This document shows, piece after piece, positions 1 through 64,000 of a DNA stretch of 64,000 bases; within the stretch, counting starts at the first letter, position 1; each line of letters opens with the position of its first letter. The stretch lies in the NCBI RefSeq assembly GCF_900890425.1, contig NZ_CAAHFG010000003.1, positions 62,001 through 126,000 on the forward strand. The letters run 5' to 3'. Origin of the DNA: Pontiella desulfatans (GTDB lineage: Bacteria > Verrucomicrobiota > Kiritimatiellia > Kiritimatiellales > Pontiellaceae). The notes beneath the pieces are model-generated. The model made no database searches. It had not been told where the DNA came from and saw nothing but the letters and a program-made list of their open reading frames with translations. A program made the position numbers and the translations under genes.

Positions 1-352
1 GGACGATGATATCTCCGAAGAAAATAACCTCAAAGACGCTCATCCTGAAAAATTCCAGGCATTGGAAAAGTTGTACAATGACTGGTTTGAGCAGATGGGC
101 GAGCCCGCCAAAGGCACCAAGCATTACGAGAAAAAGGCTTCGAATAAAAAGGCAAAGAAATCCGCCAAGGATGCCGCCGAGCCCAAGCCCGCTGCCAAGC
201 CGAAGAAGGATGGTGATCTGGGCTACGGGTTCAAGAAAGACGGCACGCCCCGCAAGCTTCCGCCGGTAACCGGAACACCGGAAGAAAAGAAAGCCAAGCG
301 CGAAAAAATGCGCGCTGAACAAAATGCGAAGCAGCAGGAATCCGCGGAATGA
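1..352 (+). CDS. Sulfatase, C-terminal fragment (5' end outside window)
   Basis: The open frame enters from the left edge and stops with TGA at 350-352. The first residues read DDDISEENNLKDAHPEKF, the usual 'D-x-x-E-x-N-N-L' ending of family S1 sulfatases, where the last strand and helix follow. After it comes a low-complexity tail of about 75 residues rich in Lys, Ala and Pro (KKAKKSAKDAAEPKP and similar), of the same kind seen on the four sulfatases downstream. The catalytic domain is not in the window, so substrate and signature cysteine cannot be judged. It probably belongs to the same polysaccharide-desulfation cluster. Confidence 0.8.
   Translation, partial: DDDISEENNLKDAHPEKFQALEKLYNDWFEQMGEPAKGTKHYEKKASNKKAKKSAKDAAEPKPAAKPKKDGDLGYGFKKDGTPRKLPPVTGTPEEKKAKREKMRAEQNAKQQESAE
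53..67. repeat. Dispersed 15-bp palindrome, copy 1
   Basis: TTCCAGGCATTGGAA, arms TTCCA/TGGAA around five bases. It lies inside the coding part of the first sulfatase. It is one of at least seven exact TTCCA-N5-TGGAA copies in the window; see the finding on this motif. Confidence 0.5.
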
Positions 353-450
353 GAGCGTTGATCGTTATCATGCTCGCAGCGATGGTTTGTTTCAATGCCG
401 AGGCTGCGAAGAAAACACAGAAAATAAAAGGAACCTATGAAATCATTTAA
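349..450 (+). CDS. Small ORF with signal-peptide-like sequence, possibly a gene remnant
   Basis: A 33-residue frame starts at an ATG that overlaps the stop of the preceding sulfatase (ATGA), as in translationally coupled operon genes. It reads MRALIVIMLAAMVCFNAEA followed by a short Lys-rich stretch and a stop. This resembles the signal peptide of a secreted enzyme whose body has been lost; the next gene (437) starts inside its last codons in another frame. No function can be assigned. It could be a chance ORF, but the coupled start and hydrophobic core argue for a relic. Confidence 0.3.
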   Translation: MRALIVIMLAAMVCFNAEAAKKTQKIKGTYEII

Positions 451-844
451 AAAGACCTTACTCATCACAACATTACTCATTTCCGGAATCAATGGTTTTG
501 CGGCTCAGGAGCGCGCGCAGAATCCGATCGTAACACACATGTTTACCGCCGACCCTACGGCCCGTGTATGGGACGACGGTCGGTTGTACGTCTATCCTTC
601 AACCGATGCATACCCGGCCATTGGCTGCTCTTTAATGGACGGCTACCATGTATTATCCACCGATGATATGGTGACCTGGACCGATCATGGCGAAATCCTG
701 CACTCGCGGGATGTGGAATGGGGACGGGAAGAGGGTGGCTTTATGTGGGCCCCCGATTGTATGTATCGAAACGGAAAATAGTATTATTTCCCACATCCCA
801 GTGCAACAGACCGTAAGACATCATGGAAAAGGGCTCCTTCGTAG
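437..844 (+). pseudogene. Glycoside hydrolase family 43-like gene, nonsense-mutated and 3'-truncated
   Basis: It starts with a signal peptide (MKSFKKTLLITTLLISG) and the GH43 five-blade propeller start: NPIVTHMFTADPTARVW (with the blade-1 Asp), then YVYPSTDA, and MWAPDCMYRNGK. At 779-781 a TAG replaces a sense codon, and the same frame then continues with YYFPHPSATDR-TSWK, the normal GH43 continuation after 'NGK'. The homology ends near 832 and a second stop follows at 842-844. The gene is therefore both interrupted and missing about two thirds of its length. Family members are secreted arabinofuranosidases, xylosidases or galactosidases. An active product is not expected. Confidence 0.75.
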
Positions 845-969
845 TTCCATCGTAGCGAGGTACGAGCGGAGATGGTCTGTTTTCGAGAATCAGGAACGCC
901 TTTACCCTGACTCAGACGCAATTCCGTGAAGAGCCTCAAATAAAACACCTGTTTCGAGAAAATCCGCTG

Positions 970-1038
970 TTTGGCGGAAAAAACCACTATTTTGGCGGAA
1001 TAAACCAAGCCGGATCTTTCAGTGTATGAGAAAACGTT
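970..1038 (+). promoter_or_regulatory. Composite promoter/operator, copy 1 (paired TTTGGCGGAA boxes)
   Basis: TTTGGCGGAA occurs at 970 and again at 991, exactly 21 bp apart on the same helix face, each followed by an A/T-rich step and CCA. TATG and AAAACGTT follow at 1025 and 1031. The same layout lies before the sulfatase operon at 2342. The direct repeats look like sites for an AraC-type activator, and the AAACGTTT core like a LacI-family half-palindrome; both are inferences. The PEP-CTERM gene starts 77 bp downstream. The bases between 845 and 969 hold no recognisable gene. Confidence 0.55.
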
Positions 1039-1114
1039 TATTCCATTGGGGAGCTTCGTCTTTGAAGGGGCACCCGTTTGGTTGAAAAAAAAACCATATG
1101 AAAAGGAGAAAAAA

Positions 1115-1912
1115 ATGAAGAAGGTTTGCATTGGTTTGGCAATGGCGATGGCCGCAACGATGGCTTTAGGGGCCAGAATTGATACGACCGGTGACGGGAG
1201 CTGGACGAATACGCCGGTGGTCTGGTCGGGTGGTGTCCCGGGAGCAGCCGATACGGCGCGGGTTGGTCACGACGTAACGCTCAATACCGATTCTGTGATT
1301 GTAGATAAATTGACAGTTGGGCGTGGAACTGTTGGCGTTCTGACGATATCCAGCGGTGGAAACCTCATTGCCAGCAACGGTGTTACTATTGCCGACACCG
1401 CTGACGGAACGCTTATTTTGAATGGCGGTCAAATGAGCGTTATTAATGGTGGTTTGACCCTTGGCGCTGACACAGAAGTTGGAACCTTAACATTGAATAC
1501 TGGCTCTATTGATGCCAATACCTTGGCCATAGGTACTGATAGAAACGCACCGAGCACAGTGAACCTGTTCGGGGGGACTTTTACTGTGAATAATGCTGCT
1601 GGGTTGGGCATCAAAAATGGTGGTAGTGTGTTGAACATCCAAAACGATGCGCAGTTAATCCTCGCTGGGGATGCGTTGGCCGCTATAGACGGCTTTGCGC
1701 TCACTAAAATTTTGTGGGCTGACGGCTCGGGGATGGCCGGCATTGGTGACAGCACCTGGGATAATGGCAGTGGATCCTATCTCCACGCTGAATTCGATGG
1801 AACGAACACCACGGTCTGGACAAACGAAACCATTCCGGAACCGGCGACGCTGGGGCTGGTTATGATGACGGCTACCGGTTTGTTGGTGATTCGCCGCAGA
1901 TTTATGCTCTAA
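1115..1912 (+). CDS. PEP-CTERM sorted autotransporter-repeat-like surface protein
   Basis: A 265-residue protein, taken to start at the ATG at 1115 because AAAAGGAG lies just upstream and a signal peptide (MKKVCIGLAMAMAATMALG) begins there. The middle consists of Gly/Asn/Thr-rich short strands (LTVGRGTVGVLTIS, GTLILNGGQMSV, GTLTLNTGSID) typical of a right-handed beta-solenoid, like pectate-lyase or autotransporter repeats. The end is a PEP-CTERM anchor: PEPATLG, a hydrophobic segment (LVMMTATGLLVI) and RRRF. Such proteins are processed by exosortase during export and attached at the cell surface or in extracellular matrix; the exosortase itself is not in this window. Single gene followed by two terminator hairpins. 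No ligand or enzyme activity is evident. Confidence 0.8.
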   Translation: MKKVCIGLAMAMAATMALGARIDTTGDGSWTNTPVVWSGGVPGAADTARVGHDVTLNTDSVIVDKLTVGRGTVGVLTISSGGNLIASNGVTIADTADGTLILNGGQMSVINGGLTLGADTEVGTLTLNTGSIDANTLAIGTDRNAPSTVNLFGGTFTVNNAAGLGIKNGGSVLNIQNDAQLILAGDALAAIDGFALTKILWADGSGMAGIGDSTWDNGSGSYLHAEFDGTNTTVWTNETIPEPATLGLVMMTATGLLVIRRRFML

Positions 1913-1929
1913 CGGGACGGGAGAAACGA

Positions 1930-1956
1930 ACAGGAAATGGAATATTTTCCTGTTTT
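1930..1956 (+). terminator. Hairpin terminator 1 after the PEP-CTERM gene
   Basis: ACAGGAAA (1930-1937) pairs with TTTCCTGT (1946-1953), with an 8-base loop and a T run. It lies 18 bp after the stop codon. Confidence 0.55.
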
Positions 1957-1969
1957 AGAACTCTTCGAG

Positions 1970-2007
1970 CGCAACCTGATTTTTGTTAATCAGGTTGCGT
2001 TTTATTT
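1970..2007 (+). terminator. Hairpin terminator 2 after the PEP-CTERM gene
   Basis: CGCAACCTGAT (1970-1980) pairs perfectly with ATCAGGTTGCG (1989-1999), followed by TTTTATTT. It is a strong intrinsic terminator in tandem with the previous hairpin. Confidence 0.8.
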
Positions 2008-2341
2008 GGTGCTGCCTAGGGTGATTCACTAACCCCGATTGCAGATATTTAACAAAATAATTTTGGGCACTGTGTGCAGGTTTGAGGAGGAGAAGGTAGC
2101 GCCTGGACTCAGCGAAATATGAGCGTGGGCCTGGCTGGCCGTGCGTCAGAGTGCGCCGGATCTACGCTCGCTTAGGCGATCTAAGTTCAGGCGGTACTGC
2201 CTATCTGCGGTCAGAACGTTCATGACTCACAGGCTTGTTTTTCTTTTCATATTTCAGGTCATGAGAACTTCTCATTTATACAGTTAAACCTCGGCTCGCA
2301 GAGCCAACTCAGGCAAGCGGCTGTTTCGAACGAATTGGGTG
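2008..2341. other. Intergenic stretch without recognisable gene
   Basis: About 330 bases between the terminator pair and the next promoter. No frame has a start, ribosome site and protein-like composition. The 2090-2200 part is richer in G+C than the surrounding spacers and may be a gene relic, but I cannot identify it. Confidence 0.4.
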
Positions 2342-2411
2342 TTTGGCGGAATATGCCACGGTTTTGGCGGAAAATCCCAAGCTGTTTTATTATAGGATAT
2401 GGGAAAACGTT
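2342..2411 (+). promoter_or_regulatory. Composite promoter/operator, copy 2, before the four-sulfatase operon
   Basis: TTTGGCGGAA at 2342 and 2363 (21 bp apart), TATAGGATATG around 2391-2401 and AAAACGTT at 2404. The second box lies 41 bp before AAAACGTT, against 40 bp in copy 1. The sulfatase start codon is 36 bp downstream of AAAACGTT. The conserved spacing suggests both genes answer to the same regulator. Confidence 0.6.
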
Positions 2412-2446
2412 AAGAGTACTCGGATAACGAACAGGAGAATGGATTG

Positions 2447-3913
2447 ATGTTTAAAGGACTCATGGCCGGTGTTGCACTGGCCGCACTTTGTATCGCACCG
2501 GTTTTGGCGGAAGAGAAACCGAATTTTGTGATTGTGCTGGGGGACGATGTCAGCTGGTCGAGTTTCGGTTGTGTTGACGGGGGCTTGTATACCCGAACCC
2601 CTCACATCGACAAGCTTGCGACGCAGGGGGTTCGTTTCGCGAATTTCTCCTGCTCCGGGGCCCAGTGCAGTCCGACGCGGCATGAGCTTTATACCGGATT
2701 GCTGCCACCGACCAGTGGTGTTTATTCCAATGGGAACAAGCCTGCCGGAAACTATAAAAACATGGCCCATTATCTGAAAATTTTAGGATACAACGTTGGC
2801 TTGACGGGGAAGACCCATTTCGACACATCTGAGTTTGAAACGGTTTCCGGGTTTACAGTCGGTGCGAATGAGAACGCACCGACCTGGGAGTTGAGTGGGG
2901 TGAAACAGTTTATCGAAACCGCTCAGGCCGGGGAAAAACCCTTCTGCATGGTTATTGCTTCGGTGCACGCGCACCATCCGTGGACGATTGGGGATGTTTC
3001 TAATTTTCCGTTGGATAAGATGGTCGTGCCGCCTCACATGGTTGACGGCCCGGTTACCCGCGAGGCGCTGGCCATCCACGCGGCGGAGGTGGAAGACCTG
3101 GATAATCAGGTCGGCGCGACGATGAAGCTGCTTGATGAGATGAACCTCAGCGACAATACCGTCTTGATCTTTCTGAGCGAGCAGGGAACGGCCATGCCGA
3201 ACGGAAAATGGTCGGTCTATGATTACGGTACGAAGGCGTTGTGCCTGGTGCGCTGGCCGGGAAAACTCAAACCGGCGGTCACGGACGCGGTCGCGATGTA
3301 TTGCGACATTGTTCCTACGATGGTGGAAATGGCGGGCGGAGAGGTGCCGGTGGTGGACGGCAAGAGTTTAGTTTCCGCTCTCAAAGGGGAAACCTCGGAC
3401 CATCGCGAGCACGCTTATATCGTTAATCAATTCGGCGGCTTTACGCAACGGGCCATTCGGGACAAGGAGTATAAGTTCATTTGGACCCCCGAGCAGGAGA
3501 ATGATTACTACCTCAGCGTTTTGATGGACCCCAAGAGCGGCAAGTTTTTCGCGAAGGCCTGGCGCGAGTGGCTGGAAATCGCGAAAACCGATCCTGATGC
3601 CCAGGCGAAAATCGATCGCATCGTGAAACAACCGGAATTTCAACTGTTTAACATTCAAAAGGATCCATGGGAGGTGGATAACCTCGCTGAGAATCCTGAA
3701 TACGCGGGGAAAGTAGCCGAGATGCATGCCCGGCTGAAGGCCGATATGGAACGGTTGAATGATTCATTCTCATTCGTGGATCCTAAAGCCGCTAAAAAGG
3801 CTCAAAATGCAAGTGCTGAGGAAAACGCCAATGCCGGGAAAAAGGGGAATGCGGATAAAAAGAGTCGTGCTGAAAAAAAGGCCGAACGGAAAAAGAAGAG
3901 AGAGCAGAAGTAG
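2447..3913 (+). CDS. Secreted sulfatase, C-S-P-T-R type with S-E-Q-G metal motif
   Basis: The ATG at 2447 has AGGAG nine bases upstream; a TTG three bases earlier is less likely. A signal peptide ends around VLA-EEKPN. Family S1 features: metal-binding Asp pair in VLGDDVSW, the formylglycine motif C-S-P-T-R with Cys74 (Thr in place of the usual Ser), and LSEQGT-x-x-PNGKW where many sulfatases have S-D-N-G. The E-Q form is known to me from heparan-N-sulfatase-like S1 members that also keep a K-W after it. The last 40 residues are a Lys/Glu/Ala tail (KKAERKKKREQK). Role: hydrolysis of sulfate esters or N-sulfates on a polysaccharide outside the cytoplasm; the Cys needs a maturase such as anSME. 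First of four genes, four bases before the next start. Confidence 0.88.
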   Translation: MFKGLMAGVALAALCIAPVLAEEKPNFVIVLGDDVSWSSFGCVDGGLYTRTPHIDKLATQGVRFANFSCSGAQCSPTRHELYTGLLPPTSGVYSNGNKPAGNYKNMAHYLKILGYNVGLTGKTHFDTSEFETVSGFTVGANENAPTWELSGVKQFIETAQAGEKPFCMVIASVHAHHPWTIGDVSNFPLDKMVVPPHMVDGPVTREALAIHAAEVEDLDNQVGATMKLLDEMNLSDNTVLIFLSEQGTAMPNGKWSVYDYGTKALCLVRWPGKLKPAVTDAVAMYCDIVPTMVEMAGGEVPVVDGKSLVSALKGETSDHREHAYIVNQFGGFTQRAIRDKEYKFIWTPEQENDYYLSVLMDPKSGKFFAKAWREWLEIAKTDPDAQAKIDRIVKQPEFQLFNIQKDPWEVDNLAENPEYAGKVAEMHARLKADMERLNDSFSFVDPKAAKKAQNASAEENANAGKKGNADKKSRAEKKAERKKKREQK

Positions 3914-3916
3914 ACT

Positions 3917-5389
3917 ATGAAACACGGAATTAAATCACACGTTGCAATCGCGATCGCCGCGGCCTCGATATGCACGGCAGTTGTCGCGAAAGCGGAGCGT
4001 CCCAACATCGTGATCATTTTTAACGACGATCAGGGCTATCAGGATCTGGGGTGCTACGGCTCGCCTGATATTAAAACACCGCGGGTCGACCAAATGGCCG
4101 CAGAAGGGATGAAGTTTACGGATTTCCTGGTGGCGTCTTCAGTTTGCTCGCCCTCGCGTGCCGCGCTGCTGACGGGGTGTTATCCGAACCGCGTGGGTGT
4201 GCCGAGTGTCTATTTTCCAGATCGTGGAAAAGGCGGGCTGGAGCCCGAGCATGTAACGATCGCGGAAATGCTGAAGACGGTGGGGTACAATACGGCGGCC
4301 GTAGGCAAATGGCACCTCGGCGACGAGCTGAAATATCTGCCGACCAACCAGGGCTTCGATTCCTATTATGGTATTCCCTACAGTAACGACATGTATCCGG
4401 CATCCACCATGAAATACGCGGACGACTGCCTGTTCCTCGAAGGCCAGAGCCACGAGACACTGAAAGAAGCGTACGCCGGCAAGCTGCGCAACGGGAATCC
4501 GATTTCACTGAAAAACAAGGTGCCGCTGATGCGCGGCGAAGAGTGCATTGAATTTCCGGCGGATCAGACGACGATCACGCGCCGTTTTACGGACGAGGGC
4601 ATCGTATTTATTTCCGAGAGCGTGAAGGAGGAGAAGCCCTTCTTCCTCTATCTGGCCCATTCGATGCCCCATATCCCGTTGTTTGTTGCTCCTGAATTTG
4701 AAGGCAAAAGTGAACGGGGTCTTTATGGCGATGTGATTGAGGAAATCGATTTTAACACCGGTCGTATTCTGGATCACCTCAAGACCCTGGGCATCGAGGA
4801 TAATACGCTTGTGGTCTTTACCTCGGACAATGGACCGTGGTTGATCATGAAGGAAAACGGCGGAAGTGCCGGACCGCTTTTTGAAGGAAAAATGACCACG
4901 TTCGAGGGCGGGCAACGCGTTCCCTGCATCATGAAATGGCCGGGGCATATTCCCGCCGGAACCGTGTGCGATGAGCTGGCCTCAACTATCGATTTGATGC
5001 CTACATTCGCGGCGATCACCGGAGCGGCACTGCCGACGGTTCAGCCCCTGGATGGAAAAAATATTCTCGACCTGCTGACGAGTCAACCCGGCGCGAAATC
5101 TCCGCATGAATTTTTCTTCTACGGCCAGGCTGCGGTTCGCCAAGGGGATTGGAAATATCATGCCAGGGAACACTTCAAGGTGAAGGAAACCGCCCGTGAG
5201 CATAAAGGTCCGACGCTCTACAATCTGAAGGACGATATTGGGGAATCAAATAACGTGATCGATGAACATCCGGAAATTGCCGCACGTCTCGCCAAGGTGC
5301 TGGAGTCCAATCCGAACAAACGCGTCGACGATGGAAAGGCTGTGAGCACGAAGGATAAGAACAAAAAGAAAAAGGGTAAGAAGAAGTAA
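3917..5389 (+). CDS. Secreted arylsulfatase A-like sulfatase (C-S-P-S-R)
   Basis: 490 residues with signal peptide (MKHGIKSHVAIAIAAASICTAVVAKA). Motifs in order: FNDDQGYQDLGCYG (metal site), VCSPSRAALLTG with Cys77 as the formylglycine precursor, GKWHLGD, YLAHSMPHIPL and TSDNGPW. This is the standard architecture of arylsulfatase-A-like S1 enzymes, whose natural substrates are usually sulfated glycans. It ends in a pure Lys tail (KNKKKKGKKK). It follows the upstream sulfatase after three bases, so it is co-transcribed, with 189 bp before the next sulfatase. The exact sugar position cleaved cannot be read from the sequence. Confidence 0.9.
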   Translation: MKHGIKSHVAIAIAAASICTAVVAKAERPNIVIIFNDDQGYQDLGCYGSPDIKTPRVDQMAAEGMKFTDFLVASSVCSPSRAALLTGCYPNRVGVPSVYFPDRGKGGLEPEHVTIAEMLKTVGYNTAAVGKWHLGDELKYLPTNQGFDSYYGIPYSNDMYPASTMKYADDCLFLEGQSHETLKEAYAGKLRNGNPISLKNKVPLMRGEECIEFPADQTTITRRFTDEGIVFISESVKEEKPFFLYLAHSMPHIPLFVAPEFEGKSERGLYGDVIEEIDFNTGRILDHLKTLGIEDNTLVVFTSDNGPWLIMKENGGSAGPLFEGKMTTFEGGQRVPCIMKWPGHIPAGTVCDELASTIDLMPTFAAITGAALPTVQPLDGKNILDLLTSQPGAKSPHEFFFYGQAAVRQGDWKYHAREHFKVKETAREHKGPTLYNLKDDIGESNNVIDEHPEIAARLAKVLESNPNKRVDDGKAVSTKDKNKKKKGKKK

Positions 5390-5578
5390 ACAGCTTCATT
5401 TTGTTGTTAGGCATGGGGTCCAATTCCCTGCTGCTGGCAGCGAGTAATTTGTAGGGCTGGAATGGCTGAGGCACGATGCCTTCCAGCCGAGCGGCAGGGA
5501 AGGTCTCCTTCGTCAACCGTTCCCGCCCTACCAAAAAAAATGCGCATGGTCCGATAGTACAGTTACAAGGAAACAACT

Positions 5579-7174
5579 ATGAAAACACATAAGAAATCTA
5601 CTCTTTTGGTTGCTGCAGCTTCACTTCTTCTTGGGAGTGTGGCCGCCGCAAATTCGAAGCCCAATATTGTTTTTATTCTGGTGGATGACATGCCGTGGTA
5701 TGGAACCGCGACCATGCAGGAGGAAGGCTTTGGTGGATCGGCGATGAAGTGGCGGAATACACCGAATATCGATACCATCGGTAAAGAAGGCATGGTGTTC
5801 GCGAACGCGTATTCGGCCGCCGGTATGTGCGGGCCGTCGCGGTGCAGTATTCAAGTGGGAATGACGGCCGCCAGAACCCGCTATAGCGGAAATGGAAACT
5901 TTGGTGACGACTGCACATTTGAAGTGAGTTACATCGAAAAGGTAAAAGGGGCGCCTTTCCTTGAACCGGAGCCCATGGGATCGATACATCCGGATTTTAA
6001 AACCATGGGGGATGTGCTGAGAGAGCAGGGGTATGCGACTGCGCATTTTGGTAAATGGCATGCCTATGGCGGTGGACCCGAGGCGCGTGGTTATGACGAG
6101 AGCGATGGCGAAACCTCGAATGCCGAAGGTGGCCCTCAACTGTGTACGGATCCGAAAGATCCGAAGCGGATTTTCAGTATGACCCGCAGCAGTATTAACT
6201 TTATCGAGCGCCAGGTCGCATCGGATAAGCCCTTCTTTGTCCAGATCTCACACTACGCGGAACACAACCAGCAGATGAGTTTGCCGGAGACCTTGAAAAA
6301 ATACACCGGCAACCCGGAAATCAAAGCCATGGAGAAAAGTGTGGCCAGGGAGGTGGCGACGCATGCCGCCGCGGTCGAGGATATGGATACGTCCATCGGT
6401 ATGGTCATGAAGAAACTCGATGAACTCGGCATCAGTGATAACACGTATGTCGTATTTACCTCCGACAATGGTAAAGGGCTGTATAACGGCAAAGACCGGA
6501 TCCTGCGCGGTGAAAAATGGTGGCTTTGGGAAGGAGGCATCCGGGTGCCGATGTCGATGAAAGGTCCAGGGATTTCTGCTGGGTCGCGCAGCTGTCTGAA
6601 TGTGGTCGGTTATGACTTCCTTCCAACGTTTTATGATATAGCCGGCGGCGATGTGGCCCGTCTTGAGAATGTCGATGGAGTAAGCATCATGCCGATTGCC
6701 AAGGGTGGAAATGTCAAAGGTTTTAAAGACCGGGCCCTGTTCTTCCACTATCCGCACCATCGTAACACCACACAGCACTCTGTGATTATTAAGGACCACT
6801 ATAAGCTTTTTAACTTTTATGAACTGCCGGAGCCGTATCTGTATGACCTGAAGAAGGATATCGGCGAAGTATCCAACATCGCAGGACAGATGCCGGAAAA
6901 GGTACAGCAGATGAAGAGTGAAATGGACGCCTATCACAAGCGTATCGACGCGCTTTTGCCTAAACCCAATCCGAACGCGTCTGAAAATTATGTCCGCTTT
7001 GATCCGGCTGTAAAAGTTCCGCCTGTCTGTGATCTGGTCGACGGAAAATTGCCAAAGCTGGATAAGAGCAAAGGGCAGGCGCCGGAGGAGAATCAGAGCC
7101 AAGAAAAAATGAGCAAAGAGGAGAAGAAAAAGGCGAGAGAGGAAAGAAGGAAGAACAAGAAGGCGGGTGTTTAA
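5579..7174 (+). CDS. Secreted sulfatase, C-G-P-S-R type
   Basis: 531 residues starting at the ATG at 5579, with AAGG about nine bases upstream. A signal peptide (MKTHKKSTLLVAAASLLLGSVAAA) precedes FILVDDMPWYG. The signature is MCGPSRCSIQVG with Cys84. GKWHAYGGG and TSDNGKG follow, then a C-terminal D-x-x-E-x-S-N-I module. The tail from about residue 500 is Glu/Lys rich (KEEKKKAREERRKNKK). Third gene of the operon; the 189-bp spacer before it contains a run of A but no convincing terminator. It is predicted to act on sulfated glycan in the periplasm or outside the cell. Confidence 0.9.
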   Translation: MKTHKKSTLLVAAASLLLGSVAAANSKPNIVFILVDDMPWYGTATMQEEGFGGSAMKWRNTPNIDTIGKEGMVFANAYSAAGMCGPSRCSIQVGMTAARTRYSGNGNFGDDCTFEVSYIEKVKGAPFLEPEPMGSIHPDFKTMGDVLREQGYATAHFGKWHAYGGGPEARGYDESDGETSNAEGGPQLCTDPKDPKRIFSMTRSSINFIERQVASDKPFFVQISHYAEHNQQMSLPETLKKYTGNPEIKAMEKSVAREVATHAAAVEDMDTSIGMVMKKLDELGISDNTYVVFTSDNGKGLYNGKDRILRGEKWWLWEGGIRVPMSMKGPGISAGSRSCLNVVGYDFLPTFYDIAGGDVARLENVDGVSIMPIAKGGNVKGFKDRALFFHYPHHRNTTQHSVIIKDHYKLFNFYELPEPYLYDLKKDIGEVSNIAGQMPEKVQQMKSEMDAYHKRIDALLPKPNPNASENYVRFDPAVKVPPVCDLVDGKLPKLDKSKGQAPEENQSQEKMSKEEKKKAREERRKNKKAGV

Positions 7175-7175
7175 C

Positions 7176-8813
7176 ATGATCAAAAAACCCATAACAATTG
7201 GAATGGTTGCCGGAGCATTGCTGGTGGCGAATGCGCTAGCGGCGGAGAAACCGAATATCATCTTTTTCATTGTGGATGATTACGATAAGGCCGAGACCAG
7301 TGTGTACGGTGGGAATGTACTGACCCCGAACCTGGAGCGCATGGCAAAAAACGGCCTGACCTTTAACAATGCGCATATGACCAGTACGGTCTGCACACCG
7401 TCCCGCTATACCTGTATGACCGGACGGTACGCCAGTTCATCCTATTCGGATGCGCTTTACGCGGAATGCCCGGAAGGAACCCAGACCTTGCCGGCCTTTA
7501 ATGTCGCGCTTGAGCCGGATAATATGAATGTGGCCCGGGTTTTGGCCGACAACGGGTACGTTACCGGGATGATCGGTAAGTTCCACGCGGGCGGACATCA
7601 TGTTGAGGGGGGCGAAGCGGATATTCCCCAAAATACGCCGTATACCGATGAGTTGAATGAGAAGCAATATCGGCTCGAAAAACAGCACCGCGAAACGATC
7701 AAGTCGTTTGGCTATACCTGGGCGAAGAATATTTATATGGGCAACACGAAAGCCCCGTTTAAAGGACACAACCCGGAGTGGACCATCAGCGCTGCGCTGG
7801 AATTTGTCGAAGAGTTCAAGGATGAACCCTTCTTCCTGTACTACGGCACCACACTGCTGCATGGACCCAACAAATCGTGGTATCAGTCGTTGAAGGAGCC
7901 ACTGGTTAGCGATGAAGGAATGCTGGAAAAACCGCTTGGGCTGATGGATCGCGAGTCGGTGATCACCCGATTGGAAGCCGCCGGGATTGATCCGGAGGAA
8001 AATGCCGGTTACCTGTGGATGGACGATACGCTGGGCCTGCTGCTTGATAAGCTCGAAGCGCTCGGTATTGCGGACAATACATTGGTCTGTTTTGTGGCCG
8101 ACCACGGCTCGAAGCGTAAGGGTTCTCTCTACACGATCGATGGAACGGAAGTGCCGTGTATTATCAGCTGGCCCGCGGGCCTTAAAAAAGACGTCGTTAC
8201 AGAGGAGCTGATCCAGAATACCGATTTTGTGCCGACCTGGTTTGAGCTTGCAGGGGCAAAGCTGCCCGAGGGCTATAAAATGGACGGCGTGAGCATGGCT
8301 CCGCTGTTCAGGGATCAGAAGACCCCGATCCGCGATTATGTCTTCAACGAAATGGGTGCTTCGCGGGCGGTCAAGACCAAAGAGTGGAGTTACATGACCC
8401 TGCGTTATACGACCGATCAGGTGGAGGCCATGCGCAATAATGAAAAAATGATTGGAAAAACGCTCACTGGCTTGTCGGGGGGGATTTCACGCGGTGCGAG
8501 CAATCCGAACGCGGTGAGTTACAACCAGCTCTACAACCTGAAAAGAGACCGTGCCGAAACGAACAATCTGGCCGATAACCCGGAGCATGCCGGGACAGTA
8601 AAAGAACTCCGCGCGATGCTCGCCAAAGAGCTGCTGACGTTTGAAGGCCGCCCCTACGGTGAGTTCGTGCCCGGTGGTAATGCTCTGGCCGCTGGAGCCT
8701 ATGACGATATCCTGGCGAAAATAAAAAAACACCAGGAAAATCCTGTCTCAAAGAGGGAGAAGAAGAAGGAGAGTAAAAAGGCGGGTAAGAAGGGAAGAAG
8801 GAATAAAGAATAA
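7176..8813 (+). CDS. Secreted sulfatase, C-T-P-S-R type
   Basis: The chosen ATG at 7176 lies one base after the upstream stop; it opens a good signal peptide (MIKKPITIGMVAGALLVANALA). Motifs: FFIVDDYDKAETSVYGG, VCTPSRYTCMTGRY with Cys73, GKFHAGG, LYYGTTLLHGPNKSW and FVADHGSKRKGSLY, so the second metal site is D-H-G rather than D-N-G. About 545 residues, longer than typical because of an insert after the GKFHAGG motif. It ends with a Lys/Arg tail (KKESKKAGKKGRRNK). Last gene of the four-sulfatase unit, followed by a strong terminator. Confidence 0.9.
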   Translation: MIKKPITIGMVAGALLVANALAAEKPNIIFFIVDDYDKAETSVYGGNVLTPNLERMAKNGLTFNNAHMTSTVCTPSRYTCMTGRYASSSYSDALYAECPEGTQTLPAFNVALEPDNMNVARVLADNGYVTGMIGKFHAGGHHVEGGEADIPQNTPYTDELNEKQYRLEKQHRETIKSFGYTWAKNIYMGNTKAPFKGHNPEWTISAALEFVEEFKDEPFFLYYGTTLLHGPNKSWYQSLKEPLVSDEGMLEKPLGLMDRESVITRLEAAGIDPEENAGYLWMDDTLGLLLDKLEALGIADNTLVCFVADHGSKRKGSLYTIDGTEVPCIISWPAGLKKDVVTEELIQNTDFVPTWFELAGAKLPEGYKMDGVSMAPLFRDQKTPIRDYVFNEMGASRAVKTKEWSYMTLRYTTDQVEAMRNNEKMIGKTLTGLSGGISRGASNPNAVSYNQLYNLKRDRAETNNLADNPEHAGTVKELRAMLAKELLTFEGRPYGEFVPGGNALAAGAYDDILAKIKKHQENPVSKREKKKESKKAGKKGRRNKE

Positions 8814-8881
8814 CCCTCCCGACGAACCCGGTAGCGAAAAACCATGGAAGACGTTTTTATTCGAAATACTTTTCATCACCC

Positions 8882-8935
8882 GGCTCTATGATTAGAGCCT
8901 GTGGGTGCTCCGCTTCGGCGGGGCACCCACTTTTT
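8882..8935 (+). terminator. Tandem hairpin terminator of the sulfatase operon
   Basis: GGCTCTA/TAGAGCC (8882-8899) is followed directly by a 13-bp stem beginning GTGGGTGC (8901) and closing with GCACCCAC (8930), with a TTCG tetraloop and TTTTT at 8931-8935. It is a very strong intrinsic terminator. The remaining bases up to 9080 hold no gene. Confidence 0.9.
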
Positions 8936-9080
8936 CATCTCGCCATCACGTTTGCTGCGATCTTTACAAAACTGCCGGGCATCCCCATCGAACCATTTCA
9001 GTGTCAGCGTCTTTGGAGCACCGTTCCAAAACAGCCTTATAGATCAAGTATGGTGGTGGTGTTTAGTGACAGATTTAGGA

Positions 9081-10214
9081 TCAGTGTTCTAGGGATGGCT
9101 TATCCGGTTCGGCAAGACGGTAGCTAGTGCTACGTCCGCCACCGGGATTCTGGATAATGAGCCCCATGTCGAGTAGGGCGCGAATATCCCGCAGGGCAGT
9201 GTCGGTGGAGCACTTGGCGAGCTTTGCATATTTGGAGGTGTTTAGGTGGCCCTCAAAACCGTTCAGCAGTCGGGTAAGGACTTGGTGTTGCCGGTCATTT
9301 ACTTTTACGGAGTTGGCTTTTTCCCATATACGGGCTTTGCGCAGGACTCCGGCTAGCGTCCCTTGCGCTCTATCGATAGTACGCCCCAGGCACTCGAGGA
9401 ACCAAACCAGCCAGCGGGTGATGTCGAGCGTTCCTCGTTGGCTGTTTTTCAGGCTGTCGTAGTATGCATGACGTTCTGATTCGATCTGCGCGGACATGCT
9501 GTAATAACGCTTCGATGATTCGTCGGCTCTTGCCAATGCCAGTTCAGCGACAGCGCGTGCGATCCGGCCGTTGCCATCAGAAAATGGATGGATGGTGACA
9601 AACCAGAAGTGGGCAATGGCCGCTTTTATAACCGGGTCAATTTCCAAAGGCTTGTTGAACCACTCTAGAAAGGTGGCCATCTCGCCCTTAAGCTTTTCGG
9701 CTTCGGGAGCTTCGAAATGGACTTTTTCCCGTCCCATCGGACCGGAAACAACCTGCATCGGTCCACCTTCAGGTGGACGCCACGCTCCAACGGTTATGTC
9801 CCGCATTCCGCTGCGGCCCGTTGGGAAGAGGGCGGCATGCCAGCCGAACAACCGATCTTCGGTCAGAGGTTTTGAATAGTTTGTAGTGGCATCAATCATC
9901 ATTTCGACAATGCCGTCGATATGGCGTGCAACCTGGGGCGATCCTCCAATATCCATACCCAGATGACGGGCAATGGATGAGCGGACCTGTTCCGGATCCA
10001 GCCTCTCCCCTTCGATCGCGCTGGACTGGACAATGTCTGAGGTCAATGTGATCAGGTTTGCTTCTTCCTGGAGATGATGAAGTTTGAAGCCCTGCAGCTC
10101 CATTTGGCCAAGCAAACGTCCCTGCCTATAGCGTAAGTCAGCAAGCAGGGGAATAAGCCTTTCCGAATCCCACTGGAACTCGGGCCAATTGTTTAATTGA
10201 TGTATATACTTCAT
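9081..10214 (-). CDS. Fic family protein with inhibitory helix and winged-helix C-terminus
   Basis: 377 residues from the ATG at 10214, which has GGAG eight bases upstream; a GTG at 10220 is the alternative. The Fic core motif is HPFSDGNGRIAR (about residues 209-220), a complete HPFx[D/E]GNGRxxR, so AMP or another nucleotide group can be transferred to a protein target. SSAIEGE near residue 64 matches the inhibitory (S/T)xxxE(G/N) helix on the N-terminal side (class II Fic, self-inhibited). The C-terminal 80 residues (STDTALRDIRALLDMGLI) form a winged helix, so the protein may bind DNA. Its start region is covered by inverted repeats, which suggests autoregulation. Target unknown. Confidence 0.9.
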   Translation of the reverse strand: MKYIHQLNNWPEFQWDSERLIPLLADLRYRQGRLLGQMELQGFKLHHLQEEANLITLTSDIVQSSAIEGERLDPEQVRSSIARHLGMDIGGSPQVARHIDGIVEMMIDATTNYSKPLTEDRLFGWHAALFPTGRSGMRDITVGAWRPPEGGPMQVVSGPMGREKVHFEAPEAEKLKGEMATFLEWFNKPLEIDPVIKAAIAHFWFVTIHPFSDGNGRIARAVAELALARADESSKRYYSMSAQIESERHAYYDSLKNSQRGTLDITRWLVWFLECLGRTIDRAQGTLAGVLRKARIWEKANSVKVNDRQHQVLTRLLNGFEGHLNTSKYAKLAKCSTDTALRDIRALLDMGLIIQNPGGGRSTSYRLAEPDKPSLEH

Positions 10215-10295
10215 AATCACCGCTCCAATTGCGGTGATTAGGGGGCTTATTCACCGCAAGATCAAGATTTATTCACCGCATTATCTGCGGTGATT
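10215..10295. promoter_or_regulatory. Operator array of five GCGGTGAwT half-sites upstream of fic
   Basis: Palindrome 1: AATCACCGC (10215-10223), 7 bases, GCGGTGATT (10231-10239). Palindrome 2: ATTCACCGC (10271-10279), 7 bases, GCGGTGATT (10287-10295). A lone half-site ATTCACCGC lies between at 10249-10257. Palindrome 1 covers the ribosome site and abuts the Fic ATG. The identical 9-7-9 geometry points to one dimeric DNA-binding protein, probably the winged helix of Fic itself. Confidence 0.7.
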
Positions 10296-10582
10296 GTGCG
10301 GCTGTTCTCCGATATGCTCCACTGGATCGTGGTGGATTATGACGGTATCGCCTTCACCCACCGCTTCCCCCTCCCGCCCGGCCATGGCGCGTCCATCTCG
10401 CAAGCTCGCTGTCCACGCCCCTGGCCCCCGCCCGGGAACCGGGGCTCCTCGCGCTCGGGTTTTGAAGTGTCGCGCTCCGGAACGGCCACTCGGCGGCTAC
10501 CCTGCGGGGCAGGTGGTGTATGTTTGGACTTGCCAACCCTATTGTTCGATGTATTGTACATAGTCATACAGAAGGGAAGAGG
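10296..10582. other. Spacer between fic and the HigB-like pair, with possible promoter
   Basis: No supported gene. A GC-rich stretch (10360-10510) is followed by TTGCCA near 10527 and ATGTATTGTACAT around 10549-10561, a short palindrome that could be the promoter/operator of the toxin-antitoxin pair. An in-frame extension of the toxin frame back to 10290 exists but has no protein-like features. Confidence 0.35.
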
Positions 10583-10922
10583 ATGCCAGTGGTTACATTT
10601 GTGGAGACCAGCGTATTTACCCGTAGAATCGCAGGCATTCTCGATGACGATTGCTTTGCGGACTTTTCAGGCGGAACTGGCGCGCAATCCAGAAAAGGGG
10701 CCGGTTCTTGAAGGAACCGGCGGCCTGCGCAAAGTCCGATGGAAGTTGCCGGGTAAAGGTAAAAGCGGCGGTATTCGCATCATTTATCTGCATCTGAAGC
10801 TGAGAGGACGCATTTATCTTGTCTTCGTTTTTGCCAAGGATGAAAGCGATAACCTTACAGCTTCACAAAAGGCTGAGCTGAAGAAACTGGTGGAAGCCAT
10901 TAAGAAGGAGTTCAGGAAATGA
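10583..10922 (+). pseudogene. HigB/RelE-type toxin gene with +1 frameshift in a T4 run
   Basis: From the ATG at 10583 (GAAGGGAAGAGG upstream) the frame reads MPVVTFVETSVFTRRIAG-LDDDCFADF and then leaves homology. One base later the other frame gives FQAELARNPEKG-P-LEGTGGLRKVRW, GKSGGIRIIYLH and FAKDESDNLTASQKAELKKL, the standard HigB2/RelE-like toxin body. Removing one T from the run at 10664-10667 joins both parts into a normal toxin of about 112 residues. The family cleaves mRNA at the ribosome. As written the product would be truncated after about 36 matching residues. The stop overlaps the antitoxin start (ATGA), a typical higBA order. A sequencing error in the homopolymer is possible. 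Confidence 0.75.
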
Positions 10923-11224
10923 AGGATAAACTTTTTGATGAATTGAAAGAGAGTCTGGGCGAAGTACTGGATCATGCGCAGGGCAAAATCACCCTGAAAT
11001 CGAAAGATGTGGTGATGCCGGATCCGCCCAGGCCGGTTACCGCGAAAGAGGTGGTACGCATCCGCAGGAAAGTGGGCGCAAGCCAGGCCGTTTTTGCCAA
11101 AATGCTGAATGTTGCCCGTGATACAGAAATCAGCTGGGAGCAGGGGCGGCGCACCCCCTCCGGCGCAGCCTTGCGCCTCCTACGCATTGCGGAGTCCCAC
11201 CCGGAACACCTTCTGCAACACTGA
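10919..11224 (+). CDS. Xre-type antitoxin (HigA/NadS-like)
   Basis: 101 residues; the ATG overlaps the toxin stop. The N-terminal part (MKDKLFDELKESLGEVLDHAQGK) is the toxin-wrapping segment. The helix-turn-helix lies at about residues 45-95: VRIRRKVGASQAVFAKMLNV, then SWEQGRRTPSGAALRLLRIAE, close to the HigA2/NadS consensus. Members neutralise HigB-type toxins and repress their own operon. The gene is intact although its partner is frameshifted, which is the expected pattern if the toxin was lost first. Confidence 0.85.
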   Translation: MKDKLFDELKESLGEVLDHAQGKITLKSKDVVMPDPPRPVTAKEVVRIRRKVGASQAVFAKMLNVARDTEISWEQGRRTPSGAALRLLRIAESHPEHLLQH

Positions 11225-11267
11225 CCCGGTTCTTAAAAAGGTTTCCCCCGAACCCCCTTCCAAAAAA

Positions 11268-11280
11268 TCCAACCATTGGA
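11268..11280. repeat. Dispersed palindrome, near-copy
   Basis: TCCAACCATTGGA, a 13-base core of the TTCCA-N5-TGGAA element. It lies 12 bases before a perfect copy, in the spacer between the two toxin-antitoxin modules. Confidence 0.4.
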
Positions 11281-11291
11281 ACGCTCTTGTT

Positions 11292-11306
11292 TTCCAATCA
11301 TTGGAA
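11292..11306. repeat. Dispersed 15-bp palindrome, copy 2
   Basis: TTCCAATCATTGGAA with matching T/A flanks, so the pairing extends to 17 bases. Intergenic. Confidence 0.55.
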
Positions 11307-11508
11307 ACTTGATGTTCGGCATTCAGCGTTCGCCGACCCGCCACCAGATGGTTTCCCCCCAGAGGGACCCCCCTTCCGCCGCGTCGCGTGCGCTCCGCGC
11401 CCCGTTTTTTGTTGTCTTAACAATAGGTTGAAACAGTCTGGAGTACCCCATGCCTCTGTTTTTCCCTGCTATTAACAGGGAGATGGTACGGTTTGAAACA
11501 CGATAGGA

Positions 11509-11639
11509 TTAACCGGCGTTGATCTCCTGTTCCAGAAGGTAAAGACCTTCAATGATTTCGTCGAAGGATGGACGCCGGCCGAAGATCATTTCCTGCATTG
11601 AAGTGTAGTCCTTGCGGATCATGCGGCTACCTTTTTCAT
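11509..11639 (-). pseudogene. AbiEii-type nucleotidyltransferase toxin, reduced to both ends
   Basis: On the minus strand an ATG at 11639 overlaps the end of the AbiEi-like frame (ATGA) and reads MKKVAA, then stops. In the next frame the ATG at 11622 opens 37 residues, MIRKDYTSMQEMIFGRRPSF followed by DEIIEGLYLLEQEINAG. The first matches the usual AbiEii start and the second its usual C-terminus; the whole nucleotidyltransferase core between them is gone. This is an internal deletion remnant of a type IV toxin gene. Assignment rests on remembered family ends and the AbiEi neighbour. Confidence 0.55.
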
Positions 11640-12128
11640 GCTGTGGCCTCCTCGGCGATTTCCCGGATGATCTCATGAATCCAGGCTGAGGCTGGTTTGG
11701 TGTCCCGAACCAGCTTGGCCCAATCGCCTGCTGGAATGGTCTGCTTCAGTTTTTCGCGCAAGGCGGCATCTGCTCTTTCGCGCCCCAGTTCCTTGAGGGC
11801 CTGAACCAGCAGCTCGCTTTCAGCGTGTTTGAATCCCGATTCTTTCAATGCGGTTTTTTTAAAGTGCAGTATCCGCTTGCCAATCTCGTATGTTTTTTAA
11901 CGGGCCGTCGGAAAGATACAGTGCCTGTGCCGGGATCTGAGTCGAGATGCCCAGAAGGTTCAGCGCCGTATTGCCGGAGGCCTGAACGCGCCAGCCGGAT
12001 TTACGGGCGAGGGCATGGGCAAACTGGTCGAAATCGGGCCCCATGGTATCCTGCAGCAGTTCGCTGAAACGGGGATAACCGTAAATTCCACGCAGGACGC
12101 GCGGATATCGGAACGACGAGAACTTCAT
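11636..12128 (-). pseudogene. AbiEi/DUF6088-type antitoxin, frameshifted and 5'-truncated
   Basis: Two frames together make one protein. From 12128: RVLRGIYGYPRFSELL, HALARKSGWRVQ-SGNTALNLLG, STQIPAQALYLSDGP. After a frameshift at the T6 run 11893-11898 (A6 on the coding strand): KTYEIGKRILHFKKTALKES, ESELLVQALKELGRER and AWIHEIIREIAEE. Dropping one A restores SDGP-LKTYEIG. The usual N-terminal winged-helix part (about 60 residues) is missing, since TAA lies 12 bases upstream of the ATG. DUF6088/AbiEi proteins repress and antagonise AbiEii toxins, whose remnant follows directly. Confidence 0.7.
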
Positions 12129-12497
12129 TATGATGATTTACTTCGTCGGCAGTAAGCTGAAGCTACCTGCTGCGGGTAAGCCTATCCATTCAAAGTAGCG
12201 AAGAGCCTTTCTTTTTGCCCGCACCGAAAAAGCCCGAAGTTGCGAAAAAGGTGAGAAATTCCCTATAATCCCACGCCACCTGCGAAATGCCTATTGCGCA
12301 GGCAATGGCCTTTGCGATTCGCTCCGCGAAACATTCGCAGAAATCCAATGAAAAGATGTGACCACGAATCGGCCTCTTCCAACTAATCCTCCATTCAGTC
12401 AATATAGTTAAATAATAGTTGATATGGATAAATAGTTAATCTTTATGGTTTGGGTACTTTTGCCATTCTTTGGTCATGAATGGAGTGAGCAAAAACC
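12129..12497 (+). promoter_or_regulatory. Promoter region of the amino-sugar operon
   Basis: No supported gene in 369 bases. Near the end, TTGATA (12419-12424), 17 bases, TTTATG (12442-12447) is a plausible sigma-70 promoter. It is embedded in an A/T-rich block with three copies of ATAGTTrA (about 12404, 12414 and 12432) that could be repressor sites. GGAGTG precedes the ATG at 12498. A minus-strand frame at 12190-12402 has no protein-like character. Confidence 0.4.
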
Positions 12498-13886
12498 ATG
12501 GATGTTGATTTGAAGATGAGTCCCGAACTTGACCCGGACTTTGTTCCGGCTGCCCTGTGGAACCGCGCCTACCGATCCCTGGTCGAGATTAGCGGTGCCC
12601 CGGTGGAGGTCTCCATTGCCCTGGTGCGCCCCGATGAAACCTGCTCGGTATTCAAAACCAAGGTGCTGCCACCGATCGCAGAAAACGAAGCGCGGACCTT
12701 GTGCTATTTGGAGCGTATTCTAAAGTTCCTGCTGTGGCAGCGTGGGGGGTGCACCGTGCTCATGGCCGGTTGTGATTGGATGGCGGAAAAGCTGGCCGCA
12801 ATCTATGCGCCGGGGGGCGGACGCGAATTCGACCACGCCTTCTTCGGCGAAAAGACCTATCTGCAAGCGCTTGAAATCCGCGCCTGTCCGTTCGGAGAAA
12901 TCCCGGCGGCGAACGAAGCCGCCATGCCGCTCGGTCGCCATCTCGATGGTTGCCGGATCGGCTTCGACCTCGGCGGCTCCGACCGTAAATGCGCTGCGAT
13001 GAAGGATGGCGAGGTGGTCTTTTCCGAAGAGGTCGAGTGGAATCCCTATTTTGAAAAAGATCCGACCTATCATATTGAAGGCATCAACGACACGCTTCAG
13101 CGTGCAGCCTCGCACCTGCCGCGCGTCGATGCCATCGGCGGAAGCTCCGCCGGGATCTACGTGAACAACGAGGTGCGTGTGGCATCGCTCTTTCGCGGCG
13201 TGTCCGAGGCCGGTTTCGAGTCGAAGGTGCGCCGCATCTTTTTCGATCTCAAGGAGCGCTGGGGTAACATTCCGTTCGAGGTGGTGAACGATGGCGAAGT
13301 GACCGCGCTGGCCGGTTCGATGTCGATGAAAGAAAACGCGGTGCTTGGTTTGGCCATGGGCACCAGCGAGGCGGTCGGCTATGTGACGCCCGGAGGCAGC
13401 ATTACTTCGATGCTCAACGAACTGGCCTTCGCGCCGGTCGACTATCGCGAGGGCGCGCCCGCCGACGAATGGTCGGGCGATCTCGGCTGCGGCGTGCAGT
13501 ATTTCTCGCAGCAGGCCGTTGCCCGCCTCGCGCCCGCCGCCGGATTCGACTTCCCCGCCGACATGCCGTTCCCCGAACAGCTCGTCAAGGTGCAGGAGGC
13601 CATGGCCGCCGGCGACGGGCGCGCCGCGAAAATCTATTCCACCATCGGCACCTACCTCGGCTACACGATTGCGCACTATGCCGACTTCTACGAAATCCGG
13701 AAAATCCTGCTGCTCGGTCGCGTGATGAGCGGGGAGGGTGGTTCGGTCATTATAGAAAAGGCGCGCGAAGTGCTCGCCGCCGAGTTCCCGGAGCTTGGAA
13801 AACAGATTGAAATCGTAACCCCGAACGAGAAGGACAAGCGCCACGGCCAGGCCGTCGCCGCCGCCAGCCTTCCCATGATTGGATAA
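12498..13886 (+). CDS. ROK-fold sugar kinase-like protein
   Basis: 462 residues. The first 150 have no clear match; then IGFDLGGSDRKCAAMKDGEV (about residue 153) is a ROK phosphate-1 motif, followed by GGSSAGIYVNN, a ROK-type VNDGEVTALAG and LGLAMGTSEAVGY. ROK proteins phosphorylate hexoses or amino sugars, or act as sugar-sensing repressors. The zinc motif C-x-C-G-x-x-G-C typical of many ROK kinases is not seen; only GDLGCGVQYFS stands near that place. No helix-turn-helix is visible at the N-terminus. As first gene of an operon with nagB and a PIG-L deacetylase, a glucosamine kinase role is the simplest guess, but substrate is unproven. Confidence 0.7.
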   Translation: MDVDLKMSPELDPDFVPAALWNRAYRSLVEISGAPVEVSIALVRPDETCSVFKTKVLPPIAENEARTLCYLERILKFLLWQRGGCTVLMAGCDWMAEKLAAIYAPGGGREFDHAFFGEKTYLQALEIRACPFGEIPAANEAAMPLGRHLDGCRIGFDLGGSDRKCAAMKDGEVVFSEEVEWNPYFEKDPTYHIEGINDTLQRAASHLPRVDAIGGSSAGIYVNNEVRVASLFRGVSEAGFESKVRRIFFDLKERWGNIPFEVVNDGEVTALAGSMSMKENAVLGLAMGTSEAVGYVTPGGSITSMLNELAFAPVDYREGAPADEWSGDLGCGVQYFSQQAVARLAPAAGFDFPADMPFPEQLVKVQEAMAAGDGRAAKIYSTIGTYLGYTIAHYADFYEIRKILLLGRVMSGEGGSVIIEKAREVLAAEFPELGKQIEIVTPNEKDKRHGQAVAAASLPMIG

Positions 13887-13890
13887 TGAG

Positions 13891-14688
13891 ATGAATCCAT
13901 ATTTAGAGTTTGTTGAACGTATCGAGGCCGGTGTGGCATCGGCCAAGGGGATCGAAGTTTCCGGCAAGGGGGAGCTGGTTGAGTCGAACTCCAAGGTGCT
14001 GCTGTTTTCGCCGCACCCGGACGATGAATGCATCACCGGCCTGCTAGCGCTGCGCCTGCAACGCGAGGGCGGGAGGCAGATCATCAATGTGCCCGTCACC
14101 TTCGGTAGCAATATGGAGCGGAAGGCCGGGCGTGCCAGGGAGCTGGAGGATGCGTGTGCCTACTTGGGCTGGCACATGCACCGTGCATCGGATGGCTTTG
14201 AAAGCCTGACCGTGGATGGCGTCGTGGAAATTCTGACGGCGCTGAACCCGGATATCCTTTTCATGCCGCATGCGGGGGATTGGAATTCGCGGCATATCTC
14301 GACGCACCATCTGGTGGTGGATGCGCTCAAGAAAATGCCGGCCGATTTTCGCTGCACCGTGGTTGAAACGGAATATTGGGGCGCGATGGATGATCCGAAC
14401 CTGATGGTCGAGGCCAATGCGGAACAGGTTGCCGAGCTCGTTGCAGCGACCTCGCTACACGTGGAGGAAGTGGCGCGCGTTCCCTATCACCTGCTACTGC
14501 CGGCCTGGATGCAGGACAACGTGCGCCGCGGCAGCGAGCTGGTCGGCGGGCAGGGCGGCACCACGCCGGGTTTTTCGTTTGCAACGCTTTACCGGCTGCG
14601 GGTGTGGAAGAACGGCAGGTTTTTCCCAAGTTTGGAAAATGGAATCCCGGTGCCGGTGGGCGCCGATCATTTGAAGGAGATATTCTGA
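13891..14688 (+). CDS. PIG-L/LmbE family deacetylase
   Basis: 265 residues from the ATG at 13891, four bases after the ROK gene's stop. SPHPDDECITG is the zinc-binding P-H-P-D-D-E motif of N-acetylglucosaminyl deacetylases of this family, with HISTHH (H-x-x-x-H) supplying the third ligand. No signal peptide, so cytoplasmic. The family removes acetyl groups from GlcNAc-containing molecules or acts in de-N-acetylation of sugars. Placed between a kinase and NagB it most simply deacetylates imported N-acetylhexosamine, replacing a NagA-type enzyme, which is absent here. Its stop overlaps the next start (TGATG). Confidence 0.85.
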   Translation: MNPYLEFVERIEAGVASAKGIEVSGKGELVESNSKVLLFSPHPDDECITGLLALRLQREGGRQIINVPVTFGSNMERKAGRARELEDACAYLGWHMHRASDGFESLTVDGVVEILTALNPDILFMPHAGDWNSRHISTHHLVVDALKKMPADFRCTVVETEYWGAMDDPNLMVEANAEQVAELVAATSLHVEEVARVPYHLLLPAWMQDNVRRGSELVGGQGGTTPGFSFATLYRLRVWKNGRFFPSLENGIPVPVGADHLKEIF

Positions 14689-15476
14689 TGGAAATCATCA
14701 TCAAGGAAAATGGACAGGTTGCCTCGGAGGCGGCGGCGCGGGTGGTTGCAAGGCTGGTGCGCGAGAAGCCACATGCCGTGCTGGGGCTTGCCACGGGCAG
14801 CACGCCGCTGATGCTCTATAAGGAACTCATTCGCCTGCACCGGGAGGAGGGGCTGGACTTCAGCCAGGTCACGACTTTCAATCTCGATGAATACATCGGC
14901 CTTCCGGCCGACCATGAACAGTCCTACCGCCGGTTCATGAACGAAAGCCTCTTCAAGCGCATCAACATCAAGATGGAAAACACGCATGTGCCCGATGGCA
15001 TGGCGGCGGATGTTCCCGCGGCCTGTGCGGCCTATGAGCAAGCCATTGTTGAAGCTGGAGGGATCGACCTGCAGGTGCTCGGCATCGGCTCCGACGGCCA
15101 CGTGGGCTTCAACGAGCCGACTTCGTCGTTCGCCTCGCGCACCCGCATCAAGACGCTCACGCGGCAGACGGTGGCCGACAACGCGCGTTTTTTTTGCGGC
15201 GACGAATGCCGGGTGCCCAAGCATTGCATCACGATGGGCATCGGCACGATCATGGATGCGCGCATGAACCTGCTGCTTGCCTTTGGCGAGGGCAAGGCCG
15301 GGGCGATTGCCGCAACGGTCGAGGGTGGGGTGGCGGCCATCATGCCGGCGTCGATCCTCCAGCACCATCCATGCGCCAAGTTCTTCATCGACGAAGCGGC
15401 GGCATCCAAGCTACAACTGGCCGGTTACTATCGCTGGGTCTACGAAGGTAAACCCGGGTGGCAGCAGGACGCGTAG
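14688..15476 (+). CDS. nagB: Glucosamine-6-phosphate deaminase
   Basis: 262 residues, starting at the ATG that overlaps the previous stop; AAGGAG lies just upstream. Motifs: LGLATGSTPL (phosphate loop), FNLDEYIGL (catalytic Asp region), GIGSDGHVGFNEP and the lid region with KTLTRQTV. Converts glucosamine-6-phosphate to fructose-6-phosphate and ammonia in the cytoplasm, the committed step that brings amino sugars into glycolysis. Length matches the E. coli enzyme (266). Central evidence that the operon is catabolic. Confidence 0.95.
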   Translation: MEIIIKENGQVASEAAARVVARLVREKPHAVLGLATGSTPLMLYKELIRLHREEGLDFSQVTTFNLDEYIGLPADHEQSYRRFMNESLFKRINIKMENTHVPDGMAADVPAACAAYEQAIVEAGGIDLQVLGIGSDGHVGFNEPTSSFASRTRIKTLTRQTVADNARFFCGDECRVPKHCITMGIGTIMDARMNLLLAFGEGKAGAIAATVEGGVAAIMPASILQHHPCAKFFIDEAAASKLQLAGYYRWVYEGKPGWQQDA

Positions 15477-15489
15477 CGAAAGGGACGAC

Positions 15490-17283
15490 ATGCGGCTAAC
15501 GGGATTGGATTGGGGTTTTGTGTTCGGCTTTTTCGCTTTGGCGCTGGGCATTGGGATCCTGTGCGCGCGGCAGGCGGGGAAGAGTTCGTCCGACTTTTTC
15601 CTGTCGGGGCGCAACATGCCGTGGTGGCTGCTGGGGGTGTCGATGGTGGCGACCACCTTTTCGACCGACACGCCCAACCTCGTCACCGACATTGTCCGCA
15701 AGAACGGGGTGGCGGGCAACTGGGTTTGGTGGGCGTTCCTGCTCACCGGCATGCTGACGGTGTTCATCTATTCCAAGCTTTGGCGGCGCTCCGAGGTGTT
15801 GACCGATGTCGAGTTCTATGAAATCCGCTACAGCGGCAAGACCGCCGCTTTCCTGCGCGGCTTTCGCGCCGTCTACCTGGGCGTTTTTTTCAATATCATG
15901 ATCATGGCGGCGGTTTCGCTCGCCGCCATCAAGATTGGCGGCGTGATGCTTGGGTTGTCGCCGGTCAACTGCATTGTGTGGGCGTCGATCGTGACGGTGT
16001 TGTTTTCTTCGATGGGCGGATTGAAGGGGGTGCTGGTTACGGACTTTGTTTTGTTCATCATCGCGATGGTCGGGGCGACGGCCGCAGCGGTGTTTGCGCT
16101 CAGGTCCCCGGAGGTTGGAAGCCTCTCCACCCTGTTTGAAAATCCGGCGGTTGCCGGGAAGCTGTCGCTTCTGCCGCAGCTCGTACCCGCCGAGGGTGGC
16201 GGCTATACGCCGGAGAGCATGAACCTGCTGGTTTCCGTGCTGGTCATCCCGGTCGCGGTGCAGTGGTGGAGCGTCTGGTATCCGGGCGCCGAACCGGGCG
16301 GTGGGGGCTACCTTGCCCAGCGCATGCTCGCGGCCAAGGATGAAAGGAATGCCACGGGCGCGGTGCTCCTTTTCAATATCGCCCACTATGGCCTGCGCCC
16401 GTGGCCGTGGATCATCGTGGCCCTCTGCTCGCTGGTGGTTTTTCCAGACCTTGGAAGTTTGAAGGAAGCCTTTCCGAATGTTGATCCGGCCATCGTGAAC
16501 GACGACCTCGCCTATCCGGCCATGCTGCAGAAGGTGCTGCCCGCCGGCTGGCTCGGGCTGGTGCTGGCTTCGCTGACCGCGGCCTATATGTCGACCATCT
16601 CGACCCACCTCAACTGGGGCTCGTCGTATGTCGTGAACGATTTCTACAAACGCTTCGTAAAGCCCGCCGCGCCCGAAAAGGAGCTGGTGCTGGTGGGCCG
16701 CATCTCCACCGTATTAATGATGGTCGTTGCCGGGGTCATTGCCCTCCAATTGACCAACGCGCTGCAGGCGTTCCAGATCCTGATGCAGATCGGCGCGGGC
16801 ACCGGGTTGCTCTTTATCCTGCGCTGGTTCTGGTGGCGCATCAACGCCATCAGCGAGCTGGTCGCCATGGTCGTCTCGTTTGCGGTGGCGGTTGTTTTCC
16901 AACTGGTGGACACCGGGTTGGAAAGCTGGCAGCAGCTGATCGCCGGCGTGGGCATCACCACCGTTTCGTGGCTCGTTGCGGCACTGGTTACCAAGCCGGC
17001 CGAGGAAAAAACACTCAAGGCGTTCTGCAAAAAGACCCATCCCGGCGGCGCAGGATGGAAACGGATTTATTCGGCGATCGAGGCCGAAGGCGGTGCGGTC
17101 GAGGGCGACGCCGTCAATGTGCCGCGCGGCATCCTCTGCATGGTGCTGGGCTGCGCGCTGGTCTACACCGCGCTCTTCGCCACCGGTTTCTGGCTCTATC
17201 GCCAGCTCCTGCCCGCCACGGTTCTGACCGTTGTTGCTGTTGTATCCGCCGTGGCGTTGTTCAGGCTATGGGAAAGGGAATGA
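15490..17283 (+). CDS. Sodium:solute symporter (SSS family)
   Basis: 597 residues with at least twelve hydrophobic segments. FFLSGRNMPWWLLGVSMVA followed by TTFSTDTPNLV is the SSS substrate/sodium-site region of TM1-TM2; LTAAYMSTISTHLNWGSSY is the TM8 sodium site. Start taken at the ATG at 15490 with AGGGAC upstream, since the longer frame is a shadow of nagB. Family members import sugars, sialic acid or amino acids with sodium. Between nagB and a GH109 gene it is the likely importer of the amino sugar or a small oligosaccharide. It contains a dispersed palindrome at 16442. Confidence 0.9.
   Translation: MRLTGLDWGFVFGFFALALGIGILCARQAGKSSSDFFLSGRNMPWWLLGVSMVATTFSTDTPNLVTDIVRKNGVAGNWVWWAFLLTGMLTVFIYSKLWRRSEVLTDVEFYEIRYSGKTAAFLRGFRAVYLGVFFNIMIMAAVSLAAIKIGGVMLGLSPVNCIVWASIVTVLFSSMGGLKGVLVTDFVLFIIAMVGATAAAVFALRSPEVGSLSTLFENPAVAGKLSLLPQLVPAEGGGYTPESMNLLVSVLVIPVAVQWWSVWYPGAEPGGGGYLAQRMLAAKDERNATGAVLLFNIAHYGLRPWPWIIVALCSLVVFPDLGSLKEAFPNVDPAIVNDDLAYPAMLQKVLPAGWLGLVLASLTAAYMSTISTHLNWGSSYVVNDFYKRFVKPAAPEKELVLVGRISTVLMMVVAGVIALQLTNALQAFQILMQIGAGTGLLFILRWFWWRINAISELVAMVVSFAVAVVFQLVDTGLESWQQLIAGVGITTVSWLVAALVTKPAEEKTLKAFCKKTHPGGAGWKRIYSAIEAEGGAVEGDAVNVPRGILCMVLGCALVYTALFATGFWLYRQLLPATVLTVVAVVSAVALFRLWERE
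16442..16456. repeat. Dispersed 15-bp palindrome, copy 3
   Basis: TTCCAGACCTTGGAA inside the symporter gene, encoding part of a loop (PDLGS). Confidence 0.5.
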
Positions 17284-17378
17284 TGGAAGCAAGAATCCGC
17301 AGAATGGCGCTGCTGGCTGGCTGTTTGGAGGGGTATGGGGCGTTTCGATGCCGCGGGAATCAACGATAGGGAGACTGA

Positions 17379-18698
17379 ATGATGAACATGAACCGAAAGA
17401 ACTTCATTGCCGCGTCCGCGCTGGCGGCGGCCTTCCCGAGGATGGGAAGCGCTGTTGCACCCATGGGTAGAATCCGTGTCGGCATCATTGGACTCGGCAT
17501 GCGGGGCAAGGGCGCGGTCAAGCGGCTTTCCAAGATCCGGGATGTGGAAATTGTTGCCCTGTGCGACCTGCGCGAAGAGATGGTGGTGCGTTCGCAGAAC
17601 ATGTTGACGGATGCCGGGCTCCCGTCCGCGAAATGCTTTTCTGGAACCGAGGAAGTTTGGAAGGATCTCGTGGCGTTGGATCTTGATCTGGTCTACATCG
17701 CAACGCCGTGGCGCTGGCATACGCCGATGTGCATCCATGCCATGCAGAACGGCAAGCATGCGGCCACGGAGGTTCCTGCCGCCGTAACGGTTGAGGAGTG
17801 CTGGCAACTGGTGGATACGGCGGAGCAAACCGGCCGGCACTGCATGATGCTTGAAAACTGCTGCTACGATTTTTTCGAACTGCAAACGCTCAACATGGTG
17901 CGGCAGGGGGTGTTCGGCGAGCTGACCCATGTGGAGGGGGCCTACATCCATGCACTCTGCGGTTTGATTGCAAAAGAGGAGGGCGGCTATCAGGGGCAAT
18001 GGCGCTTCCATCAAAACAACACCAAGAAAGGCAACCTCTACCCGACGCACGGGCTGGGGCCGGTTGCGCAATGCCTGGACATTAACCGTGGAAACAAGTT
18101 CAACCACCTGGTTTCCATGTCGAGCCGGCAGGCGGCCTTCACGGCATGGGCGACCGAAAACAATCGGCCGGAAATGGCCGCGCTCGAGAACTATCGCGGC
18201 GACATGAACACCACGCTCATTCAATGCGCGAAAGGGCAGACGTTGATGCTGCAGCACGATGTCAGCACGCCGCGTCCCTACAGCCGCATCCATCTGCTGC
18301 AGGGCACCAAGGGCATGGCGCGCAAATATCCCGAGCCGCGCATCGCGCTGGGGCACAAGTGGCAGAGCGATGAACAGATGAAGGAACTCGCGGCGAAATA
18401 CGAACACCCCCTCAGCCGCACCATGGGGGCCATCGCGAAAAAGGTCGGCGGTCATGGTGGGATGGATTTCATAATGGACTACCGCCTGGCCTACTGCCTG
18501 AAAAACGGCCTTCCGCTCGATCAGGATGTCTACGATGCCGCGGCCTGGAGCTGCATCATGCCATTAAGCATCGACTCGGTGGCAAAGGGGAGCGAACGAA
18601 TGATGGTGCCCGACTTCACGCGCGGGAAATGGAAAACCAATGAGCCGCTGCCTATCGTGGATGTCGATCCCTCCAAGCTTCCGGTCGTGGGGATGTAG
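17379..18698 (+). CDS. GH109-type NAD-dependent alpha-N-acetylgalactosaminidase (Gfo/Idh/MocA fold)
   Basis: 439 residues; AGGGAG precedes two ATGs (17379, 17382). The N-terminus MNRKNFIAASALAAAFPR looks like a Tat-type export signal with an R-K in place of R-R. RVGIIGLGMRGKGAV is the NAD-binding Rossmann loop. The middle has ENCCYDFFELQTLNMVRQG and GNLYPTHGLGPVAQCL, the latter being the GH109 motif with the catalytic His. These enzymes cleave alpha-GalNAc by an oxidation-elimination route with bound NAD. Other Gfo/Idh dehydrogenases are possible but lack the Y-P-T-H-G-L-G-P motif. It fits an operon that consumes N-acetylhexosamines, for example from mucin-like glycans. Confidence 0.85.
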   Translation: MMNMNRKNFIAASALAAAFPRMGSAVAPMGRIRVGIIGLGMRGKGAVKRLSKIRDVEIVALCDLREEMVVRSQNMLTDAGLPSAKCFSGTEEVWKDLVALDLDLVYIATPWRWHTPMCIHAMQNGKHAATEVPAAVTVEECWQLVDTAEQTGRHCMMLENCCYDFFELQTLNMVRQGVFGELTHVEGAYIHALCGLIAKEEGGYQGQWRFHQNNTKKGNLYPTHGLGPVAQCLDINRGNKFNHLVSMSSRQAAFTAWATENNRPEMAALENYRGDMNTTLIQCAKGQTLMLQHDVSTPRPYSRIHLLQGTKGMARKYPEPRIALGHKWQSDEQMKELAAKYEHPLSRTMGAIAKKVGGHGGMDFIMDYRLAYCLKNGLPLDQDVYDAAAWSCIMPLSIDSVAKGSERMMVPDFTRGKWKTNEPLPIVDVDPSKLPVVGM

Positions 18699-18764
18699 GT
18701 TATGGAATCGCTTCGGTGTTTGATGATCAAGGACAACCAGCGCACCCGGTCCGAAAACAAATAA

Positions 18765-18777
18765 TTCCAATTTGGAA
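18765..18777. repeat. Dispersed palindrome, shortened copy
   Basis: TTCCAATTTGGAA, same arms with a 1-base spacer, in the 95-bp gap between the GH109 gene and the first hexosamine kinase. Confidence 0.35.
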
Positions 18778-18793
18778 AATATGGAAAGCAGGA

Positions 18794-19894
18794 ATGAGCA
18801 TGGAACAATTCAACGAAATTGCCTCGGCCTTTGAGTGCCCGGGAACCTATCTGGGCGAGGAGCCGTACGGTTCGGGGCACATCAACGACACCTATAAAGT
18901 CTACTACGACGTGGATGGCGAAGAGGTCCACTATATCCGCCAACGGATCAACCACAAGATTTTCAAGGATGTGCCGGGACTGATGGAAAACATTGGAAGG
19001 GTGACCCGCCACCAGCGCAAAAAATTCGAGGAAGCCGGTGCTGATCAGGTTGACCGCCGGGTGCTGACCCTGATTCCAAGCGTGGACGGTAAGGATTTTT
19101 ATCAGGATGCCAAAGGCAACTTCTGGCGCACCTATGTGTTCATCGAAGGCGCGGTGGGGATCGACGTGATTGAACACACGGGTCAGGCCTACAAATCGGC
19201 CAAGGCCTTCGGCGGGTTCCAGTGCCAACTGGCCGATATGGACGATCGGTTGAACGACACGATTCCAAACTTCCACCATACGCGTTCCCGCTACGATACG
19301 CTGATGCAGGCGATTGAAGAGGATGCCCATGGCCGCGTTGCGAACGTGCAGGCCGAGATTGCGTTTGCCAAGGAACGCGAAGCCATCGTGGATGTGGTGA
19401 TCGACCTGATGGCGGCCGGCGGCATTCCGGAACGGGTGACGCATAACGACACCAAGCTCAACAATGTGCTGATGGATTGCGAAACGGATGAAGGCATGTG
19501 CGTGATCGACCTCGATACCGTCATGCCCGGTTCCGTGCTCTACGACTTCGGCGACATGATCCGCACCACCACCAACCAGGCGGCGGAGGACGAACGCGAT
19601 CTTTCCAAAGTGGAGATGAACATCGATTATTTCGAGGCGCTGGTGAAGGGCTATCTCGAAACCGCCTCCGGTTTCCTGGTGCCGAAGGAGCGCGAGCTGC
19701 TGGCGTTTTCCGGTAAGCTGATCACCTTTGAGATTGGGCTGCGGTTCCTGATCGACTATCTCCAGGGCGACACCTACTTCAAGACGCGCCGCGAAGGGCA
19801 GAACATTGACCGTTGCCGCAAGCAGTTCAAGATGGTTCAATCCATGGAGCGTCAAATGGATCAGATGCAACGAATCGTAGAGGGGTTTCAATGA
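18794..19894 (+). CDS. NahK-like N-acetylhexosamine 1-kinase, first copy
   Basis: 366 residues of the aminoglycoside-phosphotransferase fold. GSGHINDTYKV (nucleotide-binding start), RVTHNDTKLNNVLMD (catalytic loop with Asp and Asn) and CVIDLDTVMPGSVLYDFGD (metal-binding Asp) match NahK/LnpB-like kinases, which make GlcNAc-1-P or GalNAc-1-P. ATG at 18794 chosen; an ATG two codons later is also possible. Its stop overlaps the epimerase start (ATGA). A paralogue follows after the epimerase. No signal peptide. Together with the epimerase this suggests a Leloir-like branch for GalNAc. Confidence 0.8.
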   Translation: MSMEQFNEIASAFECPGTYLGEEPYGSGHINDTYKVYYDVDGEEVHYIRQRINHKIFKDVPGLMENIGRVTRHQRKKFEEAGADQVDRRVLTLIPSVDGKDFYQDAKGNFWRTYVFIEGAVGIDVIEHTGQAYKSAKAFGGFQCQLADMDDRLNDTIPNFHHTRSRYDTLMQAIEEDAHGRVANVQAEIAFAKEREAIVDVVIDLMAAGGIPERVTHNDTKLNNVLMDCETDEGMCVIDLDTVMPGSVLYDFGDMIRTTTNQAAEDERDLSKVEMNIDYFEALVKGYLETASGFLVPKERELLAFSGKLITFEIGLRFLIDYLQGDTYFKTRREGQNIDRCRKQFKMVQSMERQMDQMQRIVEGFQ

Positions 19895-20805
19895 GAGTTT
19901 TAGTGACCGGCGGAGCCGGGTTTATCGGTAGCCACATCGTAGAACATTTCCAGGGCAAGGCGGAGGTGCGGGTGCTCGACAACCTGCGCAGCGGCTACCG
20001 CGAAAACCTGGCCGGGCTCGCCCATGAATTCATCGAGGGCTCGATTACCGACCGCGAGGCGGTGAAAAGGGCCGTCGAGGGCGTGGACTACATTTTCCAC
20101 ATGGCGGCGATGATCAGCGTGCCGGAGTCGATGGGCAAGCCGGTCGAGTGCGTCGAGATCAACACCACCGGAACGCTCATCGTGCTCGAAGAGGCCGCCA
20201 AGGCCGGCGTGAAGAAACTGTGTTTTTCCAGCTCGGCCGCCAACTATGGCGACAACCCGGTGGTGCCGAAGGTCGAGACCATGCTGCCGGAACCGAAGAG
20301 CCCATACGCCATCACGAAGCTCGATGGCGAATACTACTGCGACCTCTTCAGCCGCGAAGGCAAGCTCTCCACCGGAGTCATGCGCTACTTCAACGTCTTC
20401 GGCCCCCGCCAGGATCCCGGCAGCGCCTATGCCGCCGCCGTGCCGATCTTCATCGATAAGGCCGCCAAGGGCGAAACCATTACGATCTTCGGCGACGGCG
20501 AGCAGACGCGCGACTTCATCTATGTGAAGGACATTGTTGCCGCCAACGTTTTCCTGGCCATGAACGACACTCCTCCGGGCTTCTTCAATGTCGCCTATGG
20601 CGGCCGCCTGACCATCAACGACCTCGCGAAAAAAATCATCGGGTTGACGGGATCGTCTTCGAACATTGCGTATGCGCCGGAACGGGCCGGGGATGTGAAG
20701 CACTCGATGGCGTCGGTTGAAAAAATTACGGACGCCGGTTTTAAGCCGACCTCGAATTTTGATGCGGGGCTGCAGGCAACGATCGAATACTTCCTGGAAA
20801 AATAA
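19891..20805 (+). CDS. NAD-dependent sugar-nucleotide epimerase (UDP-glucose/GlcNAc 4-epimerase-like)
   Basis: 304 residues, extended short-chain dehydrogenase. VTGGAGFIGSHIVEHF is the NAD-binding GxxGxxG; SSSAANYGDNP and SPYAITKLDGE supply the catalytic Ser and Y-x-x-x-K; RYFNVFGPRQDPGSAYAA is the substrate loop of the UDP-hexose(NAc) 4-epimerase branch. The loop residues resemble epimerases that accept N-acetylated sugars, but that choice is inference. It is translationally coupled to the kinase before it and followed by a second kinase, so it probably interconverts the GalNAc and GlcNAc (or Gal and Glc) nucleotides made in this operon. Confidence 0.88.
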   Translation: MRVLVTGGAGFIGSHIVEHFQGKAEVRVLDNLRSGYRENLAGLAHEFIEGSITDREAVKRAVEGVDYIFHMAAMISVPESMGKPVECVEINTTGTLIVLEEAAKAGVKKLCFSSSAANYGDNPVVPKVETMLPEPKSPYAITKLDGEYYCDLFSREGKLSTGVMRYFNVFGPRQDPGSAYAAAVPIFIDKAAKGETITIFGDGEQTRDFIYVKDIVAANVFLAMNDTPPGFFNVAYGGRLTINDLAKKIIGLTGSSSNIAYAPERAGDVKHSMASVEKITDAGFKPTSNFDAGLQATIEYFLEK

Positions 20806-20814
20806 GGAGTGGGT

Positions 20815-21933
20815 ATGAATCCGGCAAAGATTGCAGAACAGTTTGAAGTGTCGGGACAACTGGCCAGCATACGCCCGACCGGAAGCGGCAATGTGAACGA
20901 CACCTACCTGGCCGTTTTCCGCACCCACTTTTCCGAGGAGCGCATCATTGTCCAGCGGGTGAACAGCCATGTTTTCGCCCAGCCGGAATGGATCATGGAA
21001 AACATGAGCATCCTGACCAACCACTGCCACAAGCAACTGCAGTCGGAAAGTGCAACGGCCGACCGCATCTGGCAACTGCCGCGCATTGTGCCGTGCCGCG
21101 ATGGCCAGGACTTCTTCCGCGATGGCCAGGGCGACTTTTGGCGGGCGCTCACGCTGATTGCCTCGGCGAAATCCTACGACGTTGCCCAGAGTGCGGAACA
21201 CGCCTTCGAGATCGGTACGGTGCTTGGGCAGTTCCACCGGCTGGTTTCCGGCATGAATCCGCTGAGCCTGCGCGATACCTTGCCGGGGTTCCATGAAACG
21301 CCGAAATATCTCGAGCTGTACGATGCGGTAATCCAAACACCCGCCGCGAAGGAGCTGGCTGAAAGCTCCATGGAGGTGCGCAACCTCCAGCGCTTCGTCG
21401 AGGAACGCCGCGAGTTTGCATCGGTGTTGCAGGATGCGTTGGATCATGGCGAGCTGGAACTGCGGCTGATCCATGGCGACCCCAAGATCAGCAATGTCAT
21501 GATCGACGACGATACCGGGAAAGGTACGGCCATCATCGATCTCGACACCGCCAAGCCCGGCCTGATCCATTATGACTTTGGCGATGCGCTTCGCTCGCTT
21601 TGCAACCGGTCCGGTGAGGAAACCGGTGAGCTGGGCAAGGTGGTGTTCGACCTCGACCTGTGCGAGGCGTTCGTGCGCGGATACATTGCCTATGCCCGCG
21701 ATTTCCTGACGGATAACGATAAGAAATATCTCTACGACTCCATTCGTCTGATCACGTTCGAGCTTGGCCTGCGCTTTTTCCAGGACTACCTCGCCGACAA
21801 CCGCTATTTCAAGGTGAAGACACCCGAGCAAAACCTACAGCGAGCCAAGGTGCAGTTCCGCCTTTGCGAAAGCATTGAAACGCGCCGTCGCCAAATCAAG
21901 GAAGTGCTCGAACAGGCGTTCGGGGACTGCTGA
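20815..21933 (+). CDS. NahK-like hexosamine/hexose kinase, second copy
   Basis: 372 residues. Same fold and motif order as the kinase at 18794: GSGNVNDTYLA, LIHGDPKISNVMID (HGD instead of HND), AIIDLDTAKPGLIHYDFGD. The two copies differ clearly outside these motifs, so they are old paralogues and probably phosphorylate different sugars (for instance GlcNAc or GalNAc against galactose). AAGGAG at 20804-20809 precedes the ATG; a GTG at 20809 is less likely. Last gene of the operon. The 110 bp after it contain CCCTTTGCAGGCAAAGAGG, a weak hairpin. Confidence 0.8.
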   Translation: MNPAKIAEQFEVSGQLASIRPTGSGNVNDTYLAVFRTHFSEERIIVQRVNSHVFAQPEWIMENMSILTNHCHKQLQSESATADRIWQLPRIVPCRDGQDFFRDGQGDFWRALTLIASAKSYDVAQSAEHAFEIGTVLGQFHRLVSGMNPLSLRDTLPGFHETPKYLELYDAVIQTPAAKELAESSMEVRNLQRFVEERREFASVLQDALDHGELELRLIHGDPKISNVMIDDDTGKGTAIIDLDTAKPGLIHYDFGDALRSLCNRSGEETGELGKVVFDLDLCEAFVRGYIAYARDFLTDNDKKYLYDSIRLITFELGLRFFQDYLADNRYFKVKTPEQNLQRAKVQFRLCESIETRRRQIKEVLEQAFGDC

Positions 21934-22043
21934 TGCCGCACCTGCCATGCCGTCCAGCACCGTGGGTGGAATGAACCCGCGTGTTCCTGTCCGCCGCGCC
22001 ACGCGCCCTTTGCAGGCAAAGAGGCCCGTCCTGCACCGGCTGG

Positions 22044-24170
22044 TTACCGAATGGTGATGAAGGCGGTTTTTAGCGTGGGCACCTGCCGGTCGAAGGTCAG
22101 GGTGGCAACGTCGCCGGCCATCTTGATCTCCGGCTGGACGTCGATCCACTGCGCGCGTTCCAGGGCCTGGAACGTTTTGCCTTCCACATCGGCGGCGGGC
22201 AGCTGGATGACGACCTGCTCGGCGGTGTCGTAGATGACGTTGGTGCAGGCGATGGAGATGCCGCCTTCGATGTTGTGCGCATGCACGTGGAAGGGGTGTC
22301 CGGCCGCGATGGTCTGCGTGCCTTTTCCTCCGGACATTTTGAAGAGCAGCTTGCTCCAGGTTTCCTGGCGCACGCGGTTGAAGTAGGCCATATAGAACTG
22401 GGCGGTGCCGAGCGGGTAGCAGGTGGTGTAGACCGTGCCGCCGAGCTCGTTGGTGAAGAGGCCGGAGCCTGGGAACTTGGGATCGAATTCCGCACCTTTG
22501 ATGGTGGAGAGGGGTTCGACATTTTCCGCAAACTCGATCACGCCGATCGGGCTGGCTACGCGCTGGGCGCACATTCGTGGCTTGACGTCGCCTTCCAGTT
22601 TCCCGAAGAAGGATTCTTCGACCTCTTCGATCGAGTAGGCCGCGTCTTCAAGCTTGATCCGCGAAACATCTTTCACGCCGATCTGGTCGCCGAAGCCGCG
22701 TTGGACGAGCACTTCGATGCTCGGCAGATCGAGGATGATGTTTTGCGAAAGCAGCTTTTTGATTTCGTCGTCGGAGTAGCAGCGCAGGGTTTGGTCGGAG
22801 ACGGCGAATATGTCGCCTTCGTCCCCGTTGATGTCGCGGGTGAAGCTGTGGCTGATTCCGAGAATATAGAAAACCTTGCTCCATTCGGTGGAGTTGGCCT
22901 GCAGGTCGTTGAGCGAGCCGCCGCCGGTATTGAATTTGGAGAGGTCTTCGCCGGTGTACATCTTCACGCCGCCGCCGGAGGCGCCCGCGCCCGTCCACTT
23001 ATGCTGGGCGATGTCGGGGCTGAAGAGGATCTTCACGCCGCGCGCCTTGCGGTCGTCGAGCTTGAGCCCCATGAGCGCGTCGAACAGTTCGCGCTCTTTG
23101 CAGAGCGCCTTGCCGAAGCCGCGGTCGTAGTAGGTGTTCATGCCCATGTTGTCGAAATGGTTGATAGTGATGCCGCGGGAGCCGTAGAGGATGCCGTTGG
23201 TCATTTCCCAAATGGAGTAGTTGTGCGTGCCGCTGTAGGGGCCGCAGCGCGGGGAGTTTTCGAGCTCGGGATAGATGTCGGCATCGCGGTCAAGCAGGGC
23301 GATGGTTTGGCGCGAGTAGCTAGGCACGGTGGTAATCGGCGGCTCTTCGGTGTAGGGCGGCATGTGGGGGCGGATGAGATAGTTTTCGTCGTCCTCGGTA
23401 AAGATATCCATCAGGCCGTTCCAGTCGCGCTTTTCGATGCTCTGCACATCGGGGATGGACGACATGAGGCCAATGCGCATCTCGGGTTTGGCGGCCTTGA
23501 GCGCGTCGGTCAGTTTTTGCGCCGGTTCGCTGAGTGCCTGCCAGGCGAGTTCCAGCCATTGGGCGCGCCACGGGTGCGGTTGGCCGGGCGCGGCGACGGC
23601 CGCGACGACTTCCTCGCGGGTGACGCGGTAGGTATCGACCATCTTGGCGAAGCGCTCGAGGCAGTGGTCGCAGAAGCAACCGCCGTAGCCCATCTCGCCG
23701 CCGTGGTTGTGCAGGCGCCAGTCGTCTTCCACCCATAGCGCCACGGGTTGGATTTCCTTAGTGAGGTAGACAAAGTAGTCGATCAGGTATTGCTGCCAGT
23801 TTTCGCAGAGCGGACAGGGCGACATGCCGTTGTCCGCGCCGGTCTCGCCAACCATGAGTCGGAAGTTCTGTCCGGGATGCAGGTTGCGGCCGCGCCCGGC
23901 GTGGTAGGTGGTGGTCCACGGATTGAGGCTGGTTTCGACGCCGTATTTGGCGAACATTTTCTGGGCTTCCTTGATGGCATCGCACCACGGCTGCGAGAGC
24001 GCTTCGGTGGGATGGCCGGAGCTGCGTTCCTCGGGCATCAGCAGGAACATCACTTCGTTGATGCCGGATTCCTGAATGAAGGTTTCGAGCTGCTTTAGGT
24101 TTTCCTCCAGCCCGTTGAACGGGTCGAGGCCATAGCGCAGGATAATTTTAAAGCGATCATTCTGACTCAT
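22044..24170 (-). CDS. Uncharacterised 708-residue protein, possible TIM-barrel glycoside hydrolase
   Basis: No family recognised with confidence. The N-terminal 350 residues read like a TIM barrel: KIILRYGLDPFNG, ETFIQESGINEVMFLLMPEE, ALWVEDDWRLHNHG then GGCFCDHCLERFAKM, RIGLMSSIPDV, GITINHFDNMGMN. The acidic VEDDWR and the C-x-C-x-x-C cluster right after it resemble GH42-like or other clan-A hydrolases. A beta-sandwich-like C-terminal part ends with VEGKTFQALERAQW. No signal peptide, so it would act on imported oligosaccharide. It lies opposite the amino-sugar operon and next to sulfatases, with its own upstream repeats. It is not GH112 (lacto-N-biose phosphorylase); those motifs are absent. 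Confidence 0.5.
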   Translation of the reverse strand: MSQNDRFKIILRYGLDPFNGLEENLKQLETFIQESGINEVMFLLMPEERSSGHPTEALSQPWCDAIKEAQKMFAKYGVETSLNPWTTTYHAGRGRNLHPGQNFRLMVGETGADNGMSPCPLCENWQQYLIDYFVYLTKEIQPVALWVEDDWRLHNHGGEMGYGGCFCDHCLERFAKMVDTYRVTREEVVAAVAAPGQPHPWRAQWLELAWQALSEPAQKLTDALKAAKPEMRIGLMSSIPDVQSIEKRDWNGLMDIFTEDDENYLIRPHMPPYTEEPPITTVPSYSRQTIALLDRDADIYPELENSPRCGPYSGTHNYSIWEMTNGILYGSRGITINHFDNMGMNTYYDRGFGKALCKERELFDALMGLKLDDRKARGVKILFSPDIAQHKWTGAGASGGGVKMYTGEDLSKFNTGGGSLNDLQANSTEWSKVFYILGISHSFTRDINGDEGDIFAVSDQTLRCYSDDEIKKLLSQNIILDLPSIEVLVQRGFGDQIGVKDVSRIKLEDAAYSIEEVEESFFGKLEGDVKPRMCAQRVASPIGVIEFAENVEPLSTIKGAEFDPKFPGSGLFTNELGGTVYTTCYPLGTAQFYMAYFNRVRQETWSKLLFKMSGGKGTQTIAAGHPFHVHAHNIEGGISIACTNVIYDTAEQVVIQLPAADVEGKTFQALERAQWIDVQPEIKMAGDVATLTFDRQVPTLKTAFITIR

Positions 24171-24254
24171 GTTTTATTCCCCTGTCTTAGATGGCTCGCC
24201 CGATGACGCGGCTCGGAAGTTGATGGTGGAGAATATACGAACAATGGGGTCTGG

Positions 24255-24299
24255 GCGCAAAAGGAGTTATGCGCAAACACAGCACGTAATTTGCGAAAA
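24255..24299 (-). promoter_or_regulatory. Triple GCGCAAA-type repeats upstream of the 708-residue gene
   Basis: Read on the plus strand, GCGCAAA occurs at 24255 and 24271 (16 bp apart) and GCGAAAA at 24293. The gene start is at 24170. The half-site resembles those upstream of the sulfatases at 27154 and 30404, so a common regulator is possible. Confidence 0.4.
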
Positions 24300-24334
24300 C
24301 AGACCTGCAGGGTTCGGAAGCCAAGCCGGTTGGG

Positions 24335-25759
24335 CTAGAGGTTGACGCCGGAGCCCTGCATCTGGCTTTTGTTGCCCCAGATGATCTGCCAGGGATCGTT
24401 GGTGCCGGTCTGGAAGGCCTGCATCTTTTTTTTCATGGCCTGAAGCTGTTTGGCGTGGGCCGGGTCGGTGGCGAGGTTGTTGCTCTCTTCGGGATCGGCC
24501 TTGAGGTCGTAGAGTTCGAACTCGGCGCGGTAGAGATAGTCCTGCACCTTGCGATGGCCAAAATATTCGCCCTTGTTGCGGTAGACGCTCTGCCAGGTGG
24601 AGGCGGCCCACAGGTCTGAGGCAAACGGATATTTCAACCCGAAGGCCATGTTCCAGATCAGCTTCAGGTCACCTTCGCGGACAACGCGCATCGGGTAGTA
24701 CATGGTCAGTTCATGGAAGTTATGTGCGGCATACACCGTGTTCCAATCCCTGGAATTTTCCTTTCCAAGGATTGGAAGGAACGACCGACCGTGGAAGTCG
24801 CTCTTGTTGTAACCGATACCGGCGAAGTCGAGAATGGTCGGCGCGAGGTCGACCCACGAAACCATGGAGTTGTTGACGGTTCCCTTGAAGTCGGTGCGCG
24901 GATCCTTGACGATGCAGGGCAGCTTGATGCCCGGTTCGTAGACGGTGGTCTTTGCGCCCGGGAAGGCGATGCCGTTGTCGGAGATGTAGATGATGATGGT
25001 GTTTTCGACCTTGCCTGCCTTGGCGAGAAGCTCCAGCAGTTTGCCGAGCCCCTGGTCGATGCGCGAGACGGACTGGTAGTATTGCGCCATCTCTTCGCGG
25101 CATTCCCTGGTGTCGGGCAGGAACGAAGGAACCAGCACGTCGTTCGGGTCGTACTTCACAATGGTCTCGCCTGGATAGGGCTCCGTCTTGTTGCCGAAGG
25201 AGTTTGGCGCGTCCCACGGATCGGGCGTGAAGGGGTGGCCGCGGTGCGGGTCGTCGGGGCAGAAGTAGAGGAAGAAGGGTTTGGCCTGGTTGAGGGTCGG
25301 TTCGCAGGTTGCGGCCATCTCGATCGTTGAACGCGGATCGCATTTGTAACGGACGTTGAAGCGATAGACCGATTCCGGCGCCACGTGGTATTTGCCGATC
25401 TGCGCGGTGTGGTAGCCGGCGTCCTCCAGCATGACCGGCAGCGACTTGACGGTGTCGAACGTGCTGAAGTGGTGGTAGTCGTGCACGTGGCCGTAGGAAC
25501 CGGTGGCGTGGCCAAACTTGCCGGTCAGGATCACGGAACGGCTCGCCGCGCAGCTGGCGCTGGTGCAATAGGCCTGTGTGAAGCGCACCCCTTCGGCGGC
25601 GAGTTTGTCCATGTTCGGCGTTTGGATGACGGAGTTGCCGTAGCACCCGAGCGCATCCAGCCCATGGTCGTCGGTGACGAACAGGATGATGTTGGGTTTG
25701 TTTGCATGGGCAATGGATGCCGACAACAGGCAGATGAGTGTGAATAGAATACGTTTCAT
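24335..25759 (-). CDS. Secreted sulfatase, C-A-A-S-R type
   Basis: 474 residues with signal peptide (MKRILFTLICLLSASIAHA). FVTDDHGLDALGCYG carries the Asp pair; SCAASRSVILTGKFGH is the signature with Cys70 and Ala in place of Pro; ISDNGIAFPGAKTTVYEPG is the second metal site. This C-x-A-S-R variant is found in heparan-N-sulfatase-like S1 enzymes. No lysine tail. Downstream of the 25772 gene by 12 bp on the minus strand, so co-transcribed with it. Two dispersed palindromes lie inside the gene. Substrate unproven; sulfated amino sugar or glycan is likely given the neighbourhood. Confidence 0.9.
   Translation of the reverse strand: MKRILFTLICLLSASIAHANKPNIILFVTDDHGLDALGCYGNSVIQTPNMDKLAAEGVRFTQAYCTSASCAASRSVILTGKFGHATGSYGHVHDYHHFSTFDTVKSLPVMLEDAGYHTAQIGKYHVAPESVYRFNVRYKCDPRSTIEMAATCEPTLNQAKPFFLYFCPDDPHRGHPFTPDPWDAPNSFGNKTEPYPGETIVKYDPNDVLVPSFLPDTRECREEMAQYYQSVSRIDQGLGKLLELLAKAGKVENTIIIYISDNGIAFPGAKTTVYEPGIKLPCIVKDPRTDFKGTVNNSMVSWVDLAPTILDFAGIGYNKSDFHGRSFLPILGKENSRDWNTVYAAHNFHELTMYYPMRVVREGDLKLIWNMAFGLKYPFASDLWAASTWQSVYRNKGEYFGHRKVQDYLYRAEFELYDLKADPEESNNLATDPAHAKQLQAMKKKMQAFQTGTNDPWQIIWGNKSQMQGSGVNL
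24741..24755. repeat. Dispersed 15-bp palindrome, copy 4
   Basis: TTCCAATCCCTGGAA within the sulfatase gene, seven bases from the next copy. Confidence 0.5.
24763..24777. repeat. Dispersed 15-bp palindrome, copy 5
   Basis: TTCCAAGGATTGGAA within the sulfatase gene. With copy 4 it forms a tandem pair coding for a surface-loop region (PILGKENSRDW). Confidence 0.55.
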
Positions 25760-25771
25760 TAGATTTTCCCC

Positions 25772-27154
25772 CTACTGAACTCCGGAATACTTTTCGACGC
25801 CCATTTCCTTTTCCCAGCCAACGAGGAAAGCTTTCAGCTCCGCGACCTTTTCGGGGTTGGCTTGGGCGACGTCGTTCGTTTCGCCTTTGTCCTGCGCAAT
25901 GTTATAGAGCTTAAGCGCGCCGCTTCGGTAGGCCAGCAGCTTCCAATCGCCTTCGCGCACCGAGGCGTAGAGGTCTTCGTAGGCGCGGTAGCCCACGATC
26001 GGCTCAGGGCGCTTGAGCTCGCTGTTGTTGCGGATGGTTCCCACCAGCGAGATGCCGTCGAGGTCGTTGAACTTCGAAGGATCCCCGCCCGCGATTTCCA
26101 CGAGGGTGGGGAAGAGGTCGGTCGACTGCACGATGCTGTGGTTGACCGCACCCGGTTGGGCGACGCCCGGCCAGTTGAAAACAAACGGGACGCGCGCGCC
26201 GCCTTCATAAAGGGTGTCGGACTTTTTTCCGCCGTGGAAGGGCGGATTGTCGAACGCGCCGCCCTGGTCGGAGAGCAGGATGATGATCGTCTCGTCGGCA
26301 ATGCCTTTTTTCTCCAAAGCCTGTCGGACGCGGCCAACGGATTCGTCGAGCGATTTCACCATGGCCGCATAATGGGCATAGGGGCCTTCGAGTCCCTTGG
26401 CCTTGAAGTGTTCCACATAGTCGGCGCGGCCATCGAACGGGCCGTGGACGGTGTAATACCACAAGGAAACCATGAACGGCTGTTCCTTGTCGTAGCCTTC
26501 GATGAATTCGACGGTTTCGTCGGTCAGCTTGTCGGTGAGGTACTGTTCTTTTTCATCTTTATACACATCCGAGTTTTTGAAGTAGGGCGGATTGTAGCCG
26601 TGCGGATGGCCAAAGTTGCCGGTGCCGATCTGCTTGTCCCAACCCTGCTTGTCGGGATGGTAGGGCTCGTGGCCGAGGTGCCATTTCCCGACGAAGAGGT
26701 TGTAGTAGCCCAGCTCCTTCAGCGCCTCGGCATACGTGGTGTGCTCCAGCGGAAGCCAGTTTTTGACCGGGAACTGGGCCGGGTCTTTTTCCCATAGACT
26801 GTATTCCTGTTCGGTGCGTCCAAATTGGTCGAACTCCGGATGCTGGCGCGACCCGGTCGGGATGTGGCGCACGATCTCCAAGCGCGCCGGATGTTTGCCG
26901 GTCACCAGCGTGCTGCGGCTCGGGCTGCAGGTCGGGCAGGCGATGTAGGCCTGGCGGAAGTCGACCCCTTCGCCGACCAGCTTATCGATGTTGGGTGTCT
27001 CGAATACATCGGGCTGGCGGCATCCCATGTCGGCCCAGCCCCAGTCGTCCACGAACAGCAGGACAATGTTGGGCTGCGGTTCGACCGGGCGCGAGCCGGC
27101 GTAGCCTGCGGCAACAAGCAACAGCGAAAGCAGGATGGTGGTTTTCGTTTTCAT
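25772..27154 (-). CDS. Secreted arylsulfatase A-like sulfatase
   Basis: 460 residues from the ATG at 27154 (GGGAG upstream); a start 14 codons earlier would add a non-signal sequence. Signal peptide MKTKTTILLSLLLVAAGYAG. LLFVDDWGWADMGC, CPTCSPSRSTLVTGK with Cys76, GKWHLGHE, LWYYTVHGPF, LLSDQGGAFD and HGGKKSDTLYEGG are all characteristic of arylsulfatase-A-like S1 members. Second metal site is D-Q-G. First gene after the conserved element at 27219, so probably the promoter-proximal gene of a pair with 24335-25759. Confidence 0.92.
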   Translation of the reverse strand: MKTKTTILLSLLLVAAGYAGSRPVEPQPNIVLLFVDDWGWADMGCRQPDVFETPNIDKLVGEGVDFRQAYIACPTCSPSRSTLVTGKHPARLEIVRHIPTGSRQHPEFDQFGRTEQEYSLWEKDPAQFPVKNWLPLEHTTYAEALKELGYYNLFVGKWHLGHEPYHPDKQGWDKQIGTGNFGHPHGYNPPYFKNSDVYKDEKEQYLTDKLTDETVEFIEGYDKEQPFMVSLWYYTVHGPFDGRADYVEHFKAKGLEGPYAHYAAMVKSLDESVGRVRQALEKKGIADETIIILLSDQGGAFDNPPFHGGKKSDTLYEGGARVPFVFNWPGVAQPGAVNHSIVQSTDLFPTLVEIAGGDPSKFNDLDGISLVGTIRNNSELKRPEPIVGYRAYEDLYASVREGDWKLLAYRSGALKLYNIAQDKGETNDVAQANPEKVAELKAFLVGWEKEMGVEKYSGVQ

Positions 27155-27218
27155 GCCTCTCCCAATGTATTTGTTGATAAAAATGCGATGTTCCAAAATA
27201 TCACATTCCCGGAATGCG

Positions 27219-27258
27219 GAAATGGGCTATCGCGCAAAAACCATGCGCGATTTTGCCA
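27219..27258 (-). promoter_or_regulatory. Conserved 40-bp upstream element A with 8-7-8 palindrome
   Basis: On the plus strand it starts GAAATG, contains ATCGCGCA, 7 bases, TGCGCGAT (perfect inverted repeat) and ends TTGCCA. It lies 65 bp upstream of the sulfatase start at 27154. The same 40-bp block, 33 of 40 identical and gap-free, stands 71 bp before the sulfatase at 30404. Confidence 0.6.
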
Positions 27259-27276
27259 GCCCCCGAATCGATTGGG

Positions 27277-27318
27277 TTGTGTAATTCAGATTGTCGAACG
27301 TCAATCTGGATTACACAA
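27277..27318. promoter_or_regulatory. Long inverted repeat between two sulfatase genes
   Basis: Arms of 17 bases beginning TTGTGTAATTCAGATTG and closing CAATCTGGATTACACAA, with one G-T mismatch, around an 8-base loop. No T run follows in either direction, so it is more likely an operator or a processing/Rho-linked hairpin than an intrinsic terminator. It lies 31 bp after the stop of the gene at 27350. Confidence 0.55.
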
Positions 27319-27349
27319 ATGACCGGCTTGCCCGTGCGGGAGCTTTCGC

Positions 27350-28858
27350 CTATTTCTTTTTCTTGTTGGCTGCGGGGTTGCCGGTTTTGTAGCCGAACGG
27401 TTTTCCGCCGTAGGGATAGGCGTCGAAGATGGCGCCGTTGCCGAGGGTGCGCGGATCGCCCTGGGCGGTGAGTTTCTTTTCCATGCGGTCGCGGAGCTGT
27501 TTTTTCAGCGCGGCATATTCCGGATTTCCGGCCAGGTTGACCATGCAGTCGGGATCCTTCTGGATCTGGTAGAGTTCTTCCTCGGGGCGTTTGCCGAAGC
27601 TCATTTCATAGAACGTGTATTCCGGATCGCCGGGTTTGAGGTTGGTCAGGTATGCCTTCGTTGGCGAACCGTCGCAGTTGCGCAGTCCGAACTCCGGGTT
27701 TCCGGCCGGCCAAAGCTCGGGCTTGATGTTGTGGACGTAGAGGAACTCCCTGGTGCGGATGGCGCGGACGGGATAGGCGAGGTCGGTTCCGGTTTCGTCG
27801 GCGCGGCCGGTGTCGTGCCGCTCCTTGCCGAGGAGGACATGGTCGCGCGCCGGATCGATCTGCCCGGACTTGGGCGACTTGAGCAGATCGAGGAAACTCT
27901 TGCCGGTCATCTGCTCGTGCGGCTCCATGCCGACGGCTTCCATGATGGTGGGGGCGAAGTCGGGGAAGTTGACAAAGTCCTCGATCACGCGGCCGGGCTG
28001 GATGACGCCTTTCCAGTAGGCCACCAGGGGTACGTGGAAGCCTTCTTCATAGAGCTGGCCCTTGATGCGAGGGAACGGCATGCCGTGGTCGGAGGTAACG
28101 AGGATCAGCGTGTTGTCGAGCAGGCCGCGCTCCTCCAGCGCCTGGGTCGCCAAGCCGATGTGCCGGTCGAACCATTTCACTTCCACGGCATAGTCGAGGA
28201 TGTCGCCGCGGATGGTTTCGTTGTCGGGATAGAAGGGCGGGACGACCGCGTTTTCCAGTTTCAGGCCCTCCTTCTTCCAGGAATCCTTTTCGTAGAAACG
28301 ATGGGGTTCGGTGGTGCCGAGCCAGAAGCAGAAGGGTTTGTCGGCCGGCTTTTCATCGAGGAAGGCCGCGAAGTTGGCGGCATAGTCGGTGTTGCGGATG
28401 CCTTTGTAGGGTGGCTTGGTTTTGATCTTGTTGTAGGCCGGGCCGGCGGGATTGTGCTCGGTGGCACAGGAGCCCGGGCCCCAGCCCTTGCCGGTGTGGC
28501 CGGTATGGAAGCCGGCATCCATCAGCAGGTGGGGGTAGAACTTGAACTTGGCCGGGAACTTCGGCCAGTGGTTGGTGGCCTCCTCCAGCTGCCAGCTATA
28601 GCGGCCCGTCACGAGGCAGGCGCGGGCCGGGGCGCACTTCGGGTTGCAGTTGTAGGCTTGGCGGAAGAGGGCACCACCTTCGGCCAGGCGGTCGAAGCCC
28701 GGTGTTTCAATCATGGTGCCGCCATAGGCTCCGAAGGTGTTCATCGACGCGTCGTCCGCAATAATGAACAGGATGTTGGGCGGCTGTTCCGCGAAGCTTG
28801 AAACCTGAACCGTGAAACTTGAAAGGGCGACTGCTGCCGCAACAACTAACCTCTGCAT
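27350..28858 (-). CDS. Secreted sulfatase, C-A-P-A-R type
   Basis: 502 residues with signal peptide (MQRLVVAAAVALSSF). FIIADDASMNTFGAYGG has the Asp pair; NPKCAPARACLVTGRYSWQ is the signature with Cys75 and Ala instead of Ser before Arg; GHTGKGWGPG, FWLGTTEPHRFY and VTSDHGMPFPRIKGQLYEEG follow. This is the layout of heparan-N-sulfatase-like S1 enzymes. It ends with NPAANKKKK, a short Lys tail. Downstream of the 28911-30404 gene by 52 bp, so likely one transcript. The Ser-to-Ala change is allowed by the looser maturase consensus C-x-P/A-x-R, but activity is untested. Confidence 0.9.
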   Translation of the reverse strand: MQRLVVAAAVALSSFTVQVSSFAEQPPNILFIIADDASMNTFGAYGGTMIETPGFDRLAEGGALFRQAYNCNPKCAPARACLVTGRYSWQLEEATNHWPKFPAKFKFYPHLLMDAGFHTGHTGKGWGPGSCATEHNPAGPAYNKIKTKPPYKGIRNTDYAANFAAFLDEKPADKPFCFWLGTTEPHRFYEKDSWKKEGLKLENAVVPPFYPDNETIRGDILDYAVEVKWFDRHIGLATQALEERGLLDNTLILVTSDHGMPFPRIKGQLYEEGFHVPLVAYWKGVIQPGRVIEDFVNFPDFAPTIMEAVGMEPHEQMTGKSFLDLLKSPKSGQIDPARDHVLLGKERHDTGRADETGTDLAYPVRAIRTREFLYVHNIKPELWPAGNPEFGLRNCDGSPTKAYLTNLKPGDPEYTFYEMSFGKRPEEELYQIQKDPDCMVNLAGNPEYAALKKQLRDRMEKKLTAQGDPRTLGNGAIFDAYPYGGKPFGYKTGNPAANKKKK

Positions 28859-28910
28859 CTGTTCATTCCCCCAATTGATTTTTCTTACAGGACGATCTGT
28901 GATGGGACTA

Positions 28911-30404
28911 TTACTTCTTTTTCGGAAGGTATTTTTTCCACGACTGCGTTTCCATCAACTCGCCGGCTTCCAGGCGCGCCCACTCATCCGGCGCATTCTC
29001 CTTCACGGCATTGCTGATGGCGACGGATCTCATATTCTGTTCCGGTACGCGTTTGCCGAGGTCTTCGAGCCCCATGTCGCGGTTCCCCGACTGCCAGTCT
29101 TTTTCCAATGCGCGCAATTTTTTCAGCACCTCGGCATATTCCGGGTTGGTGGCGAGATTGTTGAGCTGATCGGGATCCTTCTGCAGATCATAGAGTTCTT
29201 CCGCAGGCTTGGAGTCGGCCATATACAGGGCGGGCAGGCCGGTCAGTTCGCCTTCCTTCTTCAAGGAGCGCATCACCCAGACGGCGGGGCGGTTGAGGTC
29301 GAGGTAGGCCTGGTGGGCATCCCATGGCACCTCGGGCATGTGGTTCTTGATGTAGGAAAACTTTTTGGTGGTGACGGAGCGCGAGCATTCGTCGACCTCG
29401 TCCCAGATATCGCGCGCGGAGCGGACATAGTCGCGGTATTGCGGGTCGGCAACGCCAAAGACCGGCCTGCCGTCGAGGTAGCTGGGCATTTCGGCGCCCG
29501 CCAGCTTCAGGACGGTGGCGGAAATGTCGGTTGTGCAGACGAGTTCGTCGATCACGGTGCCGGGTTCGATGCCCGGGCCCCAGACGATCATTGGAACATG
29601 GATGCCGGTCTCCTGCAGATAGCCCTTGCCGCGCAGGTTGCAGCGACCGTTGTCGGCAATGAAGATGACAAAGGTGTTCTTTTCCAGCCCCGTGTCCTTG
29701 AGGCGCTGCATAATCTGGCCCACTTCGTCGTCCATGTATTCGACGGTGTCGAGGTAGGCCGCCCAGTCGTAGCGGGTTTCCGGGGTGTCCGCGATCCAGG
29801 GCGGCAGCTCGACGGCATCCACCGAAACCGGATGCTTCGATGCCTTGCGGACGGGATTCCACCAATCGCCGCGGTGGGTCACCACGCACTGGATCTGGTT
29901 GAAGAAGGGTTGGTCCTCCGGCCCGAAGCGGTCGAGCTTGTCGAAGATGCCGAAATGCTCGACGCCGTCGTACGGTCCTGTTTCTTCATATTTAAAGTTG
30001 CAGTCGATCTTGCGGCCATTCTTCATGACGAGGTCGCTGCCCAGAATGCAGGTATAGCCCGCGTCGCGCAGGTAGCTGGTGATGGGTTTGTACGGAGCCG
30101 CCAACGGCGTGTCGCGATTGCTGCGGTGGTGGTGCGCGTTAAATGAGGTCTGGTGCGCCCCGACCATCATCGACGAGCGGCTGGGCGAGCAGATCGGGTT
30201 GGCGCAGTAGGCGCGGGTGAAGAGCATGCCTTCCTCGGCCATTCTGTTGAGGTTCGGTGTTTTTACGCCCGCCATGCCATAGCATTCCAAGTCGGTTCCC
30301 ATATCCTCGGCCATGATCCATATCATGTTGGGCTTGGGGGCTTCGGTGGCGTGGGCCGCGCCAGCCATGATGAGGGTTGCCACCAATGCGGTTATGCGTT
30401 TCAT
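28911..30404 (-). CDS. Secreted sulfatase with A-E-D metal motif
   Basis: 497 residues from the ATG at 30404 (GAGGAT upstream), with signal peptide MKRITALVATLIMAGAAHA. IWIMAEDMGTDLECYG has Glu-Asp instead of the common Asp-Asp; NPICSPSRSSMMVGAHQ is the signature with Cys72; NAHHHRS, then FIADNGRCNLRGKGYLQETG. The E-D variant and the G-A-H-Q-T-S sequence are typical of a sulfatase subgroup near heparan N-sulfatase. C-terminus ends KKYLPKKK. First gene of the minus-strand cluster, with conserved element B 71 bp upstream. Confidence 0.9.
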   Translation of the reverse strand: MKRITALVATLIMAGAAHATEAPKPNMIWIMAEDMGTDLECYGMAGVKTPNLNRMAEEGMLFTRAYCANPICSPSRSSMMVGAHQTSFNAHHHRSNRDTPLAAPYKPITSYLRDAGYTCILGSDLVMKNGRKIDCNFKYEETGPYDGVEHFGIFDKLDRFGPEDQPFFNQIQCVVTHRGDWWNPVRKASKHPVSVDAVELPPWIADTPETRYDWAAYLDTVEYMDDEVGQIMQRLKDTGLEKNTFVIFIADNGRCNLRGKGYLQETGIHVPMIVWGPGIEPGTVIDELVCTTDISATVLKLAGAEMPSYLDGRPVFGVADPQYRDYVRSARDIWDEVDECSRSVTTKKFSYIKNHMPEVPWDAHQAYLDLNRPAVWVMRSLKKEGELTGLPALYMADSKPAEELYDLQKDPDQLNNLATNPEYAEVLKKLRALEKDWQSGNRDMGLEDLGKRVPEQNMRSVAISNAVKENAPDEWARLEAGELMETQSWKKYLPKKK

Positions 30405-30474
30405 GTTGTTGATCCTCGGTTTGGTTCCATGGTCTATTTCAAAAACATGGAACATACCAGAACTAGGGCGGCCC

Positions 30475-30514
30475 GAAATGTGCGATTACGTAAAAACCAT
30501 GCTCGATCTTGCCA
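30475..30514 (-). promoter_or_regulatory. Conserved 40-bp upstream element B
   Basis: Same 40-bp block as element A, without gaps: GAAATG at 30475, shared central AAAAACCATGC and end TTGCCA at 30514. The inverted repeat is degenerate here (ATTACGTA against TGCTCGAT), suggesting weaker binding or loss of one half. Confidence 0.55.
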
Positions 30515-31046
30515 CTGGAACCTTCGCCCGTCCAAGGGAGTGGCGCGATGCCGGGGCTGGTGCATGGCGCGTTGCGGATGATGCGGTTCGATAAAATCGA
30601 ACTTTTCTCTGGTATCTCGCGCTGGTTTCGCTATCTTGCCCATCCTTTCGCGTCGGAATGTGGATTGCGGGAGGATGCTTTTTGGTAACTGACTAATCTA
30701 CAGTTGCTTTTGCATCTTCCTCGTTTCTGAAGTGGCTGGCGGTTTGCGCTGATGGGAAGGAACCACGGGATGCCCAGGATGTATTGGGTTTCCGGGGTTG
30801 ATCAAGTAATCACGAATGCACCGGCAATCGGGCGACCGAACCGGATTAGGTTTCGATCTGAAACGCAGGGGCGAGGTTTTTCCCGCAACCGTCTGCGGTT
30901 AAGTGAGAGGCAGTTCGTGGATGACAGGGTTTTCCAATGGTTGGAAGGCCTATGGAACAGGGCGAAATTTATTGAATGTTTCGCTTGCGGTGGTGGAGGT
31001 AGATGTCTACATTCCTCCGCCTGTCTTTTTATAGGAAGGGATATTT
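30515..31046 (+). promoter_or_regulatory. Leader/promoter region of the ribosomal protein cluster
   Basis: About 530 bases with no supported gene; the plus frame at 30752-31198 reads into rpsL out of frame and lacks protein character. A possible promoter is TTGCGG near 30985, 17 bases, TACATT. A dispersed palindrome sits at 30932. GGAAGGGATATTT gives the rpsL ribosome site. Ribosomal control of this leader is likely but not visible as a known structure. Confidence 0.4.
30932..30946. repeat. Dispersed 15-bp palindrome, copy 6
   Basis: TTCCAATGGTTGGAA, intergenic, about 100 bp upstream of rpsL. Confidence 0.55.
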
Positions 31047-31421
31047 ATGCCTACAATCAATCAGTTAGTAAGAAAACCGCGTGCGGCTCAGAAGAAAAAG
31101 AGCAAGTCGCCCGCGCTGGCAACCTGCCCGCAGCGTCGTGGCGTTTGCTTGCTGGTGAAAACCCAGACCCCGAAGAAGCCGAACTCGGCCCTTCGTAAAG
31201 TTGCCCGTGTTCGCCTGACCAACGGTCGTGAAGTCAACGCCTACATCGGCGGTGAAGGCCACAACCTGCAGGAGCACAGCATGGTTCTCGTACGCGGCGG
31301 TCGTGTAAAGGACTTGCCGGGTGTTCGTTATCACATCGTTCGCGGTGCGCTGGACTGTCTCGGAGTAGCCAATCGTAAGCGTGGTCGTTCGAAATATGGT
31401 GCGAAGCGCCCAAAAGCATAA
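31047..31421 (+). CDS. rpsL: 30S ribosomal protein S12
   Basis: 124 residues, full length. [11 protein letters not shown] and [18 protein letters not shown] (here [11 protein letters not shown]) with the conserved loop around the streptomycin-sensitivity Lys, and [19 protein letters not shown], are S12 signatures. S12 sits at the decoding centre. First gene of the str-type cluster; rpsG follows after 11 bp. Confidence 0.98.
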
Positions 31422-31432
31422 GGATTTAGACT

Positions 31433-31906
31433 ATGGCCAGAAGACATAGAGCAGAAAAACGCGAGCTGATTCCGGATCCGCGCTACAACAGTCCCGTTGT
31501 TGCCTACATGATCAACTGCGTAATGGAACGCGGCAAGAAATCGGTTGCTGCAAAGATTGTATATGGAGCCCTGGAAGATATCCAGGCCCAGCTGAAAGAC
31601 GAAGATCCGGTGCACGTGTTCACTACCGCCATCGAAAACGTCTCTCCGCGTCTGGAAGTGAAGTCCCGCCGTGTTGGTGGTGCCACCTACCAGGTTCCGC
31701 TGGAAGTGAAGCCCAAGCGCCAGATCGCCCTCGCTACCCGCTGGCTGATCGCCTATGCCGGCAACCGCAAAGGCGTACCGATGCGCAAGGCACTGGCGAA
31801 CGAAGTCATCGACGCGTTCAAGGGCCAGGGCGCCGCCATCAAGAAGCGTGACGACACGCACAAGATGGCCCAGGCCAACAAGGCTTTCGCCCACTACCGC
31901 TGGTAA
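31433..31906 (+). CDS. rpsG: 30S ribosomal protein S7
   Basis: 157 residues. Start MARRHRAEKRELIPDPRY, then MERGKKSVAAKIVY, and the beta-hairpin/RNA-binding RRVGGATYQVP. Binds the 3' major domain of 16S rRNA and, in other bacteria, controls its own operon by translational feedback. 101 bp separate it from fusA, containing a hairpin. Confidence 0.98.
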   Translation: MARRHRAEKRELIPDPRYNSPVVAYMINCVMERGKKSVAAKIVYGALEDIQAQLKDEDPVHVFTTAIENVSPRLEVKSRRVGGATYQVPLEVKPKRQIALATRWLIAYAGNRKGVPMRKALANEVIDAFKGQGAAIKKRDDTHKMAQANKAFAHYRW

Positions 31907-31963
31907 GCGGATTTGTGTAGGGAATATAGGAAATCCCCAACGGATGGGGGTCGCCCATTGAAA

Positions 31964-31990
31964 GGAAGGTTCCACGCGGTGGAACCTTCC
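31964..31990 (+). promoter_or_regulatory. Strong hairpin in the rpsG-fusA spacer
   Basis: GGAAGGTTCCAC (31964-31975) and GTGGAACCTTCC (31979-31990) pair over 12 bases with a 3-base loop. It ends 17 bases before the fusA ATG; there is no T run, so it is not a normal terminator. The left arm is also the only Shine-Dalgarno-like purine run near fusA. A translational control element is a possible reading. Confidence 0.5.
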
Positions 31991-32007
31991 GGTTGTTGTA
32001 AAAAGAA

Positions 32008-34143
32008 ATGACTAAAATCGTGAACCATAAGAAGGACAAGGCAGGAAAGGGCTCGGATTCCCCACGGGAAGCCGAAGGCCGCGCGCATGCCTTGCCGTCG
32101 GTTCGCAACATCGGCATCATCGCCCACATCGATGCGGGCAAGACAACCACTTCGGAGCGCATTCTCTTCTACTCGGGCAAGGTCCATAAAATTGGCGAAG
32201 TGCACGATGGCACCGCCACCATGGACTGGATGATCCAAGAGCAGGAGCGCGGCATCACGATTACGTCCGCGGCCACCACCTGTTTCTGGAAAAACCACCA
32301 GATCAACATCATCGACACCCCCGGCCACGTCGATTTCACCGTAGAGGTTGAGCGCTCGCTTCGCGTCCTTGATGGCGCCGTGGGCGTTTTCTGTGCCGTG
32401 GGCGGTGTCCAACCGCAATCCGAGACCGTCTGGCGCCAGGCCACGAAATACAACGTTCCGCGCCTGGCCTTCGTTAACAAGATGGATCGGATGGGTGCCG
32501 ATTTCCTCCGGGTGCTGGACGACATGCAGCACAAGCTCAAGGCACCCGCCGTTGCGATCCAATTGCCGATCGGCGCCGCCGAAACCTTTTCCGGCGTGGT
32601 CGACCTCATCAAGATGCGCGGCATCATCTTCTCCGAAGGCGACATGGGATCGAAGGTCGAATACATCGATATTCCTTCCGAGCTGGCGGCCGACGCCGAA
32701 GCCTATCGCGCCGAGCTGATTGAAAAGGTGGCCGAAGTCGATGAGGAGTTGCTCGAAGCCTACATGGAAGACGCCGATGTCTCCGAACAGGCGCTTGTCG
32801 ACGGTCTCCGCCGTGCAACCATCGGCAACCACATCGTTCCGGTGCTGGTGGGTTCTTCCCTGAAAAACAAGGGCGTGCAGCCCCTGCTCGACGCCGTCGT
32901 CGAATATCTGCCTTCCCCGCTCGATGTCCCCGCCGTAAAGGGAATCTCCCCGAAAAACGAAGCGGAGCTCGAGCGCGAAGCCTCCGACTTCGAAGCGCTG
33001 ACGGGCCTGGTCTTCAAGATGGCCACCGACAAGTTCGTCGGCAAGCTTGCCTTTGTCCGCATCTATGCCGGCCAGCTGAAGAAGGGGATGAACATCTACA
33101 ACCCGCGTACCAAGAAACGCGAGCGCATCGGCCGCCTCCTGCGCCTGCACGCCAACCACCGCGAAGACGTGGATGTGCTGCATGCCGGCGAAATCGGCGG
33201 CATGGTGGGGCAAAAATTCTTTACCACCGGCGACACCGTCTGTTCCGAGAACGATCCGATCGTCCTGGAAAACATCGAGTTCCCGGAACCCGTCATTTCC
33301 ATGGCCATCGAGCCGCGCAGCACCGCCGACAAGGATGCGCTCGTTGCCGCGCTCCAGGATCTGGCCGAAGAGGACCCCACGTTCCACACCTCGATCCACG
33401 AAGAAACCGGCCAGACCATCATCCAAGGCATGGGCGAGCTTCATCTCGAAATCCTCAAAGACCGCCTGCTGCGCGAATACAAGGTGCAGGCGAACGCCGG
33501 CAAGCCGATGGTGGCCTACCGCGAAAGCGTCTCCGCCAAGGCCGATGGCAACTTCACGTTCGACCGCGAGATCGGCGGCGAACACCACTTCGCAGGCCTC
33601 ACGCTACAGGTTGCCCCCGCATCCGCTGGCGTCGGCAACACCATCGAATTCGATGTTTCCAACAAGATCGTCCCCGAGGAATTCCGCAAAGGCATCCGGG
33701 AGGGAATCCAGGACGCGCTCCTGACCGGTGTACTCGGTAACTTTGCCATCATCGACACTAAGGTGACGGTGATCGGTGGCGATGCCCATGCCACGGAATC
33801 TTCGGAAATGGCCTTCCGCTCCGCCGCCGTCATGGCACTGCGCGCCGCGGTTGGCAATGCCAGTCCCGAGCTGCTTGAGCCCATCATGCTGCTCGAAATC
33901 GAAACGCCCGAGGAACATCTTGGCGATGTGATGGGCGATCTCAACAGCCGTCGTGGCCGTGTCCGCGAAATCAAGGCGACCAACAATCTGCAGGTCGTGC
34001 AGGCGGATGTTCCGCTTGCCGAAGTTTTCGGATACGCAACCAGTTTGCGTTCCTTAACAAAGGGTAGGGCGAGCTACTCGATGGAACCGCAAGCGTTTGA
34101 ACCGGTTCCCCCGAATATGACAGACGCTATCCTTAACCGTTAG
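32008..34143 (+). CDS. fusA: Elongation factor G
   Basis: 711 residues. GTPase motifs: AHIDAGKTT (G1), DTPGHVDF (G3), [10 protein letters not shown] (G4). The five EF-G domains are complete, ending with the domain IV-V regions [13 protein letters not shown] and [11 protein letters not shown]. Catalyses translocation on the ribosome. The N-terminus carries about 20 extra Lys-rich residues ([20 protein letters not shown]) before the normal start of the G domain. No tuf gene follows; rpsJ comes next after 12 bp. Confidence 0.97.
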
Positions 34144-34155
34144 AGAGAGAGTATA

Positions 34156-34464
34156 ATGACTAATCAAAGAATCAGAATCCGGCTGAAGTCGTTCGATCAT
34201 CGCATCCTCGACGTATCGGCCACGGAGATCGTCGAGACGGCTCGCCGCACCGGCGCCCGCGTTGCAGGCCCGATTCCGCTGCCGACCCGTATCGAGCGGT
34301 TCACGGTGAACAAGAGTCCGCACGTGAACAAGAAAGCCATGGAACAGTTCGAGATCCGCACCCACAAGCGTTTGCTCGACATCATCGATCCCACCATCAA
34401 GACGGTTGACGAGCTCAAGAAGCTCAACCTGCCGGCCGGTGTGGACATCACCATTAAAATCTAA
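34156..34464 (+). CDS. rpsJ: 30S ribosomal protein S10
   Basis: 102 residues, full length: [34 protein letters not shown] and the end [14 protein letters not shown]. Head of the small subunit and NusB partner in antitermination. Opens the S10 part of the cluster. Confidence 0.98.
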
Positions 34465-34478
34465 GGAGGATTGCAATC

Positions 34479-35105
34479 ATGAAAGGTTTGATTGGAAAGA
34501 AACTGGGAATGACCTCCGTCTACGATGAAAATGGCGTTGCCGTTCCCGTAACCGTTATCGAAGCGGGCCCCTGCGTGGTGACCCAGCTCAAGGACAGCGA
34601 GAAAGACGGCTACAAGGCCGTGCAGCTCGGCTATGGCGACCAGAAGGAGCAGCGCATGACCAAGCCTGCCCTCGGCCACCTCAAGAAAGCCGGCGAAGCC
34701 GTGAAGAGCGTACTGCGCGAATTCCGGATCGAAGATGCCGACGTGAACGTTGGCGACGAAGTTACCGCCGCCGCATTCGAAGGGGTCAACTATGTCGACA
34801 TCGTTGCCACCGGCAAGGGTCGCGGCTACCAGGGCGTGGTCAAGCGCTACGGTTTCGGCGGCGGTCGTGCATCGCACGGCGGCGGCTGGGTTCGTCGTAC
34901 CGGCTCGATCGGCATGTGCGAATTTCCGGCACGCGTCTTCAAGGGCAAGAAGATGCCCGGCCAGATGGGCGACAAGCGTGTCACCACCCAGAATCTCAAG
35001 ATTATCCAGGTTCGTTCCGAGGAAAACCTGATTCTGGTCAAGGGATCGGTTCCGGGCGCCACCGGCGGTATCGTGACGATCAAAGAAGCCCTCAAAAAGA
35101 AATAG
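34479..35105 (+). CDS. rplC: 50S ribosomal protein L3
   Basis: 208 residues. MKGLIGKKLGMTSVYDENG, GKGRGYQGVVKRYGFGGG then ASHGGGWVRRTGSIG, and PGQMGDKRVTTQNLKI are L3 signatures, including the Gln region methylated by PrmB in other bacteria. AAGGAGG lies upstream. Early-assembly protein of the large subunit. Confidence 0.98.
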   Translation: MKGLIGKKLGMTSVYDENGVAVPVTVIEAGPCVVTQLKDSEKDGYKAVQLGYGDQKEQRMTKPALGHLKKAGEAVKSVLREFRIEDADVNVGDEVTAAAFEGVNYVDIVATGKGRGYQGVVKRYGFGGGRASHGGGWVRRTGSIGMCEFPARVFKGKKMPGQMGDKRVTTQNLKIIQVRSEENLILVKGSVPGATGGIVTIKEALKKK

Positions 35106-35117
35106 GCAGGGATTACC

Positions 35118-35741
35118 ATGAGCAAAGTAGCTTTGAAAAATGTTAAGGGAGAAAGCGTCGGCGACTACGAAGTTGCGGACAACCTCCTCGTTCTCGACAA
35201 GGGCGACCAGGCCGTTCACGAAGCGGTTGTTGCCTACAACGCGCACCAGCGCGCCGGCACCGCCTCCACCCTGAACAAGGGCGAAGTCAACGGTAGCGGC
35301 AAGAAGCCCTGGAAGCAGAAGGGCCTCGGCCGCGCACGTGCCGGTTACAAGCAGTCCAACGTTTGGCGTGGCGGACATGCCGCGCACGGCCCGTTGCCGC
35401 GCAAGTATAAGAAGAAGCTTTCGAAGAAGGTGACCAAGCTGGCGTTCGCCCGCGCATTCAGCGCGAAGGTGGACCAGGGCGACATCACCGTGATCGACGA
35501 GCTGAGCATGGCTTCCCCGAAGACCAAGGACTTCGCCGTTGTGCTGAAGAACCTCGGCCTCGACCGCGGCGCGCTGTTCATCGTTGATGTAACCACCGAC
35601 AACCTGCTGCTGGCCACACGCAACATCCAGCGCGTCGAAGTGGCCACCGCACAGTTGGTCAACACCTACCAAATCCTGCGCTACAAGAACGTGATCATCA
35701 CGAAGGCAGGCATGGAAGCGCTCGAGAAGCGCCTCGGATAA
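35118..35741 (+). CDS. rplD: 50S ribosomal protein L4
   Basis: 207 residues. QRAGTASTLNKGEVNGSGKK, WKQKGLGRARAGYKQSNVWR and AHGPLPRKYKKKLSKKV are the tunnel-lining loop region of L4. In E. coli L4 represses the S10 operon; no matching leader is identified here. Confidence 0.98.
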   Translation: MSKVALKNVKGESVGDYEVADNLLVLDKGDQAVHEAVVAYNAHQRAGTASTLNKGEVNGSGKKPWKQKGLGRARAGYKQSNVWRGGHAAHGPLPRKYKKKLSKKVTKLAFARAFSAKVDQGDITVIDELSMASPKTKDFAVVLKNLGLDRGALFIVDVTTDNLLLATRNIQRVEVATAQLVNTYQILRYKNVIITKAGMEALEKRLG

Positions 35742-35753
35742 GGAGCCTACGAA

Positions 35754-36038
35754 ATGAAAAGTTCAGCCGATGTAATTAAACGTATTTTGTTGACCGAAAA
35801 GGGAACCATGCTCTCCGAGCTGCAGAACAAGTATTTGTTCACGGTTGCCATGGATGCCAACAAGGTGGAAATCAAACGAGCCGTCGAAGAGCTCTTCAAT
35901 GTCCGTGTTATGGCCGTCAATACGATGCGCCGAAAAGGCAAGAAGAAGCGCCAGAGAACGGCTCATTTCGGAACAACCGCCGCCTCCAAGCGTGCAGTTG
36001 TTACATTGCATGCAGATGATAGCATTAACCTGATCTAA
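35754..36038 (+). CDS. rplW: 50S ribosomal protein L23
   Basis: 94 residues. [34 protein letters not shown] and [16 protein letters not shown]. Lies at the tunnel exit where trigger factor and SRP bind. Normal length. Confidence 0.97.
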
Positions 36039-36051
36039 GGAGATCTTTGCA

Positions 36052-36878
<827 letters not shown>

Positions 36879-36879
<1 letters not shown>

Positions 36880-37148
36880 TGGCTCGTTCACTGAAAAAAG
36901 GTCCATACGTTGACCTCAAGCTGGTCAAGAAGGTTCGCAAGATGGAAGAGGGCGGTCGCAAGCAGCCCATTAAAACCTGGGCCCGCAATTCCATGATTGT
37001 TCCGGAATTCGTTGGCCAAACCTTCAACGTTCATAACGGTAAAGTTTTCGTTCCGGTGTTTGTTACGGAGAATATGGTCGGGCACAAACTGGGTGAATTC
37101 TCGCCTACCCGCGCCTTCAGAACCCACGGTATGGCGACGGAGAAATAG
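36879..37148 (+). CDS. rpsS: 30S ribosomal protein S19
   Basis: 89 residues. [39 protein letters not shown] and [17 protein letters not shown]. Head protein that binds 16S rRNA with S13. An unusual 97-bp gap follows. Confidence 0.98.
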
Positions 37149-37162
37149 TCTGGGTGATTTTC

Positions 37163-37190
37163 TGGTCGAAATCGCTGGATTTCGACCGGC
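37163..37190 (+). promoter_or_regulatory. Hairpin between rpsS and rplV
   Basis: GGTCGAAATC (37165-37174), loop GCTG, GATTTCGACC (37179-37188), extended by two outer pairs. No T run. It lies 15 bp after rpsS, in the largest gap of the S10 section, so it may be a protein-binding or RNA-processing site. Confidence 0.5.
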
Positions 37191-37245
37191 AAATCCATAG
37201 ACTGTCCGCCCTTTATTCCCCGTGGAAAACTAAGAGTGAAAACAC

Positions 37246-37581
37246 ATGGAAGTGTCAGCAACAACTAAATATGTGCGCATGTCGCCCACCAAGGCCCGCG
37301 ATCTCGCGAACGAGATCAAAGGACTGCCGGTCGCCGACGCACTGCGCATCACCGAGTTCAATGCTCGCAAGGCTGCCGTACAGATCGGCAAGACCCTCAA
37401 GTCGGCGATTGCCAATGCCGAAAACAACGAGGGGTTGTCGGTCGACAGCCTGTTTGTGAAAAACGCCATCGTGGATGGCGGACCGATGATGAAAAGATTC
37501 CGTCCGCGTGCCCGGGGCATGGCTAGTCCGATCCAGAAGAAGACCAGCCACGTAACCGTTATTCTAACCGACAAAGCGTAA
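37246..37581 (+). CDS. rplV: 50S ribosomal protein L22
   Basis: 111 residues. [39 protein letters not shown] and the beta-hairpin [20 protein letters not shown]. Lines the exit tunnel. Ribosome site is weak (AAGAG). Confidence 0.97.
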
Positions 37582-37591
37582 GGAGACTCTA

Positions 37592-38224
37592 GTGGGTCAA
37601 AAAGTAAATCCTATTGGAATGAGGCTCGCACTCACCAAAGACTGGCGTTCGCGCTGGTATGCGGACAAGCGCGACTTCGGTACCATGCTCAAGGAAGACG
37701 TCGACATCCGCAAACTCGTTTCCGAACGACTGAAGGACGCTGCTGTGTCGGACATCTACATTGAGCGCTATGCAAACCGCATCCGCGTAACCATCAAATC
37801 GGCTCGTCCGGGCTTGGTCATCGGCCGCAAGGGCGAAGACATCGACAAGCTGCGCGAAGTGCTCTCGAAGAAGACCGGCAAGGAAGTCTACATCGAGATC
37901 GCCGAAGTGAAGAAGCCGGATCTGGACGCCACCCTGGTGGCGGCAAACGTTGCCATGCAGCTCGAGCGCCGTGTTTCGCATCGCCGTGCCATGAAGCGCG
38001 CGCTGCAGATGGCCATGGAAAATGGTGCCCTCGGCATCAAGATCCTCGCCGGCGGCCGTTTGAACGGTGCGGAAATCGCCCGTTCCGAGAGCTATAAGGA
38101 AGGCAAGATTCCGCTGCACACGCTGCGCGCCAATATCGACTACGGAACCGCGGAAGCGAATACCGTTGCCGGCATCATCGGCATCAAGGTGTGGATCTGC
38201 AAGGAATCCGAAACGAAAGCCTAG
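37592..38224 (+). CDS. rpsC: 30S ribosomal protein S3
   Basis: 210 residues from a GTG start with AAGGAG upstream. [19 protein letters not shown], the KH-domain [17 protein letters not shown], and [12 protein letters not shown] then [11 protein letters not shown]. Part of the mRNA entry tunnel. Confidence 0.98.
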
Positions 38225-38234
38225 GAGTTGAATC

Positions 38235-38654
38235 ATGCCTTTAATGCCGAAACGAGTTAAATACAGGAAGGTCCAGCGCGGTTCCCGCGGCGGTCTCGCC
38301 CAGAAGGGCAACCAGCTGGCCTACGGAGAGTATGGTCTCCAGTCCCTCGAGCGTGGATGGATCACCGCGATCCAGATCGAAGCGTGCCGTGTGGCTGCAA
38401 ACCGTGCCATGAAACGTAAGGGTAAATTGTGGATCCGCATTTTCCCCGACAAGCCAATCACCAAGAAGCCGTTGGAAGTTCGAATGGGTAAAGGTAAGGG
38501 TGGGGTCGACCAGTGGGTCGCCGTCGTCAAGCCCGGCACCATGCTTTTCGAACTGGATGGCGTTCCGGAAACGCTGGCAAAGGAGTGTCTGCGCCTTGCA
38601 GCCACCAAGTTGCCGCTGCGCGTCCGGTTCGTACAGCGCCACGCTCATGACTAA
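38235..38654 (+). CDS. rplP: 50S ribosomal protein L16
   Basis: 139 residues. [57 protein letters not shown] and [19 protein letters not shown]. Located near the A-site tRNA. Normal length. Confidence 0.98.
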
Positions 38655-38667
38655 AGGATGGTGAGCC

Positions 38668-38862
38668 ATGAAGGTTAAAGAAATTAATGAAATGACGATG
38701 GAAGAGCTGGAAGTTCAGCTCGCGGACATCAAGAAGGAGCAGTTCAACCTGAAGCTCCAGCAGGTGTCCGGTCAGCTGGAGAACCCGGCGCGCATGAAAC
38801 AGCTGCGCCGCACGGTGGCCCGCATCAAGACCATCCAGAACCAAAAGAAAGTTGAAGGGTAA
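38668..38862 (+). CDS. rpmC: 50S ribosomal protein L29
   Basis: 64 residues. MKVKEINEMTMEELEVQLAD, KKEQFNLKLQQVSGQLENP and RIKTIQNQKK. Two-helix protein near the tunnel exit. Start decided by AAGGATGGTGAGCC upstream. Confidence 0.97.
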   Translation: MKVKEINEMTMEELEVQLADIKKEQFNLKLQQVSGQLENPARMKQLRRTVARIKTIQNQKKVEG

Positions 38863-38867
38863 CGGTC

Positions 38868-39131
38868 ATGGAAAATACAAGACATAACCGCAAGACCCGC
38901 GAGGGCCGCGTTGTCAGCAAGAGCGGCGACAAGTCGATTGTCATTCTGATCGAGCGTCGCATGCGCCACCCGCTGTACGGCAAGGAAATCCGCGTTTCCA
39001 AGAAGGTGCATGTGCACGACGAGGAAAACAAGGCCGGTGTCGGCGATGTTGTTCGCGTAATGGAAACCCGTCCGCTGAGCAAGCTGAAGCACTGGCGCCT
39101 GGTGGATATTGTTTCGGAAGCTGCGAAATAA
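38868..39131 (+). CDS. rpsQ: 30S ribosomal protein S17
   Basis: 87 residues. RKTREGRVVSKSGDKSIVIL, RRMRHPLYGKEIRVSKKVHV and GDVVRVMETRPLSKLKHWRL. Binds 16S rRNA early in assembly. Confidence 0.97.
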   Translation: MENTRHNRKTREGRVVSKSGDKSIVILIERRMRHPLYGKEIRVSKKVHVHDEENKAGVGDVVRVMETRPLSKLKHWRLVDIVSEAAK

Positions 39132-39145
39132 GGTAGGGCTGAACA

Positions 39146-39511
39146 ATGATTCAAGAGAATACACGTTTGAAGGTTGCGGATAATTCCGGTGCGCGTTCGG
39201 TGATGTGCATCCGCGTACTCGGCACGAAGAGTAAGATTGCCCGTGTGGGCGATGTTATCCGCGTCTCGGTCAAGGAAGCGCAACCGAACGGTGTGGTGAA
39301 GAAGGGCGACCTCTGCAAGGCGGTCGTGGTTCGCACCAAGAGCACCATTCGCCGTCAGGATGGCAGTTGCCTCCGTTTCGATGGAAACGCAGCGGTCATC
39401 ATCGACGACAACAAAAACCCGCGCGGCACCCGTATTTTCGGGCCGGTCGCCCGCGAGCTTCGCGACAACGACTTCATGAAGGTCGTGTCGCTGGCTCCGG
39501 AAGTACTGTAA
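39146..39511 (+). CDS. rplN: 50S ribosomal protein L14
   Basis: 121 residues. [20 protein letters not shown], the [13 protein letters not shown] loop, [17 protein letters not shown]. Subunit-interface protein. First gene of the spc part. Confidence 0.98.
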
Positions 39512-39532
39512 AGCGCAGGCGAGGAGTTTAAG

Positions 39533-39760
39533 ATGAGCAAAGCCAAAATCAAGAAGGGCGACACCGTTACGGTTATCGCCGGTGATGAAAAAGGCAAGTC
39601 GGGCAAAGTCCTTCAGGTGCTTCCGGAAAACGGACGCATCCTTATCGAGGGAATCAACTTTGTGAAGAAACATATGCAGAAGAGCGAGGACAACCCGCAG
39701 GGTGGAGTCGTGGAGCGTGAAGCTCCGATCGCGATTTCCAATGTGAAGGTATCCGCTTAA
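39533..39760 (+). CDS. rplX: 50S ribosomal protein L24
   Basis: 75 residues, at the short end of the family. [20 protein letters not shown] is the KOW motif; [20 protein letters not shown] and [16 protein letters not shown] follow. Initiates large-subunit assembly. A dispersed palindrome lies just after the stop. Confidence 0.96.
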
Positions 39761-39763
39761 TCG

Positions 39764-39778
39764 TTCCAAGCATTGGAA
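39764..39778. repeat. Dispersed 15-bp palindrome, copy 7
   Basis: TTCCAAGCATTGGAA in the 42-bp gap between rplX and rplE, inside a co-transcribed ribosomal cluster. Confidence 0.55.
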
Positions 39779-39802
39779 CCGTAATTTTGGAGGAAGGGTG
39801 CA

Positions 39803-40351
39803 ATGGCCCCAACACTGAAAACCAAATATAAAGACGCAGTCGCCCCCAAGCTCATGGAGAGCCAGGGCTACAGCAGCAAAATGCAGGTTCCCGCAATCAA
39901 GAAGATCGTACTGAACCTCTGTGTCTCGGTTGACCACGACCGCGACACGCTGACCGCACTCGCCGAAGACCTCGGCAAGATCACGGGTCAGAAGGCCGTT
40001 ATTACCAAGGCCAAGAAATCAGTATCGAACTTTAAGTTGCGAGAAGGAATGTCCATCGGCGCACGGGTTACGCTCCGCGGCGATCGGATGTATGAATTCA
40101 TGGATCGCCTGGTCAACGTTACGCTTCCGCGTATCCGCGACTTCCGCGGCATCCCCGGCAACTCGTTCGACGGGCAGGGCAACTACTCGATGGGTCTTCA
40201 AGAACAGACCGTGTTCCCTGAAATCGACCCGGACAAGGTGAAGAAGACCCACGGCATGGATATTACCTTCGTGACTTCCGCCACCAGGGACGACGAAGCA
40301 AGAGAACTGCTTTCCCTGATGGGCATGCCGTTCAAAACGGGCAACGAATAG
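39803..40351 (+). CDS. rplE: 50S ribosomal protein L5
   Basis: 182 residues. [35 protein letters not shown] and [20 protein letters not shown] then [17 protein letters not shown]. Binds 5S rRNA. rpsN, the usual next gene, is absent; rpsH follows after 10 bp. Confidence 0.97.
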
Positions 40352-40361
40352 GAGTTTAGAA

Positions 40362-40760
40362 ATGGTTTTAACAGATCCAATCGCTGACATGTTGACCCGT
40401 ATCCGCAATGCGAATATGGCCGAGAAGCACGTTGTTGGAATGCCGCACTCCAAAATGAAGAGCGAGATTGCACGCATCCTCAAGGCCGAAGGGTTCATCA
40501 AGGACTACACGATGGAAAACGACGGCGGGAAATCCGTCCTCAACGTTTTCCTTAAATATACGACGGACCGCGAGCCGGTCATCCAGGGGCTTCGCCGCAT
40601 CAGCAAGCCAAGCTGCCGCAAGTATGCCAACTCCGAAGAAGTGCCGCGCGTTTTGGGCGGCATCGGAATGGCGATCCTGAGCACGTCTTCGGGCGTCATG
40701 ACCGACGTCGAAGCTCGCGAAAAGAAGATCGGGGGCGAAGTCCTCTGCTACGTTTGGTAG
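40362..40760 (+). CDS. rpsH: 30S ribosomal protein S8
   Basis: 132 residues. [40 protein letters not shown] and [16 protein letters not shown] with the C-terminal GGEVLCYVW. In E. coli S8 represses the spc operon. Directly follows rplE. Confidence 0.98.
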
Positions 40761-40778
40761 AAAGGACTGGTTTTAGAT

Positions 40779-41315
40779 ATGTCAAGAATAGGTAAACAAC
40801 CCATTTTGATCCCCGGCGGTGTGACCGCCGAAGTCAGCGGCCAGACCGTGACGGTCAAGGGCGCGAAGGGCGAATGCACCTACACGGCCCCCGCGTGCAT
40901 CGCGGTGGCTGTTGAGGGCAGCAGCGTAGTTGTAACCCGCAACGACGATTCCAAGTTCGGCAAGGCGATGTTCGGCACCGTCCGCAGCCTGGTCAGCAAC
41001 ATGGTCGTCGGCGTGAGCCAAGGCTACAAGAAAGATCTGATCATCGAAGGCGTCGGCTACAAGGCCGTGATGAAGGGCCAGGAAATCGTCCTGTCGCTGG
41101 GATTCTCGCACGACATCAACTATTCGATTCCGGACGGCATCACGGTGGATGTGAAAGACAACACCAAGGTTTCCGTCGAAGGCATCGACAAGCAGCTGGT
41201 TGGCCAAGTGGCGGCACGCATCCGCGACTACTCGCCGGCCGAGCCGTACAAGGGCAAGGGCGTACGCTACTCCGATGAGCAGATTCGCCGCAAGGAAGGT
41301 AAGGCGGTTGCATAA
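40779..41315 (+). CDS. rplF: 50S ribosomal protein L6
   Basis: 178 residues. MSRIGKQPILIPGGVTAEVS, VTVKGAKGE, GVGYKAVMKGQEIVLSLGFS and RDYSPAEPYKGKGVRYSDEQ. Stop overlaps rplR start (TAATG). Confidence 0.98.
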   Translation: MSRIGKQPILIPGGVTAEVSGQTVTVKGAKGECTYTAPACIAVAVEGSSVVVTRNDDSKFGKAMFGTVRSLVSNMVVGVSQGYKKDLIIEGVGYKAVMKGQEIVLSLGFSHDINYSIPDGITVDVKDNTKVSVEGIDKQLVGQVAARIRDYSPAEPYKGKGVRYSDEQIRRKEGKAVA

Positions 41316-41650
41316 TGGCTACTAAAAGCAAAAAAGATCTGAGAACCCGTCGCCACCTCCGTGTGCGCAACAAGATTGCAGGAACCGCCGAGCGTCCGCG
41401 CATGGCGGTCTTCCGCTCGAACACGCGGCTCGAGGTGCAGTTTATCGATGACGACGCACGGCTGACGCTGTGCGGCGTGTCCTCCAAGGGCAAGAACGCC
41501 GAGGCTGCCAAGGAACTTGGCGCCAAGGCCGCCGAAGCCGCCAAGGGCAAGGGCATCGAGACTGTTGTTTTCGACCGGGGCGGTTTCGCCTTCGGTTCCA
41601 ACCTCAAGGCGCTGGCCGATAGTGCTCGCGAAGCCGGACTTAAATTCTAG
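41315..41650 (+). CDS. rplR: 50S ribosomal protein L18
   Basis: 111 residues. [40 protein letters not shown] and [19 protein letters not shown]. 5S rRNA-binding protein, normal length. Confidence 0.97.
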
Positions 41651-41660
41651 GAGTTTCCCA

Positions 41661-42215
41661 ATGGCAGAAGAACGTACAGAACGTAACAGAGGACGCCGGG
41701 ATGGCGGCGGCCGTGGCCGTGGCCGTAAACGCGACGACAAGAACGAAGTTCGCGAAAAGCCGGAATTCGAGGAGCGCGTGGTCCACATCAGCCGCAACTC
41801 CAAGGTTGTCAAGGGTGGCCGTCGCTTCAGCTTCGGCGCACTCGTGGTGGTCGGCGATCGCAAGGGCCGTGTTGGCTACGGGCTCGGCAAGGCCGCCGAG
41901 GTGGCCGAAGCCATCCGCAAGGCCGGCGATGTTGCCAAGCGCGACCTCCAAACCGTAACCATGCGCGGCACCACGCTGCCGCATGACGCCCTCGGCAAGT
42001 TTTCGGGTGCGCAGGTTTTGATCCGCCCGGCCTCCGAAGGTACCGGCATTATCGCCGGTGGCCCGTGCCGTGCCGTACTCGAACTCGCTGGCGTCCGCGA
42101 CGTCCTCGCGAAGTCGCTCGGCTCCAACAATCACCTCAACGTAACCAAGGCGACCCTCAAGGCGCTTGGCTCGCTCCGCTCGAAAGAGGAAGCGATTGCC
42201 ATTCGCAAGGGCTAG
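41661..42215 (+). CDS. rpsE: 30S ribosomal protein S5
   Basis: 184 residues from the ATG at 41661 (TAGGAG upstream). An Arg/Gly-rich N-terminal tail ([18 protein letters not shown]) precedes the double-stranded-RNA-binding core with [40 protein letters not shown] and [20 protein letters not shown]. rpmD normally follows but is missing; rplO comes next. Confidence 0.97.
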
Positions 42216-42234
42216 TCTGGAAGGGGATAAAGTC

Positions 42235-42675
42235 ATGGATTTACATTCACTTAAACCTGCAGAAGGTTCCAAGCATCGGAAAATCCGCGTCGGCCGTGGC
42301 CGCGCATCCGGCAAGGGCAAGACCGGCGGACGTGGCCACAAGGGCCAGATGTCCCGTGCGGGCGCAAGCCACAAGCCGCTGTTCGAAGGGGGCCAGATGC
42401 CCTTCGTCCGGAAACTTCCGAAGCGGGGTTTCAACAACTTCAACCGCAAAGAGATTCTTCCGGTCAACCTCGACGCGCTCAACGTGTTCGAGGATGGTAC
42501 CGAGGTCACTATCGGGTTGCTCCAGGAAAAGGGACTGGTTAACGGTCGCTTCGATGGCGTGAAAATTCTCGGTAGCGGCAGTGTGGAAAAGAAACTGACC
42601 GTCAAGGTCAACGCCTTCTCCGCCTCGGCCAAGGAAAAAATCGAAGCCGTCGGCGGCACCTGCGAAATCGTCTAG
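42235..42675 (+). CDS. rplO: 50S ribosomal protein L15
   Basis: 146 residues. [40 protein letters not shown] and [20 protein letters not shown]. Start at 42235 with AAGGGG upstream; the earlier in-frame start is a shadow of rpsE. Confidence 0.97.
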
Positions 42676-42696
42676 TAATCGAAAGGCCCCATCGCC

Positions 42697-44037
42697 ATGC
42701 TTTCCGCATTTGTCAACACCTTCAAGATTACCGAACTGCGCCAGCGTATCCTGTTTACGTTTGGCCTGATCTTCATCTGCCGTCTCATTGCCGCTGTTCC
42801 GCTTCCGGGCGTGGACGCGGTCTCCATCCGTGCGTTCATCGAAGCGCAGGGCGGGGCGGAAGGTGGCCTGTTCGGCATCATGAACCTCTTCAGCGGGGGT
42901 GCGCTGCTGCAGTGCTCCATCGGTACGCTGGGCATCATGCCCTACATTAGTGCATCGATCATCCTCCAGCTGATGACCGCGGTGATCCCGCATCTTGAAA
43001 AGTTGGCTCGCGAAGGCGATGTCGGCCGTCAAAAGATTACGCAATACACGCGCTACCTCACGGTTATCATCTGCGCGGTGCAGGGAGCGGCCATGGCCAT
43101 CGCCCTGCAGAGCGGGGGCTATTTCGGCCTGCCGTCCGAGGTGGTGCGTATTCCCGGCGTTGGCTTCGTGCTGCTCACGATGATGGCGCTGGTGACCGGT
43201 TCGCTGTTGCTGATGTGGATCGGCGAACAGATGACCGACCGGGGTATCGGCAACGGTATCTCGATCATCATCACCGTCAACATTGTTAGCAGCATGCCGA
43301 TGGCCGTCAAGACGCTGGTCGACAAGCTAACGCCGGTGGACGGCGTTGCCGAGATCGGCATTTTCCACCTGGCGTTGCTGCTCGCGCTGATCTTCTTCGT
43401 GACCCTGGGCGTTGTTGCAATGACGCAGGCGCAGCAAAAGATCCCGGTGCAGTTCGCCAAGCGTATGGTTGGCCGCAAGATGATGCAGGGCGGAACCTCG
43501 CACCTGCCGTTGCGCGTCAACTATTCCGGCGTCATGCCCATCATTTTCGCCTCCGCCATCCTGGGCATCTTCCCGATGATCGGCAGCAAGCTCCCTTGGC
43601 AAGCCGCCAAGGAGTGGGCGAACACGTTCCCGATGTCGTTCTGGTACATGTTCTTCTTCGGCGTGATGATTCTGTTCTTCTCCTATTTCTGGGTTGCAAC
43701 GCAGTTCAACCCGATCCAGATCGCGGACGATCTCAAGCGCCGCGGCGGCTATGTTCCGGGCATCCGTCCGGGTACGCCGACGGCCGAATTCCTCGACCGC
43801 ACCATGACCCGCCTAACCCTGGCCGGCGCCGTCTTCCTGACCGCCATCGCCGTCATGCCTTCCATCATGACGTCGCAGTTCCAGATTCCGTGGATCGTGG
43901 CCTCGTTCTTCGGCGGCACCAGCCTGCTGATCATCGTGGGTGTCATGCTCGACACCATGCGCCAGATCGAATCGCATCTGCTGATGCGCCACTACGACGG
44001 CTTCCTGAAAAAAGGGAAGATCAAGAGCGGTAGGTAA
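42697..44037 (+). CDS. secY: Preprotein translocase subunit SecY
   Basis: 446 residues, ten membrane segments. FRQKI-like start FKITELRQRILFTFGLIFI, LFSGGALLQCSIGTLGIMPY then ISASIILQL, QKIPVQFAKRMVG and PLRVNYSGVMPIIFASAIL (SecY motifs), ending near LMRHYDGFLKKGKIK. Forms the protein-conducting channel used by the many signal-peptide proteins of this window. Stop overlaps adk (TAATG). Confidence 0.98.
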   Translation: MLSAFVNTFKITELRQRILFTFGLIFICRLIAAVPLPGVDAVSIRAFIEAQGGAEGGLFGIMNLFSGGALLQCSIGTLGIMPYISASIILQLMTAVIPHLEKLAREGDVGRQKITQYTRYLTVIICAVQGAAMAIALQSGGYFGLPSEVVRIPGVGFVLLTMMALVTGSLLLMWIGEQMTDRGIGNGISIIITVNIVSSMPMAVKTLVDKLTPVDGVAEIGIFHLALLLALIFFVTLGVVAMTQAQQKIPVQFAKRMVGRKMMQGGTSHLPLRVNYSGVMPIIFASAILGIFPMIGSKLPWQAAKEWANTFPMSFWYMFFFGVMILFFSYFWVATQFNPIQIADDLKRRGGYVPGIRPGTPTAEFLDRTMTRLTLAGAVFLTAIAVMPSIMTSQFQIPWIVASFFGGTSLLIIVGVMLDTMRQIESHLLMRHYDGFLKKGKIKSGR

Positions 44038-44678
44038 TGAACGCGGTTGTTCTCTTGGGCCCCCCCGGTGCAGGCAAAGGCACCGTCGCTGAAGTCCTGG
44101 TGGACAAAGGATACCGTCACGTCTCCACAGGGGATCTGCTCCGCGAGCAGATCCGCCTCGAAACGCCCCTCGGTCTTGAAGCCAAGCAGCTGATGGACCA
44201 GGGCAAGTTTGTGCCCGACGACGTGGTCGTCGGAATGATCCGTGATCTCCTTTCCTCCCGGGCGGCCGAATCCAACTATTTGTTTGATGGTTTCCCGCGC
44301 ACGCTGGTGCAGGCGGAAAAGCTTGATGAACTCCTCGGCTCTCTCAATGGAACGCTTGAAGAGGTTGTGCTGCTTGAGTGTCCGGATGACGTGATCGTCG
44401 AACGGCTTTCCGGGCGGCGAACCTGCTCGAAATGCGGCTCGGTGTATCATGTGAAGTTCAACCCGGCCTCGAACGAAGACCTGTGCGACATCGAGGGCTG
44501 CGAACTGACGCAGCGTCCCGACGACAACGCCGAAACCATTCGCAAGCGCCTGGTCGTCTACGCCGAGCAGACGGCGCCGCTCATCACCTATTACGAGGCG
44601 AAGGGTCTCGTCCATCCGATCGATGCCACGCAGCGTATCGACCAAGTCCGCGCCGCCGTGCTTGAAAAGCTGGGATAA
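44037..44678 (+). CDS. adk: Adenylate kinase
   Basis: 213 residues. LLGPPGAGKGTVAEVLVDKG (P-loop), HVSTGDLLREQI, LFDGFPRTLVQAEKLDE. The lid carries a zinc-type Cys set (RRTCSKCGSVYH and, later, LCDIEGC). Converts AMP and ATP to two ADP. Coupled to secY, as in many bacteria. Confidence 0.97.
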   Translation: MNAVVLLGPPGAGKGTVAEVLVDKGYRHVSTGDLLREQIRLETPLGLEAKQLMDQGKFVPDDVVVGMIRDLLSSRAAESNYLFDGFPRTLVQAEKLDELLGSLNGTLEEVVLLECPDDVIVERLSGRRTCSKCGSVYHVKFNPASNEDLCDIEGCELTQRPDDNAETIRKRLVVYAEQTAPLITYYEAKGLVHPIDATQRIDQVRAAVLEKLG

Positions 44679-44687
44679 CCCTTTGCC

Positions 44688-45446
44688 ATGATCATTGTTA
44701 AAAAGCCGGCCGAGCTGGAGGCCATGCGCATCGCCGCACGAAAGACGGCCACCATTCTCCACAAGGTGGCCGCCAAGGTTGCGCCGGGCGTCACCACCAA
44801 GGAACTCGACGACTATGCCGCCGAGTTGGCGAAAAAGGAGGAAGGCCGTTGCGCCTTCTATGGCTACCACGGGTTTTCCGGCCACATCTGCTCTTCGGTG
44901 AACGAAGAGGTGGTCCACGGCGTTCCCGGACGGCGCGTCATCCAGGACGGCGATGTGGTCAGCATCGACTTCGGACTCGTCTATGGCGGCTTTGTGGGCG
45001 ACACGGCCATCACGGTGGCGGCTGGGGAGATCAATCCCGAATGGCAGCGCCTGCTCGACACCACGCAGGAGTGCCTGCGGGCCTCCATCGAAAAAGCGGT
45101 CGAGGGCAACCGGCTTTCGGATATCTCCAATGCCTGCCAGGTGGTGGCCGAAGGCGCGGGCTTTTCCGTGGTGCGCGATTTTGTCGGCCACGGCATCGGG
45201 CGCGAAATGCACGAGGATCCGCAGATCCCCAACTATGGCCCTCCCGGGCGCGGCCCCGTCCTCAAGGCCGGCATGACCTTCGCCATCGAACCCATGATCA
45301 ACCTCGGGGTTCACAAGACCGAAACCCTCCACGATGGCTGGACGGTGGTGACCAAGGATAGGCTTCCTTCCGCCCACTTCGAGCACACCGTGGCCGTGGG
45401 CAAGCACAAGGCCGAGATTTTGACGATTCCAGATTTGGACTCGTAA
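44688..45446 (+). CDS. map: Methionine aminopeptidase, type I
   Basis: 252 residues. FYGYHGFSGHICSSVNEEVV (active-site His), VVSIDFGLVYGGFVGDTAIT (metal Asp pair), RDFVGHGIGREMHEDPQIPN, FAIEPMINLG. Removes initiator Met from new proteins. No SH3-type N-terminal extension. Stop overlaps infA (TAATG). Confidence 0.97.
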   Translation: MIIVKKPAELEAMRIAARKTATILHKVAAKVAPGVTTKELDDYAAELAKKEEGRCAFYGYHGFSGHICSSVNEEVVHGVPGRRVIQDGDVVSIDFGLVYGGFVGDTAITVAAGEINPEWQRLLDTTQECLRASIEKAVEGNRLSDISNACQVVAEGAGFSVVRDFVGHGIGREMHEDPQIPNYGPPGRGPVLKAGMTFAIEPMINLGVHKTETLHDGWTVVTKDRLPSAHFEHTVAVGKHKAEILTIPDLDS

Positions 45447-45664
45447 TGAATAAAAAAGAGACAATTTTACTAGACGCGCGCTTGTTGGGCGTGATAGACA
45501 AACACGCTTTTGACGCAGAACTAAGTAACGGACACCGATTCGTTGTGTTTTTAGGGCGCAAGGATTTCGGCTGTCAGCTGCCGCAACCCGGTGCGCAAGT
45601 TATAGTTGAGATGTCGCCCTTCGATATGAGCAAGGGGCGTCTGGTGATTAACCAGGAGCAATAA
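45446..45664 (+). CDS. infA: Translation initiation factor IF-1
   Basis: 72 residues, S1-like OB fold. [39 protein letters not shown] and [17 protein letters not shown] match IF-1 in order and length, although the sequence is divergent (LGRKDFG instead of ISGKMR). Position between map and rpmJ is the usual one. Confidence 0.9.
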
Positions 45665-45665
45665 G

Positions 45666-45779
45666 ATGAAAGTACGAGCTTCAGTAAAAAGAATGTGTGA
45701 ACAGTGCAAGGTTATCCGCCGCCAGGGTGTGGTACGTATTATTTGCACCAACCCGCGCCACAAGCAGCGCCAAGGATAA
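45666..45779 (+). CDS. rpmJ: 50S ribosomal protein L36
   Basis: A 37-residue gene: [20 protein letters not shown] followed by [17 protein letters not shown]. The zinc ligands C-x-x-C, C and H are all present (C+ type). It starts one base after the infA stop. Confidence 0.97.
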
Positions 45780-45795
45780 ATTAGGAGTTTAATCA

Positions 45796-46197
45796 ATGCC
45801 ACGTGTACTCGGTATAGACATCCCCGGTAGAAAGAAGCTGGAATATTCGCTTCGCTACATCTACGGAATCGGCCCGGCCCTCGCGAAGGAAGTTTGCGAA
45901 AAGGCCAAGCTGGATCCGAACAAGAAAGCAGACGACATGACCGACGAGGACATTCAGCACCTCGTTTCCGTTCTGCAGAACGACTACCGCATCGAAGGCG
46001 ACTTGCGTCGCGAGGTTTCGGCCAACATCCGTCGCCTGATTTCGATCGGTTCCTACCGTGGTCGCCGCCACCGCGCCGGTTTGCCGGTTCGCGGTCAGCG
46101 CACCAAGACCAATGCACGTACCCGCAAGGGCGCGAAGCGCACCGTTGGTGTTGTTCGCGGCAAGGAAGCCCGCTCCGCCGCCAAGGCCGCTAAATAA
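45796..46197 (+). CDS. rpsM: 30S ribosomal protein S13
   Basis: 133 residues. [58 protein letters not shown] then [14 protein letters not shown]. Head protein touching the P-site tRNA. Slightly longer than usual at the C-terminus (Ala/Lys rich). Confidence 0.98.
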
Positions 46198-46208
46198 GGA
46201 TTATTCCC

Positions 46209-46763
46209 ATGGCAGAAGAAAAAGTTGAAATAGAAGAAAAAGCGGTCGAAGCAGCAGCTCCGGTTGCCGCTGAAGAAACGCCTGCGGTAGAAGCAGCTCC
46301 TGCGGTAGCCAAGGCTGAAGAAGTGGTTGAAGAAAAGAAGTCGCGCCTGCCCACCGCCGCCGATCTGCTTGCTGACGATGTCATCGAGCCGATCAAGCGC
46401 AAGAAGGGTTCCAAGAACGTTCCGTTCGGCATTGCCTTCGTGAAGACCACGTTCAACAACACGATTGTTTCCATCACCGACACGCGCGGCAATGTGGTTT
46501 CCTGGAGCAGCGCAGGCAAGTGCGGCTTCAAGGGCTCCCGCAAGAGCACGGCGTTCGCCGCAACGACTGTTGCGCAGGATGCCGCCCGTAACGCCATCAG
46601 CCACGGCATGTCCGAGGTTGAAGTCCGTGTGCAGGGCCCGGGTGCAGGACGCGAGTCCGGTGTTCGCGCCATCCAGTCGGCTGGGTTGTCGATCACGTCG
46701 ATCAAGGATACCACCGCGATCCCGCACAATGGATGCCGCCCGCCCAAGCGCCGCCGCGTCTAG
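46209..46763 (+). CDS. rpsK: 30S ribosomal protein S11 with long acidic N-terminal extension
   Basis: 184 residues against about 129 in E. coli. The S11 core begins near residue 64: [60 protein letters not shown] and [13 protein letters not shown]. Before it stand about 60 residues rich in Ala, Glu and Val ([20 protein letters not shown]). No internal start with a ribosome site would remove this tail. rpsD, normally next, is missing; rpoA follows after 72 bp. Confidence 0.95.
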
Positions 46764-46835
46764 TTTGAATTTCTAACAAATCAGTACTTAACACCATACG
46801 GACCGGTTAACGCCCGGTTCTGGGAGGATAATACT

Positions 46836-47840
46836 ATGGCTACACGACTCGGTCGTTTTGAAATGCCGAAACAGGTCGTCAAGGACGATGCTGTTTCCAC
46901 TGAAAACTACGGTAAGTTCTACGCTGAACCTTTCGAGGGCGGCTATGGACGCACCATGGGCAACTCGCTTCGCCGCGTGCTGCTCTCCTCGCTGGAAGGC
47001 GCTGCGGTTTCTTCCGTCAAGATCAAGGGAGCCCCGCACGAATTCTGCAGTCTCGAAGGTGTTACGGAAGATGTCACCGACATCATCCTCAACATCAAGC
47101 AGCTGCTCTTCAAGAGCTATGCCCGCGACTCGCAGATGGTGAAGATCAAGGTTGAAGGTCCGGGCGAAGTTACCGCCGGCGACATCGTGACCCCCGAATC
47201 CATCGAAGTCCTGAACCCCGATTTCGTCATCTGCACGTTGGCCGAAGGCGGCGTGTTCGAAGCCGAGATGGAAGTTCGCATCGGGCGCGGCTATTGCCCG
47301 GCCGATCTGAACAAAAAGGAAAACCAGGAAATCGGCATCATACCGATCGACTGCCTGTTTTCCCCGGTTCGCCGTGTCAAGTATGCCACCGAGAACACCC
47401 GTGTTGGCCGGCGTACCGACTACGACAAGCTCGTAATCGAAATCTGGACGGACGGACGCGTTAGCCCGGACGACGCGCTGACGATGTCGGCCGCCATCCT
47501 ACGCCACCACCTCGACGTCTTTGTCTCCTACGACAAGGATTTGATCGAATTCGAGGAAAGCGAAAAGCAGATCGACCTCGAGAAGGAAGAGCTGCGCAAG
47601 AAGCTGAACATCAGCGTCAACGAAATCGAACTCAGCGTTCGTGCCGCAAACTGCCTGAACAACGCCAACATCACCACCGTCGGCGAGCTGGCGCAGAAGA
47701 CCGAGGCCGAAATGCTGAAATACCGCAACTTCGGTAAGAAGTCGCTGAACGAAATCAAGGCGAAGATCCAGGAAATGGGTCTGTCGCTGGGCATGACCTT
47801 CGACATCGACCTGCTCAAGGGTTCGTCCATCGAAGACTAG
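46836..47840 (+). CDS. rpoA: RNA polymerase alpha subunit
   Basis: 334 residues. N-terminal domain: GYGRTMGNSLRRVLLSSLEG and VITLG-type core TDIILNIKQLLFKS; C-terminal domain: LSVRAANCLNNANITTVGEL and KYRNFGKKSLNEIKAKIQEM, with the helix-hairpin-helix that contacts UP elements and activators. GGGAGG ribosome site. A small inverted repeat ACCGG/CCGGT (46801-46817) lies in the leader. Confidence 0.98.
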   Translation: MATRLGRFEMPKQVVKDDAVSTENYGKFYAEPFEGGYGRTMGNSLRRVLLSSLEGAAVSSVKIKGAPHEFCSLEGVTEDVTDIILNIKQLLFKSYARDSQMVKIKVEGPGEVTAGDIVTPESIEVLNPDFVICTLAEGGVFEAEMEVRIGRGYCPADLNKKENQEIGIIPIDCLFSPVRRVKYATENTRVGRRTDYDKLVIEIWTDGRVSPDDALTMSAAILRHHLDVFVSYDKDLIEFEESEKQIDLEKEELRKKLNISVNEIELSVRAANCLNNANITTVGELAQKTEAEMLKYRNFGKKSLNEIKAKIQEMGLSLGMTFDIDLLKGSSIED

Positions 47841-47867
47841 TTTGAAAACTATCCAGAGGTTGGAACA

Positions 47868-48287
47868 ATGAGACATCGTAAAAAAACAGTTAAACTCGGT
47901 CGCACCAGTGCGCATCGCAACGAGCTGCTTGCAAACCAGGTTTGCGCGCTCATCGACAACAAGCGCATCAAGACGACCATCCAGAAAGCCAAGGCAACCC
48001 GTAGCCTGGCCGAAAAGATGATCACGCTCGGAAAGAAAGGCACCCTCGCGGCACGTCGCCAGGCCATCTCCACGCTGAAGAACGAAAAGTCCGTCAAGGA
48101 ACTCTTCGACGCGGTTGCCCCGACGTTCGCCGATCGCAACGGCGGCTACACCCGCATCATCAAGCTCGGCCGTCGAATTTCCGACAGCTCCGAGATGGTG
48201 CTGCTCGAATGGGTCGACACCGTGGTGGCTGCTCCGGCGGCGGTTGCCGAAGTGGTTGCTGAAGAAGAAGTGGCTGCCGCCGAGTAA
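47868..48287 (+). CDS. rplQ: 50S ribosomal protein L17
   Basis: 139 residues. RHRKKTVKLGRTSAHRNELL, KRIKTTIQKAKATRSLAEKM and GGYTRIIKLGRRISDSSEMV. The end is an Ala/Val/Glu tail (EVVAEEEVAAAE), echoing the acidic tail on S11. Last gene of the cluster before a terminator. Confidence 0.97.
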   Translation: MRHRKKTVKLGRTSAHRNELLANQVCALIDNKRIKTTIQKAKATRSLAEKMITLGKKGTLAARRQAISTLKNEKSVKELFDAVAPTFADRNGGYTRIIKLGRRISDSSEMVLLEWVDTVVAAPAAVAEVVAEEEVAAAE

Positions 48288-48308
48288 ATCTCGCCGACAG
48301 CGCTTTGC

Positions 48309-48346
48309 AAAAACCCCGTCGCCTTCGCAGGCTGCGGGGTTTTTTG
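48309..48346 (+). terminator. Intrinsic terminator of the ribosomal cluster
   Basis: AAAAACCCCG pairs with CGGGGTTTTT around a GC-rich loop (GCCTTCGCAGGC), with a T run at 48340-48345. It lies about 20 bases after rplQ. Confidence 0.92.
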
Positions 48347-48620
48347 TTATTCAATTCCGATCAGGGCACCGGACGGGTGTCCTAAATCGGAAATCAGTTT
48401 AATTTGGTATAAAAACATGAGTTTGCCGGTTCTGTAATCCACTAATTTTCCCGCGCTCGGAGCGAAGTGTGTGTCTGCGGAAACATGAAGCGCACTGAAA
48501 ATTCAAAACGTTCAATAAACCCGTCGTTTTGGGTTGCGGAAAAATCCCGAGGTGGTAGTTTTTGCGGAGTTTTTTGCAAAATTGGGGATGCATAAACAAC
48601 ATAGAACAGGGAAAAGTCCA
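48347..48620 (+). promoter_or_regulatory. Upstream region of pta-ackA with possible promoter
   Basis: No gene supported. TTGCGG (48534-48539), 16 bases, TAGTTT (48556-48561) is a moderate sigma-70 match. AGGGAAAAGTCC before the ATG at 48621 is the ribosome site, which decides the start; a longer in-frame start at 48534 would overlap the promoter. Confidence 0.35.
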
Positions 48621-49625
48621 ATGGGCAGAAGTATCTTTATTCAGCAAATCATTGATGCTGCGAAGGTTAAGCAGCGCAACATCGTACTACCCGAAGGTAG
48701 CGATGAGCGAGTGCTCGAAGCCGCCAACATAATCAACGCAGAAGGAATCGCCTCGGTAACCTTGCTCGGAGATGAGCAGAAAATCACCGAGGCTTTTTCG
48801 TCGAAGGGCTGGAGCCTCGATGGCATCAAGGTCATCAATCCGGAAACCTCCGATAAGCTGCAGGAATATGCCGACACCTTCTACGAAATGCGCAAGGCAA
48901 AGGGCATCACCCCCGAGCAGGCGCTTGAGACGGTGAAGCAGGTCAGCTACTTCGGCACCATGATCATGAATGCCGGCGATGCCGATGGCATGGTTTCCGG
49001 CGCGGCCCACTCGACGGCCGATACGGTTCGCCCGGCGCTCCAGGTGATCAAGTCCGCCAAGAAGGGGGCAACGGTTTCGAGCTTCTTCATCATGGACGTT
49101 AACGACAAGACCTATATCTTTTCCGATTGCGCGTTGGTGGTTGATCCGACCGCCGAGCAGCTGGCCGATATGGCCGTCGATAGCGCCATCTCCGCCATGG
49201 CCTACGATATACCGCCGAGGGTTGCACTTCTTTCGTTTTCCTCCTATGGATCCGGCGGAAAATGCCCGATGGTCGAAAAAGTGCAGGAGGCCGTCAAGCT
49301 GGCCAAGGCCAAGGTTGAAGCGGAGCATGCCGACAAGGGCATCGTGATCGACGGCGAGCTTCAGCTCGACTCGGCCATTGTTCCGGAGGTTGCGAGCAAG
49401 AAGGCGCCGGAAAGCCCGTTGGGCGGCGAAGCGCGCGTGTTGATCTTCCCGGATCTGAATGCCGCGAACATTGGCTACAAGCTGGTGCAGCGCCTTGCAA
49501 ATGCCGGTGCCTATGGCCCCGTGCTCCAGGGCTTGAACAAGCCGGTCAACGATCTCTCCCGCGGTTGCTACGTTGAAGATATCGTCGGCACCGTTGCCCT
49601 TACCGCCCTGCAGGCTGCAAACTAA
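48621..49625 (+). CDS. pta: Phosphate acetyltransferase
   Basis: 334 residues, the short PTA_PTB form without the regulatory N-terminal domains of E. coli Pta. RNIVLPEGSDERVLEAANII, MNAGDADGMVSGAAHSTADT then VRPALQVIK, SFSSYGSGGKCPMVEKV and VLIFPDLNAANIGYKLVQRL are the acetyl-CoA/phosphate site motifs. Makes acetyl phosphate from acetyl-CoA. ackA follows after 18 bp, so the pair gives acetate and ATP, consistent with a fermentative organism. Confidence 0.95.
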   Translation: MGRSIFIQQIIDAAKVKQRNIVLPEGSDERVLEAANIINAEGIASVTLLGDEQKITEAFSSKGWSLDGIKVINPETSDKLQEYADTFYEMRKAKGITPEQALETVKQVSYFGTMIMNAGDADGMVSGAAHSTADTVRPALQVIKSAKKGATVSSFFIMDVNDKTYIFSDCALVVDPTAEQLADMAVDSAISAMAYDIPPRVALLSFSSYGSGGKCPMVEKVQEAVKLAKAKVEAEHADKGIVIDGELQLDSAIVPEVASKKAPESPLGGEARVLIFPDLNAANIGYKLVQRLANAGAYGPVLQGLNKPVNDLSRGCYVEDIVGTVALTALQAAN

Positions 49626-49643
49626 TTCGAGGAATACCATTCA

Positions 49644-50840
49644 ATGAAAATTCTAGTACTCAACTCGGGATCGTCTTCGATCAAGTTCAAGCTTTACCAT
49701 GCCAATGAGTCCGACGACCAGTTCCACGCGCTTTGCGAGGGGCAGGCCGACCGCATCGGAATCGATGGTTCCACGTTGGCCTATGAAAGGGGTGATGAGG
49801 GTAAGGAAAAGCAATTCATCGCACTGCCCGACCACAAGCATGCGATCGATGAAATCCTCAAGCAGCTCATCGATCCGGAGACCGGTGTTCTCGAAAGCCT
49901 CGAGGATTTGGGCGGGGTTGGCCATCGTGTCGTGCATGGCGGCGAGGACTTCACCGGTTCGGTGGTCATCGACCGGGAGGTCATCAAGGCCATCGAGCGC
50001 AACTCCATGCTGGCGCCGCTTCACAACCCGCCGAACCTGATGGGGATCAAGGCGATGGCATCGCTGTTGCCTTTCATGCCGCAGGTGGCCGTGTTCGATA
50101 CGGCCATCCACCAGAGCATGCCGAAAAAGGCCTACATGTATGCACTGCCCCTTGCGCAGTACAAGACCTATAAGATCCGTAAATATGGCTTCCACGGCAC
50201 CTCCCATGGCTATGTGGCCAACAAGGCCGCCGAGGAGCTGGGCAAGGAGTTGAAGGATCTGAAAATCATTACCTGCCATCTGGGCAACGGCGGTTCGCTG
50301 GCGGCCTTCATGGGTGGGGTTTCGGTCGATACCTCGATGGGCTTCACCCCGCTCGACGGCATCATCATGGGAACTCGTTCGGGCACGCTCGATCCCTACG
50401 TTCCGCTGCATATCATGGAATCGCAGGAGCTCAAGCCGTCGCAAGTCAGCACCATGATGAACAAGCAGGGCGGCCTGCTCGCCATCTCCGGCAAGAGCGA
50501 CATGCGCGACAACGTCGAGAGCGCCGCGGCCGGCGATGCCGACTGCCAGATGGCGATCGAAATGTTCTGCTACAGCATCCAGAAATACATCGGCTCCTAT
50601 GCCGCCGCCATGAACGGGGTGGATTGCATTGTCTTCACCGCCGGTGTGGGGGAAAACAACCCGATGCTTCGCGATAAGATTCTCGAAAACTTCACCTTCC
50701 TCGGTCTCGAAGTGGACAAGGCGAAGAACGATGCCAACGAAACCGTGCTGACCACGGAAGCCTCCAAGGTTGTGGCGCTCAAGATCCACACCAACGAAGA
50801 GCTGGTTATTGCGCTCGATACCTACAACTTGATTAAGTAG
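49644..50840 (+). CDS. ackA: Acetate kinase
   Basis: 398 residues. VLNSGSSSIKFKLYHA (phosphate-1), VGHRVVHGGEDFTGSVVID, FDTAIHQSMP, KYGFHGTSHGYVA, TCHLGNGGSLAAFMGGVSVD and FTAGVGENNPMLRDKIL are the full set of AckA signatures. Converts acetyl phosphate and ADP to acetate and ATP. Operon partner of pta; closed by a terminator. Confidence 0.97.
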   Translation: MKILVLNSGSSSIKFKLYHANESDDQFHALCEGQADRIGIDGSTLAYERGDEGKEKQFIALPDHKHAIDEILKQLIDPETGVLESLEDLGGVGHRVVHGGEDFTGSVVIDREVIKAIERNSMLAPLHNPPNLMGIKAMASLLPFMPQVAVFDTAIHQSMPKKAYMYALPLAQYKTYKIRKYGFHGTSHGYVANKAAEELGKELKDLKIITCHLGNGGSLAAFMGGVSVDTSMGFTPLDGIIMGTRSGTLDPYVPLHIMESQELKPSQVSTMMNKQGGLLAISGKSDMRDNVESAAAGDADCQMAIEMFCYSIQKYIGSYAAAMNGVDCIVFTAGVGENNPMLRDKILENFTFLGLEVDKAKNDANETVLTTEASKVVALKIHTNEELVIALDTYNLIK

Positions 50841-50881
50841 GCATCGGGAAAACGGGAACCCGCCTGGAAATCGGGTGCTTG

Positions 50882-50912
50882 AAAGGGATGGCTTGCGCCA
50901 TCCCTTTTGTTT
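50882..50912 (+). terminator. Intrinsic terminator after ackA
   Basis: AAAGGGATGGC (50882-50892) pairs perfectly with GCCATCCCTTT (50897-50907), loop TTGC, followed by TGTTTT. Confidence 0.9.
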
Positions 50913-50990
50913 TGGGTGGTCGGCCGGGGCCGATCAGCCTCCCGGGCACATCGGGGAATGTTAGTTGCGCCAAAAACTTCCCGAATAGAA

Positions 50991-51032
50991 TTGACCCTGT
51001 TGAGATAATATCTAAATTTGCCCGCAATTTAG
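50991..51032 (+). promoter_or_regulatory. Promoter with overlapping 21-bp palindromic operator
   Basis: TTGACC (50991-50996), 16 bases, TAAATT (51013-51018) reads as a sigma-70 promoter. CTAAATT (51012-51018), 7 bases, AATTTAG (51026-51032) is a perfect inverted repeat lying on the -10 box, so a bound dimer would block RNA polymerase. AGATAATATCT at 51003 is a second small palindrome. It precedes the small gene, porin and feo genes, so an iron-responsive repressor is a reasonable guess. Confidence 0.5.
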
Positions 51033-51045
51033 CAGGAACTAGGAC

Positions 51046-51231
51046 ATGGCCGATAGCCACGAAAATGTGAAAAAGCGGATCGAGGCGCTGTACAACATGC
51101 TGATCGAGCATGACGGCTACGGTGAGATGAAGATCGATTTCAGGATTCTGAAAAAGGGGCAGAAGGAAATCATTATCCATTGCGGCAAGCAATATCGCTA
51201 TGTGGTGGACAGCACCATGGGTCGTTTATAG
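51046..51231 (+). CDS. Small hypothetical protein upstream of the iron genes
   Basis: 61 residues: MADSHENVKKRIEALYNMLI, then a beta-rich KIDFRILKKGQKEIIIHCGK. AGGA precedes the ATG and the promoter/operator lies just upstream, so it is probably a real gene. Composition is helix followed by a basic two-strand sheet, with no known family recognised. It may be co-transcribed with the porin 95 bp downstream. Confidence 0.55.
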   Translation: MADSHENVKKRIEALYNMLIEHDGYGEMKIDFRILKKGQKEIIIHCGKQYRYVVDSTMGRL

Positions 51232-51326
51232 GAATAAATACCGCCGGAGAGGCCCCGGGTGACTGATAAAAAGAGTTGAGCGGTTTCCGTTCAGTGGATG
51301 AATGGAATTGCTTAAGGAAAAAAGAA

Positions 51327-52403
51327 ATGAACATGACAAAAGGAATGATGGTTGCGGCCTTGGTCGCCGTGGTTGGTGTGGGTTTTGCCGACGAAAATGC
51401 AACCGTTGATATAACCGCGAAAGAAATCGGTGTCTTGGCAAAAAAAGGCCTCCAGAGTTTGGAATGGGGTCTGTTGCTGGAGACGGAAGGATATTACACG
51501 AAAATCGGCGGTGCTTCGGAAAGTGGAATCATTCAGGCGACGGTCGAATTCAAAATGGAGGCAGCCGTCGCGGAGTGGCTCCGGGGCAATGTTGGCCTTT
51601 TGTGGGAGCAGGAATCCCGTGAGGATAACAACATAGACGAAGCGTTTGTTACGCTGGGTGCAACCGAATCCATTCCATATTATTTGGTTGCTGGCCGCTT
51701 TTACCAGCCGGTGGGTAACTTTGAGTCCGCTTTCATATCGGATCCGATGACTCTGGAGCTGATGGAAATGAACCGTACCGCAGGCATGGTTGGCTACGGC
51801 AACCAGTGGATCGACGCCAACGTGGGTGCATTTAACGGCGACACGAAGAAAGGCGTTGCAGAAGACGAAGGCGGTGATGCCATGATTTCCGACGTCTACG
51901 CGACTGTTTCTTTGAGCCCGGCCGAGCAGGTTCAGTGTGGAGCGTATTGGCTCTCCGACATGATGGAAACCTATAACTACGGTGGTGTCGGGCAGCTGGT
52001 CGCGGATCAACCTGGTTATGATAAAGTGGGCGGTGCAGGGGCGTTCATCAATGTCTACCTAGGCTTGCTCACTTTCAATTTTGAGTATGCTGCGGCACTC
52101 GATTCCTACAATCTCGATGGTGGCCAATACACTCCTGCAGCCTTCAATATCGAAGGTTCCGCCCAGATACACGACCGAGTTGTGGTCGGTCTGAAGTATG
52201 AAGCCAGCGATGACCTTTATGCAGGTTATGACCGTGTGGCGCTGCAGTTTGGCGATAAATATCCAGGTCAGGCATACGGTGCCGTGGTTTCCTATGGTTT
52301 CCACGACAATGCCGCCATCGCTGCGGAGTATCTCCGTGTTGAAGAATTGGATGACAATGCCAACGGGCATGTTGTTGCCGTCCAACTCGCATTGGAAATT
52401 TAA
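51327..52403 (+). CDS. LbtU-like outer-membrane siderophore/iron porin
   Basis: 358 residues from the ATG at 51327 (TAAGGA upstream), with signal peptide MNMTKGMMVAALVAVVGVGF and cleavage near FA-DENA. A short N-terminal helix-like segment precedes a barrel of alternating strands: WGLLLETEGYYTKI, ATVEFKMEAAVAEWLRGNVG, EAFVTLGATESIPYYLVAGR and FYQPVGNFESAFISDPMTLE, close to the LbtU family (legiobactin porin of Legionella). It ends with an amphipathic strand (VVAVQLALEI), as barrels do. Directly upstream of feoA, so it probably passes iron or an iron chelate across the outer membrane. Ligand unproven. Confidence 0.8.
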   Translation: MNMTKGMMVAALVAVVGVGFADENATVDITAKEIGVLAKKGLQSLEWGLLLETEGYYTKIGGASESGIIQATVEFKMEAAVAEWLRGNVGLLWEQESREDNNIDEAFVTLGATESIPYYLVAGRFYQPVGNFESAFISDPMTLELMEMNRTAGMVGYGNQWIDANVGAFNGDTKKGVAEDEGGDAMISDVYATVSLSPAEQVQCGAYWLSDMMETYNYGGVGQLVADQPGYDKVGGAGAFINVYLGLLTFNFEYAAALDSYNLDGGQYTPAAFNIEGSAQIHDRVVVGLKYEASDDLYAGYDRVALQFGDKYPGQAYGAVVSYGFHDNAAIAAEYLRVEELDDNANGHVVAVQLALEI

Positions 52404-52422
52404 TTTTGAACGAAGGACTGGC

Positions 52423-52650
52423 ATGAAGCTCAAGGAACTCAAGGTTGGCGAAAACGGTATTGTAATAGGATTTGCTGCGGCCGATCCGGCCTATCGGCAA
52501 AAGCTCTTCCGCATGGGGCTGACCCGGAACGTCGATTTCACCGTCGTCCGCAAGGCGCCCTTGGGCGGGCCGATCGAAATCGAAGTCCGCGGCTCCCGCG
52601 TCGTGCTTCGCTCCGACGAGGCCAACGTGCTCGAGGTAGATAAAAAATGA
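52423..52650 (+). CDS. feoA: Ferrous iron transport protein A
   Basis: 75 residues, SH3-like. MKLKELKVGENGIVIGFAAA, KLFRMGLTRNVDFTVVRKAP and GGPIEIEVRGSRVVLRSDEA match FeoA. Small cytoplasmic partner of FeoB. Its stop overlaps the feoB start (ATGA). Confidence 0.93.
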   Translation: MKLKELKVGENGIVIGFAAADPAYRQKLFRMGLTRNVDFTVVRKAPLGGPIEIEVRGSRVVLRSDEANVLEVDKK

Positions 52651-54956
52651 GCAATCTCAAAATCGCGATCGCAGGCAATCCGAACTGCGGCAAAACCACC
52701 GTATTCAATGCCCTGACGGGCGCGCGGCAGCAGGTCGGCAACTGGCCTGGCGTAACCGTCGAGCGCGTCATGGGCGAATATACCCACTGCGACGCCATCA
52801 TCGATGTCACCGACCTTCCGGGCATCTATTCCTTCTCCGCGCTCTCGCCCGACGAAGAGGTGGCTCGCAAGCACATCCTGTTCGACACGCCCGACGTGGT
52901 CGTCAATGTGCTCGACGCCTCCAACCTGGAGCGAAACCTATATCTCACCACCCAGCTGCTCGAGATGGACGTTCCCGTGGTCGTGGCGCTGAACATGATG
53001 GACATGGCCAAGCAGCGCGGCATCCGCATCGAGGTCGAGCACCTCGAAAAACATCTGGGCTGTCCCGTGATCCCGATCATCGCCTCCAAGAAAAAGGGGA
53101 TCGACGAACTAAAGGATTCCATCTGTAAAATCAGCAAAACCCACCATCGCCCCGGCGTTCGCGTCGCCTACGAAAAGGACATCGAAAAGGTGCTCAAATC
53201 GCTGGAACTCAGCTTGGGCGACGTGGCGCTCACCAGGAAGGTTTCCGCGCGGTGGCTGGCGATCAAGCTGCTGGAAAAGGATGAACTTGCCATGGAGCTC
53301 ATCGGGGCCGACCAGGCGCTGCTGCCCGATATCCAGCACGAACTCAAAAAGGTGGAACGCCTCGTGGGCGAGGATTCCGACATGATCATCGCCGACGGCC
53401 GCTATGGTTTCATCCACGGCCTCGCCCGGGATGTCACCGCCGGCAGCGACAAGGCTCGCAAAACCTTCTCCGACGCCGTCGACCGGGTGGTGCTCAACAA
53501 GGTGCTCGGTTTCCCGGTCTTCTTCGGCGTGATGTATCTCGTCTTCGCCATCACCATGAATGTCGGCGCGCCGTTCATCGACTTTTTCGATGGGTTCTTC
53601 GGCACCATCTTCGTGGATGGCTTCGGGCATCTGCTCGAATCGTTCGGCACGCCTGCGTGGCTGGTTGCGATCCTGGCCGAGGGGCTCGGCGGCGGCATCC
53701 AGACGGTTTCGACCTTCATCCCGCCGATCTTCTTCATCTTCCTCTGCCTGTCGTTTTTGGAAGACTCCGGCTACATGTCGCGCGCGGCGTTCGTGATGGA
53801 CCATTTCCTGCGCCGAATCGGCCTGCCGGGGAAAGCCTTCATTCCGATGCTCGTCGGCTTCGGCTGCAACGTGCCGGGCATCATGGCAACGCGTACGCTC
53901 GAGTGCCGCCGCGACCGCATCCTTTCCATCCTCATGAATCCGTTCATGTCGTGCGGCGCGCGCCTCCCGGTCTACACGCTCTTTGCCGCGGCCTTCTTCC
54001 CGGACAAGGGTGGAGCCGTGATTTTCACGATCTACATCACCGGCATCGCCCTCGCGGTCGTCACGGGGCTGCTGTTCAAGAAAACCCTGCTGCAGGGCGA
54101 GGTGACCAGCTTTGTGATGGAGCTGCCGCCCTACCACATGCCGACCTTCAGCGGCGTGATGTACCACACCTGGCACCGCCTCAAGTCGTTCATCATCAAG
54201 GCGGGCAAGGTGATCCTGCTGATCGTCGCCGTGCTCGGCTTCCTTAATTCCATGGGCACCGACGGTTCGTTCGGCAACAACGATTCTCAAAACTCGGTCC
54301 TCAGCGCCATGAGCCGCTCCGTCACGCCCGTCTTCCGGCCCATGGGCATCGAGGACGAAAACTGGCCCGCCGTCGTCGGTCTCTTCACGGGCATCTTTGC
54401 CAAGGAAGCCGTGGTTGGCACGCTCGACTCGATCTATGCCCAGCTCGACGAACCCGAAATCGCCAGCGAAGAAGCCAGTGGCGGAGGCTTTGAATTCTGG
54501 CCCGGCATCATCGAGGCGTTCGCCACCATCCCGGCCGGCTTTTCGGAGCTCGGCGAAGGCCTGAAGGATCCGTTGGGCCTTTCCGGCGCCGTGAAGGAGC
54601 TCGACTCCACCGATGCCAAGCGCCATGCGAGCATGGTTGCCCATTTCGGCGAACATGGAAAACAGGCCGCGTTCGCCTACCTGCTCTTCATCCTGATCTA
54701 CGCGCCCTGCGTTGCCGCGCTCGCGGCCATCGCCCGCGAGATCGGGATGCGCTGGATGTTCTTCGCCGTCACCTACCTCACCATGCTGGCCTGGATCGTC
54801 TCGACGGTCTACTACCAGCTCGCAACCTTCGCGGTGAATCCCGGCGCCTCCGCCGGATGGCTGGGCATTTGCCTGGCCATGGTGGTGGTTTCGGTCATTG
54901 GCTTGAAGATTGCCGGAAACCAGGACGTGGGCAAAAAATGTTTAGTGGCATCGTAA
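52647..54956 (+). CDS. feoB: Ferrous iron transport protein B
   Basis: 769 residues. N-terminal G domain: IAGNPNCGKTTVFNALTG (G1), VGNWPGVTVERVMGEY, VTDLPGIYSFS (G3), VALNMMDMAKQ (G4). It is followed by the membrane part with two Gate repeats, including LGGGIQTVSTFIPPIFFIF, EDSGYMSRAAFVMD and GFGCNVPGIMATRTLECRRD. Imports Fe2+ across the inner membrane under GTP control. The last membrane segments end near LKIAGNQDVGKK. Its 3' end overlaps the next gene. Confidence 0.97.
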   Translation: MSNLKIAIAGNPNCGKTTVFNALTGARQQVGNWPGVTVERVMGEYTHCDAIIDVTDLPGIYSFSALSPDEEVARKHILFDTPDVVVNVLDASNLERNLYLTTQLLEMDVPVVVALNMMDMAKQRGIRIEVEHLEKHLGCPVIPIIASKKKGIDELKDSICKISKTHHRPGVRVAYEKDIEKVLKSLELSLGDVALTRKVSARWLAIKLLEKDELAMELIGADQALLPDIQHELKKVERLVGEDSDMIIADGRYGFIHGLARDVTAGSDKARKTFSDAVDRVVLNKVLGFPVFFGVMYLVFAITMNVGAPFIDFFDGFFGTIFVDGFGHLLESFGTPAWLVAILAEGLGGGIQTVSTFIPPIFFIFLCLSFLEDSGYMSRAAFVMDHFLRRIGLPGKAFIPMLVGFGCNVPGIMATRTLECRRDRILSILMNPFMSCGARLPVYTLFAAAFFPDKGGAVIFTIYITGIALAVVTGLLFKKTLLQGEVTSFVMELPPYHMPTFSGVMYHTWHRLKSFIIKAGKVILLIVAVLGFLNSMGTDGSFGNNDSQNSVLSAMSRSVTPVFRPMGIEDENWPAVVGLFTGIFAKEAVVGTLDSIYAQLDEPEIASEEASGGGFEFWPGIIEAFATIPAGFSELGEGLKDPLGLSGAVKELDSTDAKRHASMVAHFGEHGKQAAFAYLLFILIYAPCVAALAAIAREIGMRWMFFAVTYLTMLAWIVSTVYYQLATFAVNPGASAGWLGICLAMVVVSVIGLKIAGNQDVGKKCLVAS

Positions 54957-55156
54957 AACTGCTCAGCGAGCGCGGCGCGCTCTCCGTCCAGGAGATCGCC
55001 CTCGCGCTCGGCATCAACTCCTCCGCCCTGCGCCCCATGCTCGGGATGCTCGAACAGAAGGGCAAGGTGCTCAAGGTTGAGATTCCCTGCAAGAAAGCCT
55101 GTACGGGCGGCTGCACCGAATCCGACTCGATGACGTTCTATAAGGTTCGCCCATAG
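54938..55156 (+). CDS. feoC: FeoC-like winged-helix protein with Cys cluster
   Basis: 72 residues, starting inside the last 19 bases of feoB. FSGIVKLLSERGALSVQEIA with LALGINSSALRPMLGMLEQK forms a winged helix; CKKACTGGCTES is a C-x4-C-x3-C set that could hold an Fe-S cluster, as in FeoC. FeoC proteins regulate or stabilise FeoB. Its end overlaps the convergent U32 gene by 19 bases. Confidence 0.78.
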   Translation: MFSGIVKLLSERGALSVQEIALALGINSSALRPMLGMLEQKGKVLKVEIPCKKACTGGCTESDSMTFYKVRP

Positions 55157-57411
55157 TTTCCGTCGTGGCATTCGGCGGGCGGCAGGCCTTCGAGCGCATC
55201 GCGGACAACCTCTGCTGCATGCGCGGCATCGCGGATGCCATAGGTGAGGTCGATCCGGAAGTTGCGCGCGCCTGCCTCGCGTAGTTCATCGAGGTGTTCA
55301 ATCAGCGAGAACGGCTCTTCGTAGATCAGCACATGCTCATCGCCGTTTTTCTCAACCTTCATCGGTTTCTTTTTCCGGTCGGAAAGGATTTCGCCGGCGT
55401 CCGGGGGCGTTGCGGAAATCATGAGCGGCGTATGCTGGTAGACCGGAACAATCGCGCGGCCGCCGAGCAATCCAAGCAACGCCTTCAGGTTGTCGCCCGT
55501 ATCTTCCGGCGACAGGACATTTTGTTTAATGCCGAGTTCGCGCCACTGTTCGGCGGCTTCCGTGTTGAGCGTGTAGAGCGGCCAGTCGGCAACAAGATCG
55601 GAACAATCCCGTCGTGCGTGAAGCGCGCCAACGTTTGCGACTTCGCAACGTGATCCGTGATCCGTGAGGCGTGATTCGCGTTGGATGACGGGGATGGCCA
55701 TTCGGATTGGAGGGTGGGGTTCGGGTGGAGCTTCGCCCTCCAGCACGATCTCGTTAATCCGCTCCAGCTCCTCTTCATTCAAATCATCCAGCAGCGAAAG
55801 ATCGCGCAGCCTGATCGACCAGCGTTCTTGGTCGCTGGGATCGGCGGGCGGTTGCACGAGGTCTTCGAGCCGCGCAAAATGTTCCAGTTGCTTGTGCGTT
55901 TCAAATTCCGCACTCAGTTGTTCGAGCAGGTTCCGCCGGACGTCGTTCATCACCGAGGCCGGGGCAAACAAGCCATTGTCTTCGACGGTAAGCTGGCCAA
56001 GTCGCCACTCGGTGCCGCCTGTTTTTTCGAAACTTTTCCGGATGGCCGACTCCGTGCGCTCCGGTTGCCGCGCTTCGCTCAGCGCTTCATCGATTGTGAT
56101 TTCCGTTTGTCCCGAGCGAACCGTCACGCCGTTGGACGTCAGTTTCACCGAAGCGTCGAACGGCTTCTGTTGCCGATAGGTTCCGGGGCGGGGCGCTTCG
56201 AAACCATAGCGTTGGCGGACTTCCTGGGAGATCGAGCAATAGACGGTCAGGCCGGATTCAAGGTAGGGATGGCTTTCGGGCAGTTTGACTTCGATGCCCG
56301 CGTTGGCCGGAACCTCGAACTTCAGGTGTTTCTTGCGGTCGTTCTGCAATCGGATTTCGGTGGCGGAAAATCCATAGGGTTCCTTTCCCGCCAGCTCGAT
56401 CTTCAGGCCGTCGTATTTTTGCAGCGCGCGGTTGGTGTTGAGGCAAAGCCAATGATCGTTGCGCTCGGTGCGGATCGATTCGATGGTGCCGATCGCCGCG
56501 CCGCGGTGCCCGTTGGTGGTTGGGTCGATTGGGTTGGTGTTGCTCTTTTTGAGATAGAGGTCGGTGGCCGGTCGTCCGAAAATCGTCTGGATATCGGAGA
56601 GCAGTTCGCGCTGCTCTTTTTCGTCAAGACCGCGGTCCATTCGCCGGCGATAGAAGTCGGTGACGGCTCCAACATACGCATCGCCCTTCATACGTCCCTC
56701 GATTTTCAGCGAGGCCACTCCCGTGGCCAGCAACTCGTCGAAATGCGCGCCCACCGCAAAGTCCTTCATCGAAAATGGAAGGCCCTTGCTGCCATCGGAG
56801 TCGAAGGTTTGGCGGCAGCAGTAGGCACAGCGCCCGCGGTTGCCGCTCCGCCCCGAAACGTGGGAGGAGAAGAGGCAGAGGCCGCTGTAGGAATAGCAGA
56901 GCGCGCCATGGATGAAGGCCTCGGTCTCGATGCCGCAGCCGCGCGTGATGCAATCGATCTCTTTCAGGCTCAATTCGCGCGCCAGCACCACGCGGCTGAA
57001 GCCGATATCGGCCAGCAACTGCGCACCTGCCGTGTTGTGCACGGCGAGCTGTGTGCTCGCGTGGAGCTCGAGTTTGGGAAAGAACCGCCGCGCCATCCGC
57101 GCCACGCCCATGTCCTGCACAATCACGCCGTCCGCGTTCAGGTCGTTGATCTGTGCGAGCGCCTCAAGCGCATCCGGCAACTCGTGCTGCTGAACCAGCG
57201 TGTTGAGCGCGATGTATACCTTCTTGCCGTGCGCGTGGGCATAGCCGATCAGCTCGTCGAGCTGTTCCGTCGAAAAATTGGCGGCTTCGGCACGCGCAGA
57301 AAAGCGCGGCAACCCGGCATAGACCGCGTCGGCGCCATACGCCAGCGCCGCCCACGCCGCATCGGCGCTGCCTGCGGGGGCCAGCAGTTCAGTTGGTTTC
57401 TTTTTAGTCAT
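55138..57411 (-). CDS. U32 family protein, RlhA/TrhP-like, with DUF3656-like C-terminus
   Basis: 757 residues. N-terminal U32 core: ELLAPAGSADAAWAALAYGA, ALNTLVQQHELPDALE, HASTQLAVHNTAGAQLLADI, GCGIETEAFIHGALCYSYSG, the Cys set CLFSSHVSGRSGNRGRCAYC (Fe-S ligands) and SLKIEGRMKGDAYVGAVTDF. A long C-terminal part (after about residue 390) corresponds to the DUF3656 region. Members with this layout hydroxylate RNA (RlhA on 23S rRNA, TrhP on tRNA), using prephenate-dependent chemistry, rather than acting as peptidases. Which RNA is modified here is not decidable. Transcribed toward feoC. Confidence 0.85.
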   Translation of the reverse strand: MTKKKPTELLAPAGSADAAWAALAYGADAVYAGLPRFSARAEAANFSTEQLDELIGYAHAHGKKVYIALNTLVQQHELPDALEALAQINDLNADGVIVQDMGVARMARRFFPKLELHASTQLAVHNTAGAQLLADIGFSRVVLARELSLKEIDCITRGCGIETEAFIHGALCYSYSGLCLFSSHVSGRSGNRGRCAYCCRQTFDSDGSKGLPFSMKDFAVGAHFDELLATGVASLKIEGRMKGDAYVGAVTDFYRRRMDRGLDEKEQRELLSDIQTIFGRPATDLYLKKSNTNPIDPTTNGHRGAAIGTIESIRTERNDHWLCLNTNRALQKYDGLKIELAGKEPYGFSATEIRLQNDRKKHLKFEVPANAGIEVKLPESHPYLESGLTVYCSISQEVRQRYGFEAPRPGTYRQQKPFDASVKLTSNGVTVRSGQTEITIDEALSEARQPERTESAIRKSFEKTGGTEWRLGQLTVEDNGLFAPASVMNDVRRNLLEQLSAEFETHKQLEHFARLEDLVQPPADPSDQERWSIRLRDLSLLDDLNEEELERINEIVLEGEAPPEPHPPIRMAIPVIQRESRLTDHGSRCEVANVGALHARRDCSDLVADWPLYTLNTEAAEQWRELGIKQNVLSPEDTGDNLKALLGLLGGRAIVPVYQHTPLMISATPPDAGEILSDRKKKPMKVEKNGDEHVLIYEEPFSLIEHLDELREAGARNFRIDLTYGIRDAAHAAEVVRDALEGLPPAECHDGNYGRTL

Positions 57412-57426
57412 AAACGAATCTTATGC

Positions 57427-57506
57427 GCAACGAATGAATGGAAGGCAACGAATGGTGCAGGTTATTTACTCATGAATGGATTCGTTGCTTTCCATTCATT
57501 CGTTGC
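57427..57506. repeat. Long imperfect inverted repeat (27-bp arms)
   Basis: Left arm 57427-57453 and right arm 57480-57506 are complementary with one mismatch, around a 26-base loop. Inside each arm GCAACGAAT is itself duplicated. It fills the spacer between thiH and the U32 gene. No T run, so REP-like repeat or processing hairpin rather than a plain terminator. Confidence 0.6.
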
Positions 57507-57515
57507 AAATAGCCT

Positions 57516-58649
57516 CTAAACTTTTGCGTAGGCCGCGGGTTCGCGGTAGGTGGCGTCCCAGTTCTTGAAGACGGGTTCGAGGCCCTGGGCGCGCAGCATG
57601 GTGCAGAACTCGGGAATGTCGCGTTCGTCGGAAATCTCGAACTGCTCGGTCGATTCCTCCGAATCGTTGCTATAGCCGCCCACTGTCGTCTTGCTGGCCA
57701 CGCTCATCTTGGATATGCCGAGTCCGGCCATGCCGTCGCGCACGTGGCGCGGCTCGCGGGTGGAGAGCACCAGCGGGATTTCCGGCAGGCAGATGCGCAG
57801 GGCAAAGATGTATTGCGCCAGCATCCGTTCATCGACCGGGTATTGCGGTTTAAAACCACCGAGCTGCGGTTGGATCCGCGGGAACGATATCGAGACGCCC
57901 GACTGCCAATAGTTTTTCAGCAGATACTTCGCGTGGCGATAGACGCAGAGCATATCGTGGCGCGGGTCGGCCAGGCCGAGCAGGGCGCCGATGCCGATGG
58001 TGCGCATGCCGCCGCGCAGCGCCCGGTCGGGCGCATCGATCCGCGCGAAAAAGTCGCGCTTGTCGCCCCAGCGGTGCATCTTTTCGTAAACCTCCTGGTC
58101 GTAGGTTTCCTGATAGAGCGTCACGCCCGAGCAACCGGCGGTAGCCAGTTCGCGATACTCCGTTTCCGCCATCGGAAAAACCTCGATGTTCACGTTATGG
58201 ATATATTCCGCCGCAACCGACACGCATTCCTTGAGATAGGGCACGTCCGCCTCCGGCATGCGCTCGCCGGTCAGCAGCACCAGTTCTTCCAGGTGCATCG
58301 CCTTGATGGCCTCCATCTCGTGGCGTAGCTGTGCTTCATCAAGCACCGCGCGCTTGGCGCGCCGGTCGGCCGCGATACCGCAGTAGAGGCATCCGCCGTT
58401 GCAGAAGTTGGAGAGATAGAGCGGGGTATAGAGTTTGATCGTCCGCCCAAAATGACGTTTCGTAATCGCCTGCGCCCGTTGAGCCATCAGCTCCAGGAAT
58501 TCGCTTGCGGCAGGGGAGAGCATCAGCGCCAGCTCCCGCTCCGTTGGGTTCCCGGAAAGAATCGCGGAGCGGATGGTGGCTTTATTGTCGCTCGCAGCCA
58601 AAGGTAGCCAACGGGCCGGATCGAGCCATTCTGGAAGTTTCGTTTTCAT
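57516..58649 (-). CDS. thiH: 2-iminoacetate synthase (tyrosine lyase)
   Basis: 377 residues. NFCNGGCLYCGIAAD carries the radical-SAM C-x3-C-x2-C cluster; GTTLYQETYD-like region reads CSGVTLYQETYDQEVYEKMH; the C-terminal ISKMSVASKTTVGGYS and FKNWD follow. Cleaves tyrosine to dehydroglycine and p-cresol for the thiazole of thiamine, anaerobic route. Last gene of the thiS-thiG-thiH transcript. Confidence 0.95.
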   Translation of the reverse strand: MKTKLPEWLDPARWLPLAASDNKATIRSAILSGNPTERELALMLSPAASEFLELMAQRAQAITKRHFGRTIKLYTPLYLSNFCNGGCLYCGIAADRRAKRAVLDEAQLRHEMEAIKAMHLEELVLLTGERMPEADVPYLKECVSVAAEYIHNVNIEVFPMAETEYRELATAGCSGVTLYQETYDQEVYEKMHRWGDKRDFFARIDAPDRALRGGMRTIGIGALLGLADPRHDMLCVYRHAKYLLKNYWQSGVSISFPRIQPQLGGFKPQYPVDERMLAQYIFALRICLPEIPLVLSTREPRHVRDGMAGLGISKMSVASKTTVGGYSNDSEESTEQFEISDERDIPEFCTMLRAQGLEPVFKNWDATYREPAAYAKV

Positions 58650-58656
58650 GTGAGGT

Positions 58657-58694
58657 GTCTAATTAAAATTCACGGCCGTGAATTCTAATTAGAC
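58657..58694. repeat. 38-bp palindrome between thiG and thiH
   Basis: Arms of 19 bases starting GTCTAATTAAAATTCACGG with one mismatch and no spacer. Symmetric on both strands, without a following T run. It could be a cruciform, an RNA processing site or an operator. Confidence 0.6.
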
Positions 58695-58701
58695 GCTTTC
58701 C

Positions 58702-59487
58702 TTAGTCGGTTGAGGAGAGGAACGAGGTGAGCGGGCTGCTGGCGTGGGCGATTTCGGAGGTGGGCATGAGGCCGGCGTTGTAGGCCATGCGACCGGCTTC
58801 GACGCCGGTTTTGAAGGCGGCGCCCATGGCGGCGGGATCTTCGGCGGCGGCAATGGCGGAGTTGACCAGCACGGCATCGCACCCCATTTCCAGGGCGCAG
58901 GCGGCCTCGGAGGGGGAGCGCAGGCCGGCATCGACCACGACCGGTATGTTGGCATCGCGGATGATGATCTTGATCATCTCGGCGGTGGAGAGGCCTTTGC
59001 CGGTTCCGATGGCGGCGCCGAGGGGCATGACCGCCGCGCAGCCAATGTCCTCGAGGCGCTTGGCCAGCACCGGATCGGCCGGAATGTAGGGCAGGACCAG
59101 GAAGTCCTGCTTCACGAGTTCAATGGCCGCTTCGTAGGTTTCGATGGCGTCGGGGAGCAGGTGGTGTGGATTGGGGTGGATCTCCAGCTTCACGAAGGGG
59201 CTTTTGCTCAGTTCGCGGCCCAGCATGGCGGCCCGGACGGCTTCCTTGGCATTCATTGCGCCGGAGGTGTTGGGCATCAACCGCACATTTTCCAGCTGGG
59301 AGAGCGGGCCATACAGGTCGTCTTCGGCCTGGTCGCGGTTGAAGCGGCGCAGGGCAACGGTCACCAATTCCGTGCCGGAGGCTTTGACCGCTTCGATCAT
59401 CGCCTGCGTGCTGGAAAACTTTCCCGTGCCCAGAAACAACCGCGAGCCCAGCTCCTGGTCGCCAATTTTTAAAATATCTTCTCTCAT
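58702..59487 (-). CDS. thiG: Thiazole synthase
   Basis: 261 residues from the ATG at 59487. [57 protein letters not shown] with the Schiff-base Lys, [20 protein letters not shown] and [20 protein letters not shown] then [16 protein letters not shown]. Assembles the thiamine thiazole from DXP, ThiS thiocarboxylate and dehydroglycine. Between thiS and thiH. Confidence 0.96.
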
Positions 59488-59509
59488 AGTCCGATCTTCC
59501 GTTTTTTTT

Positions 59510-59555
59510 ACCACCAAGGCACAAAGAGCACTAAGCTTGGTGTTCCTGGTGTCTT
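59510..59555. repeat. REP-like inverted sequence between thiS and thiG
   Basis: ACCACCAAGGCACAAAG at the left and CACTAAG/CTTAGTG arms around CTTGGTG. This type of 'ACCAAGGCAC' repeat is common between genes in many bacteria. It has no coding potential. Confidence 0.45.
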
Positions 59556-59565
59556 AGTGTTTAAA

Positions 59566-59766
59566 TTATCCGCCACCGACAAAGACGAGCATTTCGACCT
59601 CGTCGTTTTCCTTGAGCGTTGTGGATTCCCATTGTTCCGAGGGAACCACCTCGCCATTGATCATCAGCGCGGTATGCGCCTTGGTTGCGCCGAGTTCTTC
59701 AAGCAGCGCATCGGCGGTTCCAGCGCCGCTGTGCTCATGGCTTTCTCCATTCACGGTCAGTTTCAT
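59566..59766 (-). CDS. thiS: Sulfur carrier protein ThiS
   Basis: 66 residues, ubiquitin-like. MKLTVNGESHEHSGAGTADA, LLEELGATKAHTALMINGEV and NDEVEMLVFVGGG. The C-terminal Gly-Gly is where the thiocarboxylate forms; here three Gly end the protein. AAGGAG upstream of the ATG. First gene after the riboswitch. Confidence 0.93.
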   Translation of the reverse strand: MKLTVNGESHEHSGAGTADALLEELGATKAHTALMINGEVVPSEQWESTTLKENDEVEMLVFVGGG

Positions 59767-59803
59767 TTATTGAACTCCTTCCGAGGCCATGGGCCTCGGC
59801 TAC

Positions 59804-59835
59804 AAAAAAAGCGTTCCCGGGAACCCGGAAACGCT
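59804..59835 (-). terminator. Terminator of the TPP riboswitch
   Basis: Read on the minus strand, AGCGTTTCCGGG pairs with CCCGGGAACGCT (one bulge) and seven T follow at 59810-59804. It lies between the aptamer and thiS, 37 bases before the thiS ribosome region, so high thiamine pyrophosphate would stop transcription. A further palindrome, CCGAGGCC/GGCCTCGG (59781-59799), lies next to the ribosome site. Confidence 0.85.
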
Positions 59836-59847
59836 GAAGACGAGATC

Positions 59848-59936
59848 AACACTTCCTTTCGCCGGCATGATCCGGATCAGGTTCAACGGGTATAATCTCA
59901 GCGCGTTCCAAACAGCGGATCGGCACCCCGGGTGAC
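59848..59936 (-). ncRNA. TPP riboswitch (THI element)
   Basis: On the minus strand the conserved pieces come in order: GGGGTGCC (near 59930), GCGCTGAGA (near 59905), ACCCGTTGAACCTGATC (59893-59877), GGATCATGCCGGCGAAAGGA. These are the THI-box signatures that bind thiamine pyrophosphate. A terminator follows and then thiS-thiG-thiH, so it controls thiazole synthesis. Confidence 0.95.
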
Positions 59937-60002
59937 TGGTTGGGGACGTTGCCGTAGAAGGGGTTCGAAGTAAAGCGGGAAGGAACAAAAAGGCGTTGCG
60001 CG

Positions 60003-61385
60003 TTGCCTCAAAAATAAATGACACCGTAGAGGTGCGGATGAGGAGTCGTTTGACTGCATTAATGGGTACCCTCTAATTCGGGGGTTGTCAAGGTGGGGAG
60101 GCAGTCGGGGAACCCGGGTTCCCCGACTGCGGCGGACTCGCCGGTTTTCTTCATTTTTTCGATCTTGCGACGTCGGCGCTGGATGCGATTGCCCAGCTCG
60201 AAAGGGTCGAGCGTTTCGTATTCGCGTTGCAGAGCAGCCTCCTGTTGTTCGCCAAGGATGCCGCTGACCTTCAGGCGGTCAAAGGGCGTGGCGGGGGCAT
60301 CGTATTTCTTTTTGTACCGGCTTTTGACGCGAACCTTGCTTTTTAGCTTGAACGAGGGTTTGAAGAAGTTGTTGAGCCGTTCCCAGTCGCGGTAGAGTGC
60401 GTTGAGCTCTCTGATCATGGCCGGGTTGTCGAGCCGGTCGTAGCCGAGCAACTCGCGCACGTGCGTCCAGTTCTTTTGTTCGACATGGGCGTTGTCGTTC
60501 TTGTGGTACGGTCTGCTGCGTGTAAAACAGACGGGCTGTTTGCGTTGCAGGAAGTAGCGCGTGAGATGGTGGTTGAGGAACTCGCTGCCGTTGTCGCAGT
60601 CGAAGCCCAGGATGGCGAAGGGCAGCTTGTTTTCCACGTCGTGGGTTTGGTGCATCACGCCTTCAGCGCCTTTGTTCCAGACCGCGCGGGTTACCGTCCA
60701 GGTGCTTATGATGTCCGTATAGGTGATCGACCAGATGAAGTCCCCGCTCATCGATCCGCCACAGTGGGCTACTGTGTCGGCTTCGAGATAGCCGGGCCGG
60801 TCGATGTCCTCGGTGGAGGTGCGGATTGGGATCTGATTCTTGAGCAGCGAGCCGGGCTTGGTACCGGTATTGCGCCTTCGCTGGTACTGCGCTTTGAAGG
60901 GTTTGAGCACCCGGTCGATGCTTGCCGGGCTGATTCTCAGTAGCTTTTCACGGCATTCGGTCGATAGCGGTTCGTAATGTTTTTCATAGTGCTTCAGCCA
61001 ATGTGGCATAGCAGGCTTGAGGCGCTTCCCGCACAGTTGTCCAGAACGAAGCCACAGAGTTTTGAGGGTCTTGCGCAATTCAGCAGAGTCGTACTCGCCT
61101 TTGCGGCCGCGTTTGCCCCTGGAGGGCGTAAACGAGTCGTTGAGCAGCTTGGTGGCATGCTTGCGATCATAGCCGCATACCGCGCATACTTCATCGAGCA
61201 ACCGGGTCTTGTAGGCCTTTTCCGCGCGCCTATAGCGGCGTTTTTGTACCGCGATGTATTCCATTCTGGTTTCGCAACTCATCTCTTTCATCCTCCCTGT
61301 ATACAGGGTGTGATTTTTTGTGAGTCAACGAATCCTTTCCGCCCGCATCCTATCGGATGCTTCGGTGTCATTTAATTTGAGGCAA
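60003..61385 (-). mobile_element. Insertion sequence with a single DDE transposase
   Basis: 1.38 kb bounded by inverted ends: left from TTGCCTCAAA at 60003 to ATGACACCG at 60026; right from CGGTGTCAT at 61363 to TTTGAGGCAA at 61385. The ends match except for two or three bases. One transposase fills it. No clear target duplication is visible. It sits about 65 bp upstream of the TPP aptamer and 80 bp before the first tRNA-Glu, i.e. between the thi promoter area and the tRNA promoter. I cannot name its family. Confidence 0.8.
60059..61282 (-). CDS. Transposase with integrase-type DDE catalytic domain
   Basis: 407 residues from the ATG at 61282, which has GGGAGG nine bases upstream; the ATG at 61291 has no spacing. 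N-terminal helix-turn-helix region: AYKTRLLDEVCAVCGYDRKH. Catalytic triad: YLEADTVAHCGG (Asp), GFDCDNGSEFLN (Asp) and NDNAHVEQKNW (Glu). The C-terminus has a basic RRRRKIEKMKK. Intact, so probably functional. Integrase-like (rve) DDE group; exact IS family not decided. Confidence 0.9.
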   Translation of the reverse strand: MSCETRMEYIAVQKRRYRRAEKAYKTRLLDEVCAVCGYDRKHATKLLNDSFTPSRGKRGRKGEYDSAELRKTLKTLWLRSGQLCGKRLKPAMPHWLKHYEKHYEPLSTECREKLLRISPASIDRVLKPFKAQYQRRRNTGTKPGSLLKNQIPIRTSTEDIDRPGYLEADTVAHCGGSMSGDFIWSITYTDIISTWTVTRAVWNKGAEGVMHQTHDVENKLPFAILGFDCDNGSEFLNHHLTRYFLQRKQPVCFTRSRPYHKNDNAHVEQKNWTHVRELLGYDRLDNPAMIRELNALYRDWERLNNFFKPSFKLKSKVRVKSRYKKKYDAPATPFDRLKVSGILGEQQEAALQREYETLDPFELGNRIQRRRRKIEKMKKTGESAAVGEPGFPDCLPTLTTPELEGTH

Positions 61386-61416
61386 CTCGCGTTGGTGAAA
61401 AAAACTTTTTTTGTTG

Positions 61417-61444
61417 TTGCCGAGTCCGGCGATTCTGCTAGATT
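61417..61444 (+). promoter_or_regulatory. Promoter of the tRNA-Glu pair
   Basis: TTGCCG (61417-61422), 16 bases, TAGATT (61439-61444), with the first tRNA starting 20 bases later. Starts about 30 bp outside the right end of the insertion sequence. Confidence 0.5.
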
Positions 61445-61464
61445 ACGCGCTCGTTTTTACCGAA

Positions 61465-61540
61465 GACCCCTTCGTCTAGTGGCCTAGGACTCCAGGTTTT
61501 CATCCTGGCAACACGGGTTCGAGTCCCGTAGGGGTCGCCA
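61465..61540 (+). tRNA. tRNA-Glu (UUC), copy 1
   Basis: 76 bases with encoded CCA. Acceptor GACCCCT/AGGGGTC, anticodon stem CCAGG/CCTGG around loop TTTTCAT (anticodon TTC), T-loop GGTTCGAGTCC. The D-arm is GTCTAGTGGCCTAGGAC. Confidence 0.97.
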
Positions 61541-61574
61541 TTTTCTAATGGTGCTTCGGAAAAAACCTTCTAGC

Positions 61575-61650
61575 GACCCCTTCGTCTAGTGGCCTAGGAC
61601 TCCAGGTTTTCATCCTGGCAACACGGGTTCGAGTCCCGTAGGGGTCGCCA
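61575..61650 (+). tRNA. tRNA-Glu (UUC), copy 2
   Basis: Identical to copy 1 over all 76 bases, 34 bp downstream. Same anticodon TTC and encoded CCA. Confidence 0.97.
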
Positions 61651-61663
61651 CTTATCTTTCTCA

Positions 61664-61703
61664 AACAAAAAGCCTTCCACTTTCGCGGAAGGCTTTTTGT
61701 TTT
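61664..61703. terminator. Bidirectional terminator between tRNA-Glu and ilvC
   Basis: AACAAAAAGCCTTCC pairs with GGAAGGCTTTTTGTT around a short loop. T runs exist on both strands, so it can end the tRNA transcript and the ilvC transcript coming from the right. Confidence 0.85.
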
Positions 61704-61738
61704 GGCTGCTAGTGCCAGCCGTCCGGCACTTTCGGTTT

Positions 61739-62497
61739 TTAGTTGCCGGCGCGGCCGCCGATGCCTTTGGTGCCTTTGGCGATTTCCTTGGCTTTGCCTT
61801 TCGGGCGGAGCGAACGGGAAGCAGCACCGGCCTGCCACATTTCGGAGTCATGGATGGCCTGGAGCTCCTTGTCGAGGCGCTCTTTGTAGTTCTTGGCGCC
61901 GCAGACCTTGAGTACGCGCTTGGCTTCGTCCTTGTTCTTCACGGCCTTGTAGAGATCCTTGAAGACGGGCATGGTGGCCTTTTTGAACTTTGGTGCCCAG
62001 TCGAGTGCGCCGCGCTGCGCGGTGGCGGAGCAGTTGCCGAACATCCAGTCCATGCCGTTTTCATCGACGAGGCGGATGAGGCTTTGGGTCAGCTCTTCGA
62101 CGGTTTCGTTGAAGGCTTCGGACGGGCTGTGTCCGTTTTTGCGGAGCACGTCGTACTGCGCTTCCATCACGCCGGCCAGGGCGCCCATGAGGATGCCGCG
62201 TTCGCCGACGAGGTCGGAGGTGACTTCCTTCTCGAAGGTGGTCGGGAAGAGGTAGCCGGAGCCGATGCCGATGCCGAGCGCCATGCAGCGTTCTTCGGCG
62301 TTGCCGGTGTAGTCCTGGTGCACGGCGAAGCTGGAGTTGATGCCGGCGCCGCTGAGGAAGTTGCGGCGGACGTTGAGGCCGGAACCCTTCGGGGCCACGA
62401 GGATGACGTCCACATTTTCGGGAGCGATAATTTTGGTGAGGTCGCTGTAGACGATGGAGAAGCCGTGCGAGAAATAGAGCGCGGCCTTTGTGTCGGT
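61739..62497 (-). CDS. ilvC: Ketol-acid reductoisomerase, C-terminal part only
   Basis: The minus frame is recognisable from TKAALYFSHGFSIVYSDLTK (near 62491) through VDVILVAPKGSG, GAGINSSFAVHQDYTGNAEE, TTFEKEVTSDLVGERGILMG, NGHSPSEAFNETVEELTQSL and CSATAQRGALDWAPKFK to the stop. This is the acyl-transfer/isomerase C-terminal domain of the fungal-like IlvC type (valine and isoleucine synthesis). The NADPH-binding Rossmann half is absent: upstream codons no longer match IlvC and hit TAG near 62572. About 250 residues instead of roughly 350 or more. Either a truncated pseudogene or cut by a misjoin; see finding. The usual start would lie outside. Confidence 0.85.
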   Translation of the reverse strand, partial: TDTKAALYFSHGFSIVYSDLTKIIAPENVDVILVAPKGSGLNVRRNFLSGAGINSSFAVHQDYTGNAEERCMALGIGIGSGYLFPTTFEKEVTSDLVGERGILMGALAGVMEAQYDVLRKNGHSPSEAFNETVEELTQSLIRLVDENGMDWMFGNCSATAQRGALDWAPKFKKATMPVFKDLYKAVKNKDEAKRVLKVCGAKNYKERLDKELQAIHDSEMWQAGAASRSLRPKGKAKEIAKGTKGIGGRAGN

Positions 62498-64000
62498 CGA
62501 GCTGAGCCAGCATGCCGGCGCGGTGCTCGATGTGATTGGCCAGCAACTTTTGAACGGCTATTCGGTCGCCGAATTTAAAGATTTGAACCAAGCCCTTCAA
62601 CCCATCGAGCGGGCTCTGAAGGAACAAGCGACGCTGCTGGTGGTCGACAACATGGAAAGCATCCTGCAACCGCTCTATATTCCGGAGGCGCTCACCGACG
62701 AGGCCCGCGCAGCGTTGGAGTTGGTTTTAGCGCTGTGCGAACGGCTGAACGGGCAGGGTGAAACGCGCATTGTTTTTACCAGCCGCGAGGCGCTGCCCGC
62801 ACCATTCGACGACATTCAACACCGGATCGAGCTGCGCCAGTTGGATCGCAGCGACGCCGTCAAGCTGGTGGAGCGGACGCTCAATGCCGAGGGGGACTCC
62901 GGCGGAACGGAGGGAACGGCGCGCGAGGAGATCGAGGAGCTGGTCGATGCCGTGAACAGCCACGCCCGCACCCTGACTTTGCTGGCGCCGTCGCTCCGCG
63001 ATTTGGGCGTAGCGGCTACCACCAACAAGCTGGTGGAGCTGATGGCGTCGATGAAAGGCAGCCGCGAGCAGTCGGTCTTTGCCAGCGTCGAGCTTTCCCT
63101 GCAACGCCTGTCGGAAAAAAACCGGGCGCGGATCAAAGTGCTGGGCCTCTTTCAGGGCGGAGTCGATTTGGATGCTTTAAAAACCATGATGGAGTGGACA
63201 GACGAGGAGGTGGACTCCTTGGCCGTCGAGCTGATGGGGACGGGACTGGCCACACTCAATCCCTACAACCACCTTTCGCTCAATGCCGCGCTATGCCCCT
63301 ATCTGCACGGGCAACTGGACGAGGCGGAGCGCGATGCCCTGAACGTACGGTGGATCGAGGCCATGCGGGCCTATGCCGGTTTTCTTCAGCGTCAAAAATC
63401 TCAGGATGCCCAGCTGGCGGCGACGTTGACGCTGCTGGAGCTGCCCAATCTGTTTGCCTTGCTGGAGCAGGTGGCGCAGGCGGGCGATGCCGAGGCCACC
63501 ATCGATTGCTGCACCGATCTTTACAGCCTGCTGCAAATGCTCGGCAAGCCGCGCCTTCTGGCGCGCGTGGCGCAGGTGCGCGATGCCGCCGAGGAGGCAT
63601 TGGGCGAAACGTGGAACCATGCCCGTTTCGAGGCGCAACGCATTCGCATTGAACAACAGCTCGAAGGTGGGCAGCTGCGCGAAGCTTACGAGGGTGCGCA
63701 ACGGTTGCTGGAACGCGCCCGCTCAGCCGGAGAGACAGCCTATTCCGGTGCCGACTATGATTTGGCGATGGCTTGTGTTCTATTGGCAAGGGTGTTGCGA
63801 ACTGGTGGCGGTGCGGAGCAGGCCCTGCCGCTGTTGGCCGAGGCGCAGCGGCGGTTCGAGGCTATTGCGAGGAGCCGCGAAAGCAAGGCGGCGGAAGGCA
63901 TGGCTTCCGTCTGCTTGGCGGAGTGCGGGGATTGCCTTCGCGCTGCGGGGAGGCTCGACGAGGCGGCGGAAGCCTATGAAGGGGGCATCTTGCGATCTGA
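62478..64000 (+). CDS. STAND-type NTPase with TPR-like repeats, N- and C-terminus missing
   Basis: An open frame from just after TAG (62475) runs off the right edge (507 codons). It begins AAFVSVELSQHAGAVLDVIG, then QALQPIERALKEQATLLVVD with NMESIL, a Walker-B-type strand, and IVFTSREALPAPF, the STAND 'sensor' region. After it come helical repeats (EEIEELVDAVNSHARTLTLL, SLQRLSEKNRARIKVLGLFQ, LLELPNLFALLEQVA, RIEQQLEGGQLREAYEGAQR, ECGDCLRAAGRLDEAAEAYE), the last TPR-like. This is the NB-ARC/TPR middle of large proteins often linked to CHAT proteases or defence. The P-loop part and any effector lie upstream of the break and are lost. Confidence 0.75.

Follow-up and report, generated by a model that had tools for sequence, protein, structure and literature searches.

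The double boxes that stand before a PEP-CTERM surface protein gene and a four-sulfatase operon in Pontiella desulfatans are very probably operators through which a local two-component system of HTCS-like type would activate one gene cluster from class-II-like promoters. The window analysed here, the whole stretch of 64,000 bases, corresponds to C3:62001-126000 of the source genome (G000; 8,658,305 bases). The earlier note had described two TTTGGCGGAA boxes with a 21-bp period before each of the two transcription units, and its positions proved to be exact; the distances of 40 and 41 bp that it gave from the second box to AAAACGTT, which occurs exactly at 1031 and 2404, were confirmed as well. 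The features of this region, in window coordinates, are as follows.

970..979, + strand: operator box 1 (TTTGGCGGAA) of the PEP-CTERM gene, exact match
991..1000, + strand: operator box 2 of the PEP-CTERM gene, 21 bp after box 1, exact match
1005..1011, + strand: CCAAGCC, with CAAG fixed at 15 bp from the start of box 2
1025..1039, + strand: TATGAGAAAACGTTT, putative -10/start region with conserved TWTGRGA
1115..1912, + strand: PEP-CTERM surface protein gene (TIGR02595 above the cut-off), with its ATG after AAAAGGAG
1967..2002, + strand: terminator-like hairpin with a 15-pair stem, separating the two transcription units
2342..2351, + strand: operator box 1 of the sulfatase operon, exact match
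2363..2372, + strand: operator box 2 of the sulfatase operon, 21 bp after box 1, exact match
2398..2411, + strand: TATGGGAAAACGTT, putative -10/start region with conserved TWTGRGA
2447..3913, + strand: sulfatase 1 (PF00884)
3917..5389, + strand: sulfatase 2 (PF00884)
5579..7174, + strand: sulfatase 3 (PF00884)
7176..8813, + strand: sulfatase 4 (PF00884)

The Pfam PEP-CTERM profile places the product of 1115..1912 just below its cut-off. TTTGGCGGAA occurs a fifth time at 2503, within the coding sequence of sulfatase 1 at the end of the signal peptide (VLAEE), and is an incidental decoy there. Within the window, lone copies of the box occur at a frequency near chance, while the paired arrangement is above chance.

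A pattern search of the 8.66-Mb genome for TTTGGCGGAA-N11-TTTGGCGGAA with at most 3 mismatches, using the reversed pattern as a control, gave 9 matches. Six of these have 0-2 mismatches and a common CCAC-type spacer, and lie on a single strand within C3:47343-64372.

C3:47343, 48388, 54160, 57218, 62970 and 64342, one strand: the six G000 sites of the pair scan

Because the scan places six sites there, the two sites in the window are the last two of a 17-kb cluster, in which each site precedes a gene or operon and faces it. The other three matches carry 3 mismatches each, which is the noise level of the control (2 hits). The dispersed regulon of sulfatase and glycosidase genes envisaged by the earlier note is not supported by the same scan, which confines the pair to this single cluster. 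In G021, a second species of the genus, six sites lie at C2:305758-323733, in the same order along its cluster. Four exact pairs in IMG/VR are without the common spacer and the downstream block, and were therefore treated as chance occurrences; pairs with 1-2 mismatches in other relatives also lack the spacer and resemble the reversed-pattern control. A search of genome contigs returned mainly Bacteroidota relatives, and Rfam gave no match to an RNA element.

Candidate regulators are encoded at the head of the cluster, upstream of and outside the window.

C3:43282-46467: sensor histidine kinase with PF07494 (Reg_prop), PF00512 (HisKA) and PF02518 (HATPase_c)
overlapping the end of the kinase gene: response regulator RR1, Response_reg + HTH_18
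C3:47570-48352: response regulator RR2, Response_reg + HTH_18

The first site is situated between the two response regulator genes and the second immediately after RR2; ahead of the kinase gene and of RR1 no site was found, the best pair there having 8/20 mismatches. RR1 and RR2 share 85% identity with nearly identical recognition helices, and orthologues with at least 84% identity are present, among 97 genomes, only in G000 and G021, the two carriers of the motif. The best PDB match of RR2 is an HTCS protein, aligned over the full length (residues 3-257, E 2.6e-51), and a profile search agrees. Since the kinase and RR1/RR2 are separate ORFs rather than a single polypeptide, the system falls outside the strict definition of an HTCS. 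Other hallmarks are present: the Pfam domains of the kinase combine a Reg_prop beta-propeller sensor with HisKA and HATPase_c, the receiver and HTH_18 domains can be aligned end to end with an HTCS regulator, and direct repeats stand at linked glycan genes, exactly 21 bp apart at all 12 sites of the two species. The system would be HTCS-like in its working, in a split form, and is not categorically new. The AraC-type pair is a strong candidate for the single regulator that the earlier note expected to coordinate the PEP-CTERM gene and the sulfatases; the proposal of an activator on direct repeats is also supported, activation being what we infer. Beside these genes, the ORF preceding the kinase (C3:42210-43229) resembles an IS transposase with a zinc ribbon at its start; a 330-aa frame with the same start recurs at C3:37201-38193 and L044:3675-4667, suggestive of a repeated element.

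The conserved unit is longer than first noted. Alignment of the 12 sites (6 from G000 and 6 from G021) on their boxes gives TTTGGCGGAAATCRCCACTGTTTTGGCGGAAAAAMCCAAGCC, a short variable stretch and then TATGRGAAAACGTT, so that the unit consists of the boxes, CCAAGCC and TATGRGAAAACGTT. A matrix of the first 45 columns carries 73 bits; all 12 sites score above 61 bits, and no other position exceeds 8 bits in the window and the surrounding 42-45 kb of the clusters in both species. The TGGCGG core of box 1 and CCAAGC are invariant in 12/12 sites, and CCAAGCC is likely to be the second half of half-site 2, or the -35 zone. Orthologous sites of the two species show 84-97% identity in the double box and 82-100% in the next 11 bases, as against mostly 20-45% in the flanks; at site 54160 the upstream side is conserved as well, and consists mostly of the last part of the gene in front. 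TGTTTCGA is found exactly 20 bp upstream of box 1 at both window sites (950-957 and 2322-2329) and in their G021 orthologues, and is absent from the remaining sites; it may be an additional element or have been left by a duplication.

TWTGRGA is also present in 12/12 sites, and box 2 begins 34 or 35 bp upstream of it. The 1-bp difference falls between CAAG and TATGRG, with the distance from box 2 to CAAG constant at 15 bp, and such spacing fits a class-II activator touching -35 with ordinary 1-bp spacer variation. TATGRG, the putative -10, is unusual in lacking the final T, which makes the promoter register a guess; matches in a sigma-70 scan were no commoner than chance. AAAACGTT itself is kept in only 7/12 sites and drifts between orthologous promoters. 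Elsewhere in the 8.66 Mb, TATGRGAAAACGTT (1 mismatch) has four matches, three of which read as ATG gene starts, while the fourth lies at C3:502421. Because of this partial retention, and because the matches are mostly gene starts, AAAACGTT is probably part of the -10/start region instead of a second operator.

From the gene content and the motif layout, we propose the following course of events. The periplasmic beta-propeller of the sensor kinase would detect a glycan fragment, presumably from a sulfated glycan, and the kinase would phosphorylate both RR1, whose gene is coupled to its own, and RR2, the two being near-identical proteins with AraC-type DNA-binding domains. A regulator dimer would then occupy both direct repeats, which are separated by two helical turns and share one face of the helix, with the second half-site overlapping the -35 region, and would recruit RNA polymerase to the weak -10 (TATGRG...) 34-35 bp downstream of box 2. 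AraC acts likewise at class-II promoters, by recruitment of RNA polymerase. Six promoters would be switched on together, serving RR2, a surface protein, sulfatase units, the PEP-CTERM protein and the four-sulfatase operon. Since the RR2 gene has a site and none was found for the kinase and RR1 genes, RR2 would amplify the response.

Upstream of the window sites, the cluster holds more sulfatase units and surface-like proteins, and it is plausible that all targets are parts of one sulfated-glycan programme. Several other features were observed in the window. At 437-781 a GH43 gene ends early, after 114 residues; its syntenic counterpart in G021 is intact, with a frame of 332 aa. The sulfatase operon is followed directly by a gene for a Fic/DUF4172 protein at 9081-10220 (-), which stands beside a RelE-like toxin gene at 10290-10922 (+), and two tRNA-Glu (TTC) genes stand in tandem at 61465-61650.

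The earlier note had considered a promoter of composite type, with an activator bound to the boxes and a LacI-type regulator to AAAACGTT. AAACGTTT is indeed a palindrome with a CG centre, which is typical for LacI-family operators, and AAAACGTT stands at a near-fixed distance where it is kept. A LacI operator should nevertheless recur at every site, and AAAACGTT is missing in 5/12; conservation falls instead on the asymmetric TWTGRGA columns to the left of it, a clear second copy of TATGRGAAAACGTT outside coding sequence is lacking from the 8.66 Mb, and no LacI gene was recognised in the annotated parts of the cluster. We consider this arrangement very improbable and have abandoned the LacI-type site on account of its loss, its drift among orthologues and the near absence of other genomic copies. 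A similarly low probability is assigned to repression by the same two-component system. The conserved block does extend into the presumed start region, but the position of the boxes relative to the presumed -10 resembles class-II activator sites, and the established role of HTCS is to activate glycan loci (PMC3878776).

Dozens of AraC-type domains are encoded in the genome, and the boxes might instead be bound by some other regulator, for example another AraC-type protein, in which case the two-component system beside them would be coincidental. This seems hardly probable, however, since the motif and the regulator orthologues co-occur in the same 2/97 genomes, one of the sites separates RR1 from RR2, the sites occur nowhere but in the cluster, and paralogous regulators elsewhere also adjoin repeats. 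Least probable of all, and by our estimate very remote, is a repeated cassette, i.e. a mobile repeat or a recently duplicated promoter free of regulatory selection. The upstream 25 bp are alike in some sites, as with TGTTTCGA at both window sites, and transposase-like ORFs are nearby; yet paralogous sites of one genome are 81-90% alike in the element, with a mean of 85% in the double box, versus 23-29% beyond it, and both species retain the element at six orthologous places, always facing the downstream gene. Operators of the local two-component system remain the preferred reading.

Related regulators in Kiritimatiellae were surveyed at 14 other loci, where the stretch after the regulator gene was examined for a direct repeat of at least 9/11 bases at 21 or 22 bp. 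Such a repeat occurs at 6/14 loci, compared with 0.9 expected and a maximum of 4 in 200 shuffles, while pairs of spacings without 21 and 22 reach at most 3 loci; the other 8/14 have no clear repeat at this threshold, and L169, one of the six, sits in repetitive sequence. Downstream of the L169 regulator (G172), TAGACTGTGGA occurs twice, 21 bp apart, amid further short repeats, and may be unrelated to regulation. The box sequences vary from locus to locus. Among the other loci, perfect TTTTGKCG pairs occur only at L072 (G023) and L044, intergenic and after the regulator in both cases, and these two regulators have the same R[ST]LQRK recognition helix; no perfect pair is present in 61 kb of window background. 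L073, L071 and L169 have a similar helix and no TTTTGKCG pair. This correspondence between helix and box, seen at few loci, noticed post hoc and with exceptions, is suggestive. It might even be, although we are more inclined to doubt it, that Kiritimatiellae possess a whole family of split and fused sensors of this type, that every one of them has a 21/22-bp double box of its own, that the box tracks the recognition helix (R[ST]LQRK with TTTTGKCG) so closely that regulators could be matched to targets by sequence, and that in the present cluster two paralogues share an operator with RR2 as self-amplifier.

P. desulfatans is one of two strains reported to have about 500 sulfatases each (PMC7356697), and sulfatase regulation is not mentioned in the papers searched on both strains, including PMC7356697. 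Knowing the operator and the regulator of one cluster would offer a route to pair sulfatase clusters with their sensors and, by way of induction, with their substrates, and would extend the 21-bp HTCS operator rule beyond Bacteroidota. For the HTCS of Bacteroides thetaiotaomicron, 16 motifs have been predicted, which are direct repeats on average 21 bp apart and have been interpreted as binding a dimer on a single face of the DNA (PMC3878776). The Pontiella system shares with them the receiver plus AraC-type regulator, the beta-propeller sensor kinase, the 21-bp direct repeat, the location of the regulator in a glycan locus and an own box for each paralogue. It differs in its separate kinase and regulator, its two regulator paralogues and its class, Kiritimatiellae; moreover, its targets are mainly sulfatases and PEP-CTERM proteins, and as far as the cluster was annotated, no SusC/SusD was recognised. 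Judged by these predicted parts, a design familiar from gut Bacteroides is very probably at work here in a marine Kiritimatiellales bacterium. The same genome also encodes a fused form.

G000 C1, L045:3772-7758: fused HTCS, a 1329-aa protein

L045 has the same domains and its own, 22-bp-spaced repeat downstream, but they are fused in one protein and the box is another (TTCGGYTGAGT). A further parallel is AraC at E. coli araBAD (araI1-I2), where two direct half-sites lie 21 bp apart and the second is near -35. The Pontiella double box has the same layout, with direct half-sites at 21 bp and the second close to the presumed -35; AraC, however, is a one-component sugar sensor that is not phosphorylated, whereas the Pontiella candidates are response regulators of a two-component system.
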